A program made the position numbers and the translations under genes. The notes under the pieces were generated by a model. It ran no database searches. It had not been told where the DNA came from and worked only from the letters and a program-made list of their open reading frames with translations. DNA of 64,000 nt from Agelas oroides (taxonomy: Eukaryota > Porifera > Demospongiae > Agelasida > Agelasidae): the NCBI GenBank assembly GCA_949130485.1, contig OX422191.1, positions 3,721,754 through 3,785,753 on the forward strand, in the 5' to 3' direction. This document shows positions 1 through 64,000 of this stretch, piece by piece. Numbering within the stretch: position 1 is the stretch's first letter; every line of letters starts with the position of its first letter.

Positions 1-79
1 TTCAACCTCGACCGCCAAATTTAATTCCCTGTCAAATTTTCCGGCTATACATTATATTGCAAAACTCTTACCTCTCCAG

Positions 80-751
80 TGATATTGGTACCCCTACTAA
101 AGAGCAATGGCCGTCAGAGTCGGCTATCACCCCAGACCAGTTTGTATCCTACTCCCAGAAACCCTGGCTGCAGCTGCTACCGGAGGCTTGCCAGCAAGCA
201 CAGAGCCTCCTATCAGTAAGTCTGCATTTTGATTGGTTATAAGAACAGTCAGGACACAGAATGTTCTGCATTTTGATTGGTTGACATAGTTGCCACTCTT
301 GCAATGTATAGAAGCAATGAAACTAGATGTGGAATCCACTTCTAGTCTTGTTTCCAGACCCCCACCAAGCCTGGGAATGAGGCTCTATCAATCCTGGGAA
401 TGAGGCTCTATCAATCCTACTATCAGTGCTTCTATCAATCCTAGTGTTGATCTCAGACCTTCACTCAACTTCCTGTCGCTTGCAGTACAAAAAGCGAGGA
501 GATTAGGGTTAGGTTTTCAGTGCTGCAAATGACAGAAAGCTGGGCGAGGAAATGAGTCTATATCTTGTTCTTCTTTTTCCCAGAAAATGCTCAAGTTTCA
601 GGCATCAGAGAGAGTGACAGCAGTGGAGGCCCTCCATGAAGACTATTTCAACCAAGAGAATTCGGAAGGGTACCAGAGCCCAGACAGTTCTGATAACTCC
701 TCTTTACTGAACACAAGTGCTTCTTCTGATTCAGGCATTCACGACTCCTAG
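80..751 (+). CDS. CDK4/6-type cyclin-dependent kinase, C-terminal exons (partial)
   Basis: Two exons are visible, 80..215 and 584..751, ending in TAG. Splice sites are clear: CTCTCCAG before 80, GTAAGT after 215, TTTTCCCAG before 584, and the phases agree. The translation begins DIGTPTKEQWPSES and continues into KMLKFQASERVTAVEALHEDYF, which matches the kinase C-lobe end of CDK4/CDK6 (human: GLP.E.DWPRDV, then LTFNP.KRISA..AL.H.YF). This is the substrate-side lobe, helices after the activation segment; the catalytic HRD and DFG motifs lie upstream of the window. In animals CDK4/6 with cyclin D phosphorylates Rb-family proteins at G1/S. The tail after the kinase fold is short, Ser-rich and ends SGIHDS. 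CDK4/6 is preferred over CDK2 because of the DWP-like 'EQWPSE' block, but other CDKs cannot be excluded from the C-lobe alone. Confidence 0.82.
358..428. repeat. Remnant ends of the TAGCCTCGTTCCCAGGC hairpin family
   Basis: Inside the CDK intron, the right-hand tip CCTGGGAATGAGGCT occurs twice in tandem, 21-22 bp apart, without a matching left half. It looks like a decayed copy of the hairpin family seen throughout the window. Confidence 0.5.
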
Positions 752-1838
752 CGCTGACCAATCAGATTTATAATTATAGTACATATTATATTACTTTTCT
801 TCCAATCATATTATGTACACTATTACAGGTAAACATGATGTATTGTACAAGTTAGCTATGCATAATTAATTTTAAAATTAATGATATAATAATTGAGTGT
901 CTATTTTTAGTAGCAGCTCTATCCTAGTTCCAGTATTTTATATTTACAAATGGAGCAGGGAATGGAGTAGCTCTTGATCAAACTTGTAGCAAACAGAGTT
1001 CTACAGCTACTTGCTTCTTAATGACATTCTTCGATTTGTGTTCTTCGGTGATGGCTACTCTTTCCTTTAGCTTTGCAGAGAAAATTAATTGAGTTCATTC
1101 TTCATTCAACAATGTGATACTACATACTGTTTTGTGCCTTTCATCCAGATCACTATTATACCCATGCAGTATCCCTCTCTGATCTTCCTGGCAAGGTCAA
1201 AGTCAATCAGGTAACTTTAGACAAACGATGCTTGCAAGACGGAAATCTCCATGAACAAACCCTATTTGTGCAACATACTAGCTAGCTAGTTGAACTGGCC
1301 AAGTGTTTCAGTTTATGAGGATTGTAATTTCCATCAATATACTGATAGTTATTCAATCATCCGGCAAACAATGTACGTTCATCTGTTGTTGGAGGACTTT
1401 GCTTCAGCTCAATTTTATTAAAAGGTCAACATTTGGAAGGAAGTCCTGTGTAGAGCAGTTGATAGTTGTGTGGTTTACAAAGGTTTGGCAGATTTTGTTT
1501 GGTTTGACAGAGGATGCGGAAGATACCCAGTAGTGTTGTTTTAGTGTAGAGCTTATGCTTTTAGTTTAGTTTTCAGATTCTTGAAATCAATTTGGTTCAA
1601 ATTTGTAGTTTGAACAGTTGTCAATTACCAATGCCTTTACTAAAGGTATTTAGTTATAGTTATCAGTGCAAAAGAGGTAGTTTTCTTTGTAGTATAGTTC
1701 TGTATTCGTTTTGGACATTTTGGTTTCAGTCTACCGTTTAGCACATAATTTTAGTAATAGTTTGATTAACTACAAGTTCCAAGGCCATACTAAAAGGGTG
1801 TTTAAGGTGGCAGTGAAGTCTTTCGGCGGAGGTTAACG
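752..1838. other. Intergenic, 3' of the CDK gene
   Basis: AT-rich sequence containing the 3' UTR of the CDK gene. I see no further coding exon, RNA gene or recognisable element. Confidence 0.5.
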
Positions 1839-2570
1839 AAAACATAAACTTGGGTTACAGTCAGGACCAGGGTTACTCCTAGTTTCAGGGTTATGGTTTG
1901 CTTTAGGGCAATCTTGCTTTGCCTAATTTTAAAAAGAGTTTTAGTGGCTCACTAATACCAAAATTGCCACTCGATGGACGCATCTACATGCTCACTGTAG
2001 GTAGCGTCCTAACCACCAATGTATCTCAAACCAATCTGTGTCAGCTTTTGTTCAGAGCTACTCTCAAAGTCAGGCTAGACTCATGTTTGTCACTACTCTT
2101 GGAATGGACAACTTTGACTGCACCAAAATGAATGCACATTTCAAAAAATTCACAGCTTGTCTACGGGAGGGGCTCATTCACGACGAGTGGAAGCAAGCAT
2201 TACTAGCCCCACCTCTCCCCCTTATGTCGCTAAACAACTCACGGCTCTGTTCCACACACAGCCACCGTTCAGCTCCCTTGGGTACCAGAGTGTAGCACGA
2301 TAAATTGCGTATTCTAGTTAAAGCCCAGCCCAGCACTCGATCGCGAAGCACCGGGCCACCGTCACAAACTAGGCTAGGCATACGGCCGCGAGACCTGGGC
2401 CTACTCAACAAATACAGTCTTGGCCATTGTGGCCTTTCTGCTGCTTCTAGACACAAGCTTGCTTTCACAAGGAGGCATCACGCACTACTCACAGCAACTG
2501 ACACTACAGCACTCTACTAAACTCCTTTTTTTTTTTTGTTTTTTTTTTTGTTTTTTATTATTATTTTTAA
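1839..2570. repeat. Direct repeat unit A, copy 1
   Basis: This block begins GAAAACATAAAC and ends in a T-rich tract after CTCTACTAAACTCC. It recurs at 4003..5587 with only scattered differences, apart from an 866-bp insertion in copy 2. It has short open frames in both copies (around 2038 and 5088) but no recognisable domain, and the frames are not better conserved than the rest, so I treat it as a non-coding repeat. Function unknown. Confidence 0.8.
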
Positions 2571-4002
2571 GCATAACCGCACCCCAAGTGGAAAGAAAAG
2601 GGTGACTTGTGTGCGGGCAGTAGTTGCATCCGAAGAGAAAAGTGTCGGGTGTAGGTGGCAGGCCATTTCGTCATGTGCATAACAGAAGATCCAATATAGG
2701 TGGATACTTCCAGGTGGTGAGCAAGTAGCAAGAATAGAGAGTTTGACATAAGGCAACTTGTATATGTGACTGTTAGTTTCGCTGTTTTCGTTTGTATGGG
2801 ATCAGCACAACCTAGCTGTTAAGAATAAACATAGCCATGTAGCATGTAAAGCTTATGTATGTCTAATTGTTGGTGCTAATTGGTAGTAATTAACACATAT
2901 AGGTGAGGTTGACAACCCAACTTGTACATACGGCTGTAGCACTACTCTATAGCAGTGCCTGTGTAATGTTGACTGGCTGGGCAGAAGATGGCCATGTGGA
3001 TCTGCCCTAGTACTGGATAACTCCTGCTTGGGTGAAATGACTCCCCAGGGAGCAAGTAAACGTGTCTGGTTCACACTTCACATACACACACAATTACAAG
3101 CTATGTTAATCACATGAGTGGTCATGTGACATATATACAAGTTGGAGTGGCCTAAGAGAAACCCACTAACTACACATAGTGTGTAAGCCTGGCTAGATTA
3201 GGGCACCCACTAACTACACATAGTGTGTAAGCCTGGCTAGATTAGGGCACCCACTAACTACACATAGTGTGTAAGCCTGGCTAGATTAGGGCACCCACTA
3301 ACTACACATAGTGTGGAAGCCTGGCTAGATTAGGGCACCCACTAACTACACATAGTGTGTAAGCCTGGCTAGATTAGGGCACCCACTAACTACACATAGT
3401 GTGGAAGCCTGGCTAGATTAGGGCACCCACTAACTACACATAGTGTGGAAGCCTGGCTAGATTAGGGTACCCACTAACTACACATAGTGTGGAAGCCTGG
3501 CCAGATTAGGGCAAAAGTGGAACAGGGGATCGGAGTTAGGTGCACAATCCAGCTTCCATGGTCACTGGGGTGAAGTGAAGCTTATTTGGTATTGCCGTAG
3601 AAGAGGGGTGCTAATAGGTGGTAATTGAAGCCATGTAGAGGCAAGATGATACAAAGGCAGCCAACTTGCTGGGAAGAAGATGGCCATGCTACTGTTGTAT
3701 GCATCTATATGTAAACTGTATAGAAAATAAGAACAGCACACAAATGCTACTGAAAGACATCAGTCGGTGTTGTAAAGAAGTGCCGTTGCCATGAAAAGTG
3801 CTGTAGAGCCATGGGATGTGCTGTAGTGCAGCAAGCCTGTAGCGAAGTGCGCACTTCACCTTTAAGTATCAAAGTGACTTGTAGCTCAGTGTGGCTGTGC
3901 TGTATCGGTAGTCTGCTACCAGGAAGTTGTAGCTAGTAGACCTAGCTTGCTAACAGTGTACGTACCTTAGTTATAATTTATACAAGGCTCCAGAGCTGCA
4001 AG
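2571..4002 (+). repeat. Left arm of a long imperfect inverted repeat
   Basis: The arm starts GCATAACCGCACCCCAAGTG and ends CTCCAGAGCTGCAAG. The reverse complement of most of it is found at 6080..6814, in the same order. The left arm is longer because it carries an eight-copy minisatellite and about 400 bp absent from the right arm. With the sequence between them, the arms look like a non-autonomous DNA transposon of about 4.2 kb (2571..6814). No transposase was found. Confidence 0.7.
3162..3513 (+). repeat. Minisatellite, 8 x 44 bp
   Basis: Eight tandem 44-bp units start at 3162, 3206, 3250, 3294, 3338, 3382, 3426 and 3470. Each begins CCCACTAACTACACATAG and ends GATTAGGGCA. The units differ at a few positions (GTGTGTAAG versus GTGTGGAAG). 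A single reverse-complement copy lies near 6570..6612 in the opposite arm. Confidence 0.95.
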
Positions 4003-5587
4003 AAAACATAAACCTAGGTTACAGTCAGGACCAGGGTTAGTCCTAGTTTCAGGGTTAGGGTTTGCTTTAGGGCAATCTTGCTTTGCCTAATTTTAAAAAG
4101 GGTTTTAGTAGCTTATTAATATATTCATGAACCCAAAATTGCCACTCGATGGACGCATCTACATGCTCACTGTAGGTAGCATCCTAACCACCAATGTATC
4201 TCAAACCAGGGATAATATAATACACGTAGGTGGATAGGAAACGACGTAGTATACGGAGCACTTCTGGTTGCCATCCAAGAAACGGTTTTCCCTGTTAGCT
4301 GATCTCAACACCTGAACATCACCAGGTTTTCTTACTATACTACAGCTGAAGTACAATAATGGGTCTACTGGGATAGCAACCATAGAAAGCAGCAGCTTGT
4401 CTGTCCCGGGCGTGGATGCTGGAAAACAACACCCGGTACGGGTATACGGGCTGAAAATTTCCATTTTGGAAACTTCAGACGTCTATTGAACGACATTGCT
4501 AATATTGAGCTAATTCTTATATAGCTATCCCAGTAGACCAACTACTGTACTCTATGATTCCTGCAGCTTTTTATCGTAGCGCTTTCTGTTGCTGAGATCT
4601 GCTAACAGGGGATTTGCTCCTAAATGGGGCAAAATTCGGGGTATTCGGCAACTACAGACGGTATTGCTAGCACTGAGCAAGCGCTCACATATCTATCCCA
4701 GTACACCAACTACTATACTTCATGAATCCTGCAACTTTTCGCCGTAGCTTCTTCTGTTGCCTAGATTGCCTAACACAAAGTTTGCTGTCGCATGCGGCGA
4801 ATTTGGCCGTTACAATGGTCAATTCGGAAATTCAGATGTTTATTGAACGACACTGCCAACACTGAGCGAGTTCTTACATAGCTATCCCAGTACATCCGCT
4901 ATTATCCTTTATGACTCCTGTAGCTTTTAGCTGTAGCTCCTTCTGTTGCCGAGATTAGCTAACACAAAACTTAGCACAAAAGCGGCATTACCAGGATGGT
5001 GAACAATTTTTCCGTGGACTATTCCGTATACTACCTGCGTTTCCTATCCACCTACGTGTACTATATTATCCATGCTCAAACCAATCTATGTCAGCTTTTG
5101 TTCAGAGCTACTCTCAAAGTCAGGCTAGACTCATGTTTGTCACTACTCTTGGAATGGACAACTTTGACTGCACCAGAATGAATGCACATTCTAAAAAATT
5201 CACAGCTTGTCTACGGGAGGGGCTCATTCACGACGAGTGGAAACAAGCATTACTAGCCCCACCTCTCCCCCTTACGTCGCTAAACAACTCACGGCTCTGT
5301 TCCACACACAGCCACCGTTCAGCTCCCTTGGGTACCAGAGTGTAGCACGATAAATTGCGTATTCTAGTTAAAGCCCAGCCCAGCACTCGAAGCACCGGGC
5401 CACGGTCACCAACTAGGCTAGGCATACGGCCGCGAGACCCGGGCCTACTCAACAAATACAGCAGTCTTGGCCACTGTGGCCTTTCTGCTGCTTCTAAGTT
5501 GCTTTCACAAGCAGGCATTACGCACTACTCACAGCTACTGATACTACAGCACTCTACTAAACTCCTTCTTTTTTATTTTATTTTTTA
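4003..5587. repeat. Direct repeat unit A, copy 2, split by a transposon
   Basis: Homologous to 1839..2570. The left part runs 4003..4208 and the right part 5075..5587, with the element at 4209..5074 between them. Comparing the two copies gives the exact empty site of that insertion. Confidence 0.85.
4209..5074. mobile_element. 866-bp non-autonomous TIR element with 9-bp target duplication
   Basis: Absent from the otherwise matching repeat at 1839..2570, so its limits are defined by an empty site. It is flanked by the 9-bp direct repeat CTCAAACCA (4200..4208 and 5075..5083). The ends are inverted repeats built on GGATAATATA then ACACGTAGGTGGATAGGAAACG-like sequence. Inside, a unit of about 180 bp recurs roughly three times, and the first part (4245..4460) is in inverted orientation to the others. 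A 9-bp duplication suggests the Mutator superfamily. No transposase. Confidence 0.8.
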
Positions 5588-6079
5588 AGTCGATCTAAGC
5601 TTATCTTCAAAGTTCCGACCAGGTTCCGCCAGGCCACATCTTAACTAACTTAATTATAAACTGATTATTGGATGCCAATCCCGACAGGAAACGGGGAAAA
5701 TCCCCAATTTTACGGAGAGTGAACGGATGAAGACTCCCAAAACTGACTGACTGCTACTAGTTTAACAAGACAAAGACGTCGATCAGCTTGGATTCCAGGT
5801 TTATCGACCTTGAAAGTACAGGGTTCCCTGCCACCTTCAGTGAAAGCACTAAGCCTGAGAGGTAATCCATGGAGACTATACAGGGCCAAACATTTGCCAT
5901 CACAAAACGGGACCTATGGTGACACAGGATTTTACAGTGCCCAAACTAGCTATCTTAACATGAATATACTTGCATTTGCTAAAGATGAGAAAATGCGATT
6001 TTTTTAAAACCACTGCTAACCTGAGTTATCACGGATCAAAAATGTTGACACTTCAGTGACCACATGAACTTCATCCTGA
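5588..6079. other. Spacer of the inverted-repeat complex
   Basis: Unique sequence between repeat unit A copy 2 and the right arm. It contains one 65-codon open frame (5810..6007) with no recognisable features. Nothing else seen. Confidence 0.5.
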
Positions 6080-6814
6080 CTTGCAGCTCTGGAGCCTTGT
6101 ATAATAACTAAGGTAGGTACACTGTTAACAAGCTAGCTACAACTTTCTGGTAGCAGAATACCGACACAGCACGGCCACACTGAGTTTCAAGTCACTTTGA
6201 TACTTAAGTGAAGTGCGCACTTCGCTACAGGCTTGCTGTACTACAGCACATCCCATGTCTCCACAGCGCTTTTGATGGCAGTGGCACTTCTTTACAACAC
6301 CGACTGATGTCTCTCAGTAACATTTGTGTGGTGTTCTTATTTTGTATACAATTTAGATATAGATGCATACAACAGTAGCATGGCCATCTTCTTCCCAGCA
6401 AGTTGGCTGCCTTTGTATCATCTTGCCTCTACATGGCTTCAATTACCACCTATTAGCACTCCTCTTCTACATTGCAATACCAAGTAAGCCACTCTACACC
6501 AATCACTATGCTTAATGTTAGAAGCTGGATTGTGCACCTAACTCCAATCCCTGCTCCCTGTTCCCACTTTTGCCCTAATCTAGCCAGGCTTCCACACTAT
6601 GTGTAGTTAGTGGGTTTCTCTTAGTCAAAGTTTGTGCCCTTGCTGCATGCTCACCATGCACCGGAAGTGTGTGCCTCTAGTGGATCTGCTCAATGGTCTT
6701 TTATAGGCAGGACGAAATGGCCTGCCACGTACACCCGATACTTTGCACTTGGGATGCAGTTACCACCTTGCACTCCAGTCACCATTATCTTTCCACTTGG
6801 GGTGCAGTTATGCT
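6080..6814 (-). repeat. Right arm of the long inverted repeat
   Basis: Reverse complement of most of 2571..4002, beginning CTTGCAGCTCTGGAG and ending GTGCAGTTATGC. It carries one copy of the 44-bp unit that is repeated eight times in the other arm. Confidence 0.7.
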
Positions 6815-6885
6815 CGGAAAAAAAAAAAAAAGGAGATGTTGCTTGGAACCTGATGTGAAAGGTTAACACAGTATCATCTTCTGCC

Positions 6886-6972
6886 TAGCCTCATTCCCAG
6901 GTCCCACCCAGCTTTCTGTCGCTTGCAGTTCAGAGCTACGTGGGAGAGAGAGCCTGCATGAGAATGAGGCTA
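6886..6972. mobile_element. Hairpin element (TAGCCTCATTCCCAGG family), 87 bp
   Basis: Starts TAGCCTCATTCCCAGG and ends GAGAATGAGGCTA, the inverse. The flanks TCTTCTGCC and TCATTTGCC match at 7 of 9 positions, as expected of an old 9-bp target duplication. Confidence 0.7.
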
Positions 6973-7607
6973 TCATTTGCCAGCTTCTATCATAGTTTGG
7001 GAAATAAAAAAAAGCACACACACATTTGCTAGAACTGGCAAAAGAAGCATTCTTGGTGGTGTGGTGATTTTTGTCTGTGTTTTTAACATTGTATACACAT
7101 TGAGAAGTGTGCAAAGATAAGGGTACATAGTAAAGATACAGCAGTTGCTTCCAGTTCACTGTGGCTGAAATGAGGGATAAAAGTGTGAGTGGAGCAGATT
7201 TCTCTGACTTACTTACCAATGGCAATGTGATTAGAGGAATAAGACTTACAATGACTAGTGCCATACAAACAGTTGTATAAAGTTTGGCATTCACAAACAG
7301 GTTTGCGCACGCTTAACATCATTATGACCGTTAACTCCAGACCCCCAGCCATAACAAAACACCACAGAAACAGTGAACAGGTTATTATAAAAATGTCAAG
7401 TACATAAACCCAGCAGAGACTCCTGTCCACTCCTGATGCTGGTAGATCCCAGCTGCAGTCATGACTATAGTGCCGTGCTTTGCCCACGAACAAGTTTAAT
7501 AGCTCCAACAAACACGCGGTACCAGTATTATTTTTTTTGTTATGATAATAAATTTGATGCATTAGCACACGTCAATAGAAATAGCTATATACATATATGA
7601 GCTAGCG
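6973..7607. other. No recognised gene
   Basis: Overlapping open frames on the minus strand (6863..7294 and 7209..7568) encode hydrophobic stretches. No family is recognisable, and neither frame has a convincing start and splice context. Confidence 0.4.
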
Positions 7608-9490
7608 TCAATCTAAAGACCTTACAACAAAACCAAACAACAACACAATAACAAGACGTAATCTATGAATACAACTAGTTATGTATGGCATGTTTAAAGG
7701 ACAACAAAGAGTTCTTGCTGGCAACATCAAAGTGTAGGGAGTTCCAGCCTCAATAGATGATGGAAAAAAGTGGTCAGTTTTGGCATGTAGAGGGGAGAGT
7801 TGTTGAGAGTTCTGCATGGAGTCAGTTAGGATGGGGTGATGACCGCCTAACAAGTGGGTAATCAAAATATGCAACCTTCCCCAGTGGCGGATCTAGAAAT
7901 TTAGAAAGGGGGGAAATTTTTTGGGTTGCCACGCCCACTTTCGGTCACGTGAACGCATTCATACAATAAAATAAAATATAGCTGGAAGGCCGAACCGAGG
8001 GTCCGTCACAAAAGAAATCTCGTACACTGTCCGACAGTGTTGTTTCAGATACATTTTAGTGTGGCCTTTTTAAAATTTAGTTAACCAAAACTACAACTAA
8101 CTAAAATTTTTTTGTTGAGCTGGCTAGAACATACAAGAAGAAACCTGTCGGCAGAAATCCAAACTGAAATCCAGAAATCCACTGTGAAATCCAGAAATCC
8201 ACTCTGAAATCCGAAATCCACGTGAAATCCAGTGGATTTCGAAATCTCGTAGCTACGCCGAGGCGCGCCGTGGCGGACCCCTCGGGCCGAACTGAATATC
8301 TCGAAGCAACTCTAGGCCTAGTCAAACGTCTGGAGATCAGTAACGAACTGATACGTGAGTGTGTAGCTGTGCCTGGTTGTTGTTGCTGCATGCCACTGCT
8401 GCAAAATCATTTGATGGACTCGTGCAGTTATGTACGCAAAATACATTACTAGCCGCCAAAGGGGGGTGCATTTGTACCCCCCTTACCCCCCCTAAATCCG
8501 CCACTGTTCCCTGTGAAGATGTTGAAGAGCAGGCATAGTTTTAAAAATTTCCTTCCGATGACAGTCGTGGGAGATGAGCCAGATTGAGGAGAAGGTCATA
8601 GTCAGCTCTCCAATTCTTGAGACAGACTCTCAGAGCAAATTTCTGTGTACCTTCAATAGCCAGAATGTTCTTGGAAAGATGAGGGTCCCAGATAGCACAA
8701 GCATATTCTGTGTGCAGCCTGACAAGTGAAGTGTATAGTTTTAACAAAATTGAAGAGTCTGCAAATCGGTAGAAGTTTCTGTACAGTAAGCCAATTTGTT
8801 TTCTGGTTTTCTTGCAAATATTAGCGATGTGAAGGGACCAAGAGAGATCAGATGTTGAAGTGACTCCAAGGTATTTATGGTGATGAGCTCTGGTAAGGGA
8901 GTGAGTGTCACCAACACATAAATCTGATGTAGGCATTGTCGGCAGATGTTTTCTGGAAAAAACAATGTAGCAGCATTTGGCGAGGTTCAGTACCAGATGA
9001 TTGTCAGCCACCCAATTACAAATGGTTATGATGTCATCTTGTAGCATAGTGTAATCTGTGGGGTTCCTGATTATCTTCCATAGGGCGATATCATCAGCAT
9101 ACATGGTGATGCTGCTGTACAATACTGAATTAGCGACTTTGTCGATATAAACTTGGAAGAGCAGAGGGCCAAGTACAGAACCTTGGGGGACACCAGATAT
9201 GACATGTAGAGGGCTAGATTGGACTCCCCCAAGGACAACAGCTTGTGATCTGTCAAGCAAGTAACTGCCAATCCATCTTAGGATAAGAGGATTTACCTGT
9301 AGTTCTGCAGGAGTGGCAGGTGAGGGACCTTATCAAAGGCTTTGCATAAGTCAAAAAATACAAAGCAGACTTCGTCACGAGAGTCAAGGGCGGCTTGGCA
9401 GTTGTGGGTGAAGGAGAGTAAGGCTGTAGTAGTCGATCTACCAGCAGTAAATCCCCACTGATGTTGGGATAGGGGTGACACAGAGTTAAG
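7608..9490 (-). mobile_element. 5'-truncated jockey-like LINE, split by a MITE
   Basis: Minus-strand reverse transcriptase fragments. 9293..9481 reads GFTAGRSTTTALLSF and FFDLCKAFDKVPH. 8541..9271 reads GVPQGSVLGPLLF and then the catalytic MYADDIALW. The thumb-side region AYASYACAIWDPHL-type continues as LHTEYACAIWDPHL. A frame break separates the first two fragments near 9280. The reading continues to the left of a MITE (7882..8506) in 7608..7874. Endonuclease and ORF1 are missing, so this is a truncated copy, not active. Confidence 0.85.
7882..8506. mobile_element. MITE with CAGTGGCGGAT ends, inserted in a LINE
   Basis: The ends are CAGTGGCGGATCTAGAAATTT and TAAATCCGCCACTG (inverse), flanked by the 5-bp direct repeat TTCCC (7877..7881 and 8507..8511). 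LINE reverse transcriptase sequence continues on both sides. The interior has short tandem copies of GAAATCCAGAAATCCACT around 8160..8230. No transposase. Confidence 0.8.
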
Positions 9491-10234
9491 ATGTAGTAGT
9501 AGATTATGAATATGTACTGCGGTTCAGAACATCACATGCCAACCCCCCCCCCAAACGACGTTGTTAATTTAATTAGCACACGTCACATGATGGACCAACG
9601 GCCACCCAATACCACACCCTCCAAGATACATTTTGCAAATTCCAACATTTTTCCCAATGGCTAAAGGAGTTCATTGTATGTTAGAAATAATTTAGTCGAT
9701 ACCATCTAACTTTTCACCGAGGTGCTTCTCGAAAGCTCATTCCTATCTATTTTTAGCCGCAATTCTTTGGATTTTGGCCTCTGACAACACATTTTTTTGC
9801 CTTTTCTCAAAAACGAATGGGAGTATCAAAAAGCACCTCGGTAGATTCTAATGAATTATGAAGACACTGCGAAAAATTGAACTTCATGGTACTTACGGCC
9901 TTGGGAAGAATGTTGGACAGTCACATCGTGACGAGCGAGCTAAGTTGTGCGGCCATTACAGCCGTAAGTGTCGGAAGTCACGTGGAAATCATGCACTCCG
10001 ATGTGGCGCTGAGTTCCCGGTAAACTTTAGAGCAACTGTTCTAAGTGTTATCTAGTGTTTGTTGGCAATGAAAAACCATTTCTTGGATGCAAGATCGGTA
10101 TTTGAACTATTCTAGATTAATGCAAGCGCATTGAGACATTCTGAGCCTGACTTACTAAGGGATCCGAGGTTCCAGACTCTAAAATTGTCCACCTTTTTGA
10201 CGTGTCTTGCCCAGTTCACGCCATCGCAATCGTA
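9491..10234. other. No recognised gene
   Basis: Contains one plus-strand open frame of 65 codons (9858..10055) rich in Lys, Arg and Cys. It lacks a domain I can name, and I would not call it a gene. Nothing else seen. Confidence 0.4.
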
Positions 10235-10678
10235 TACCGTATAGCGGGAAATTTTAGCGAGGCAGAAATTTTCGCGATTTTCGCGATCAAACACCAGCTC
10301 GCGAAAATTAGTTCCCGCGAAAATTTCTTCCTCCAAAATTTTTCTTGCTGACGACAAGTACAAATTATAATGTCTTCGAGCCGCGGATCCAGTAACTCGA
10401 CATAAAATTCATCTATTTGGCCGTAGAAGCATCAAGCAAACTGCGGAGATTTTTCGCGACCTATACGATCAACTCGCCTGTCGTCACCGCAACTGCGACT
10501 GGATCCTCCGAGTTAGCTTGCTCCCTTTGGCATGGCAATTCTTCGCCGACAATTGTAGGGGGTGTGGTCAGACGTCGTGACCGTGTCGCGAAAGTAAAAA
10601 TCGCGAAATTGTTTTCCCGGCGTGTTTGTTAGTGATTCGCGAAAATTTATGCTCGCGAAAATTTCCCGCTATACGGTA
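10235..10678. mobile_element. MITE, tip TACCGTATAGCGGGAAATTTT
   Basis: Ends TACCGTATAGCGGGAAATT and the inverse, so bounded by TA/TA. Subterminal CGCGAAAATT motifs recur in both orientations, and a 444-bp length fits a Tc1/mariner-size MITE. A shorter relative lies at 59049..59260. Confidence 0.85.
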
Positions 10679-10959
10679 TACGAAGGTGTCTAGTCCAAAT
10701 CGCGGATATAAACTAGCATCACGGTGCTTTTCAGAACAGTAGAATCTCGAAACTGCTAGGCCAATAATAACGAAGCCACAAAGTGTAACCACAAATTGGA
10801 AACCTATCACATGACAGCGCAGTGCTAAATTATCTGCACTTCTATGGTGCGACTACGGCGCGCGTAAACAAAATGGAACCAGTCCTTAACTGCACTGAGG
10901 AAGCAGCAGTCGTCTGAACGTAGGCTATATTCCCGTATAAAACAATGGAGAATTCGCTC

Positions 10960-11133
10960 CAGCAGGTCTTCCAAGGCACCCCAGGCGTGACGTCACGTAT
11001 ACTGCATTCCATTGCGTCTTAATGGGAAAGGTCTATTTCTTTCTATCCTGACGTCACTCACGTGAGAAAAGATACCAGGCCCTCCCGTACTAATAGGGAC
11101 GGAAAGCTGGGCGGGGCCTGGGAACAAGGCTCG
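10960..11133. mobile_element. Partial long hairpin-family element
   Basis: Contains TGACGTCACG and, 70 bp on, TGACGTCACTCACGTGAG, followed by CCAGGCCCTCCC and the terminal GGGCCTGGGAACAAGGCT. This is the subterminal and terminal order of the long hairpin-family members (compare 44801..45249). The left tip is not clear. Confidence 0.5.
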
Positions 11134-11211
11134 TAAATAATTGCCACCACGCAAAGTTAATTGCCGAGCGCATTAGCGCGAGGCTCTGAATGAGGGATCT
11201 ATTCTCGCAAT

Positions 11212-11247
11212 GTACGTGCGTACGTGCGTACGTACGTACGTACGTGT
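11212..11247. repeat. ACGT microsatellite
   Basis: Alternating GTACGTGC and GTACGTAC units, each self-complementary. Confidence 0.9.
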
Positions 11248-11261
11248 CGGTCACGCTTAGG

Positions 11262-11730
11262 AATGTCAATTTGCGGTACCGCTTAGGAATGTCAATTTGA
11301 GGTCACGCCCAGGCACGATATCAGATACCACGTGCATTACACGACGACGTCGGGACGACGTTTTTGGCGACGGAGGACGGGAGGACAGCGCGGCTGGGCC
11401 TTCGCAACGTACGTATTTGGCTGAGTCAAGTGCAGAAGCGAGTACTGAACGCAGCCGACGGCTAGCGACTCTGACAAAGAAATAAAACAAAACAAGAGAA
11501 AGTTTAACAGTAGAAAGCACGTACTGGAGATTCTTCACAAGCCAGGTATTTAGGCTCACTCTTCACGTTACCGTTGTTTTGTACTATTCTTTGGGCTCCC
11601 ACTATCTTATTGCTATACTAAACGAGCAACCCCTGACACCTGCGCCGCGCGCCCCATCCGCGCATGGCGCTTGGAGCGGCGCGAGGCATCATACGCATGC
11701 GTACTCCTAGTTTATTTCCGGGTTTGAGGT
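11262..11730 (-). repeat. Dispersed repeat R, copy 1
   Basis: The reverse complement of this stretch is found at about 35855..36275, including the blocks TAGTGGGAGCCCAAAGAA and TGCATGCGTATGATGCCTCGC. It also carries a 17-bp tandem CTTAGGAATGTCAATTTG. No coding content is shared by the copies; family unknown. Confidence 0.75.
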
Positions 11731-11884
11731 TGATTCAATTTCGCATGTATTTAAGATGCTTAGACAGTTTAGTGCTCAGGAACGATTTACCTTAGATAGA
11801 ACGCTTCACAGTGGATCCACCTGTCGATACAAAGCCTAATTAATCAGAAGGCTTCGTTAAAACAAGTTTTAGTGCTACGTGGGT

Positions 11885-12860
11885 GTTATGGTAAAAATGG
11901 ACACCCCAAAATTGGTTCCTCCCGGTGTCGCAGGAATGGGTGACCCCCCATTTTAATGCCCCCCCCCCCCCCCCCGGTCAAATATTCCTAGGAATGAATG
12001 ACCCCTAGTCATTCTTGCCTAGGAACAAATGACCCCCTGGGTCACTAACTCCTTGCAACTAGAGACCCACCCCTGGAAAAAATGACCCCCCCTCACATGC
12101 ACAGTTGCAGTCAAATGGATGACAGTATTCAAAGAGGTGCATACAAAGAAGTGCAAAAAGAAATTGTAAAAGGTGTACAAAGGAATAAAAATCAGTAAAA
12201 TGTTGATATGCAAGTAAAACAATCCTATGTATACTGTGCACAAATAGAAGTCTTGGGTTTACGTTTAATACCTACACACCTATAGTGATACCATGAGTCA
12301 CATTGCTCACATTGGACCATCATGGAGTCATACTCGGCTGGCAATGAGCAGACACAATAAAGAGTTATTACGATATGTTTTCGTTTGTTTTTCTTCCCAG
12401 AAGTCGTGGTTGGGAAGGGTGTCAGTATCCCAGTGTCAAAGTTTTCCTTGAGGTGTTGCCTAAGTCCTTCCTGCTTTAATTAAGTCACAAGACAGCCCAG
12501 ATGCAGCCTGGAAAGCTGTGCCAATGGCAAAAAGACCACAGTCAGCACTCCCTCTCTGTTGTACAATTGGCATGACTGTGACAGCGAGGCTGTTGTCCCA
12601 GACAGCAGGTCGATAGAGGTGCACCAACATCTCATGGATCGACGGTGACAGTGATCCAAAGAAGCAGGAGTCATACACCTTCACCTTGCCATTCTGGTAG
12701 TGTGTTGCAATCCAACGAACATAATCTGGATACCTATGGTGGAAATGCTAACAGGAAGGACAATTAACCTTCCATTAACAGCTGTCACTATCTTGGCGGG
12801 AACTAGCGGGGGGGGGGGGGGGGGGGGGGGGGTCATTTAACCCTACCATAAGTCAATTTT
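11885..12860 (-). mobile_element. Transposon remnant carrying a Ulp1-like protease fragment
   Basis: The left end contains repeated AATGACCCCC/GGTCATT motifs around GTTATGGTAAAAATGG. The right end has the inverse, GGTCATTTAACCCTACCATAA, suggesting an element of about 1 kb. It includes homopolymer C and G tracts and the protease fragment at 12460..12733. The limits are approximate and no transposase is visible. Confidence 0.5.
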
Positions 12861-12932
12861 TCCTAAGAAATCAGTGATCATTCATTCCTCTGACACCGGA
12901 AACTAAGCTCCCCCCCCCCCCCCCCCCCCCCC
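11959..12932. repeat. Long poly(dG)/poly(dC) tracts
   Basis: Three homopolymer runs: C17 at 11959..11975, G25 at 12808..12832 and C23 at 12910..12932. A fourth, G21, is at 35456..35476. Exact lengths may be affected by sequencing error. Confidence 0.9.
12460..12733 (-). pseudogene. Ulp1/C48-like cysteine protease fragment
   Basis: The minus-strand reading starts after a possible acceptor (CCACCATAG) with YPDYVRWIATHYQNGKVKV, then YDSCFFGS, and reaches VQQRGSADCGLFAIGTAFQ. The Gln and the DCG Cys match the oxyanion and nucleophile positions of C48 (Ulp1/SENP-like) peptidases of the kind carried by several DNA transposon families. The position where such proteins usually have HW reads RW, so the catalytic His is apparently absent. 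Only the C-terminal half of the domain is present. The context is a transposon remnant, so I infer a captured or element-encoded protease that is no longer functional. Confidence 0.6.
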
Positions 12933-13099
12933 GCAATCGCACACGGTATTCGTACATTGCACAGTTTTTTTGCGACGAACGCGTATTTCGAAGGCCACTG
13001 AGGCGTACCAATGGAAACCAGAACCAGTCATTAATTTTTCTAGATACGCCACTGTGAACTCCACTAATACTTGGGTTATCGTTGTTGAACAAAGTGGTC

Positions 13100-13198
13100 T
13101 GGAGAAAGAAAGAAAGAAAGAAGGAAGGAAGGAAGGAAAGAAGGAAGGAAGGAAGGAAGGAAAGAAAGAAAGAAAGAAAGAAAGGAAGGAAGGAAGGA

Positions 13199-13274
<76 letters not shown>

Positions 13275-13293
13275 AGGAAAGAAAGAAAGAAAA
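13100..13293 (+). repeat. GAAA/GGAA microsatellite
   Basis: About 190 bp of purine-only GAAA and GGAA tetranucleotides on the plus strand. It creates long Lys/Glu/Arg-rich and Phe/Ser/Leu-rich open frames in every phase; these are artefacts of the repeat. Confidence 0.95.
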
Positions 13294-13449
13294 ATGGCAA
13301 TTTCGCTACCGCACACTTTTGTGTTTAGCTGTCTTCCGCGAGGCTTTTATGAGTGTTGCTGATCATAAAAGCACTCAAAAAGGACGGCTAGGCGCTTAAA
13401 TAAGTTTATAGCGTATTTGTGGTGAAGTTACACGGTTTTTGCTTAAGTA

Positions 13450-15531
13450 CAGTGGAGCCTTTCTTAACGGACCCTCCCAGAAGCGGACAACCTCCCTCGA
13501 ACGGACAAACACAAGAGAACCGATTGATTTTAACATGCTATTAATGTAAAACTAACCTCCGAGAAGCGACCGCCTCTCTGGTCCGGACAACGGACACTGG
13601 CAAAGTCCAGACTGGCATCCTTCAGTACAAAATTATACTTCCAAATAGCGGACACTTGGCCACAACCCACGATTAATAATACACCACACCCAGCGGGCAT
13701 TCTTTGTTTCCGCGGCAGGTACGAAGGAGAAACCTATTCTCATATGGAAATCCGAAACTCCAAGGTGCTTACGGAACTTAGAGAAGTGGGCTCTACCAGT
13801 TGATTAGAAAGCGTGGATGACAGGGGAGATTATGGATGCTGTTCTTACGAAGTTCAACAGGCGCTTGTCGCGGAGTAATCCGCGATCAATTTTACTACTA
13901 ATGGATAATATGCTGGCTGCCATCCTGAAAACTTAGCCGGTAAATTCAGCAACATCAAGGTTTGTTTTCTGCCTGCTAACACTACCTCTAAGCAACAGCC
14001 ACTGGACCTTGGCATAATTCAAAATCTTAAAGTCCACTACAGGCACTTCTTCTTCAGGTATAAGATAGATAAGTGTGACACAGATTCTGACGTGGTGAAG
14101 TCTATCAGTATCCTCATTGCACTCAGGTGGGTAGTGCAGGCTTGGTTACTGGTAAGAGCAGACACTATTGCCAAGTGCTTTTTTTTTTCTTTTTTTTTTT
14201 TTGTGTATAATAATTCTGCATGAGATTACATGTCAGGGATACATACAATACCATACATGTCGCTAATACATGGTATGTACCCATCTAATATTACACAGTT
14301 AAAGTATATTTAAAATAGAATTTTTAAAAGAGTTATAATTTGCCAGAGCCACATCAGATGGTAGTAAATTCCAGAGCTCAACGGAGTGAGGAAAAAAAGA
14401 GTACTTGAAGCTGTCTGTCTTTGCAGTAAATCCTGACAATGTATATGGGGGGCTAAGCTTCGTAGATTGAAAGGGTTGTCTCTTGCAGAGATGGGAACAT
14501 TTGGGAAGTCAGCAAGACCATGTACAATTTTGTACATTACACTGAGTTTCATCTGCATGCTTTCTCCTGGCAGCGAGAGTCGGGAGATTTAGGCTGCTGC
14601 ACAACATAGAATAACTAGCATCCCACTGTTTTGAACAGACTCGCAAGGCAAACTTCTGAACTGATTCTAGCGTATCTATATCTTTCTGTAGGTAAGGGTC
14701 CCAAACTTGACAGGCATATTCAAGATGGGGTCTGATGTTAGAGACATAGAGTTCCTTTAGGGTGGTAGTATCTGCATCTTGGTAAAATTGCCTATAGAGC
14801 ATTCCAACCAGCCTTCTTGCTTTGGTGCATATCATATTTATGCTTTAGGAAGGCCAGCATCCCGAATGCCAACCTCGATGTTATATCTTGCGATCTTGAG
14901 GAGGAAGATGACCCTTTCTTAGAGGCCGACATGTATATGGAAGTGCAGAGCCTCATTGAGAAGATCATGCCTACTGATGGAAGATGTAATGTGGATGAAT
15001 ACTTAAATGATGATCTCCCAGTATATGTATGGAGCTTGACAATGCTATATAGCTGGGAGGCTGACTTCTTGAAGCAGTTAGGACAGGAGGAACAGGAAGT
15101 AGCTGATGAAGAAGAGGATGGAGAAGATGAAATGCATGGATGCACAACCCCCTCCTCCAAAATTCCACAATTTCAAGGAGGCAGTACAGTCCCTTGAAGA
15201 TGTTCAGCAGTTCCTAGAAAGCAGAGTCTACATAGAAGAAGCTTTAAGAATCAGTTCAGCAATAGACACCATGACAGCCTTGAAACTAAAATCCTCCAAA
15301 CAGACCACTCTACATGACTACTGTCATAGCTGAACACTGTCATAACGGACTAATACTATCAGAGCTGACTGTTATCATTACTAACCCCCATAATAGTTCA
15401 TTATATATTGGAAACAAACATGTATTAGGGTGATACAATGAAGAAAAGACAAATCTCCGAGATAGGGACGACCTCTCTACAAGGGACAAAGGCCACATCC
15501 CCAAAGCATCCTTTACTCGGAGGTTCCACTG
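13450..15531 (+). mobile_element. pogo/Tigger DNA transposon, degenerate, split by a LINE
   Basis: The ends CAGTGGAGCCTTTCTTAACGG and AGGTTCCACTG are inverted and each abuts TA. Transposase remnants of the DDE/D pogo type can be read: ILLLMDN around 13890, then CFLPANTTSKQQPLDLGIIQ around 13965..14025 (with a frame change), then a helical tail. After the LINE insertion the C-terminal part resumes as an acidic frame at 14846..15197 (for example VISCDLEEEDDPFLEADMY). Stops and frame changes make it inactive. Removing the 659-bp LINE gives an element of about 1.4 kb, so the N-terminal DNA-binding part is also reduced. Confidence 0.85.
14182..14840 (-). mobile_element. 5'-truncated LINE inserted in the Tigger element
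   Basis: Minus-strand LINE 3' end. It encodes the C-terminal part of a jockey-like polymerase (ARRLVGMLYRQFYQDADTTT and LEYACQVWDPYL at 14509..14835) and ends in a T-rich tract at 14182..14202, the complement of its poly(A) tail. The flanking 6-bp direct repeat TGCTTT is at 14176..14181 and 14841..14846. One frame change separates 14310..14558 from the upstream frame. It belongs to the same clade as the LINE at 7608..9490. Confidence 0.88.
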
Positions 15532-15685
15532 TATTACATATATTGCATGCATGTCCGCGCCATCCCTATACACTCACTAGTGTACATCGATATGTACTGC
15601 ATGGTTTTAGCATAGGTGTCCATGAAATTTATGGATTTGTGAACACATCTCTATCCTTGGACACAGTTTGCACTGTGCTATACAT

Positions 15686-16090
15686 AACTATAACTTGGGT
15701 TTACTTTCCATTTGTAAGTAAGTTATCTATATGCAAAGCTTTTGTTCCATTGTTTGCACTGCACTATAAATTGCAAACACTTTGGTCCGTTTGTAAAGAT
15801 GATGTATCTAAGTTAAACATACCTTATGAAAATATCAAAGCTTTTGTTCATTGGTTTGCTAATAGTTTACTTGCACATAAGAGCTATAACTATAACTTGG
15901 GTTTACTTTCCATTATTTGTAAACAACTTAGCTATCTATGCAAAGCTTTTGTTCCATTGTTTGCACTGCACTATAAATTGTAAACACTTGGGGGTTTACT
16001 TTCCATTTGTAAAGATGATGTATATATCTAAGTTAAACATACCTCAGGCCTTATGAAAATATCGAAGCTTTTGTTCATTGGCTCATATTA
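15686..16090 (+). repeat. Tandem duplication of a ~200-bp unit
   Basis: Two copies beginning AACTATAACTTGGGTTTACT (15686 and 15888), both containing CAAAGCTTTTGTTCCATTG and AAAGATGATGTAT. The open frames across it are repeats of one another and not convincing genes. Confidence 0.85.
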
Positions 16091-16300
16091 ATATATTACT
16101 AGCGTATGTGAGCTCTGCATGGTGAAGTGCTTTTTGATTTCTCATACCATGAAGGTCATTAGGGACTTAGCCAGTGGCTTGCCATCATGGTTCATGTGGT
16201 TCATCTCTTGTTGAAAGCTGAATAGGTGTTCATTCACTTCACCAAGATCTGTGGACTTAATAGAGCTGCTGCTGTTTGTATAAATAACTATGATAGACTA

Positions 16301-17854
16301 CTACAATGGACAATCATTCACATGCTCAAGTTTGTTCCGTTCAACTAGTCTCTGCTCCATACAATCCATAACTACATGATCCCACTCCATAAAGTACTTG
16401 TTGAAGAAAAATATTGGTTGATGTGCATTGACTCCTATACTATATATCATGGGAAGGTCACCGCTGCCCACTACACACACGTCATGAACCACCCAACCTT
16501 TGCACTGTGCTCTAGATCTTGTTTGGTTCCAATATTTGGGAACCCATATGCTTGCCAGCACATTAGGCATTTTGACATTTTCCATCTTGGGAGGACCACC
16601 AGGTGCACCTTGCAGTCTGTGCAGGGATGCATAGAAATGCTCATCTGCAACTACGACATCTTTCATATATTCTCTTAATGCAATGGCTGCTTCATTAGTC
16701 AGGAAGAAGGACATTAAGGGTCTGGTAATAGCCATGTAATTCGAAGCTTTATACAGTTTAATACCATATGGCACAGGCCCCAGTTTACTCCATGTAAGAG
16801 AAGTACGTCCATAAATTGTGAAATAAATACAGTGAGCTAAACCGTCTGGAGCAACTTTGTGCACAAATCGATGCATGGCTGCTTTTGGTACTTCAAATGA
16901 ATCAATAGCAGAGGATCCATTCAGCTTCATAAGGGTTTGAACAATCTCCCTATTTGTCATCAGTGGTAGTTCTCGACCACACAAGTTGATAGTATACTTC
17001 CATCTGGATGGCTCAAATTTCAGTAGATCCTGCATACAATTTAACTGAGCATCAACGAGAGTGTGGTGTGCGTAGTACACACTTTCCAGTTTTGAGGCAA
17101 CAAAAACATTGCTTAGACAGTAAGAAATACGTAAAAACACGCTCATAAAGTCTTTTCCTTGTTTTGCATCAGGGTGAATGCAGTACAAGTTCTGAGGTCG
17201 ATAAATAACTTTCAATAGCCTCAGCACCTGCCACACGTCTGTGTATACCACAAGGATGTATGCTAGAGGGAACCTTTCCTCTTCTGGTGATACATAAAAG
17301 TTATTGAAGTATTCTTCAACTACATGGGAACAATTGTTAAGTCCATTCAGAAAATGTGCTTCCGATTCTACATTCTTCCACGTTTTGAGTTTTTCCTTTA
17401 CTTTCGTTAACTCACCTACATCTCCTGCACTAAGGGCCCTGCAATCAGCCTTTATTCTAGGCTGAAGGACTGTTACAATATTCCTCTTCCAGGAATATAC
17501 TCCAGTGATATCACAGTGGTTCTTCCTGGGGCTCCAGGTTGTGTTAATTGGGGGTTGTGATCCAGACACGTACGGACGCGATAATGAACTACAAACATAT
17601 AGGTGCCTAACAATCATCAACTGAACAAGAATGACAGACAACATCGCTAGAAATGATACCCGGAAGCAACGGATTGTTGGCTTGAAGCACTTGATTGATG
17701 ACTTGGTTAGACAGTGGATTGCCGCAGAAATAATCGACTTCATTTTCAAACTTGTTTGAGCTACAGACGAGTTTAGAAGTGAGATCCACACTAGCGCGAT
17801 CGGGTGTGGTAAATCAAGAAACGAAACGAAACGAAGCGGAAGCCGCACCCACAA
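16301..17854 (-). CDS. Core-2/I-branching type beta-1,6-N-acetylglucosaminyltransferase (GT14)
   Basis: Intronless frame of 517 codons. The more likely start is the second Met (MKSIISAAIH, at 17743), which gives a short basic cytoplasmic tail and then one membrane anchor (residues about 66-82 of the long form, FLAMLSVILVQLMIV). This is the type II topology of Golgi enzymes. The catalytic region has the GT14 blocks in order: FPLAYILVVYTDV, LYCIHPDAK, NVFVASKLESVYYAHHTLV, DAQLNCMQDLL, WKYTINLCGRELPLMTN, then VVADEHFYASLHR, where the Asp-Glu pair corresponds to the conserved acidic pair. Family members add GlcNAc in beta-1,6 linkage to O-glycan cores or poly-lactosamine from UDP-GlcNAc. Cysteines typical of the stem and catalytic domain are present. 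The exact acceptor specificity cannot be read, and related branching transferases are the main alternative. Confidence 0.88.
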   Translation of the reverse strand: MWVRLPLRFVSFLDLPHPIALVWISLLNSSVAQTSLKMKSIISAAIHCLTKSSIKCFKPTIRCFRVSFLAMLSVILVQLMIVRHLYVCSSLSRPYVSGSQPPINTTWSPRKNHCDITGVYSWKRNIVTVLQPRIKADCRALSAGDVGELTKVKEKLKTWKNVESEAHFLNGLNNCSHVVEEYFNNFYVSPEEERFPLAYILVVYTDVWQVLRLLKVIYRPQNLYCIHPDAKQGKDFMSVFLRISYCLSNVFVASKLESVYYAHHTLVDAQLNCMQDLLKFEPSRWKYTINLCGRELPLMTNREIVQTLMKLNGSSAIDSFEVPKAAMHRFVHKVAPDGLAHCIYFTIYGRTSLTWSKLGPVPYGIKLYKASNYMAITRPLMSFFLTNEAAIALREYMKDVVVADEHFYASLHRLQGAPGGPPKMENVKMPNVLASIWVPKYWNQTRSRAQCKGWVVHDVCVVGSGDLPMIYSIGVNAHQPIFFFNKYFMEWDHVVMDCMEQRLVERNKLEHVNDCPL

Positions 17855-18082
17855 AAGTGCAAATCTCGGCGCGCATCCGACCTCTGTAGTAGCTTCATTT
17901 CAGATTAATTTTGTATCTTCCAATACTGTTAGTCAGGTATGATTATACATTGCTGTTTATGTGTTTTATTGTTGAGAGGCTGAGAGCTGCTTTGTTTAGC
18001 CCTGTACCCAATGCGGTTGGTTTTGCTGACAAAACTATGGTTTATGCTCCTTCTCACACGCAAAGTCGCTACATATACCATA

Positions 18083-18155
18083 GTCTCGCGAAAGAGCGCC
18101 CACGAGCGGAGCACCTTACAAGTCCGCCAAAGAGGGGGGTGGGCGCTCTTTCGAG
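18083..18155. repeat. Short inverted repeat with GCGCTCTTTCG arms
   Basis: CGCGAAAGAGCGCCCA at the left and TGGGCGCTCTTTCGAG at the right are inverse to each other, with about 40 bp between them. Probably a small hairpin element; a further AAAGAACGCCCA half-copy follows at 18176. Confidence 0.6.
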
Positions 18156-18337
18156 TGCTTCCACATTTAACTACGAAAGAACGCCCAAGTCATGTTTACA
18201 GCGACTGGATGCCCTCGAAGCAAATAATTGGACAAACAATAACCGTCAGCGGAGCCACCAGCGGCTTTGAAGCCAAGTCCTAACGGCACACAACATTCTG
18301 TTCACCCGGTTTGAAACGGTTACGTCATCTTATTATT

Positions 18338-19110
18338 GGGGCGAGCCTGAGCGAGCCCCACACAAGCGTGACTGAAAATATGCGCGCGAGATAGTAATTA
18401 GTGCTGCGCGAATACTGCTAGGAGAACTCTAGATAGACCTCTATGGCATTTTATGATACGCAGAATAAATGGCAGTATCCACTGAGTGAGTTTCGTCCCA
18501 AACAAACTAAAGCTGCTTGTGTAAATCGAGTTGACCTTTCACTATGGGCCTCTATGGCGGTCAATATGATTGGGGCGAGCCTGAGCGAGCCCCACACTAG
18601 CGTGACTGCATTGCGCACGTGTGTGTGTATCTGACTATGCGCTTGGACCGACCACTTACCGTAAATTTTAAATGAGCGCATTCAAATAATTCACAAAGAT
18701 CGATATCGTGAAGCATGTGAAGGCCAGTGGAGGCTACTGCAGCGTCGGGGACCCGGAGCGAAGACGACTGAAGTTGAAGCACGCGTGGCACTGGTTTGTG
18801 CTTCTACCGACGACGGCAGGCCGCTCACAGGCGGTACAAATTTAATACGGACGGTGGTTGACTGGGTCACTTCAGGTATATACTCGCGGCGGGCATGTAT
18901 AAACGGCATTCATAAACGCCAGAAATTTAGCTCATGATTTCGGTGTAAAGCTTAGTCCATGCATGTGTAGCCACATTATCTGGTGAGGACTTAGCTACTT
19001 ATAATGCGTTATTTTAAATTTGGCTTAAACAGCCGACAGTGACAAATCCTGCTGTGTGCCATGACAAAGTAGTAAATCAGCAGTTTGTTGCTTGCTCAGG
19101 GTCGCCCCAT
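18338..19110. mobile_element. GAGCCTGAGCGAGC-family element
   Basis: The left tip GGGGCGAGCCTGAGCGAGCC occurs at 18338 and again at 18573, and the right tip is TTGCTCAGGGTCGCCCC near 19105. The interior after 18640 (TTACCGTAAATTTTAAATG and GTACAAATTT blocks) matches the element at 62214..62660, showing a true dispersed family. The doubled left tip suggests one copy inserted in, or recombined with, another. No coding content recognised. Confidence 0.7.
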
Positions 19111-19315
19111 GATGATGAATCATCTCACTAGTTACGTCATTCACGTAGCACTAATTGCTACCTTGCGCGCGTATCACTAATTACTAGCTTCCAACCTCCT
19201 CTGACAATAGACCCTTTCCACATGTACATAAGCTAAAGTATGCATAGCATGTCTAATTGTACGTGACGTCACTTCCAGCGGCCTTCACGGACTAAGTCCT
19301 TTTAAGTCAAATTGG

Positions 19316-19450
19316 TAGCCTCGTTCCCAGGCTCTCCCCTCCCCCGACGAAAATAAAAACAGAGGGGGAGAGCCTGGGATTGATTCGCACATGATATCGC
19401 GGCACGACGACGTCACTGCAATAATTACAAAAGTCGTGACGTAATTATCC
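19316..19450 (+). mobile_element. Left end of a long hairpin-family element
   Basis: TAGCCTCGTTCCCAGGCTCTCC, the inverse GGGAGAGCCTGGGA, then a subterminal region with CACATGA and GACGACGTCACTG. The right tip was not found, so the copy is truncated. Confidence 0.55.
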
Positions 19451-19460
19451 AACCACGTGA

Positions 19461-19947
19461 TTGGCTGAAGCGGACAGCTACGATATACTACTGAAGCAAG
19501 TGAGCTGTGACTGCATCAGTGAGACCTCGGCACAGGTCAAACAGCAGCAATGGCGGAGAAGTACACCATTCTTCGCTCACTTTCTACTATGCTATCCTTC
19601 TAACTTCTACTATACTTGTCTATATGCTACACTTTTCAACCTGGCAACCGCAAACCTTCCTTCTACAATTTTAGCTATACCAAGCTACACTCACTCTCTA
19701 CACTATGCTATATGCTACATCCCACAACCCCAGTCTTTCCATCTATCGGCAATCACCAACCTCTTTACTTTGACCTGTTGCTATGCGATTTGCTACAATG
19801 CACAATTCTGCCTTCCAGAAACACTTCACTTTCCCTTTTCTGCTTAGTCCCCGATTTTTTGGTTTTGTTGTGTATACATGTCTTTTGTGCTCTGATATCT
19901 AGGCTCTTGTACTTGCTGCAGCTAAAAAATAAAAAATAAAAAAAACA

Positions 19948-19980
<33 letters not shown>
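19461..19980 (+). repeat. Possible retroposed sequence with a poly(A) tail
   Basis: A pyrimidine-rich, intron-free stretch ending in AATAAA-like motifs and an A-rich tract of about 55 bp (19923..19979). It has no recognisable protein domain. The A-tail suggests a retroposed transcript or SINE-like copy; a target duplication was not evident. Confidence 0.4.
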
Positions 19981-19982
<2 letters not shown>

Positions 19983-20172
19983 TCTTTTCACTCTCTATCT
20001 TTCACCCTCTTCGTGCTTTACCTCTTATATACAAGTACTGAAATACCCAGTCCCCAGAAATTTTGTTTAACAAGTATTGCGTGTTTTTGTACTCTGTCTC
20101 ATAGGCCAGAATTGGCCTGTTGCCTTGTGGCGTGACGATAAAATTTCATTCATTCAATCATATATATCCACG

Positions 20173-20472
20173 ATGCCCGGAGACGCTTGTGTTGTATGTG
20201 GGAATGCTTGTGTGAAGACGCCACAGCTATCCTATCACCGCTTTCCCAGTGACCATGAGAAGCGTGCCTTGTGGCTGAAGGTGTTCCAGCTAACTGAGGA
20301 GCAGTTCAAGCCCCACCATCGAGTATGTTCTCGACATTTCCGTGATGGCAATCCGCAGAAAGGGCCCGACGTAGGTCTAGGAAAGCGTTTTGCTTCTCCA
20401 GTGAAGAAGGGAGCCCCTAGGACCAAGAGAGCTCGACTGGTTGCTGCTCGCTGCTTCAGTATATCACTGTAA
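20173..20472 (+). CDS. THAP zinc-finger domain ORF, truncated by a MITE
   Basis: From the ATG at 20173 the frame reads MPGDACVVCGN, LSYHRFPSDHEKRALWLKVF and VCSRHFRDGNPQKG. This is the C2CH THAP zinc-binding pattern: Cys-x2-Cys at residues 7 and 10, and Cys-x2-His in VCSRHF, with the conserved Trp between. THAP domains bind DNA and occur in host transcription factors and at the N-terminus of P-like and other transposases. The basic segment PVKKGAPRTKRAR follows. The last codons and the stop come from a MITE inserted at 20465, so the original downstream part is lost or displaced. An upstream in-frame ATG (20077) is less likely because the THAP domain normally starts at the protein N-terminus. 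Confidence 0.75.
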   Translation: MPGDACVVCGNACVKTPQLSYHRFPSDHEKRALWLKVFQLTEEQFKPHHRVCSRHFRDGNPQKGPDVGLGKRFASPVKKGAPRTKRARLVAARCFSISL

Positions 20473-20929
20473 AAACATTTGGGTTACTTCAACCATATTT
20501 TGGTCATCTCAGTTGCATGCCTGTTGTGTAGCTACGTGACATGTTACAAACTTCAAGGGATGCTTCCAATTTGATTGAAAGCTTAAGTGTAGTTGAGATG
20601 CTTCTCCTTTTTGTTAACTTAGGATCTTCTTGCAGAAAGCCTAGCTATGGCTACATTCCTGGCATTTCTACCATAACCATGCAACCAAGGAACTCCTCCA
20701 GGGGCAGGTGTGTAGGATCAAAGAAACACCAAACCTTACCAGAAATGCTGATTTATAGGCCTCCTGCAAGATGATCCTAATTTAACAAAAGGGAGAAGCT
20801 TCTCAACTACACTTTGATTCAAATTGTAAGCATCCCTTGATGAAGTTCATAATGTTTCACTTACACAACAAGCATGCAACTGAGATGACCAAAATATAGT
20901 TGAAGTGTAACCCAAATGTTTTTACAGTG
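20465..20929. mobile_element. MITE with CACTGTAAAAACATTTGGG ends
   Basis: The ends CACTGTAAAAACATTTGGGT and its inverse are perfect for about 20 bp. Imperfect pairing runs inward (GTCATCTCAGTTGCATG). Flanked by TAT on both sides. It interrupts the THAP ORF. A partial second copy lies at about 21190..21275. Confidence 0.85.
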
Positions 20930-21189
20930 TATGATGGCTAGGAATTTTGAGACTGCCCATGCATCCAAGCTAACTTAATTGAGGATTCCCTAGTGCCATG
21001 CAATTGTGTGAGTTGATGAAAGAAGGCATGTCAGTGAGTTAACTGCTGAAATGCACAGTATACAATCACTCACCCCTGCCCGCCTCCCTGCTGTGACTAA
21101 TACTGGTGTATCTATGCATGTGTTCAATTAAAAGAGAAGCTTCTGAATGTTTTGATTTCAAGGTCTTCAGAAGACCTGTTTGGAAGTAT

Positions 21190-21275
21190 TCCTTGAACTT
21201 CATGATGTGTACACCACACACATGCAACTGAAATAACTGAAATATGGTTGAAATAACCTAAATGTTTTACAGTGA
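21190..21275. mobile_element. Partial copy of the CACTGTAAAA MITE
   Basis: Contains ATGCAACTGAAATAACTGAA and ends CCTAAATGTTTTACAGTG, matching the right end of the MITE at 20465..20929 with several differences. Confidence 0.6.
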
Positions 21276-21501
21276 TATATATCGATATCAGACATCGTTG
21301 CGCACAACAGTCGTTCTCCGTACTCGCTCAAGCAATTGCTCTCGTCCACACTTGCTAGGATCCTAGTTTATTATTATAAACACTCCAAAGTAGGAGCAAC
21401 AGAGTACAATAGTATACACATAGTACAATAGTACAGTAGTATAAATTAGTAGCTACAGGATATAGTTTGAATAACATCATCTGGATTTCCGAGAATGTTT
21501 A

Positions 21502-22275
21502 TACCGTAGTGTCCCGCTAATACGCCCCCTTCGAAAATACGCCCCCCCCCCCCTCTTTTCCGCCAAAGTTCCTGCACAGGGTAGTTTGACTCGTTATAAC
21601 GCCCCCCGGTGAGCGTCTTCTGGAACATCAAAACTACACGTGCTTACTATACGTTGCAAGTGCGTTCAGTATAAGACTATAGTAGTCGGTGAATCTTTTG
21701 TAAGTTTTGTGGCTTTTAGAAAAGCCGGTTAGATGTTCCAAGTTTTAAGCTGCTAGTTTAGCAAACAGGTTTATCAGTCTGTCAACTTGGGTGTTTTTGC
21801 TTCCCTCTGAAGATGTACACGCACGGAACCACGAGTCCTTTCCCATCAACTTCAGAACGTCTTCTGTCACCATTGACGATGCAAGTCATCTCGCTGCCAC
21901 TCTTGTGCAAGAAATACCAGCAGACTCTGGAAATTTCCCGTGGTACATGACCGACAGTGTTGCCGTTCTTGAGGACAGCTACAGCGAAGTCGTCGTGAAT
22001 GTTATTGACCTCGCGTTGAACTGGCAGCTCTTCTGCGATGTAGGGAGACCACGCAGCTTTGTAAACGTGATGTCCGCGAACAGTACTCTCGATCCTGAAA
22101 GTCGTCGCCATAGTTAGTTGGAAGTGTCCTAATTGCGTGCATAGCACTTGCGTAAAATCTTTTGAGGGGGGGCTTATAGTCGAGACTAATTGCATCCTCG
22201 AATATAAGCCCCCCCCCACTTTAGGCGGGATGTAGTGTACAAAATGGGGGGGCGTATTAACGGGACACTACGGTA
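21502..22275. mobile_element. TACCGTA-tipped TIR element carrying a HIRAN-like ORF
   Basis: Ends TACCGTAGTGTCCCG and CGGGACACTACGGTA, flanked by TA, with G/C-rich subterminal tracts (ATACGCCCCC and GGGGGGCGTAT). It is inserted in the last codons of a LINE, whose sequence resumes on the other side. Most of the interior is one open frame, listed separately. Confidence 0.85.
21782..22111 (-). CDS. HIRAN-like domain protein inside a TIR element
   Basis: From the ATG at 22111 there are 109 codons (145 if the upstream in-frame ATG at 22219 is used). The frame reads MATTFRIESTVRGHHVY, REVNNIHDDFAVAVLKNG and NTVGHVPREISR. The order RE..N..D..AV.V..G..VGHVPR resembles the HIRAN fold, a small beta-barrel that binds DNA ends or damaged DNA in HLTF-like helicases and occurs alone in some mobile elements. 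The second half (CYIFRGKQKH region) is Cys- and Gly-containing but unassigned. The frame is free of stops and fills the element between its inverted repeats. The upstream start runs into the TIR. The family assignment rests on pattern only; the role in the element is unknown. Confidence 0.6.
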   Translation of the reverse strand: MATTFRIESTVRGHHVYKAAWSPYIAEELPVQREVNNIHDDFAVAVLKNGNTVGHVPREISRVCWYFLHKSGSEMTCIVNGDRRRSEVDGKGLVVPCVYIFRGKQKHPS

Positions 22276-23975
22276 CTTAGACCGGATCTGATGTTACGAA
22301 TAATTGTACCAATTTCAACGTCAGCTTCTGTGTAACTTTTGGCAAATTTAACTCCAGCCAACTTCTTGTAGCCAACTGAGGAGTAGCAGAGCTCAGAAGA
22401 GTGCTTGAAGATTGCTCTGACAATGTCAGAAGAACATTTCTCTGCTGAGCAGAGGAGCTTATAAGAGCGTTGGAGAACTTGGTTGAGTAGGCTGTGCAAA
22501 TGGGCAGTGCAGTGTACTACAGCAGTGTGAGAGGCACGCGGGAGTTTCCAAATTCTACGTAGGACCTTGTTGAAGCTCACTTCCACAGTCTGCAAAGATC
22601 TTGAGGAGATATTCCATAAAGCAGAACCATGAAGAGAGAGACAGTAGGACTGAAATAGATTGGTGAGAATAACAGGATCAAGATTGGGAAAGCAGCATAG
22701 GAGAGCATTAGACTTAGTTAGCATGTCCCTGCATTTGCTCAGTATATCTTCAGAGTCATTGAGGTCAGAGGAAAGAATATTGCCAAGATGCACAACTGTG
22801 TTGGAGAAGCCAAGAGGTATACCACAGAAGTTTATACTGGGAAGTGTAGATGGACCGGCAGCATGAGCTGAAAACTTGATGAGTTGTGACTTGCCGGGGT
22901 TGAACTTTAGACCATGCAAGGAGGCAAAAGACTCACAGCATCTCAGCGTCCGTCTGAGGGCAGATGCAGAGGGGGCCAGGATTGCCAAATCATAAGCATA
23001 TGCATAGGCCCCAGCAAAGTAAGAGTTCCAATAACAGCCAACACCTTGCTGTCTCAGTTCTAGAAGTAACTTGTCAATGTAAATTGTGAAAAGTACTGGA
23101 GAGAGCACACCACCTTGTCTAACACCATTGGAGACATTGAAAGAGTAGGAACTTTTAGAATTCCATCTGACTGAAAGCTTCTGGTCTACATACCAGTTTC
23201 TTAAAAGGCGAACGACGCATACTGGCATGCCTCTGTCAAGCAGCAATTGAAACAAAAGGTCATGGTTGACTAAATCAAATGCTTTACTAGCATCTAAAAA
23301 GCAGGCAAGGACAGGCGTCTTTCTATGTATGTATCTAGCAACAACATTCTTGATGGTATACCAGTACAAAGAGATGTGGACATACCGCTTTTGAAGCCAA
23401 ACTGCAGGTCTGAGGTACAGAAGTAATGGGGAAACTGCAGGAGTAGACACCATTCAAAGAGTTTACTGAAATTCGAAGCTAACACAATAGCCCTGTAACT
23501 CTCTGACTGAGCGATGTCTTTACCACGCTTGGGAATGGGATAAGCATACAATCCCTAATGGAAGCAGGAAAGTGACCATGTCTCAGCATAGCAGTGAATA
23601 AACAGCTGAGAGACTCAGAGATGGCCTCGGAGGCTAAAATCAGATGATCAGAATCTAGCTCAGAACTATCGGATTTCTTATGTTTAAGGTGTTTAATTGC
23701 CTCAGAGACACACTCAGGAGAGATATACATGTGGTGCTGGAGCAAGTCAGCTGAAGAGCAGTCTAGTGGGGTAGATGACACATGACCAGCATCAGTGCAA
23801 ATGTTCAGGGTCTTTGCAAATTGATCAGCAAACGGGTTTGCAATGTCATTGCGTTTTTATAGTGGCGTCAGCCTAAATAGAACAAACGGTATGCTGGAGT
23901 TGCGCGCAAGGTTCAAAAAACTGTATCTTTGCCATTATTAAATTTCATTGTACACACCACAGTATAGGTATAAGA

Positions 23976-24015
<40 letters not shown>

Positions 24016-24046
24016 GATAGTGTTAAATATTATATGAGAGTTACTA

Positions 24047-26899
24047 TTAATGAGTATACAAGTAATAAATTTCGTCAATAAGTTCTCTGTTCTCTTGTGG
24101 AAATAGCCGTACATCTCGTATAAAATTTGAGCACATTTTATCCGCATCAGTGTAGGTTCTCTGGTATCGATTGTAATTAAAAGCATTAAAGCCAAAGGTG
24201 GTGTATGATAATTGAGGTGCTTCTGTGAAGATATCGCGAATTAAAGGAATTCCTTTGGCTCTTGCTTTCTGATACAACATACTTGAACGATAAATAACAA
24301 TATTAAAGAGGCTTTGAAGGCTACTAATGCAATGAAGGATGCTAGTATGACAATGCTGAGGAAGCTTCCAAGTTTTTCTCAACAAATTGTTGAAAGTGAC
24401 TTCCAGTGAGCGCAGACTGGAAGATGACAATCTCCACAGTGCAGAGCCATAGAGAGAAAGACAGAAAGTACGAAATAAGAGGGTCTTGACAGCAGGATTA
24501 GCGGCATAAAAGGTAGATAAAAGGCAGTTAGCTCTACGGCACATATCGGTTTGAACCCTCAAAATATCATCAGTATCAGATAGGTCCGAACGTAAGGTAT
24601 GACCTAGATGACAGGCTCTATCAGCCAGATTGAGAGTTTGGCCAGCAAACAGAAAAGTCGGTGATGTAGATGGGTTAGGTGAGGAGCAAGGTAAGGAGAA
24701 TCGAACAAGTTGTGTTTTTTTCCTGGATTAAATAAAAGGTTGTATAATCATTGAACAGGTATTGTGCATCATTCTTAAAGCTGAGGCAGAGGGACCCAAA
24801 AGAACAATGTCATCTGCATACCCAAGAGCTCCAACAAAATAGTGTGACCAATAGCAGCCAACAGCTTGAGATTCTAATCTGGTCAGTAATTCATCTAGCC
24901 TCGTTCCCAGGCTCTCCCCGCTAAGGAGGGAGAGCCTGGGAACGAGGCTATAATTCATCAATATAAACAATGAAAAGTATTGGTGATAAAACACCACCTT
25001 GTCTAACACCATTAGAAACTGAGAAATTCTCTGAAAGAGTTTTATTCCAGAGAACTGAGGATTTTTGCCAGGAGAAAAGCAATCTAATAATGGTTGGTGG
25101 GAGATTTTTCTCAAGTAGCTTGCTAAATAACTTGAGGTGACTGACTCGATCGAATGCCTTTGAGGCATCGAGCAAGCATCCAAACACATTAGAGCCATTA
25201 AAACAGTAGCGACTGATGACATTTTTAATTAGGCCGGTGCAATGTCAGCTGACATGCCAGCTTTAAAGCCAAATTGAAGAGGCAAGGTGGAGAGAGAGTC
25301 TCCATAGATGAGTAAAATGCACCACTCTAAGACCTTGCTCAATGTTGGAGCAAGAGCAATTGGTCTGTAATTGTCAGAGCAAGCCGGGTCTTTCCCTGGC
25401 TTGGGAATTAGCTGAAGAATACAATCTCTTAAGAGCTTGGGAACATAGCCATGTCTTACAACGGAAGTGAAAAGTTGACTCAAAGGGTTGCTGAGAATAT
25501 CTTTGGCAAATATAAAAGCATCAGAAAATGGACTTGAACCATCTGATTTTCCTTTCTTGAGTTGATGAAGTGCATTCAATACAACAGTAGAAGAAATTTC
25601 AGAGGTTAGCAGGTCAGAGTTTGAAATGGAATCAGTGAGATCAGCAAGGAAACTATTCCCAGATGATTGGTTAAGAATTGAGTAGCGAAGAGATTTTAGA
25701 GGAGAGATATCATCGTCAGTGGTGAGACCGTCAATTACGTTACAACCAGAGAATTTGCTGTTACCATGATTCTGACGAACTAGGTTCCAAAAATCATTGG
25801 TACGTGAATTGCACCAAGCCCCAGCCAGTTTCTCACTCTTGATATGATCAGCTTGTCTTTTGAGACGGACTTCATACTTATAGCGGCTTTTAGTGTTTTT
25901 CTTAATTGTTGATAATACTCCAGAAGACGGACAGCCACACTCCTTCCATATTCTGTCCCATTTTGTCTGAGAGATTTAGCTTTGTCATTCCAACCAGGAA
26001 CTCTGCGAGCTTTGCGCGGCAGGATTTTGGGAAAACAGGCATGTGCTGCTAGATCGATCGCCACAAGCAATTGATTACAACAGTGGTCAATGATATCCTT
26101 GTGTGTTGAACATTGAGGATCAATGCAGGAGTGAGCTGAGCTGGAAAGTGAGGGAAGGTTGTGCTGAAGGAGATGCTGAAAATTCCTTATGTCATCCTCA
26201 GTGATTTTGCTCCAATTGATCTTAGTGGATAAGGAATCAGAAGTTGAGTTTGTCTGACCAATTGAAATAGGCCTAATGTGTGTCGAGAGAGCAGAGCAAT
26301 TCAGAGTGAAAAACACTGGAAGGTGATCAGAAAAGTTGTCAGCAGAATCAGTTGATATTATATTACTGATAGTGTTCAAAATTGCTGAAGAACAAATAAC
26401 GTGATCAACCCAGGAAAAAGACTGGTGATCATCACGTCTGTATGTGAATGAAATATCAGAACATATATCACCCCTAACGAGATCAAAGGCTTGCATGAAG
26501 CACTCAAGGATAGTGCGATTAGGGCCGTCTTTAGCAAAATCAACATTAAAATCGCCAGTGATGACCACACGATCATATGTCTGAGTTAATAGAAATCCTT
26601 CCAATTCAGCAATAGCTTCTCGAAAAGTGGTAGTTGACTCATCTGAACCATAGTTAGTGGGTAGATAGACATTGACAATGAGGATGGAGACAATCTGTTG
26701 AGTCCAACAGTTTAAGCAAGAGTGCACAGAAGCGTGTTGAGCAAGATTTAAGACGGGAAATTGAGTGGGAGAATGATTTGCGAAAGAAAAATGTACAGCC
26801 ACCATATGGTCTACCAAGAATCAATTCATCACTAGACATTCCACTAACAGAAACAGAGTAAAAGTCATTACAAATATTCAATGATCTTGAAACAGCCAA
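24047..26899 (-). pseudogene. LINE ORF2: AP-like endonuclease and reverse transcriptase
   Basis: The endonuclease part (26899..25780) shows VVITGDFNVDFAKDG, SFSWVDHVI and FSDHLPVFF, the catalytic blocks of APE-type LINE endonucleases. The polymerase part follows with DNYRPIALAPTLSKVLEW, QFGFKAGMS, CLLDASKAFDRVSHL, VSNGVRQGGVLSPILF and GYADDIVLLGPSASAL, the last holding the intact catalytic Asp pair. The thumb and C-terminal part runs 24562..24047. The reading frame shifts at several points (near 25580, 25220 and 24700) and a hairpin element interrupts it at 24896..24950. Such proteins nick target DNA and copy their own RNA into it. Confidence 0.85.
24896..24950. mobile_element. Hairpin element, 55 bp, in the LINE reverse transcriptase
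   Basis: TAGCCTCGTTCCCAGGCTCTC then its inverse, ending GGGAACGAGGCTA. Flanked by a perfect 9-bp duplication, TAATTCATC (24887..24895 and 24951..24959). Removing one duplication and the element restores an uninterrupted RT reading of the LINE. Confidence 0.95.
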
Positions 26900-27010
26900 T
26901 GTTCTTGAATCAAGCAGAAATCACATGACTTTAAAAGGTCATTGACATAATCACAACCAGATTTCCAACCACGACAATTATATGTACAGAACTTCAATGA
27001 TTCAGAAGTG

Positions 27011-28380
27011 TTACTGCTCATGATGAGCTACAGGAGGGCCAGAAGTTGTACCTGTAGACTCAGCATCAGAAAGATCAACATCAGAGTGGTGGGAGTTATC
27101 AGCTGCCTGTGGTTGGGAGGGTTGGTGTGAAGTCACAATAATGCGACGATTAGCCCTTTGAGGATGATCTGGAGGAAGATCGGCCCTGAGAAAGAGCCTC
27201 TTAAAAGTAGAGAATCCTGATAAGAGCAACCTCTTATCCCAATCACTGTCTAGAGTGATGAGTATGGGTCTAGGCCTAGTAGGAGTTGAATCACTGCCAG
27301 GGGGTTTACGCCGTCCAAGACGGATTGCATTACGGACATTGACCTTCTTACCAATAAGATACTCTGATATCTCATCAATGGCTGATTTAGTCTCCATCAT
27401 GGATGCTTCAGGTAAGTTAAAAAGAATGATTCTGTTAGATCGAGAAGATGGATTCAATAACTTGTGACCCTGGGTAGCCCCAGCCTTCTGTGTGGAAGAA
27501 CTATGATCATGTCCAGCAGTGGAAGCCTCAGAGCTTGACGGTGCACTAGTTGAAGGTAATGAAGACGGAGTTTTAATACACTCAGAGAGGGACTCAAGTT
27601 GGGTCTGAATGTTATTGGCAAGATCATCTAGAGCAGACTTGTAAGTGTCAGCTGGTGGTTAAGAGAACTTTTCTGAAAGTTGTGAAATCACAGAAGTCAG
27701 GCAGTCAATGCTGGAAGTGTTTTCTGAAAGCTTTTTCACAATCGGATCAAGAACGACAGAAGGAATTGAGAGAAGATCTGTGGCTTCTACAAATATATCT
27801 GGAAGCTTGCTGGCATTATCAAGAGCGTCAAAAGCAACAATAACATCACCAAGAATGGCATCAGAAACTGAACGCTTGTCAGAGTCTCTTCTGTTTTTAA
27901 ATGCGAGACCAAGTTCCTCAAGATCATTCTTGCAATGCTGCCAGAGAGATTTGTGAGCATCGACTAGAAGCGAGGAGTCAACAACAGAGAGAAGAGCATT
28001 GCATAGACCACTTACATCACCTCTCAACCTGTAAGCTTTGATAAAAGCAAGCAGAGGGTTTGTCTGTAAGGATGACACAGGTGGATTGAGGGATCCATCA
28101 CGAATGGGAGCAGGAGATTGAGATCGAGAGGATGGATTGGTGACAGCCCTCTAGCATTATCTGCCAGAGAAGAGAGATAGTTTCCTAATTGAGTGATTCC
28201 ATGATAAATAGAACGTCTCCAGTTTTTGCTTTTTTCCTTGCCCCCAAGTGACTCAAACTCCACTGGGGTAAACCAATTTGAATGAGAGAGAATGCATTTC
28301 ACACCTCCCTTACTGCCAGTAGCACCTTTAAACTTCTCTAAATAGAAATCATGCACCAGTTGCAGAACCACATTTAACAA
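27011..28380 (-). pseudogene. LINE ORF1 with SAND-like N-terminus and RRM-like domain
   Basis: The first frame (28380..28024) reads FKGATGSKGGVKCILSH, NWFTPVEFESLGG and SKNWRRSIYHGITQLGNYL. This is the pattern of a SAND domain (KC-I, W-TP-EFE and a K-x-W-[KR] motif in the DNA-binding helix, as in Sp100/DEAF-1). A frame change near 28078 leads to a helical segment (28078..27659). The C-terminal part (27457..27011) has SNRIILFNLPEA and RPILITLDSDWDKRLLL, typical of the RRM-like domain of LINE ORF1 proteins, followed by a Ser/His/Pro-rich tail. ORF1 proteins coat the element RNA. A SAND domain is not a usual ORF1 part; the linkage here is by position and continuous orientation. Confidence 0.65.
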
Positions 28381-28429
28381 TTTGACTTAGTACATATACT
28401 TCAGCAAGGTGTTTGGCAGCCAGTACTGG

Positions 28430-28620
28430 CCGCCGGTGTCATGGTGAATCCGGTATCCCCGAATTATTGTATCCCCATACCAAATTCCCTAGTGAATATT
28501 GTACTCCCATACACGATTCACTAGTGAATCTTGTACGGGGGTACAATATTCGCGTAGTGGATTAAGTATCCCGCGACGCATCACCTAGCGGATATAGTAT
28601 CCCCCTATCGTCCTTCGTGA
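28430..28620. repeat. GTATCCCC-rich internally repeated segment
   Basis: Recurring motifs GTATCCCC, AATATTGTAC and CACTAGTGAAT at intervals of about 25-35 bp in both orientations. It appears to be part of a MITE or a terminal region of the neighbouring element; no coding content. Confidence 0.5.
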
Positions 28621-28854
28621 AATGCGATGACAGCGCTTGATGGGTGTTTCAACAGTACGAAAAAGGCGATGACAGCGCTTCATAGGGGTTTCACTCACCG
28701 TTTCAGCACTTCTGGTCTCGGTGCTGAGTGGTATAAGAAGGCATGTACCATCGCCATTCGGCATTTTACGGTCTATGAGAAATGGAAGAAGCGACGACAA
28801 AAGCGAGTGTGCATGCTTACCTTTTTGCAGGAAAATGTTGGAGAGTAGTTCGAA

Positions 28855-29245
28855 GTGACTGACAGACATCATCAATGCCACACAAGAATGAATTATCCAG
28901 TGCCTGGCCTCCAGAGTGCGCTACTGAGTCACACATTAGCGTTTGACGTGATGAGGGAAGAGTTTGTGCAGATTCTACATTCTGGGGGTAGCCGGTATAT
29001 GACAGTCTCTACTCAGAACTTCCAACACAAACGAAGGAACAAATCTGTGCCTTACTAGCATCACAGGAGCCAGCTCATTTATGTCACGGTACAAAGCCAA
29101 CGAAATGGATGTGATTGTGGGCTTTTTGCGCTGGCCTATGCAACTGCTTTTTGTTCAGACAGGATATTCACTGGGATACAGGATTCACTCTGACACCGGG
29201 TGCGAAAAATGCGGTCTGGGAACAAGACAGCCTGAGCCTCAGCAA
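28855..29245 (+). pseudogene. Ulp1/C48-like cysteine protease fragment, second copy
   Basis: The plus-strand frame reads YPVPGLQSALLSHTLAFDV then EEFVQILHSGGSRYMTVST. Further on, in another frame, it reads GCDCGLFALAYATAFC. The order QILH..G..(HW)..VS, then DCGLFA, is that of transposon-linked C48 peptidases. The usual HW pair reads RY here. At least one frame change separates the two parts, so it is a pseudogene. It is similar in type to the fragment at 12460..12733 but the sequences are distinct. Confidence 0.6.
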
Positions 29246-29249
29246 ACCA

Positions 29250-29705
29250 ATGTGCCCGCCTTAGAGGAAGACTGGGTACATGCAGGGTAAGCTTACAGCA
29301 TTTCATGCCAAAATGTCAAGCTTATCCTTTACTCATTGTATCTGCTGCAACGAGTCATTCCCTGGTAAAATGGATGTGCATGTAGGTATTACATCACTCC
29401 ATCAGTGACATAATATTCCTGTATCAGCTTGCTCAGGCAAATGTTTCTAGTAATACCTTTGCGCTGGGCGATTTTTTATTTTTTTTGGAATTCAACTAAA
29501 AAATCAATTTTCTAGAAAAAGAATTTCAGCTGATTTCATCGTACTTTGACCTACCAGGAAATGAAAAATCAAACTCACGTGGCATATTTCCTTTTTCCTT
29601 TCCACGGCAAAAAGAAAAACAGAATTCGAAGAAAGCATAAAAGGAATTCAGACTGATGCATTCCTTTTTTCTGACAGGAAATTGGATTTGCCTGCAACCT
29701 CCATG
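29250..29705. other. No gene; short Cys-pair fragment
   Basis: Around 29305..29375 the frame FHAKMSSLSF then THCICCNESFPG recalls zinc-binding segments found at the start of some transposon proteins, but it is too short to assign. The rest is AT-rich with no features. Confidence 0.35.
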
Positions 29706-29760
29706 TAGCCTTGTTCCCAAGCTCTCCCCCGCACACAAATGGGGATTGGGAACGAGGCTA
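29706..29760. mobile_element. Hairpin element, 55 bp
   Basis: TAGCCTTGTTCCCAAGCTCTC to GGGAACGAGGCTA. The flanks ACCTCCATG and CCCTCCAGG match at 7 of 9 positions. Confidence 0.75.
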
Positions 29761-30164
29761 CCCTCCAGGCTTGTGGTCAAAGATCACTAATGAAGTGCAA
29801 CTTGATACTCCTCCCCCTATAGGGTTCGCTCATGCCCTTCCCACAGTACTGACATCATCCATAACAACTCCTCTTATAGTAACTACCCACTGACTCCCTT
29901 TGTAAACATACCAATCACAACATGTAGCTAATCTGCAGTATATTAATTCCCATGCCCATTAACATCATTCTGAAGCTCCTCTTCATAAATACCCGTCCCA
30001 TTACTGTCTTGTATATGAAGTTAAGTTTCACTTAGAAATTACGACCTCTTTCCATAATCCTCCCATGTAGACATGCTCTAGATTAGGTAGCAATGACCAA
30101 TGATGATTATTAACAGGAAACAACAGGTAATGCATCTCATGTAGTGGAAATATGATGCGTAATA
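29761..30164. other. No recognised feature
   Basis: AT-rich sequence between a hairpin element and the integrase-core gene; nothing seen. Confidence 0.5.
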
Positions 30165-31390
30165 TCAATATAAAACATGCTTGAAAGTAGTCTGATCACC
30201 ATTCACTAACTTAGAAAAAATATCCTGAAAAGAGGGATACTTTTCTGAAAAAGCTGTTTGCCTCACTCCGTACTTATAAGCATTTCCCTCCAGTGGATCC
30301 TTTCCCACTTGCCAGGGATCAGTTAGCTGACCTCCTTGCCGCTGATACTGCTGAAGAGCTTCTGTAGTGCTGGGTAGCAGTCTCTGGTCAATAGCTTTGG
30401 CGTGGTTGTTACCAAGTGTATGCATCCTTGGTACTCCACGTTGACAACCATTCTTGGTAGCTAACTGGAAACAACAACAAGAAAGGGGCATGGACTTTGT
30501 TTCACCCTTGGTGTTGGAAGAGCAACAAATCTCTGGAAACAATGGCTACAAGGACAGGGCAATGGTCATGGATCCTAAGGTTAGGTCAGGCTGAAAAATA
30601 GCAATAAGTGTCTTGCAACACCATGTCGCCTCCCACTTTCTATGGGCATTCATGCATTTCAAGAGAAATTGTATGATCCGTTGCCAACCAAGGCCTTTCT
30701 ATAGCTCAACCCAGCAATAGCCATGTTGACATGAGGCTGAAACTTATTTAGGTGATATCATTTCTAGCGTTTGATAAGAGCCTTTTGATTAAGCATGTAC
30801 ATGTATAATTATAGTATCAAACTGTAAGCGTTTCAGCTAAGGCACATCTACAGCACTAAACCCATGGTTCTGCAGGCATCTTTGGGTGCGGTTTAGACTT
30901 GACTTACATGTAACTTATCTTACCTGGTATTGGATGCTCATTCCATGATGCAACAAAAAGCTGAATTCCAACTGCTGCAACTTTAATGGAAAACCAGGAC
31001 ACACAAAATCTGTCACGATCATCATCAAGAGAGAAGTCCCCACCCTCCATCATGTCAATAAGTACAGTTTTGATGGGATAGTTCACCCGTGCATTCACTT
31101 CCACCCAAATGCGTTCCACCATGTGATTCTGTGATGAGACAGTAACATCTGATGAAATTCACTAGAATACTATAACTGTTGGCTGTTGTACCTGTACCTG
31201 CTTAGATGTGGATTGCAAGTGTGGTGGTTTGGAGCAGTCATTTCGCAGGTGCAAAAGAGAGTCGTTGATAAACAAAGAGAGGTTCCATTCTTTCCCCTGA
31301 TCAGTCCGTACCTGGTCCCACAAACCATACTGTAACACCATCTTTCTATAATGGAGCAAGTGAGTGAAAACGGCCATGCAACTAGACAAC
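30165..31390 (-). CDS. Integrase-core (DDE) domain gene, spliced, 5' part not seen
   Basis: Three consecutive minus-strand exons with consistent phases: 31390..31198, 31128..30924 and 30460..30165. They read YGLWDQVRTDQGKEWNLSLF, then NHMVERIWVEVNARVNYPIK, then LLPSTTEALQQYQRQGGQLT. The Asp of VRTDQG and the Glu of NHMVERIW correspond to the second and third acidic residues of an integrase catalytic core. This family is widespread in invertebrates and fish as spliced genes of unknown role and is probably derived from a mobile element. The exons with the first Asp lie further right and were not recognised. The visible part looks whole. It could be a domesticated host gene or part of a DNA transposon. 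Confidence 0.65.
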
Positions 31391-31578
31391 CTGGTTCAAG
31401 TGGTGTCATTAATTAGGTAATGTATAATGGCCTTCCTGAGGGTGGTCATTGTATACATTGGTGTTGGGTGATATATCAATAACACTCTTAATAAACACGT
31501 TTTCAATCCAACTGATTGGACAATGTCAACAATAGGAGCTTATTTTCCGTCTAATTCAAACGACAGAAAATACATCTC

Positions 31579-32583
31579 CTATTTAAGCCTGGCATGCACT
31601 ATGCAAAACACTTAGACACTTGTGCAGCAGTGTGAGAGACCAAAGAAAGTGACACAGCGAGACTAGACATGAAGGATGTACAAACTACTGTTGCATTCAC
31701 AGGCCAATATCCCGTGACACAGACAACCTGCTTTCCATGGAGTCTTTAACATAACCATCTTTGGCATTTTCGCTACGCCAATGACCATGGCGTTTGAACA
31801 AACGGTCTGGGACACCAGCATTTGCTGCTGCAGAGGCACCACCAGACCTGAGGCTATGAGGGCCGAACTGTTTGGGGTCAAAGCCCAATGCAGCCAGTTT
31901 CTGCAGTACAAGTTCCCTCACTCGGGTGTAGCTTATGCCACCTTTCTTCCTGCAAGATAGTTTATTGGCGATGGGGGAATGCAAGATTGCTGGGATACTG
32001 TGGAATGCTGGAGTTATGTGCATTTAAAGCAGGAGTTGAGCGGGAGGTAGCATTCTCTCAGCAACTATACTCCTGCTGCCACTGAAGCAAAATTTTTACT
32101 TTTTTTGTGAAGTATCTTGCTACAGGAAGCAGAGAAGATGGGGCTCAAGCCTTGAAGCTACAGTTTGTAGTAACAATTTCTTATCATGGGGTGTCTAGTC
32201 TTTCACATGTGCAGGAAAGAAGAGCCTGGAAGATGTGAGGAGATCTAAAAGTCATCGATCAGCGATGAGCTCTTGAACTCTGTGTAGCCTCTGGGGTGTT
32301 AATTTTCTTTTCCCCTCACAATTTTTTCCTCACTGAGGTTTTTTAGAGGGTTTTTTTCCCCATGGGTGTGCTGGCACATGCCCAAAATAACTTTTTTTTC
32401 CAGTGTTGGCTCACCCCAATGCAATCCTTAGACCTCATGCATGTTAGCTGTACAGGTCTGGTGCATATTGTCTGTACTCTGTACATTATCTTTAGTGGCA
32501 GCGCTCACACAGTTGCTACACACACACACTGCTGCACAAGTGTCTAAGTGTTTTGCATAGTGCATGCCGGGCTTAAATAGGAG
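31579..32583. mobile_element. TIR-flanked tyrosine-recombinase element (fossil)
   Basis: TCCTATTTAAGCCTGGCATG at the left is repeated in inverse at the right (CATGCCGGGCTTAAATAGGA), with about 60 bp of matching arm. Between them lies a tyrosine recombinase fragment. Size about 1.0 kb, so most coding capacity is missing. Inverted ends together with a tyrosine recombinase fit a DIRS-like origin better than a Crypton. Broken, age unknown. Confidence 0.6.
31697..32023 (-). pseudogene. Tyrosine recombinase C-terminal fragment (fossil)
   Basis: The minus-strand frame contains FGPHSLRSGGASAAANAG and HGHWRSENAKDGYV. This is the HxLR box, the H/W position and the nucleophile Tyr region of tyrosine recombinases of DIRS/Crypton type. 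Only the C-terminal catalytic part is present, so I treat it as a fossil. Confidence 0.7.
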
Positions 32584-32589
32584 TAATAT

Positions 32590-32685
32590 AGATCATTAGC
32601 CTTGATCCCGGGCTCTTGTGTTGGCAGAGATAGAGGGAGCCTGGTACACACTGCTTGCATATGCACAGTTCTAGGATTTCTTGGA
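32590..32685 (+). mobile_element. One end of a long hairpin-family element
   Basis: GCCTTGATCCCGGGCTCTTGTG, then GGAGCCTGGTACACACTGCTTGCAT. This closely resembles the left end of the element at 54403..54949. The opposite end was not found. Confidence 0.5.
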
Positions 32686-32924
32686 GTCTGTAAAATCTCC
32701 TTTGTTACACTATCGAACTTTGTGAGTCACTCGATACTTCAAAACGATACCTGTCATCTACATTTTGGTATACGTTTTTACCATAGTAAAAGCACCCAAC
32801 CTTGCGAGACAAATGCTAACAGTTGGCTGGGCACCTTGCCAAGTTAGTTGAGGTCAAAATGCACTGCAGCACTCAACCCTGCAACACAAAATCCAGTGCG
32901 AAAAGACTGGGTTCTAGCTGCCAA

Positions 32925-33140
32925 CCAGGATTATATCTAGGATTTTCAGTTTGGGGAGGAAGCTGTATAAAGCGTTGTCTTTAGGGGTGTCTGGGGGCAT
33001 GCCACCCAAGAAAAATTTGGGATTTTAGGTGCAATCCGAGAGGCAAATTTTTTTACAAATATTTCAGGTAGTCTTAATTTTTGGGGAGGAAGCTTCCCTC
33101 TCCCCCCCAAAACCCCTCTAGATAGAACCCTACCAACTGT
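32925..33140. mobile_element. Putative MITE with TATCTAGGA/TCTAGATAGAACC ends
   Basis: ATTATATCTAGGATTTTCAG at the left and CCCCTCTAGATAGAACCC at the right are roughly inverse. Two GGGGAGGAAGCT blocks lie between. No coding content. Confidence 0.45.
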
Positions 33141-33279
33141 GCTCATGATGAAGTGATGAAAACACTCAGCCACTGCCTGGAAACAAGTTAGTGTCCTGGT
33201 AAAATAGACTTGATTGTTCTCGCGGGCCAGACTCTCACGCGGGGAGGAGAGTCTGGCCTGCGAGCTAGACTACAACAGT

Positions 33280-34425
33280 AGCTGTGTGCATATATCTACT
33301 TTGTCTCAGGTCTAAAACTGTTGTACATTCCCTCCTCAGTGCATGTAAACTATAATTCACACATAGAAATTATATTCTCTGCAGAGTTGGTGTGTGTATC
33401 CACTGACGAATGACTCCAGACAGGCATTTTGTGAACCTCTATTATAGATGCATTAGTACATGCTGTTTTAATTAAATAATAGTGCTTTATGTGAGACAAA
33501 TGTAAGTGTATCCATGCAAACAACTGTATGAAGAAGCCTCAAAATGACTCCTTGTATAAAGTTGGAACAAAGTATGAACAATTCACAGATTCAACCAACT
33601 TCAAGAGAAGCTAACAAGCTGCCAAAAGTGAAGAACAGAATTTAGCTTGCATACCCAACTGTCAGGCAAATATGATCTCTCCATTTCCCATTTCCCATTT
33701 TCCATTTTCCATTTTCCCATTTCTCATTTCCTCGTTCCTACTTTTAGAGTGACCCCCTTCCAAGACTAGTCTCGTGCCCAGACCCCTCCCCCGAAAAACG
33801 GAAAGAGGGTCTGCATGGCGGGTCACTCTAAAAGTAGGAACGAAGAAATGAGAAATGGGAAATGGGAAATGAGGAAATGGGGAAATGGGAAGAAGGTACA
33901 TTGCATTTCACTCAGCAAACTGCTGACATTTTGTTTCTGCAGTCATCAAATGTGATGAGAAAGTCAATGTCCATGCATGCACTCAGAGATATCGTCTTTG
34001 CCTGACAGTAATAGGACCAAAAGGGTATGCAATGGCATTGTATCACAGTCTGCAAGCTAATTCTATGTAGAAGTTCTTCACTTTTGGCAGCTTGTTAGCC
34101 ATTTCTTGAAGTTCCTGTTCAAACTTCATGCAGTTGCTTGCGTTATTATGGATATACGCTACAGACAGTTACACGAAGAATAACTCCACATACAGCACTA
34201 TCATTAGCATGACTATTCAAACTTAATGCTAAATAGAAGTTCACAAAATGCCTCTTTGCAGTCATTCTTCAGTGGATACTCACACCGGCTCTGTAGAGAA
34301 TATAATTACTGTGTGTGAATTATAGTTTGCATGCACTGAGTGGAGGAGGAAATGTACAACAGCTTTATACCTGAGTGAGACAATTCTATAATTTTACTGT
34401 CGTAGATATATGCACACACTCCAGT
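33280..34425. repeat. Long palindromic repeat, about 1.1 kb
   Basis: Blocks on the left recur inverted and in reverse order on the right. Examples are GTGCATATATCTAC against GTAGATATATGCAC, ACAGGCATTTTGTGAACCTC against the 34240 region, and CTTCACTTTTGGCAGC against its inverse at 33600. The centre (33675..33900) is itself a palindrome of ATTTCCCATTTCCC-type repeats and AGAGTGACCC, with a small hairpin-like element (TAGTCTCGTGCCCAGACCC) in the middle. Confidence 0.75.
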
Positions 34426-34629
34426 TCTATTGCCATGCTACTGTTAGTACTGATTTATTCTTCCTGCTTTTCTCTCTAGAAGCACTCTATAGGCCTACCT
34501 TCTCTAGCTAATCACGACTTTGCACAACATGTACACTCCACTGTCCTTACGCATTGCCGTTCCATTTCCCCATTTCCTCGTTTCCCATTTCTCATTTCCC
34601 ATTTCCCGTTCCTCCTTTTAGAGTGACCC

Positions 34630-34987
34630 CTGCATGGCGACATTTCTTGTCACATGGGGCGGGGCCTACGGCGTAAAGAATGTCATATTTACATTTTACA
34701 TCCGGGACTCGAGTTTTCTGACGACTTAGACTGCTGCACGGTATGGTTTACAAAAGCTTGATAAGGCCGCGAAGTTTCTTGGGAAAGCTGAGAACGAGCT
34801 GCGAGGTAAGTTTTTTGTACCTCCAATTCGGTTCAAAGTACGATCGCTTACGTCATGCACATATAATTATGCGTTCTAGAATCTGATTCGAGCTCTCAGA
34901 TCGGGGAGCTACCCCGCCCCATGTGCATGTGACAAGAAAAGTCACACCAGACCTCGCACGTGCGGGGTGGGGCTGGGCACGAGACTA
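34630..34987. mobile_element. Hairpin-related element directly upstream of the THUMPD1-like start
   Basis: TGCATGGCGACATTTCTTGTCACATGG at the left pairs with CATGTGCATGTGACAAGAAAAG at the right, and the right tip is GGGCACGAGACTA. The interior holds an exon-like end, GAGCTGCGAG followed by GTAAGT (34803). It ends about 50 bp before the predicted start codon at 35039, so it may contain promoter or 5' UTR sequence of that gene. Confidence 0.5.
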
Positions 34988-35038
34988 TGCCAAGACCACC
35001 ATTTCGTGCGCAGCAGTCTGGGAACCGGGACGCGCATC

Positions 35039-38000
35039 ATGTCCCGGGGAGTGGAAGGAGAGAGAAAGTCGGGGAAAAAGCGATCCAAAGCCTACTATGG
35101 CGCCACACATTCCAAGAGGAGGGTGAGGCATGTCTGCATACGTGCTTTTAAGCTGCTTCTGATTATATAAAGAGAGCACATGGATAAGTCATAGTCTGGA
35201 CCCCATGCAGCTGGGTGAGGAACGGCCTAAAAGTGTCTTGCTGGGATGTGGATGAAGCCCATTGGTTGAATGCAAATTGCATTCGTCTACTCCCTTTGTT
35301 GACCCAGCTGATATGCAGAATGTTACTTGTTGCTCTATCGTTAGTGATGTGAGAGGTGATGACAGTGATGTTCACTCTCGCACGGACAGAGAAATCAAAT
35401 GCAAGAAGCTCTAAATTATAAATTATTATCAAATTAGCTATTATGCAAAAATGGAGGGGGGGGGGGGGGGGGGGGGCTGGGAGATTTGGTCACATGCAAT
35501 GATGTCAGGTAGACATAGGGTAGATAGACAGGGCGCGGTGCCCAATCGTTGTAGCTCACAAACTTTGTGTTGATCAGAACAACTAGCCACACTGACACTG
35601 TCTTTCGAATGTTACAGTCTCAAGTTTTTGGACAAGATATTGCGAGAAGGACCTCGAGATTCATCTTTGTGCACCACCCCAAGTCTGTCTACCTATCATT
35701 ACATCATATTACTGTGCACGTGACTAAGCCAGGCCCTTCCCCTCCACTTTTGCATGCTCAAGAACTAGATGGTGAGAAGGCCTGGGAACGAAGAGCTCTA
35801 CTAAATCATGACTGTGTAACCTGTGTGAAATGTCAGTGTCTTCATGTTTATACTAGGAGTATGCATGCGTATGATGCCTCGCGCCGCGCCATGCGCCAAT
35901 GTGTCTATGTGCATTGCGCATACGGGTGGGACACACGGAGCAAGTGTCAGAAATTGTGCACTGCTGGTTTTAATAGTGGGAGCCCAAAGAACAATACCTG
36001 GCTTGCGAAGACTCTCCAATACGTGATTTCTACATTTGAACTCTTTCTTGATCTCTTCTTGCTCTCTTGGCTTCTACATCTGACCTCTTTGCTTTTTCTT
36101 TCTCAGAGTCACCAGCCATCGGCTGCATTCAGCACTCGTTTCTGCACTTGACTCCGCCAAATATGTACGTTGCGAAGGCCCAGCTGCACTGTCCTCCCCA
36201 TCCTCCATCAATGTGCTTGTGTAATGCACATTTCACTGAGCGCAAATTGACATTCCGAGTGTGCTTTTTGTTCTCTCTTAGTTTTGTGAGCCAGCCCACT
36301 TTCTCATGTGGGCTGGCTCTTTGAATTTCACATTCAGTGGGATTATGGTGTTTGTATTCTCCACTGAACTACTCTGCAGGTGCCATCTTCAATTATGATC
36401 TCATTGTACTCGTATTCACACTTCATACATCCATGTTTTGTCAACATCACTGTAGTCCAATGCTTACGACTGGATGTTAGCCTCATTCCCAGGCTCTCCC
36501 CTGCCCCAGGGCATACCTCATGCCTTATACCCAGGCTCTCCCCTGCCCTGGTAGCCTCGAAGCTATATGGATAAGGGGTCCAGACTATTGAAGGTCTTGG
36601 TACATAAGTAAAACTTGATTGTTGAAAATTTTACTAGTAGGCATTCATCTGATAACTTTCTTCCCCCTGTCAGAAGCATGGTCTGCAGGAGCTGTCTGTA
36701 GGTATGTGTGGTATACTGATCACTACTAACGACCAAGAGAAGCTCTGTGTGTCAGAGGCTTACAACATTCTGAATGAGGTCTGTGTGGTGTTGTGTGTCA
36801 TGAGTTTGCTCAAAATGATATAGAGTTAACTTTTTTCCTCAAATATTTTACCCTTGACTTGTTTTTCACTCTCTACAATGCATGGCTAAGTGAACCAGAT
36901 CTACCCTTGAATTTCATCTGTGTGACAAAGTGCAACACTGAGTACATGCACTCGTTTTGAGTGTTGCACAGTGTGTATGTACAAGTAACTAATGAGGATA
37001 CTTTCCCTTGGTAGATGTTTCAAGTAAATAGTTATGACCCTCGAATTGATACTAAACTCCAATTATACTGTGTGGCTATAGTTCAAAAGCTGAAGTTTAT
37101 TGCTTGCAGCATAACTACCGTAAACTCTGGTTATTAGGCGCACCTTGCTATTAGGCTATTAGGCGCATATTATTTATTAGGTGCATGCTTCCTTCCTGGT
37201 ACACGGCATCATTTATTAAGCACATGTGCATTAAATAGTGTACACACTGGCGATGAGAGATGGAGTGAAAACCATGGCATCAAGAACCCGCGCACACTCG
37301 ACGGTCATCCTGAAGTCAAACAAAGGAGAGCTACACAGGTTTTTCCCACTTCTGGCTAACACAAAGTAACAAGCCACATCCTTCGTGGCCTACGCGGACT
37401 GGACTATTAGGCCTAGTAAAATTTCTCCCGTATGACGCATAGAGCCCCGCATATCTTCTTGAGTACACAATGGCTGCAAATCACGGTCTCTTTGAGGAGG
37501 ATCGAGCCTTCTGATTTTACGTCGATACTTGCCAGGTGAACACGTCTAACGATCTACTGCACACTCATGCCCGCCTGTAGGGCGTGGCTTGCATCCCTTA
37601 TTTAGCGCATATCCTCTGTTAGGCGCATATTTGCTTACCACTTACACTTATAAACGCATGCGCTTATTAACCAGAGTCTACGGTACATGTTCAAGGTATG
37701 AGAGTTACCTACACATGTTTGCATAAAGTCCCACCTTCCTATTAGCTATGCAGATATCATTTATACACAGGAAGTGCTGGATGTTTCAAAAGCACTGTAT
37801 ATCTGACTTTCCAAGTATGCAGATGTTCTCTGTGGTCCCGAGGCTGGTGAAGATGCTGGGTCAGATGCCAGTGACCAGGAGAGTGGTGACATTGAGGCTG
37901 CTGTAGCCAGGGAGATACAGGGTCTGAAGGTACTGTTGTTTATAAGTGTTTGTTGCATGTAGGAATTGTTTCAAGTGCTCCCACTTCCAGTCTTTACATG

Positions 38001-41000
38001 CTAGTTTATGTCTGTATTCATATTACTAGTGCAAGTGTAGAACATTGTGGGGTGAGCCTGAGCGAGCAACGCAGAGCAGCATCGTTACTTCACCAGTTTT
38101 CTATACCAGGTTACCACATACAGGTCATGTATATGTGCAGCTAGCAGGGATTAAGTGTAGCCTCCCTGCTGACCTGTATTGACTGCCTGGCTTGTCATGC
38201 ATAGTTCTTACACAAATAGGAGAGGCATTGAAACATTGTTACGCATGATAAATACACTGTTAGATATTCAACTTGGACAATCAAAGGATCTCTGCCGCCT
38301 TTTGCATTCTGTAAGTAGCCAGGTTTGTCTTCACAACTTCCAGCCCTCGTACAGTAAATGTCGTTCATGCTCCAGCTACTCCTCCCAAGTGTCTTTCCTC
38401 GCCGTCTTTGCCCACACCGCTCATGCTGGAAAGTAGTTTGCGGAGCGAAAATTTTACTTATTGTCTGCATGTGGTGCACGGTTGTGTTAAATTATATATA
38501 GTCTGAGCAGAAATATGGAGTATGTACGACAGAATGAATTTTTATATATAAAAAAATCCACCGTTGAACTTGCTGGTGTGGGGCTCTCTAAGGCTCACCC
38601 CAATGAACAACAGCTGGCTTGAAGTAGAAGTACTTTTTACTTTTTCTTTTAGCATCAGGAAGAACCCACAGCTATAGCTTATGTCTGTGGTAGAAATAGT
38701 ATATATACAATCCAGTATGTGTTCCTGAAAGCAGCATTTCATAGTAACCGGCCACTTATTGAGAAAATGCATTCGTGCACTTACATATGCATACTTTACT
38801 AGGGAATGGGGGAAAGAGAGAGGAGATTTCAGGCAGTGAACAGTGGTGCCAAACATGTGGTATTCATCAGGTGTAGAGACCCTGTGGATCCATGTCTGCT
38901 GGTTCACCACATGCTGAGTGACATGCTGAGTACTCATGTACACAAGTCAAGGTGTGTATACATATAGAGCAATGTTGCTTTGGAAGGAGAGCAAGAAGCT
39001 AGGTATTGATTTGCACATGCACCGTGGTCCGACATTGTATGGCATGCTGTAAAATTAGGCTTTGCAGGTTGGCTGCATGTAAGATAATGCAAGGCTGGCA
39101 TCACAAACAATTGTTTCATGAGTTATTTTAAACCATTTTCATGCTTTTAACATTTTACTTGTGCTTCAATTAAATCAGGCCTTGTCCATTAATACATTCA
39201 GCACTTCTGTATGCGCACGTGTATTATTTCACATTGATAACACATGACGATTATGATTGCTATGTACGATCTTGAAACGAAAGACAGCTGCATGAAGAGA
39301 TGGCGCTTTCAAGCCTTTTGGATAAGGCCAGCCACCTGACTGCATTCTGTTTATGAGATAGCAGTCCCCATCTCCTGATCAGCTGATGAGGCCTGGTATT
39401 GGCCGAAACATGTCCTGCGCAGTGGGTGACTTTGCATAACATCTATAGGCCTAGTTTTTAAGGGAGATGTGGTTCCTTGATTGTTCTATTCATTATATAT
39501 CTATGTGCACTAATCGCATACTTTGCAATTAGAGTTTGTAAGAAACTATTCCCACATGTCAAATGTCGCACTTCTGCTTTCAATTCTTCACTAAGTCCTT
39601 TCAGCACAGTACCACAACTCTGAAATGCTGAAGATGCCATGAGACCAAATGTACCAAACAAAAGTGTAGCATGTATAAGTTGTTGGAAGAGCTCTCCATG
39701 AAATGATGTAAAGTGCCCACAAACATTAAACTCTATCCAAACTTTGAAGTTTACAGTATGTTGAAATCCCTCTCAAAGAGCATTTGTGAACAAATATAGA
39801 TTGCAATAGAATCTGCAACGTGCTGCATGTCCGCACCTTGGTTATTCATCTTAGAGAGTAATAGAGACTATTGGTTGTTAGCAATAACTAGCTTGCAAAC
39901 TTGTATATGTGTTAGTTATGGACAGGCGTTTGGTTATTGACAACCTTCACTCTTGAAAGTTTGCTAACAAATGGGATTGGTTCGAGTATGGATGTGCACA
40001 GAATGGCTAAAAGTTAGCCTTGTTCCAAGGCCTTCCCACCGTCCAGTTTTTGATTGCTTGCAGTGTACAAAAATGGAAGGGAAAGGCCTGGTCCATTTTA
40101 TCACATGAATGACGTCGTGTCCACCTAGGTAGACAGAGGTGGGGAGGGATCCCGGTTGAAAGAACGCATTTCGCGCACGTGTTCTTAGTTTTGAACCACG
40201 TTTTTCACTTAACGAATGTTCGAAAGTCCAGCGCTTGGGGCAGAAACTACAAGGTAAGCTAGACCTCAAGCTCGTTCTTTCGATCATCAATGATGGGGGA
40301 CCCCTCCCCCCCTCTGTCTACTAGGTAGACACTGATATTATTCACGTGATAAAATGGACCAGGCCTTCCCCCTCTGTTTTTGCATACTGCAAGCGATCCA
40401 AAACTGGACTACAGGAATAGGCAATAGTGAAATAGTCAAGTTGCTATAAGGCAGGTGCAAGTTACATTTACAGGCCTGTAGCTACAAAGAGCCATGCTTC
40501 ATTGAAATTGTATGTGGCACATTTCAAACTAAATCAGCTGAAAACGGGGATGATGAACTCACACAATCTGCACATCTTTGATCCTTGCCTTATAATCTAC
40601 ACGGTGGTAGGCTACAATTTTGTACTTGCTTCATGAATGCAAGGGTGCAACAAAATATTTGACCTTTGACCTCCATTAAATGCTATACTCCAATATTTGT
40701 CGACAATTGGCCAAAAGGTGCTACATTGTAAGTGCTGTTGTATATATTGGTATCAGCTTGAAGCCGATATCATGTAAAAAACATCTATACTTTTTTATAA
40801 ATGTTAACAAAACCATAGTGAGGCCAATATGTTCATCTCCAGTGATTTTTGGTTTCTTCAATTCCAACCCGAATTTTTATCATCAATTATCATCAATTGC
40901 TAACGTTTCGACTACAGTGCTGTAGTCTTCTTCAGGGCACATCTGCATACAACACTGGGAATACTGCTTAAGTACAATAATCAGGTAAGCTAGTTGCTAA

Positions 41001-44000
41001 CGGGAACACTAGTTGCTAGCTAACAGAAACATAACATGCTAGGTAGCGTCTATTGTTCCGTCATCAGTTTCTCGGCGTGGTGTGGTGTGGGTGGAGCTCG
41101 TCATCACGGCATGGTCCAGGAGCGGTTGCCAGCATTCCGGAATGGCAACGCCCTCGTCTCTGTTGATCAGTTCGAGATTAGTGAGGCGGATGTGTAGAGC
41201 CTCTTTGATGAGCAATGTGGTGTTGGTCTTTGCTTGTGGTGGTGTTCTTTGCTTCATCTCCAGTGTTGGCCATTCTGAAGCTGAACATGAAAAGGTGAGA
41301 ATTAGTGCGAAAAACGAGCTATTGTCTAAAATCTTCTAGCAGAAGTTGGACCGATAGGCTGTAAATCACTTCTACAGTCTGACTCTGGATGATGATCAGT
41401 GGTGACCCAATCTGCCTCATACAGGGTTGAATCTCATACACTGCAAACAGTAAATTAGTACAGGTGTGAAAACCTAAGCGAGAATCTAATGTGACCCTCA
41501 AAACCTGAATGCAAAATACAGCGACTACCGTGATTGTATGGGTATATCCAACTACTATTGTGTACACTTCCCCAACCCCTCCCCAGGAGATAGACTACAC
41601 ACTTGAAAACAGACTTTCCCCTAGTGTACCCCTCCCAGAATATACACACAACAACAGACCTTGCAACAGGTATGTCATAGTTGTACCGTGGCTTCTTAAT
41701 GGGTATGGGATTGTACCATCCGAGGGTTAATGATGTCCTTCCGAGGCGAAGCCGAGGAAGGACATCATTAACCCGAGGATGGTACAATCCCATACCCATT
41801 AAGAAGCGTGGTACAGCTAGCTTGTATCATAATTGATCTGATTAGTCTGGGCATGCCATAGCAACAACGATTGTGAGGCTTCTGCTATGTGAATGGGCTG
41901 GACTGTTGCTTAGCAACCTAGTTGTATATACCATATGAGACAACTAGCTGACGGTGGTGTACGTGGGATTTGTACTCCGTGGCGGCTTCTTTGAACTTCC
42001 CACGCAGTATGATACAAATATATACACACACACACAGACCTATATATGAGTGTGTGTGTGTATATATATATAGCATATCAAAGTCAAAGTCAAAGTTTCA
42101 TATATATACCCCAAAAAAGCAAGGGAGAGTACATGACTCTAAGTAAGAGCAATGATACAAATATATACATGTAGAATACTGGTCTGACAATTAAAAAGGA
42201 AAGCATTTTACAATAGACAAGCCCAGAGGTAAAATGAAACTGTTCAGAGTCAGTGACAGTGGAGATGATACAGTTTGTGAGGTCGTCAGGGGTAATCTCA
42301 GAAAGTAAGTCCGTGTGGCATGTCTATAGCACCATGCCATAGTGGGAGTTCCATTGGCATTTAGTGAAGTTAACAAATTGGAGACCTATCTCCAGATTGT
42401 TACTATACATGTACAGAGGGGAAGGGATCCAACTGGTCATGAAGCTTTTTGGTGTCTGTAGAACGGCCAGAGTTTAGAGTGTTTGCTAAATTGAAAAGTA
42501 CTGCTCAATTTGCAAGACAAGTCAGGAACCTTCCTTCTCTCTGTAGGCTTTGTTGTAATTAATGCTCCTGGACTGTGGAAAGCTCTGGGAACCAGGATGT
42601 CTATCTGTGTGGGAAGCCCATGAAGTTAGCAGGAGGCCTGCGTAGCCAGCAGCTAGAATAGCTGGCAGGACAAATGGATTCTTGTGTGGCATCTCTTTAA
42701 TGCAAGCTGTTCAGCTCTGCATTTATGACAATTTTTCTCTTGGCTTGTTCACAAATAGTGAAGTGACAAATTCTATAGACATACATGTTCTGTATGCTGT
42801 AATTATCCCGTGTGTGCATGTGTGAAGGGGTTAAGCAATCGGTTTTGTCCATCTGTCAGTCAGTTTGTCAGTCTGGTGAAAAATTTTGAAATCAGCACAT
42901 TTACTGGGTTAAACAATTGCAATGACATGGCAATCTAAAAAAAATGATGTATGTGTACATGATGAGACCAAAGCAGTTCACTCCTCTGCATTTCCAGCTG
43001 TTATAATTCTACTTAACATTGGTATTGTCCACCATTTTGATACAATCAACCACTTGGATACGGTGGAGACCGGGCATATGTGGACTCCAAGCATGTGTTC
43101 GCATTCACCAGTCTCCTCGTTCCCAGGATTGCGAAAAGCTGGGTGGGCACCTTGGAACGAGGCTACGCATTCACTTGATTTGGCTAGTCTCGTAGACTGC
43201 TGGGCACGAGACTACCATTTGACAGATGAGTGAAATATGGTGTGTTATTAGTGTCAAAAAATCCTACTTGATGAGGTCGGTCATTTACTTTAAGAGGTCG
43301 GTCAGTTACTCTATGAAGTTGGTCAGCAAATATTTGCTGACAGCCATCAGGGGGTGTGGCAGGCTGGGCACAAGAGTAGACCTTCAGTTAAAGTATAAAA
43401 GCCCTTTGATCTTCCATCAGTACAACCAGCTTTAATATTATAGTGTAGATACCCTACTAGTGTAATATAATGTACACTGCACACCACAAACGGTAATATA
43501 CAACAGTTATGGGCACGCATGGGTAACAACAGTTCAGTTTGCTGACATTGAAATTGCACGGGGTATGTCTTCTCTGAAAACCCCTAGTTTTGTAATGAAC
43601 TGGTGAAGCCTTGGGTCATGAAATGATGCTCAGGCTCTGCAGGGCTTCATTTGGGTGGCTTGGGGGGGAGATGGCAGTATTTTGCTGCCCCATCTTGGAT
43701 TTTCATGAATGGACATGGTTGCCACATTTAGATTAGACCCAAATATTGCTTGAAAATGTGATTTTGTATAGTCTGAAATTTTCCTGTGGGCAAGCCACCA
43801 CACCTCCTATACATCAACACAGTGGGGGCTGCCCTAGCCATGTTTCCAGACCTCAGACAGCAATACGAAGTGCGTGCATTTTATTGCGAACGCATACAGT
43901 GAATGCTGTGTGAGGCCTGGGAATGAGACTATATAGTATTCCCCCCACCCATCCACCCACCTCCCTTCCCAAAAAACTGCAACAAACAACATTCGCTCCC

Positions 44001-47000
44001 TCTTGGGAATTTTCGTAAACAAAAATAAACCCTGATCTACATTGCATTTACGTTTTGTCTGGGAACGAGGGTATATTGTCTGTGTGTGGGAAGCCCTGAA
44101 GTCCTAATCACCCGCGGGTGAACTCTGATAACTGCGTATTCACTGCGAGATGGCAGAAAGTGGTTCCGTTACGTTCATCAAGCAATCAACACAGTGGGTA
44201 CAGAGCGTTCCGCAGCAAACTGTGGACCCAAATGGGGAGCCTATCGTATGCAAAGCGAGATGCCTTGTACAGCAATTCGAGGACACCCTCTTCAGGAGCT
44301 ACTCTACCAACGTATGCTTATTAACTGCATTGGAGTCCTTGTGTCTTGGTCTCAGCATCGCCGCCTTTCTCGAGAAGTGGTGGAGTCTTGGCAACTTTAT
44401 GTGACAGATAGATCCTTCATTTACACTATCCTGGATAGCGGACACCCATCAACAGTTCGTATTCCTCTGGCCAACATCGAGGCAGTAGCTGTCAATGAGC
44501 CTCTCGCCGAGTGCGGCCCTGCAACTTGCCTGTGCTCGACTGGTCCCGATGCTGTCGTAGTACACTGCAAAAACAAGTTGGTTATTTTAAAGGCAGAGTG
44601 GTTACCCTGGTTACAGACAAACTGGAGAGACAGTGGTTATGAGAGCTATCAGCATAAGGCTACCCAGCTGCCCACTTCCTCTTACAACCACAAGACATTA
44701 ACCATTTGTAAAGGAGTCATTACAAATGCAAGCAGATGATTTGTAAAGGAGTCATTACAAATGCAAGCAGATGATTTGTAAACTAGTCATTACAAATGCA
44801 TAGCCTCATTCCCAGGCCTACCCCGTTTTTTGGTTTGCGTTCAATATAATACACGGAGGCGGAAGAGCGCGAAAAACGGGGAAGGCCTGGGAACACTTGT
44901 CACGTGAATGACGTCTGGTGGACGTGAGGTGGACGTAGGGGGGACGGTGCCCAACTACAAATTCGTGTGCAATAAACCATAGAGCCAGTTTCTTACCGGT
45001 GAAGTCAAGTACTGTCGATCTCGTGAACGTCTGGGGTCCGGGCTATCATTGGAGCGCTCGATGATGAAGTCTAGTACGTTATTTGTAGTTGGGCACCGCC
45101 CCCCCTACGTCCACCTCGCGTCCACCAGACGTCATTCACGTGACAAGTGTTCCCAGGCCTTCCCCGTTTTTCGCGCTCTTCCGCCTCCGTGTATTATATT
45201 GAACGCAAACCGAAGAACAAAAAACGGGGTAGGCCTGGGAACGAGGCTAACAAATGCAAGCAGATGATTTGTAAAGGAGTCATTACAAATGCAAGCAGAT
45301 GATTTCCTCACAGATGTTCTGAGGGTTGTCAGCTAGTGTATTGTGGTTGTAAGAGGAAGTGGGACAACAAGTGGTGAATGATTCTTGCAATTTCCTGTTC
45401 ATGTGCTTACTTCACTGGCAATACTATATAAAAGCTATTAACAACCACCTGATAGATTGTGTCAGACTCTCCTTCCAATTGCAGTCTTGTTGGTGTTGTT
45501 TTCCGTAATTATTTCTCAAAGGTGATAGTATAAAGAGAGTGTGGCATAGTACATGTATAGTACATGATTTAACCGTTTCAGGTAATGCGAACTTAATGTG
45601 AATGTGCTGCCAACATGCTTACATGCGGAACAATAGAGAAGGAGATTGCAATTTCAATCCAGTGAGACTCGAGTTGAGATGGTTGAAAGTGGTTCCGTAG
45701 CCATATAGGTATAATTAACCTCATGAACTATACAGTTACCAAAAATCATTGTCATTCTGGGGGTTGGTCAGTCAGGTAGAGTTGAGGGTACTGATGTGTC
45801 CTACGTCTTGTTATTAGCATTTGTTTGCACTTGGATACATTCAGTTTAGGGTTAGGGTTAGGTTTAGGGTTAGGGTACGTCCTACTGCACTCTGAGATAG
45901 TTAGTGTTGCTTTTAATGTGATTTGTAGAGTAATAAGTCATCAGCATAGGCAACCACTTTAGAGCCCTCAACAGCTGTAGCTCAGCCAGATGGTGAACCC
46001 TACACTGCAAAAACAAGTTGGTTGTTTTAACCACAGAGTAGTTACCATGGTTGCAGACGAACTGGAGACAGTGGTTAAGAGAGGCTCGCTTTTGGTATTA
46101 GAGACTAATTGCACAAAGGACAGCTGCCCAGTTCATCTTACAACCACAATACACTGAAAACCCTCATGATTCCCTCACCTGGTTACAATTAAGAGCATGA
46201 AAGTTCCTTACTGCAACTTTAAGTGCATTTGTAATGACTCCTTCACAGATGTTCTGAGGGTTGTCAGTGTATTGTGGTTGTAAGATGAACTGGGCAGCTG
46301 CCTATTGGGTTGCCTCATGCAATAAGTCTTCAATACCAAAAGCTAACCTCTCATAACCACTGTCTCTTCAGCTTGTCTGCAACCATGGTAACCACTCTGT
46401 GGTTAAAACAACCAACTTGTTTTTGTAGTGTAAAACTGACCCCAGATGAGGTGCTCCAGAAGAGGCGTGTTGAGATCTGGAGGCTATTGCATTGACTCAG
46501 AGGACAACACATTGTTTTTTGATGCTAACCTCGTTTCCAGGCCACTCCCAAATTTTATCTTGTAGCCGTTGATTTTTCTCCACAGTTGCAAGATAAATTT
46601 GGGAGTGGCCTGGAAATGACAGTAGTCCTCGTCACTGAGGTATATAGTCACATATTCATCCTAACAGAAAAGTGTGTGATCGTAGTTTGCTAACAAGTAA
46701 TGAGTGTGGGACAGAGTCAAACACTTTTCAAACATCAAAGAAGACCAGTTTACCAGATTCTATACTCTTCATCCATTCATTGATTATTGCAGTAAGAACT
46801 TGTTGAGTGCATGTCCAGAGCAGAAACTGGTGAAAAGCAGAGTGCATGGCTGCTCAGTTTGTGCATAAGAAGTGAGCAGATATATTTCATAAGCACCTTG
46901 CAAACAGAGAAATTGGCTGGTAGTTAGATGTTGATGTGAGATGTGATTAGTGGATTTTGGAAATGGAACAACAACCGATGATTTTGCTGTCCAAGGAAAC

Positions 47001-48805
47001 AATCCAGTATACTGTAAACAACTTGGTCACCACTGGAGCAATCATTGCTGCTGTAGCCCTGAGCATGTGGGATGAGTCCTTTCAGCTAGTACATAGTGAG
47101 CCATCCAGACTAGAGCTATAGACTTTCTCTACACAATTTTTAGCTTGAAAACGACCATGCAGACACTGTTTTAGAGTATAATCACTGTTTAGTATATACT
47201 ACACAAACCACACATGGAATATAGTTGAACTTATCACTAATAAAATATGTATTTTTCTTTCTCAGGTTTTGTCAGCGGGTGATTCCAGTTGTGAGAGTGT
47301 GCCATGCCACATTGTCAGATATTGAGCGAGATGCTGTGACTGTTCTGGAGCCTCACTTTCACACTGATGATTTGCAACTGTTTAAGGTCACTACGTAAAG
47401 TCTTGCTGTACAGGCTGACTACCCTCCTTTTTTGTGCTGAGTTATCTAAGTTTTGTTGGGCTGGGTCGAATCCCATGCAAAGATCTGATATTGATATTAT
47501 ATATGTTTTGAACATTAGGCCACTCTGAATTGACTAACAAGGCCCACAAGTATGTAGGATTGGTCTAGCCTCGGTCCCAGGAGAGCGGGGAGAGCCTGGG
47601 AACAAGGCTAGGATTGGTCTGTAGGATTTTTAATTAGGCCCATGGGATGTAGTTCTCATTTTGTTAATGGTGTTCTTAGGGAAACCTTAGCAGTGCCCTC
47701 ACATACTGCACTTAGGATGCTACAGTCATGCAACTTTGGGATCCCTCAATCAGCTATATTCCTTCAGTAGGGATGGGAAGGTGTAACGGCAACAGTGTTG
47801 TTGGTCTGATTTTGTCATTCTTATAATTATAGTTTGCAGTGAACTACAAGGCTCGTAACAACAATGTGATCAAGCGTGATGATGTCATCCAATTGCTGGC
47901 TTCCATGGTGACAAAGAATGGGGGCTTTCCCCATGTTGTTGATCTGAACAATCCTGAATTGACAATCTTGGTTGAAATTGTGAAGGTGTGTTAGAATGTA
48001 GGAAGAGTGGGCACTGTCAGTAATGTGCATCAATGCACAGGCAATCTACACACAAGGAGCCAATGTTTATGATGTAAAGCAGGTATTTGGCCAGTTTTTC
48101 TCTTCATATTGTACAAAGACTTGCTTAATAATAAAATTGTCTTCTCCCCCTTTCCCTTCCCCACCTCCCCTCCCCCCCCCTCCCCCCTTCTTCCTCCTCT
48201 CCCTTCCCTCTCCTTGTCCCCTCCCCAACCTTGCTTCCTCTCTCCCTCCCCCTCCCTCGATCCTCCCCCCTCCTTTCCTCCTCCCTCCCTCCCCCTTCGC
48301 CTTCCCCCTTCCCCTCACCCACTCCCCTCCCTGCTTCCTCCTCCTCCCTACACACACTAAGTCATTTCTCTACTGTTGGCAATGCACATGATTGTGAATG
48401 TCTTAGCCCTTGGCCTAAACGCTATTGTGGAAGATCGACTTCATTTGATTAAGCATGCATTTGATTAGGGTTTCTAGATCAATTCTGATGTTTTTCCTAC
48501 TGCAGAACCTGTGTTGTTTGAGTGTGGTGAAGGACTTCCACAGGCTAAAGAAGTACAACATTCAATCCATCATGGAAGCTACCTCACTGGAGAGTAGCAG
48601 GGAAGACCCTAAACACACTGAGGAAGGTGTTTCTTCAAAAACCTCTAGTGAGGTGAGGACCAAAGAGACTATCGTACTTCAAGGTGATGATGCTACTAAG
48701 GATTCAAGCCAGAATACAACTTTAGGTGCAGCTGAAAGTCAAGTCCCAAGTCAGCATACTGTGGTTGAAGATACTACACAAACTGGCGAGAAAGGAGATC
48801 CATAA
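35039..48805 (+). CDS. THUMPD1: THUMPD1/Tan1-like tRNA acetyltransferase adaptor
   Basis: Exons seen: 35039..35122, 36674..36778, 37816..37929, 47266..47386, 47833..47985 and 48506..48805 (stop). All have GT/AG borders. The protein reads MSRGVEGERKSGKKRS, then GMCGILITTNDQEKLCVSEA, YADVLCGPEAGEDA, then the THUMP region RVIPVVRVCHATLSD, NYKARNNNVIKRDDVIQLLA, VDLNNPELTILVEIVK and CCLSVVKDF. These match human THUMPD1 (GM.GFL.TCN, YKARNNN, VDLTNPEYTVIVEIIK, CC.SVVKD) in order. THUMPD1/Tan1 binds tRNA through its THUMP domain and presents it to NAT10/Kre33 for N4-acetylcytidine formation at position 12 of tRNA-Leu and tRNA-Ser. The phase at 47266 needs a preceding exon ending in two bases of a codon. 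At least one exon (the part matching GANNVIFIKT) was not found in 37930..47265. A Ser/Thr-rich C-terminal tail of about 80 residues is longer than in vertebrates. Confidence 0.85.
35478..35795. mobile_element. Long hairpin-family element, degraded
   Basis: GTCACATGCAATGATGTCAGGTAGAC at the left and GTCTACCTATCATTACATC then CACGTGACTAAGCCAGGCCC at the right are inverse, followed by AAGGCCTGGGAACGAAG. Lies in intron 1 of the THUMPD1-like gene, directly after a G21 tract. Confidence 0.6.
35855..36275 (+). repeat. Dispersed repeat R, copy 2
   Basis: Inverted relative to the copy at 11262..11730. It contains TGCATGCGTATGATGCCTCGC, TAGTGGGAGCCCAAAGAA and AATATGTACGTTGCGAAGGC. Located in intron 1 of the THUMPD1-like gene. 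Confidence 0.75.
36478..36565. mobile_element. Hairpin-family half-elements
   Basis: TAGCCTCATTCCCAGGCTCTCC followed by a second CCCAGGCTCTCCCCTGCC in direct orientation, then TAGCCTCGAAGC. Decayed or recombined copies. Confidence 0.5.
37116..37685. mobile_element. MITE, tip TACCGTAAACTCTGGTTATTA
   Basis: Ends TACCGTAAACTCTGGTTATT and TTATTAACCAGAGTCTACGGTA. Subterminal TTAGGCGCAT repeats occur at both ends. Lies in intron 2 of the THUMPD1-like gene. No coding content. Confidence 0.85.
38043..38604. mobile_element. GAGCCTGAGCGAGC-family element
   Basis: Left end TGGGGTGAGCCTGAGCGAGC and right end GGCTCACCCCAAT in inverse orientation. Intronic. Same family as 18338..19110 and 62214..62660. 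Confidence 0.65.
39367..39426 (+). ncRNA. Type I hammerhead ribozyme
   Basis: All conserved elements are present in order. Stem I outer CCCAT (39367..39371) pairs with GTGGG (39422..39426). Stem I inner CAG (39380..39382) pairs with CTG (39415..39417). The core CTGATGA is at 39383..39389. Stem II GGCC/GGCC (39390..39393 and 39401..39404) has a 7-base loop. The core GAAA is at 39405..39408, followed by a minimal stem III CATG and the cleavage triplet GTC ending at 39414. A stem III this short is typical of hammerheads of Penelope-like retroelements, which work best as dimers. It lies in the long third intron of the THUMPD1-like gene, in sense. Cleavage after 39414 is predicted, not shown. Confidence 0.8.
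40014..40425. mobile_element. Long hairpin-family element, right tip lost
   Basis: TTAGCCTTGTTCCAAGGCCTTCC, then CACATGAATGACGTCGTG and CACCTAGGTAGAC. The inverse series is at 40318..40405. The interior contains GAAACTACAAG followed by GTAAGC (40252), an exon-like end with a splice donor. Confidence 0.65.
40893..40937 (-). other. Retroelement-tail motif related to a hammerhead
   Basis: The minus strand reads CCCTGAAGAAGACTACAG then CACTGTAGTCGAAACG: a 7-bp stem between CTGAAGA and GAAAC. The motif is common in the ends of Penelope-like and other retroelements. It lacks a plausible stem III and cleavage triplet, so I do not call it a ribozyme. Confidence 0.45.
41683..41814. repeat. Near-perfect 132-bp hairpin
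   Basis: GTACCGTGGCTTCTTAATGG and its inverse enclose arms of about 58 bp with few mismatches. The loop (CGAGGCGAAGCCGAGG) is itself palindromic. No target duplication or relative was found in the window. Confidence 0.85.
42000..42460 (-). repeat. CA/TA microsatellites and a possible LINE 3' fragment
   Basis: CA and TG runs at 42021..42062 are followed by a triple CAAAGT hexamer (42078..42096), like a simple-repeat LINE tail. A minus-strand frame follows (42191..42376) without clear motifs. Confidence 0.4.
42461..44100. other. Intronic sequence with small hairpin remnants
   Basis: Part of the large THUMPD1 intron. CTCGTTCCCAGGATTGCG to CTTGGAACGAGGCTA lies at 43107..43166 and TAGTCTCGTAGACTG to GGGCACGAGACTA at 43183..43214. 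No gene seen. Confidence 0.5.
44150..44562 (+). pseudogene. Truncated paralogue of the 49419..49958 membrane protein gene
   Basis: Starts MAESGSVTFIKQSTQWVQ, then VDPNGEPIVCKARCLVQQFE; both match the intact gene (VPQQT/IPQQT and DPNGEPIV). The reading then shifts frame near 44380 and continues with LYVTDRSFIYTI and VRIPLANIEAVAVNEPLAEC. It ends at DAVVV, where a MITE has inserted (44563). Nucleotide identity with the intact copy is high over the distal half, so the duplication is fairly recent. The reading frame is broken and the C-terminal third is missing. Confidence 0.75.
44563..45395. mobile_element. CACTGCAAAAACAAGTTGG-type MITE, itself invaded
   Basis: The left end CACTGCAAAAACAAGTTGGT follows TA and disrupts the paralogue at 44150..44562. 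Interior blocks (GTATTGTGGTTGTAAGA and GTTCTGAGGGTTGTCAG) match the complete copy at 46003..46430. It contains the 449-bp hairpin element 44801..45249. The right end is unclear. Confidence 0.65.
44801..45249. mobile_element. Long hairpin-family element, 449 bp
   Basis: TAGCCTCATTCCCAGGCCTACC to GGCCTGGGAACGAGGCTA, flanked by the perfect 9-bp duplication ACAAATGCA (44792..44800 and 45250..45258). Each side carries CACGTGAATGACGTC (44901..44915 and the inverse near 45129..45142), joined E-box and CRE motifs. It is nested in another MITE. Confidence 0.92.
45845..45876 (+). repeat. Interstitial TTAGGG-like tract
   Basis: About five imperfect TTAGGG units with TTTAGGG variants, inside the LINE fragment. 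Confidence 0.85.
46003..46430. mobile_element. MITE with CACTGCAAAAACAAGTTGG ends, complete
   Basis: CACTGCAAAAACAAGTTGGT and its inverse ACCAACTTGTTTTTGTAGTG, flanked by TA (46001..46002 and 46431..46432). Pairing continues inward for more than 150 bp, so the whole element is a palindrome. No coding content. Confidence 0.9.
46525..46622. mobile_element. Hairpin-family element, about 95 bp
   Basis: TAACCTCGTTTCCAGGCCACTC and the inverse GAGTGGCCTGGAAATGAC, with AAATTTATCTTG arms. The right tip has decayed. Confidence 0.65.
47566..47610. mobile_element. Hairpin element, 45 bp
   Basis: TAGCCTCGGTCCCAGG to GAGCCTGGGAACAAGGCTA, flanked by the perfect 9-bp duplication GGATTGGTC (47557..47565 and 47611..47619). 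Intronic. Confidence 0.93.
48139..48352 (+). repeat. Polypyrimidine tract in an intron
   Basis: About 210 bp almost entirely of C and T on the plus strand, in the intron before the last THUMPD1 exon. Open frames across it are repeat artefacts. Confidence 0.9.
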
Positions 48806-48922
48806 ATGTAACACAATTTTGTTCAGGTGGTTTTTATTACAGGCTTATATAATTGGTGTCAGGGCTGTAGGCAAGCTATTTAAAGGTGGTGTGGCCAAAG
48901 TTTGGGATACTGCATGCATAAC

Positions 48923-49300
48923 TACCGTATTTTTTCGATCAGACGCCGCGGCTACTATTTTTTATTTCTTTGGAAAGCCCGCAGACATTAACGATGGCTT
49001 GATATGGTACGTATGAGTGAGACGTTGACGATTGCTAGACGCTGTCGGTAGTACGCGCAGCTCAGTCCTATACTGTCAGCCGTGGAAACGACTCGTACGA
49101 CACGAATAGCTAGCATGTTGACTGTCGTCAGAAATTATTCGCACACGTGTGGGCGTTCCGCGAATATGTCTACTAGCTGCAGCTACTATTCGAGGGCGGC
49201 GTTTATTTCGTTCAGATCAGAGTTTCCGACCGTGCGGCTATATTCGAGGGCGGCGTCTATTCAATGGTACGCAGCGTTTAAGGGGGTCTGGGGGCATGCC
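48923..49300. mobile_element. MITE, tip TACCGTATTTTTTCGATCAG, copy 1
   Basis: Starts TACCGTATTTTTTCGATCAG and GACGCCGCGGCTACTATT. Its reverse complement occurs at 57680..58050, including GACGTTGACGATTGCTAGAC and TATTCGAGGGCGGCGT. The opposite end is less clear. Confidence 0.75.
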
Positions 49301-49418
49301 TCAATAGTATCCGGATGCTTCGTTTATTGACGGGTGGTATTCAGTATTACTGTGCAGAGCCAACGCGTCGGGGCGTTATTGAGGAGACGAATTCTAATCT
49401 CAATCTGGCGAGACTCGA

Positions 49419-49958
49419 GTGGACATGGCCGAAGGTGACCAACCAACGCGTTGGATTCCGCAGCAAACTGCGGACCCGAATGGGGAGCCGATCGTGTACG
49501 AAGCTAGGTGCTTGTACCAGCAACTGGAGGATGCCGTGTGCAGAAACTACGCTACAAACGCGTGCTTAGTAGCTGGATGCATCGGACTTCTTGTGTTTTG
49601 CCCGCTGTATCGACGTCGTTCCCGACAAGTGGCAGAGTCTTGGAAACTTTATGTGACAGATAGATCCTTCGTTTGCACTATCGTGAATCGGGCGCTGTTC
49701 GGCTGCGAATACCCATCAACAGTTCGTATTCCTTTGGCCTACATCGAGGCAGTAGCTGTCAATGAGCCTCTCGCTGAGTGCGGCCCTGCAACTTGCCTGT
49801 GTTCGACTGGTCCCGATGCTGTTGTAGTAACACTCAAGCGGGAATACCGTTGGCAGTATTCGGCGTGTTGTGGCGGTAGATTGGCTTTCCACTACGCAGA
49901 GAACGCGGACGAATTTGCGGATGCAGTCCGACGTCAGATGTCTGCTGGAAGCTACTGA
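49419..49958 (+). CDS. Small single-pass membrane protein, unknown family
   Basis: Uninterrupted 179-codon frame beginning MAEGDQPTRWIPQQT. A hydrophilic N-terminus of about 47 residues precedes one membrane segment, ACLVAGCIGLLVFCPLY (residues about 47-64), followed by RRRSRQVAESW on the presumed cytosolic side. The rest (LYVTDRSFVCTI, VRIPLAYIEAVAVNEPLAEC, PDAVVVTLKREYRW and FHYAENADEFADAVRRQM) alternates short beta-like strands and ends in an amphipathic helix, reminiscent of a PH-like fold. That is an impression, not a match. It has no introns and lies between convergent genes. A broken paralogue is at 44150..44562, and a fragment of its 5' flank recurs at about 45655..45700. Function unknown. 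Confidence 0.65.
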   Translation: MDMAEGDQPTRWIPQQTADPNGEPIVYEARCLYQQLEDAVCRNYATNACLVAGCIGLLVFCPLYRRRSRQVAESWKLYVTDRSFVCTIVNRALFGCEYPSTVRIPLAYIEAVAVNEPLAECGPATCLCSTGPDAVVVTLKREYRWQYSACCGGRLAFHYAENADEFADAVRRQMSAGSY

Positions 49959-50358
49959 GTTTGCAAGCCCATATAGAGAGCAAATTCGTTTTTACTATGC
50001 CAGTAAAGGCTTATTGTAATCCTGCACATACTACGTGTAAAATGATGTTAGCTACAGTTTTGTCCAAGGATAGTCGAGTAGTATGGTCCAAACTGCCTGT
50101 TTACCCTGTTCTGTTGGAATGTTTACTTTCCAGTATATATACCTATATTATTTCAGCGAGTAAGTAAACTAAAAAAGTACCCTGTGTTTGTTTGTATTGT
50201 GACAACATAATGTATTACTCTATATATGCATGCATATATACACGGGAATACCCACACAGCTGTTTTATGGTGAACGAGTTGCATCTAGTCAAAAATAAAC
50301 TCTCCAGTCAGGTACGTTTTACAATATAATAGAACAATAATCACACATGCTGTTACCT

Positions 50359-50472
50359 TAACCTCGTTCCCAGGCCTACCCCGTTTCTTGTTCTTCGGTT
50401 TGCGTTCACACGTGTATTATATTGAACGCAAACCGAAGAACAAAAAACGGGGTAGGCCTGGGAACGAGGCTA
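50359..50472. mobile_element. Hairpin element, 114 bp
   Basis: TAACCTCGTTCCCAGGCCTACC to GGGAACGAGGCTA with long arms (GCAAACCGAAGAACAAAAAA). Flanked by the perfect 9-bp duplication CTGTTACCT (50350..50358 and 50473..50481). Confidence 0.93.
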
Positions 50473-50480
50473 CTGTTACC

Positions 50481-50517
50481 TAGCCTCGTTCCCAGGCCCG
50501 TTATGGGAATGAGGCTA
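50481..50517. mobile_element. Hairpin element, 37 bp (smallest member)
   Basis: TAGCCTCGTTCCCAGGCC then GGGAATGAGGCTA, almost only the two tips. The flanks ACTGTTACC and GCTGTTACC show it inserted in the target duplication of its neighbour. Confidence 0.88.
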
Positions 50518-50770
50518 GCTGTTACCATTCAGGTAAGCTGATTACACTCTGGAGCTTACCAGGGCCTGGCTCATGGGCACGGGTGTACTGCATTACATTC
50601 TTTAGTTGCTTTTCAGCTTGAAGTGTTCCTCTTGTGTTTCTTTCGAGATCATGATTCACTAAAATTGCCTAAATTGGAGGCTGAAGATGCATGTCAGGGG
50701 TGAGGCAGTGACGTGTCTAATGACTAGTTTCCAGGAGTGCAGAACACAGGAAGTGAACATGAAGCCTCGC

Positions 50771-50844
50771 TAGTCTCGTGCCCAGACCCCACCCTAACCC
50801 TAATCCTTTTCCTTGTGAGAGGAAGGGGTCTGGGCACAAGACTA
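50771..50844. mobile_element. Hairpin element with TAGTCTCGTGCCCAGACCCC ends
   Basis: TAGTCTCGTGCCCAGACCCC and the inverse GGGGTCTGGGCACAAGACTA. A subfamily of the TAGCCTCG hairpins, also represented near 33767, 34987 and 43183. No clear duplication. Confidence 0.75.
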
Positions 50845-52843
50845 AATAGAGGGGGTCAGGTCAGGAGCATGCTTCCCTGGAAAATTGTTGCAAAATTAGC
50901 CCTTCCATGGAAGATCTTGCATGTACACCAGAGTACGCCTCATGCTGCATTTTGTGCTGTACAAAATGCACATGTTCTATTTACGTGTAGTTGCAAAGTA
51001 TGCACAACGTACACTGAGACAAATGCGTGTGCATGAACTAAATGGGCCTGCAAAAACTCCTCGGAAGCCCCCCTAAAACTGCCACTGTGGAGGGAGGGCA
51101 CATAGCAGGGACGTCACAATTAAGGAAACGTGGTCTGGCCAATTAAAGCAAGTGATATCTTCCCATTTTTCATTTTGTCATGTCCCACTTTATCAATTCC
51201 ACTTTGTCAATTCTAGAAAGTTCTGCAAAGCCAAGACCATGCACCTTTATAACACGTAACTTTTGGTGGTAAACTTCTTTTCATGACCACTTCAAATCAC
51301 CTTATGAAACACTCTAAACCATGACTTGGGCTTCTTGCAATTGAGTTTAAAGGCAGCATCATTTGAAGGGCTGAGAACTACTGTGAAGTACACATCCACA
51401 CTGTGAAGTACACATCCACACTGTGAAGTAGTCCCATTAGCCACCACATTTCCATGTTTGTTGGCAAGCTCAAACTAATTTTTTTGGCAGAAAAACTTTG
51501 CTACTATAATGTGCATGTCAGTTAAAGTGTACAAGTAGCATGTCAAATGTGCTCATATGTGAAAGGCTGAAAGCCCCCTCTAGCTGTAATCTCAATCTGT
51601 AATCTTCATAAAGGCTAGACATAGTCAAGACTCTTTAATGCATTCATGCACCACAAGTTAAGCCTATATCCCTGTTCCTAGACCTCCTATATACCATCCA
51701 GTGGGAAGGCCTGGGAATAAGGCTACCACTTTTTGCCACTCTTTCCAGAAAAGTTGGACACCTACAGAACCTTTTTGAGTTCAAAACTTCAAATCCCAGC
51801 TCAGCTGCATGGTTTCCAGATAATTTTAAAATTAATTCTCTGTGGATTTTCACTTCCTCAATGCAGATATAATATTAGTAACATCTGCATGAGCCTCTGA
51901 ATTTTGGATGGGGCAAGCCTTATACCATGTCATGTATGATTGTGTGCATTAGGGCAGGGAATACTAGCTTGCATGTGAGCTGCAGAGGATGTTTATAGCC
52001 ATAGCAGCAGCTGCTATGGCTCAAGTTTATGTAGTGGCATATGAAAACATGACACTGCGCTAAAATAACAATTTTGGGATAATTGCATTTTTAATACACT
52101 TTGAAGTTTTTCTCATAACTTCTTAATATTACAAGTAATGGTTAACAGCATCCTGCAGGGCATTAAATGGAGAATGTTTTAGTATGCACCATGCCTAGTT
52201 TGATGTATGACAAGGAAAGATGAACATTATACATTGTTACTTTAGCACAATGTCATGTTTTCGTAATTATGCCTCTACACACTGATTAATTATAATTACT
52301 CTCGATCCAATGATATATCAGGACTCAGCATGACTGTTCACTTGCCTCATGATCATGTACTTGCATAATTATAATCTGCTCATGCAATCATATACCCTCC
52401 CACACTTGGTAGTGCCATAATGGCCGCTCAGCTGCACGCTGATAATACAGCTGGGTATGCAAAAAAAATCACCAAAAGTCCATGGTCATTCATGTACAAC
52501 AACCAGATGACATGAGATGTTTGTGCATGACAAGTTATGCAACAGGCAAGAATGAATCGTGATAGAATTGATTATGTTCCTTAACTCACAAACATGATTA
52601 TGTAAATATTAATGTCAACAAATGTGAATACCATAATGTAACTACAACTATAAACTTGAATTGTAAAAGTTGGCCTGCGCTGCAGTAATAATGTGTATAC
52701 TAGGGGTTTACTGAGCTGTAGGAATTGTTTGTAGGAGGGTCAGTATGAACTTGGCATGGTTGTTCCTTGGGATTGACAGTGCATAGTGTGGGTGATTCAA
52801 GTGCAGAGCCTGGGGGGAAAAAATGCAAGATACCCGTAATAAT
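50845..52843. other. Intergenic, no gene seen
   Basis: Includes a 21-bp tandem (ACTGTGAAGTACACATCCAC, near 51380..51420) and a right-half hairpin remnant at 51690..51724 (GGCCTGGGAATAAGGCTA). Otherwise AT-rich with no recognisable features. Confidence 0.5.
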
Positions 52844-53297
52844 TAGCCTCGTTCCCAGGCCACCCCCATTTTTTTGTTCTTCGGTTTGCGTTCAGTATAA
52901 TACACGGATGCTGAAGAGCGACGAAAAACGGGGAAGGCCTGGGAACACTTATCACGTGAATGACGTCAGGTGGACACAAGGTGGACATGGGGGGGGCAGT
53001 GCCCATCTACAAACTTGTGTGCAATAAACCATACTGGTGGAGTCGAGTACTGTTGATCTCATGGACGTCTGGGGTCCTGGCTTGTTGGAGCGCTTGATGA
53101 TGTAGTCTAGTACGTTATTAGAACATGGACCCCTCCCCCCCCTACGTCCACCTTGTTTCAACCAGACATCATTCATGTAATAGGCCTTCCCTGTTTTTCA
53201 CTGCTCTTCTGCTTCCGCTTCCGTGTATTATATATTATACTGAAAGCAAACCGAAGAACAAAAACAAAAAAAAACGGGAGACCTGGGAACAAGTCTA
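52844..53297. mobile_element. Long hairpin-family element, 454 bp
   Basis: TAGCCTCGTTCCCAGGCC to CTGGGAACAAGTCTA. The flanks CGTAATAAT and CATAATAAT match at 8 of 9 positions. It closely resembles 44801..45249, with CACGTGAATGACGTC at 52953..52967 and the shared interior GTACTGTTGATCTC. Confidence 0.88.
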
Positions 53298-53636
53298 CAT
53301 AATAATTATGTAAGAATAACGGCAGTGTTGAGCCCCTCTTGTAAGTTATCCCAGAAATAAGGACTTAACTAAGCATCTACCCATTCTCCCCCAAGATAAG
53401 GCCATAAGGTCAGTGTTATGGTTTGTGGTCCTAAGGATGTCTGCATTAAAGGAGATGAATACCCAATTGGCAGGAATTTACCCTGCAGTCTCATTACATT
53501 AGGCTTTGTTACTTAGTGTGGTAGGAGCTTGAGTGTGACATAGGTGTTCATACATGTACACGCCATTTGCACTCATGAAATACTAAGTATAAACTGGGCA
53601 TATTTATATACCTATTGTGCCCAAAAAGATAGCATC

Positions 53637-54248
53637 TAGCCTCATTCTCAGGCTCTCCCCACACGTGAACGAAAAATCAAAAGGAAAGGGGAGAGCCTAT
53701 CATGTGAGAAACGTCACAGGTAGAAAGAACTTGATTAAATGTGGGCGAACGAATGAACTCACCCAATGCTTTACGGACAAAATATATACTCGTTCAATTG
53801 CAAATGCTTTATGGCCAACGGAACAGGACTAGACGGCACTATGCTACATTACCTGGCAATATGGCAAGCTATGGTAAGTGTACATAGACTCATACATTCT
53901 AAAATCACGCTAACTTGCTCACTTACCTGGCAGACTGATTGTTGCACACCTCGGAGAATGGATTCCAAGGCGATATTAGATGCCAAAGCAACCCTTTTCT
54001 AGACTTTGCTCAAGCCTTCTCTGCACTTACTGTTTGGAAAAAAACTGCCAGAATAAGATCATTCCAAAACACGGTTCATGTACTGTCGATTGCACAACTA
54101 CATGCGGGAGCACATTGACGATCTACCAACGCTCAATTACATTGTAAGTCCTCTCTACCTTCTCTCTACCCTCTACGTCACTCACATGAGAAATTATTCC
54201 AGGCCCTCTCACACTTTGCAGATGAGGGAAAGCTGGGCAAGGCCTGGG
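53637..54248. mobile_element. Long hairpin-family element, 612 bp, with exon-like interior
   Basis: TAGCCTCATTCTCAGGCTCTCC to GGCCTGGGAATGAGGCTA; flanks GATAGCATC and GACAGCATC (8 of 9). Interior open segments end at GTAAG donors (53872 and 54144), and one follows a CTTACCTGGCAG acceptor. Encoded peptides such as LDGTMLHYLAIWQAM and YMREHIDDLPTLNYI are not assignable. Confidence 0.8.
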
Positions 54249-54402
54249 AATGAGGCTAGACAGCATCCATGCCTGTGCAAATTCATTGTCTCTAGTGAGA
54301 AACGAGCTCAAGACCCTCCAGATATTTTATTTTGGTTCAGGGGAGGAAAATTTTACCCACATGACTGCTACCAAGAGGAATAACTGTAAACATACTCATG
54401 CC

Positions 54403-54949
54403 TAGCCTCGTTCCCAGGCTCTTGTGCGGGGGAGGAGGAAAGAGAGCCTGGTACACACTGTTCGTGCATGCGCCAAGTTCCCTTAGTAACCTGCATACTA
54501 CTCCGCTAATTACGGTCAATTTCTGTTTACCTGCTGAAAGGTCGCGCTGCATGGTTATACTCCCTGTGGGACACATATGGGCAGTTTTGAAGTCAAAAAC
54601 AATATCGCTTTGATGGCAATGATCTGTATTGCTTCGTTTGAGGCGATTGGTGAACTTCAAAGGGAAATATTGTGTCATTCACGTGCTGTAGCGTTTAGCT
54701 GGAATGGACGAATGCGTGGATAAGTCAAAGAGCTGAGTACCTTTGTCGCTCCCTCGTCATCATCTACACAGAATGTGGTCAGTGGCAGGCATCTTTTATA
54801 TGGGAGCAGCGGCGTACCTTGCAGAGGTTAGTGTAACGGAGCATATTTTACGGAAATTTCCAGAAATCCTGGGAGAACTGAGCATGCACAAACAGTGTGT
54901 ACTAGGCTCTTCTTCTCCGCCCACACATGAGAGCCTGGGAACGAGCCTA
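54403..54949. mobile_element. Long hairpin-family element, 547 bp
   Basis: TAGCCTCGTTCCCAGGCTCTTG to GAGCCTGGGAACGAGCCTA, with TIRs of about 75 bp (shared GTACACACTGTTCGTGCATGC type); flanks ACTCATGCC and ACGCATGCC (8 of 9). The interior holds the open segment MWSVAGIFYMGAAAYLAE ending at a GTTAGT donor. Confidence 0.82.
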
Positions 54950-55080
54950 ACGCATGCCCAACACCACATGATGTAATGTAGTCCCAGATATAAATTGGCA
55001 CTTGCATTTTGTGACTCCACAAGAGAGAATTTGTGGACCAACTACATTTCACAGTCCCATATCCTTTCACTGTAATTAGC

Positions 55081-58000
55081 TTATGCACATACTTTAACAG
55101 CACTTTCAGGAGTATTGAACACAGCCACCACCACATCCTCCCCAGACTTGGGCATCCTTCCTCCCTTGAACTCCTGTGCTCCTAGCTCCTGTAGGATCTG
55201 GAATGCTTGCTGGTGCTCGGTACTCCCCTCTGGAGGAAGGTTGATGACCTCCATCACATTCAGCGGAACACCACCTACGAGAATTAAATTGGGAGAAAGC
55301 ATTGCATCACTACACTACATTATGGGATACTGCTTGTCATTAGTATTTAGTACCATAAGCCTTGTTTAACACGAGGCCTCTAACCCGGATCCCAATCCGG
55401 ATTAAACTTATCCAGGTTCATGTAAATGCACTAATCCAGATTGCAATCCGGGTTATGTAACCCACCTCCGGATGTGGGTTGAACCCGGATTGCAATCTGG
55501 ATTAGGATCCGAACTGCGTGTGTAAATGGCTAGTGTGGTTTGTGAGTGTCTGCTGCCTATTATCAGTATTCATGACAACTAGTACAGCCCCTCAGCCACA
55601 GAAGTGCTAGTTTAGAATATTTTGGTGAGACAGGGAGTATCAATGCAAGCCATTTTGTTCCTCAGTAATTAAATTGTTCTATGTGTAGTATTTCTTGTGC
55701 TTGTTATATCATCAACAATAAAGTGTTTCCTTTCATCCTCCCCAAAGTACACTATACACAGAACCAAGCCAAGGATCAACTGATTCAAACTCTTAAACAG
55801 ACAACTAGTGGATGCTTAATCCCAGGAAAAGGCCTACAGAAATACAGGATACACACACCACATGCACAGCCCCTTCCCTAGTAAAAGCCACACCCATCAC
55901 TTCTCTAGTCTACAGTATGCACACACGCCCACTCACAAGTGAGGGTGGTATCCAGCTTGACCATGTGTGTCGAAGGTGGAGTAGGTAGTAGAGGTTCACG
56001 CTTGGCAGAACCAGTGCCACTCATGGGGACAAACGGAGTGGGCATGTGGTCCCCAAGTGTCATCACACCACCACCACCTTTGTTCCCATCTCCTCCTCCT
56101 CCCCCCCCTCCCCCTCCTCCCCCTCTGTTAGCAGGGTGTCGCTGATTCTGGTATCTGGTACCTGAATTTCGCTGATGGTTTTGTTGCTGTTGCTGCTGCG
56201 CAAGTCGTGGGGGAAGCTGAATGGTCTGAAACCCAGAAGACCCTGGAATTGGGTTTGTGCCATTGGTGCCCAGTTTTCCAAAATGCTTATGTTGCATCAC
56301 AGGGCTGTTGTGGTTTAGTGGCAGCGGGCCTGAAGGCTGTGATTGTACAGAGTTCGACACTTCACTGATGTGGCCGCCACTTTGTTTTGGTGAGTTATAG
56401 CGACGAAATCGAGTACCAGAGCCCACTGGTGCAGGAGTGCCTGGAGCATACCCGATGAACTTACCGGCTGTTGTTGGTGAGTTAACAAACATACCTCCAT
56501 GCTGAGTGGAGGTGGAAGGTGGGGGTGAGAACAGACTAGTGCCGAGAGTGTGACCTAGAATCTGAACAGGACTATGGGTCATGGTAGTGCTAGGAGGAGA
56601 GAAAATGCCTTGATGTTGTGCCTGTGCTTGAAGTAAGCTCGGGGGATGGAGATTCAGCCCAATTGGAGGCGTGGTGGGCTGGTTAGCACTCTGTGCTTGA
56701 TGTGGAGGCATACTGGAAGGATACTGTAGCAGAGTGGGGTGTGGCGGGTTGGGAGGCAGAGGCTGATTTGCACTAATTGGCATTTCCTGCGATGGTGAGA
56801 GCATTGGATGCTGCAACTGCGGTGGTATCAGCTGCATTGGTCCCTGTGTAGGGCTGACAACATGTCCCCCAAAGTGTTCTGGAGGGAGCCCACCATGCAT
56901 AGCCATTGGGTACGAGAAGGGAACTTGGTGAGAACCATTTGGAGCATTGACTAGATCTCCACTGTGCCCACTGCGAAGTGGCTTTGCTACTGGTGTCTGC
57001 TGCTGTTGTGACTGCTTCTGTCCCACCCCCTTCTGGTTCTGCTTTTCAGACAGCTGCATCAGTGCGTCCTCTTCATCTGGCTGATGGTTGTTACCTCCAC
57101 CAAGTGAGAGCGATTTCTCCATCTGTTCCGCCAGCTGATGTTGTACACTGTCATGCATGACTGGTACGAACGTGGTGAAGGCGGTGTGCCCAGACAACTG
57201 ACTAGGAGACGGCTGTGGGCCCAGGCCAGGTTGCTGCCCTACTAGGTGGGGAGGAGTCCAAAGTGTTGGGTCCATCTTTGGCTGGAACACAAGAGAGAAA
57301 ATTTCAATTAGTTTTCATTGCACAACCTACCTACTGTATGCAGGAACAATCAACGAACCACATCTCCCTAAAAAAGTCACCCACTGCGTAGGACACGTTT
57401 TGGCAAATACAGCAGCTGCGCTGGGATGACCGGGGGATGGGGACTGCTATCTCATGCATAAAATGCAGTCAGGTGCAGGTACATTTGTAATTGCCAACCC
57501 AGTTTGCCATCAACCAAAGATGCACATGCACATGTATGAACCACTGTGGAGGAGGTAGTGCACTTCCACACCCTTGCCTCTGTTCCTCAGTATTGCTGGT
57601 CACCAAAAGTTAACAATAGAGACAACTTACCACAAAGATGAAGCAATAAACTACCACATATAGGAAAAACTATACAGACTCTCCAACTCTGAACAATCGG
57701 AAGCTTTGAACGAAATAAACGCCGCCCTCGAATAGTAGCCGCGGCTAGTATATATACGCAACACACGCACACGTGTGCGAATAGTTTCTGACGATGGTCA
57801 ACACGCTAGCGCTATAGGGCTATTTGTGTTGTACGAGTCATTTCCATGGCTGACAGCAGGACTGAGAGGCTGCACGTACTACTGACAGCGTCTAGCAATC
57901 GTCAACGTCTCACTCGTATGTACCTTATCAAGCCGTCAATGATGTCTGCAGGTTTTCCAAAGAAATAAACGCCACCCTCGAATAGTAGCCACACAAAAAC

Positions 58001-61000
58001 GAACAGCGAAAAAAATAGTAGCCGCGGCATCTGATTGAAGAAATACGGTAAGTTGCAGTACAGAACAAGGCATGTTATTGGGGCTAAACAAGAGTGCACC
58101 ATCTATTTACATGTACCTGTACAGTAAATGTGTGTGACCATGGAATGTTTGTAGCACATGTTTGCTTTTCTCAGAGACACAATGCACTACCTCCTCTATT
58201 GTCAACTTTTGGTGACAAGTAATACTGAGGAACACAGGCAAGGGTGTGGAAGTGTGGACAACATATTGCAACACACTTACCCTGACAGGAGAAGCTTGTT
58301 GTGGAACCGGTCGGACCAGTGTAACCCCTGAGGGATGGGGTGGTGAGGCAACCTGCTCCACTACAGCCCCTGGAGGAGAAACAACGGGCAAACGCATGCT
58401 AGGAGGCTGCCTGGCTATCGGAGAGACAATGTTTGGCTGTCCAATAGACCCTGGGTTGACAGAATAGGGCTGGTTCACGGGGAACACTGGACCAGGTTGC
58501 ACCATCTGTGCGTACTGTGCTGGGACAAACTGCTGTGGGGAGAGCTGGTACATCATCATCTGCTGCTGGTAATACCAGTTTGGGTCAGGTATGACTGCAG
58601 GCTGGGGGTAAAGGACCGGCATGCTTTGCATGGGCTGGAATTGCAATGAGGCCATGGCTTGTCGAGGACGAGGGGGGTATTTGGAGTGCTGCTGGGATAG
58701 CTGGGGAGAAGTCTGGAGCTGCAGCTGAGGCTGGGAGGACTGCAGGTGGGAGACATTCAAGAAAAACAAATATCCACTTTGCTATGCTTTTGAGTAATAT
58801 ATAGCTATGTACACCTCAAAGCACCTGTTAATCACTTTCAGGGGTGGTGTAAAGATTATGAGCATGCATTTTTACATGTACATGTGTAGTTGTGGAGGCA
58901 TTATGCTTCAGCATTTTGGAAGCAGATGATTGCCAACTAGATTGCTATACCTTCTGACTTAGCTGCTTAGTACCTCCTATTAGTATCTCTATCTATTCGT
59001 ATACCCTCTGTTTCTGGGAATATTCGGTAATTTATGAATTTGTACAGCTACCGTATAGTGGGAAACTTTTGAGGGAGAAAACTTTCGCGAATTTCAAGGT
59101 TTTGTAGCTAATCACGAAAGTTTTCTCCGCAAAATTGGGGGGCGTGGCGTCTTTTGGCGGTGACACTATTGAGCAATCCGCAAAAGTTTTCTCCACGAAA
59201 ATCTTATTTTTTGCCAATTCGCGAAAGTTTTCTCCCTTGAAAGTTTCCCGCTATACAGTATAACTGAAATTGGATGAATTAAGTATTAGAGGGTACTACA
59301 TTTGTATATGCTAATACGTATCCAAGATTCAGCATAAACCTCCATGGAATGTGCTAGATCCAAGTATCAGTTGGTGGGTGGGGTTTTGGCAATGATCAAT
59401 CAATTGCTGTTCAATTTTTTTTTACGAATATGGGCCAAGTTAGGCAGCTTGAGCATTTTACCTGTCTGGACCAGCAGTAGCTTAATTTACACTTGGAGGG
59501 TTTGTGCATAGAAGCCATGGACATTTTCACTGAACAAACTGGCACATGGTTAGCCATCCGAAATTTTTCCTCTGGAAGAAATTGTTCAATGACCAGCAGT
59601 TCTTATAAGCACTGGAATATGCTACAATACCAACAGTACAAGTACACTGTACCTGTGTAGATTGGTGCTGCTGTGACTGTGACTGGCTCTGCTGGGCCTG
59701 CTGCTTGGGTTGTTGTTGTTGAGGGGACATTTGTAGCGCAGGGGCTGAAGGGAGCTGGGGGGGAGCCTCCTGGGTCCGAAGGAAGGAGGTAATGAGGGGT
59801 GTGGCACTTCGACTGCTATGGCTACTTGAAGGCCCTTCCTTCTTTAGTTCAGCTGACGGTCTGTTAAACAGTGCAGTGGCTGTGTCACTGGCTGTACGAC
59901 GGTGGTGCATCATGGACGGAAACATGCTACAGAGAAGATACAGAATTGGTCATGTACATGTAACCTATGATCTCCTCAACACACGTGTACCGTATTGTCC
60001 CGGGCAAGCGCCCATCCCTCAATTTTGACAGTTTTGTGTTTGTGAGGTCCACTGAGCTCACATACACAGCTGCGATCGTTCTGATGCGCTTCAGGCACCA
60101 CAACATCCGGCATCAAAGTTTCGCACACACCAGTCTGTAGCCTTGTTTGTAGCATTCTTTGTTTGTGGCACAAACTTCACGTACTACAAGCGGCGAACGC
60201 TGCGGAAGCTTGGCAACAAGGCTACAAGTTGGTCCGCTTTCTAGCACGATACAGCATTTTCCACAGTCGGGCTGGCCTCGACGAAGCATGGGCGAAGTGA
60301 AGATGTAGGTAGATTCGGTACCCCCTGGCAGCTAACTTCGCATCCGGGGTGGGCGCTTGCGCGAGGCTAGTTGGACCATTAAAGTACCTCCTCCGTGTAA
60401 CCGCCCACCCTCAATTTTTGGTGCTTGAGCTGCGAGCACCTATGGGCGCTTGCCCGGAACAATACGGTACATGCAAAAATTTAGAATAGGACATATTGCA
60501 TACAGTGACTGGTATAATAGTGGACAACAACACACACTTTTGATCCCTAATTCTTACTTCCCCACACACACTACATAGTATACACATACATTTAGATAAT
60601 GTATGTAGTATATACACATTATACCGTACTCACACGTTATTAAGCGCATTTCGCTTGTATGCACATATTCGCTATTAGGCGCTGGTTTGCATGCAGTCAC
60701 AGTGTGTAATTCTAAACAAAAGCACACACTGAATGTACATTTCACTGTGAGGTGCCCATTTCCTTCCTGTGGAGATATAAGCATATGCGCTTAACATCCT
60801 GTGAATACGGTACATGCAATACATGTACATAGATTCCTCTACGGACCTGCTTCCCTGCGAGTTTCTTGAGCCAATCTCAAAGGAGATGGAGCTGCGAGCA
60901 CTCTGTGGGAGCTGAGGTTAGGGGAAGATGGATCACATGACTGACACTGTACATACATACTCGACAAATACTTCACTGCACACACACATACACACCTGAT

Positions 61001-61233
61001 ACACACCCCATAGCTATTTGCCCAGGGTCGTGATAATGCTCAGCCATGGACATGACAACACATAATCTGTCTATTGAGCTTCATGACGTGTGTGCATGCA
61101 TGGTGCCGATTGGCATGTAATTAGTCATATGTGTAAAGGGAAGGTGTTACTTCAACAAAACCCAGCATAGTGACAAGAAGCTGCCTTGCACAAAACAGTG
61201 GGTCCTCCCTACATACATGTGTCTGTGAGGTGG

Positions 61234-61281
<48 letters not shown>

Positions 61282-64000
61282 TAAAGATTCGGGCCCTGGC
61301 TTTCTCATACTCCACCTCTCGCTCCTCAAACGTTTTTACCTCTGCAGCTGATGTGGAGGGTAAGGGGGGCTCAAATACCTGCAAGTGTGTGCAAGTGTAA
61401 GTGTACATGCAGGTGTGACGTTGGTGAAGGAAAGTCACGTTATACAGCACCGCAATCTTGTGAAAAAGTAGCCACCGAGAAGTGGCCACGTTATCCCACA
61501 CCTTTGGTTCGATTTTCCTCCATATATATAGCTACATGTACATGTAGGCTGGGTCAGTCATTAACTCTTTGAACGCGATAGGCGTACATATACGCCTGGT
61601 CTTTACTTCCCGTGAGCGCGATAGGCGTACACATACGCCTGGTCTTTACTTCCCGTGAGCGCAATAGGCGTATTTATATGCCTACGTTACATTCGGGCCA
61701 CTACCGCGCGAAGAAGCAAAGCCTAACGGCCCTTTGGGGTAAATCCCTTCTTATTTAGTGGTAATTGTTGAGGCCACGCCTTTCACTTACATCACTACCC
61801 AGGAAAAGCAGGAAGGGGCGGTGCTACTTCGTGATCGATCATGATTTGGCTAAGGGCTGCCAAACACGAAGCTTTTTCTCAAACGAAAGAAGCAAACGGC
61901 CTCTAGTTTTCACTTAAGACAGAAGTACTACCCTCAAATAACTTGGAAATCGGCTGAATCTGTCAGAGCTGTAGGTAACAAGTGGGAAAATCAGCACCGT
62001 TTTCGAAGTGCTGGTAAGTTATGAGTATAGCCACACTAAATGGCTTCAAACAAGTAGAAATAGCTTACCTAGCAATGATCAGTTACTTAGATTAACTAGT
62101 CCAGCCTAGTTATGCACATCAGGCCACTGGCTACACCTAGGGCTTCTTAGCAATGCTTGACACTTTGACCTCAGAGTGGTAATGCTGATTGTGCAACAGC
62201 TATCCTGGTTAATTGGGGTGAGCCTGAGCGAGCCCCACACTAGCGGGACTGTGTGTGTGTATACGTGCTTGTTTGCTTGCGGCCATATACCGTAAATTTT
62301 AAATGTACGTTTAAATATTTCCCCAAAATTGAACGTCCTCGTGCACTTAGTAAGTATCCTCAGGGCAATGCTGGGCTACTGCCAGAGTGCAGCATTGGCA
62401 ACCGTAGCGGAGACGGCTCAAGTTTAAGCACGCACGGCACCTTACTTCTTGTTTGTCACAGCAGCTACGGACCGACCATCAACGGCAGACTGCTCGCAGA
62501 CCGTACAAATTATACACGCCGGGTTGAGATCGCTTCAGGTAAGGGTCGTGCATAAACGGCACTCATAAACGCTAGCGATTCAGCTCATCATTTTAGCGTG
62601 AAGTTTAGTCTGTTCATGTGCATGTAGCCATAGTAGCTGGTTGCTCAGGCTCGCCCCCCACAATGTTCTACATTTTCTAGTTAATGGTGACATAAAATTG
62701 TTGCCGCGTTCAAAAAATTCCTAAACCTGTGCTAGTCTGCCGTGAGTCTCTTGCTGCGACCAGACCAGTGTTTTGAGAAGCACTATGCATAATCTGAGAA
62801 TATAGCAAAGTCTCCCATGCTAAACCTCTAGAGACTTAATTTGGTCCTGCATGCCTTGTATACTATTGTTGTTCATAGTATTGAGTGTGAACTGCACTAC
62901 ATGTACATGTACATGTGCTTATGAACCTAAACTGCATGGAAGTGGACAGGATGAGACAGATCTAGATGTACCTTCTCTATAGTAGGGGCTTCTCGTGGGT
63001 TCCTTTTGAGGATGAGCTTGGGCTCTGCAGTCTCCACCTCTTCCTGCGGAATATAATCACCAAATCGGTGTCGTGGACTGTGGAGAGAAGTGGAGGAGGA
63101 GAGCACAATGTATGTACATGCACTTGTATGCCTGAAATTTATGTATGTAGTTGCCTAATCTTGCACATACCACACTCATCCTATTGGTTGCAGATGTCAC
63201 GTTAACCCTTAAACTGTTGCGAGCATGCGCTAAATGTGGCTGTCGGGTGCAAAATTAACAAAACACAACAGTACAAACACAGCAAGCTGTTTAGACAAGA
63301 TCACAGCCAAGTTTCTACTGTGTTTCCAAAGGCTTCTATAATAGTATTCAGTGCGGAAGTGGTACATATATAATTGTATTGTGTTTTCAGAAGTGGAACT
63401 ATCAGGAAGTCTGTGGAGGCGGTGGTGAGAAACAGGATATTTCCCTGCTGCCACCTAAATGCACTTCTGACTACCATTACCCCAGAACCAAGACCCCTCC
63501 TTTTGCCTGAGTATCATCCTGGGATGGTGCAAGCAGTCAACCTCCCTGTCCAAGTATCCCAGGACTCCTACATGTACATGAATCTCTACTACCCAGGTCT
63601 CATCTTAGGATGGCTGCTATCTCCCCTGTCCAGGTATCCCAAGATTGCCCAGTACATATACACTGTACGTGTACACTCCATCATCCCTAAGCCACCCCCC
63701 CCCCCCCCCCACACACACACACACACACAAATGAACCTTGTTACAGGTACATGTACCTCGTACTCTAGTCTCGGAACCAGACCCTCGAAAAATCGAAAAG
63801 GAGTGTCTGGTAAACGGGGCGGGGTGGAAGTGTACACTTCGGAATGTTAGGTTAATTGCTTACCTTCCGTAGCCAGTTAGAGCTTTCTGCTGAACCAGAC
63901 ACTCACAAAAGTTTTCTAATCTTTCCCGCTTGGTGTTCACAGCTTTCTGAAACGAAGCTAAACGTGAAGACGGCTTTCGTATGGTTAGCATTTCTAATAA
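55081..64000 (-). CDS. R3HDM/Encore-like SUZ-domain RNA-binding protein (5' end beyond window)
   Basis: Exons on the minus strand, phases consistent: beyond 64000..63864, 63077..62972, 61378..61217, 60911..60847, 59926..59653, 58739..58281, 57281..55937 and 55274..55081 (stop). The segment RHRFGDYIPQEE then KLILKRN aligns with the end of the R3H region of R3HDM1/2 (RFSEHI, RFILKRD). TFEEREVEYEKARARIF is the SUZ domain, followed directly by 15 Gln. A long Pro/Gln/Ser-rich region comes next. The last exon reads VMEVINLPPEG and VVVAVFNTPESAV, matching the conserved C-terminal block of R3HDM proteins (VLEVTDLPEG, TIVAVFPSPLAA). R3H and SUZ domains bind single-stranded RNA; Encore and R3HDM act in mRNA regulation. 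The visible protein is about 910 residues. The R3H signature itself is not in the first visible exon. If GTATGT at 55092 is used as a donor, the protein would extend further. Confidence 0.85.
55370..55530. repeat. AACCCGGATTGCAATC inverted repeats in an intron
   Basis: Several copies of CCGGATT/AATCCGG and TTGCAATCCGGGTTA in both orientations between the last two R3HDM exons. Probably a small palindromic MITE. Confidence 0.55.
57680..58050. mobile_element. MITE, tip TACCGTATTTCTTCAATCAG, copy 2 (inverted)
   Basis: Right end ATTGAAGAAATACGGTA. Reverse complement of the element at 48923..49300. In the intron between the 58281..58739 and 55937..57281 exons. Confidence 0.75.
59049..59260. mobile_element. 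MITE, tip TACCGTATAGTGGGAAACTTT
   Basis: TACCGTATAGTGGGAAACTT and AAGTTTCCCGCTATACAGTA are inverse, with CGAAAGTTTTCTCC subterminal repeats. A relative of 10235..10678. Intronic. Confidence 0.85.
59988..60469. mobile_element. MITE, tip TACCGTATTGTCCCGGGCAAG
   Basis: TACCGTATTGTCCCGGGCAA and GCCCGGAACAATACGGTA are inverse, with GCGCCCA subterminal. A hairpin-like copy (TAGCCTTG to CAAGGCTA, 60138..60224) lies inside. Intronic. Confidence 0.85.
60622..60812. mobile_element. MITE, tip TACCGTACTCACACG
   Basis: TACCGTACTCACACGTTATT and the inverse ending TGTGAATACGGTA, with TTAAGCGCAT and ATGCGCTTAA inside. Intronic. Confidence 0.8.
61235..61279 (-). repeat. CAG/CAA repeat encoding polyglutamine
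   Basis: Fifteen Gln codons (mostly CAG) immediately after the SUZ domain of the R3HDM-like protein. Confidence 0.95.
61567..61690. repeat. Tandem repeat, about 2.5 x 48 bp
   Basis: Units beginning GAACGCGATAGGCGTACA or GAGCGCGATAGGCGTACA, each with an internal AGGCGTA/TACGCCT palindrome, in an R3HDM intron. Confidence 0.85.
62214..62660. mobile_element. GAGCCTGAGCGAGC-family element
   Basis: TGGGGTGAGCCTGAGCGAGC at the left and GCTCAGGCTCGCCCCCCA at the right. The interior matches 18573..19110 (TACCGTAAATTTTAAATG and AAACGGCACTCATAAACGC). Intronic. Confidence 0.8.
63674..63736. repeat. Poly-C and CA microsatellite
   Basis: About 16 C followed by about 12 CA units in an R3HDM intron; a partial TAGTCTCGGAACCAGACCC hairpin end follows at 63763. 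Confidence 0.85.

Follow-up and report, generated by a model that had tools for sequence, protein, structure and literature searches.

SAND-headed ORF1 in several APE-type LINE families of the sponge Agelas oroides and its possible role in target choice

Comparison of sequences within the genome of the sponge Agelas oroides shows an APE-type LINE whose ORF1 is headed by a SAND domain, and the copy in the window (the whole stretch of 64,000 nucleotides analysed here, positions 3,721,754 to 3,785,753 of contig OX422191.1) belongs to one of several such families. That the SAND head binds CpG-containing DNA and holds the LINE particle at its target is a proposal to which we give about even weight. 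No report of SAND in a LINE ORF1 was found in the literature searched, outside of which lay Repbase and most subscription papers.

The original prediction had read a SAND pattern in the N-terminal frame of the window LINE, and a profile search bears this out: the minus-strand frame 28386-28024 matched Pfam SAND (PF01342, E 4.3e-14) at 52.4 bits, with a cut-off of 22 (Table 1). The APE endonuclease and reverse transcriptase that had been expected downstream in one orientation were likewise recovered by Pfam and blastp, as pieces on the minus strand. By blastn, sister copies (L002, L003, L035 and L036) are homologous to the window LINE over 28379-23934, piecewise and with 91-93% identity. Because this homology begins at 28379, and because the first 17 positions of the SAND profile are unmatched, the window copy is evidently a 5′-truncated relic with its 5′ end within SAND. 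SAND and the next part of ORF1 lie in different frames, the ORF1 frame is closed by a stop codon at 27661-27659, and ORF2 is broken up over several frames. The predicted RRM-like ORF1 domain, which in a type II ORF1 (coiled coil, RRM and CTD) would be related to L1 ORF1p, is a candidate: sequence blocks of the ORF1 core are common to seven families in an alignment, but the SAND-LINE ORF1 gave no Pfam RRM or Tnp22 match (E 0.1) and the core no match to L1 ORF1p in PDB (E 10). The reverse transcriptase of the window copy contains a palindrome, perhaps a small mobile element; TAGCCTCGTTCCCAGGCT was found again in L053.

Table 1. Features of the window, with the apparent host SAND gene of locus L053
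Feature	Position	Strand	Basis
Broken LINE copy, family A3, 5′-truncated within SAND	23934..28379	-	blastn against sister copies L002, L003, L035, L036
SAND domain, profile positions 18-70 of 76	28177..28347	-	Pfam PF01342, E 4.3e-14
Unnamed ORF1 domain 3′ of SAND	27698..28060	-	48% to A1 (blastp, domain pieces)
ORF1 core, RRM-like by shared blocks alone	27143..27442	-	45% to A1 (blastp); seven-family alignment
APE endonuclease, two pieces (27021-26881 and 26691-26293)	26293..27021	-	Pfam Exo_endo_phos_2, E 1.5e-7
Reverse transcriptase, three pieces	24740..25633	-	Pfam RVT_1, E 7.6e-12 for one piece
Palindrome, 55 nt, perfect 23-nt arms, 9-nt spacer, within reverse transcriptase	24896..24950	.	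sequence analysis
Second LINE fragment with reverse transcriptase, group A-like	22257..23856	-	frames; Pfam RVT_1, E 1.5e-22; 52-61% to A1/A2 reverse transcriptase
Apparent host SAND gene	L053:6989-7885	-	Pfam E 3.4e-23

Three protein searches of the sponge's own genome (259 Mb, 141 contigs), with the SANDs of the window, of family D and of family C as queries, found 28 SAND places, 27 of which were assigned to LINE families; these counts, and that of host SAND genes, are lower bounds. The LINE places comprise three for family A1, four for A2, the window and three others for A3, one for A4, four for B (one a relic), ten for C and one for D. Further LINE parts were read near 21 of the 27, and six (C20:3050671, C4:2127500, C4:1642610, C4:2088407, C11:4197557 and C6:1984646) were assigned by likeness of the SAND/ORF1 frame alone. 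The sole place outside the LINE families, in L053, has no LINE part in the 9 kb read, and its SAND looks like part of a host gene. In copies of several families SAND stands in long open ORF1 frames, which supports it as a genuine component of ORF1 in these LINEs. We therefore reject the idea that SAND is a chance neighbour of the window LINE; that SAND and the remainder of ORF1 occupy different frames in the window speaks for it, but with nearly all SAND places LINE-assigned, 21 with LINE parts nearby and several in one long ORF1 frame, its probability is negligible.

We read 20 of the 28 SAND places, over 8-9 kb each; 19 are LINEs, and in 15 of these, all loci picked by SAND, the order SAND, ORF1 core, endonuclease and reverse transcriptase was collinear on one strand, as had been predicted. 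In the remaining four, the core and endonuclease were undetected in L037 (family A4), the core in L045 (family D, for which no core reference existed), the endonuclease and reverse transcriptase in L054, and the reverse transcriptase in L051, where a match lies farther along. Five copies (L038, L041, L044, L046 and L048) have complete-length frames for SAND-ORF1 and ORF2, while the ORF2 end of L042 is shorter. Four LINE ORF1s scanned with Pfam (L038, L044, L046 and L050) matched SAND at E 1.1e-12 to 9.5e-17 and 47.9-60.9 bits (cut-off 22). The note's own refutation, that other copies of this LINE lack SAND, did not come about: among the three other window-family copies found by DNA that reach the region, two carry SAND, with stop codons inside, and one a remnant. 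Where the ORF2 match starts from residue 1, SAND was matched in four of seven A2 copies and three of four B copies; two further copies whose ORF2 matches are long, one of A1 on C14 (2210265) and one of family C on C11 (7287002), gave no SAND match in the protein searches. These six long-ORF2 copies (A2 on C1, C2 and C17, A1 on C14, B on C10 and C on C11) may be either truncated within ORF1 or SAND-less.

The class of the element is clear from ORF2: Pfam Exo_endo_phos and RVT_1 were both found in L038, L044, L045 and L046, as in an APE-type LINE, and the A1 and A2 ORF2 carries GDFN, SDH and YADD motifs. The 5′ ends vary among copies, and the 3′ tails are (ATT)n or (ATTACA)n in A1, A2 and B. In a comparison with PDB, the ORF2 of A2 and C was nearest to R2 and then L1, and that of B and D to L1.

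A profile of eight SANDs, the window's among them, matched SP100-B in PDB at E 2.8e-15, and the nearest PDB SANDs are those of SP100 and SP140, the SP140 entry being named a nuclear-body protein; SP100 is a nuclear-body protein too. Cys, Trp, Glu, Gly, Trp and Ser positions are invariant in eight aligned SANDs, the host SAND among them. At the position of KDWK, the motif for DNA binding, the seven aligned LINE SANDs read KNWR, KNWK, KKWR or GKWR, and the host SAND reads KDWK. DEAF1, GMEB1 and SP100/SP140 have the same domain as the LINE SANDs, in which the core is KDWK-like, but are host proteins, whereas here SAND sits on a retrotransposon ORF1. Identity of the LINE-family SANDs to the SAND of B is 28-45%. 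Purifying selection on SAND is supported by Ka/Ks values of 0-0.24 in five of six pairs of four family C copies (pairs that are not independent and differ by 1 to 9 changes each; the sixth gave 1.25 on six changes). Between families, with synonymous sites near or beyond saturation, Ka/Ks is 0.25-0.56 where computable. A tree of eleven SANDs lacked resolution; C fell with the host SAND at 70 and A with SP100/SP140 at 38-68, compatible with single as well as multiple capture.

Relatives of these families differ at the ORF1 head. Families E (992-aa ORF2 frame, 46% to A2) and F (1023-aa frame, 41% to A2) have an ORF1 that starts at a domain like that 3′ of SAND in A, and no SAND was present in the 1.7-1.9 kb read in one copy of each. 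In L057 and L058, whose ORF2 makes them relatives of C (35-36%, about 460-500 bits), the ORF1 start bears a PHD finger instead of SAND, with E 1.9e-6, above the curated cut-off, in L058 and E 3.2e-4, just under it, in L057; no PHD match was found in the four SAND-LINE ORF1s scanned with Pfam. By a rough comparison made with another program (blastp), C and B, both SAND-bearing, are 25% alike at about 250 bits. SAND is therefore scattered over the reverse transcriptase relationships, since the PHD-headed L057 and L058 are nearer to C than is SAND-bearing B, a pattern that could come from repeated capture, exchange of ORF1 or loss. Because E and F are SAND-less and two relatives of C are PHD-headed, SAND looks like an exchangeable head of ORF1, as with the known PHD.

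The same arrangement is known from CR1/L2 LINEs with PHD in ORF1 (Metcalfe and Casane 2014, PMC4120745), in some subgroups of which the reader-type module likewise stands N-terminal, before the ORF1 core, and which L057 and L058 resemble in being PHD-headed. The lineage-to-lineage exchange, or reticulate ORF1 evolution, described there also resembles the scatter of SAND here. The difference is that SAND takes the place of PHD; the word SAND is absent from the main text of that paper. PHD heads of ORF1 have been suggested to target LINEs; the authors of that paper knew of no functional studies in 2014.

As judged from the flanking DNA, the seven SAND-bearing A1 and A2 copies and one B copy lie in a satellite, largely at fixed places of its unit. 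Tandem repeats of 192 bp stand on both flanks in three of three A1, four of four A2 and one of three B loci read, the units being of one type around A1 and the B copy and of another around A2. No satellite was seen in the whole 64-kb window, at the other A3 loci, in A4, C, D and two of the three B loci, in L055-L058, or on the 5′ flank of E and F (one copy each). The genome contains 6961 occurrences of a 14-mer of the unit and 0 of its reversed control; as the 14-mer is present in 61 of the 139.6 units of the arrays read, the satellite would amount to about 15,900 units, equal to 3.1 Mb and 1.2% of the genome, a share that may be exceeded because the L047 array lacks the 14-mer. The chance that all seven SAND copies of A1 and A2 fall in satellite is 4e-14 at a share of 1.2% and 1e-7 at 10%. 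The observed/expected ratio of CpG is 0.87-1.16 for the arrays, as against 0.52 for the window. Clusters of the satellite extend over about 23.76-30.37 Mb of C1, one of them at a distance of about 20 kb from the A4 copy L037.

Within the unit, A1 has its 3′ junctions at positions 178, 179 and 180, one of them in reversed orientation (probability that three lie within 3 bp, 0.0005), A2 at 0, 0, 0 and 154 (probability that three of four coincide, 0.00015) and B at 182; each position may shift by a few bases, as tail and target have letters in common. The A2 3′ end has 34 matches in the whole genome, and one pair of these on C1 is separated by 149 bp. A pattern for the junction at the A2 site, designed once L042-L044 were known, matched seven times (control, 0): six matches adjoin an A2 3′ end, L042, L043 and L044 among them, and the seventh lies behind another A2 body. 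By chance 0.001 of the 34 would be expected at the site, for one base and orientation. The remaining 28 of the 34 lie away from the tested site, L041 being one of these, elsewhere in the satellite; an A2 copy with full-length ORF2 at 27.91 Mb of C1 is not near any 14-mer array. For A1, three of 16 tail matches, the three known copies, are at the A1 site and 13 elsewhere, and the junction pattern matched three more times elsewhere and once in the control. We take copies that differ in 5′ end and orientation to be separate insertions and not duplications of the array.

As to what the head does, we consider SAND a reader of the target as the likeliest reading, held at roughly fifty-fifty confidence, with the endonuclease acting alone as its main rival. 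SAND within the ORF1 ribonucleoprotein would bind CpG-containing DNA, for example TTCG motifs, like the SAND of DEAF1, and once bound would hold the particle at the target; the APE endonuclease would then nick an AT-rich site nearby, and reverse transcription would be primed there at short AT matches, as the tails and target places suggest. According to PMC4274154, DEAF1 uses SAND to bind unmethylated TTCG half-sites in pairs whose CpGs are 6-11 nt apart; that DNA binding by DEAF1 also requires an adjacent zinc finger counts against the parallel. One such TTCG pair, its CpGs separated by 8 nt, stands in the A2 unit some 5-8 bp away from the main insertion point. Of 2000 dinucleotide-shuffled A2 units, 24 have such a pair at any position; the A1 unit has one TTCG alone and no pair. 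The TTCG link to the A2 site was spotted in hindsight and serves as a lead. The predicted choice of target through SAND is plausible: the preference for satellite seen in A1, in A2 and in one copy of B favours it indirectly, but the SAND copies read of A3, A4, C and D show no such preference, and as these and two of three B copies lie outside the satellite, SAND is not sufficient for satellite targeting. The fuller version, in which ORF1 captured a host-type SAND that reads sequence and directs insertion to one fixed place of a CpG-rich satellite, ORF1 thereby co-determining the target with the endonuclease, is tentative and in our view rather doubtful.

R1, SART/TRAS and Tx1 are site-specific APE LINEs that insert repeatedly at the same base of a repeat, and the families here likewise insert at the same base of a repeat, except that the preference is partial and the target a 192-bp satellite. 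As in such elements, the endonuclease alone might select the satellite site, with SAND serving nuclear import, multimerisation or contact with a host nuclear protein; this has a substantial probability, although one short of even. The unit places that differ by family (178-180, 182, 0 and 154), the AT-rich insertion places that fit (ATT)n or (ATTACA)n tails and the SAND copies with no satellite preference all suit it, yet it leaves unexplained both the retention of SAND in several divergent families and the shared ORF1 place of SAND and PHD. We regard it as unlikely, if worth considering, that what SAND reads is chromatin, a host protein or the promoter region of the element itself instead of the target, and that it aids expression or escape from silencing, comparable to the epigenetic-reader role proposed for PHD. 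The PHD fingers at the same position in L057 and L058 agree with such a role, as do the nuclear-body SP100 and SP140 as nearest PDB SANDs and the protein contacts also described for DEAF1 SAND (PMC4274154), while the retained KDWK-like core speaks against it.

Survival might also produce the satellite association, if long copies outlasted others in gene-poor arrays. The seven SAND-bearing A1 and A2 copies are indeed all long, and most other A2 3′-end matches lie away from the site; survival, however, cannot put junctions on the same unit base, and this clustering makes it improbable. Nor does it sit well with four copies at the A2 site that gave no SAND match, three of them (C5:4904184, C7:5703226 and C11:74790) with an ORF2 match that starts after residue 40, and the fourth at C2:4531643. 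Concentration in one type of chromosomal region is also a feature of Celine, a centromeric poplar LINE (PMC11288735), which differs in being a plant LINE with DUF4283 in ORF1; the available part of that source describes neither SAND nor a fixed place in a satellite unit.

If SAND does read the target, target choice would be determined by ORF1 too, beyond the endonuclease. SAND-headed, PHD-headed and headless sister families coexist in this one genome, and for two of the SAND families the satellite target is defined; guidance of integration by ORF1 is therefore testable by domain exchange and DNA-binding assays.

The window also holds other domain frames. A THAP domain frame lies at 20071-20472 on the plus strand (Pfam E 3.4e-11), and a HIRAN domain frame at 21782-22267 on the minus strand (Pfam E 8.5e-7) adjoins the second LINE fragment. 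A minus-strand frame at 31697-32023, with no Pfam match at 0.001, resembles the end of a tyrosine recombinase.
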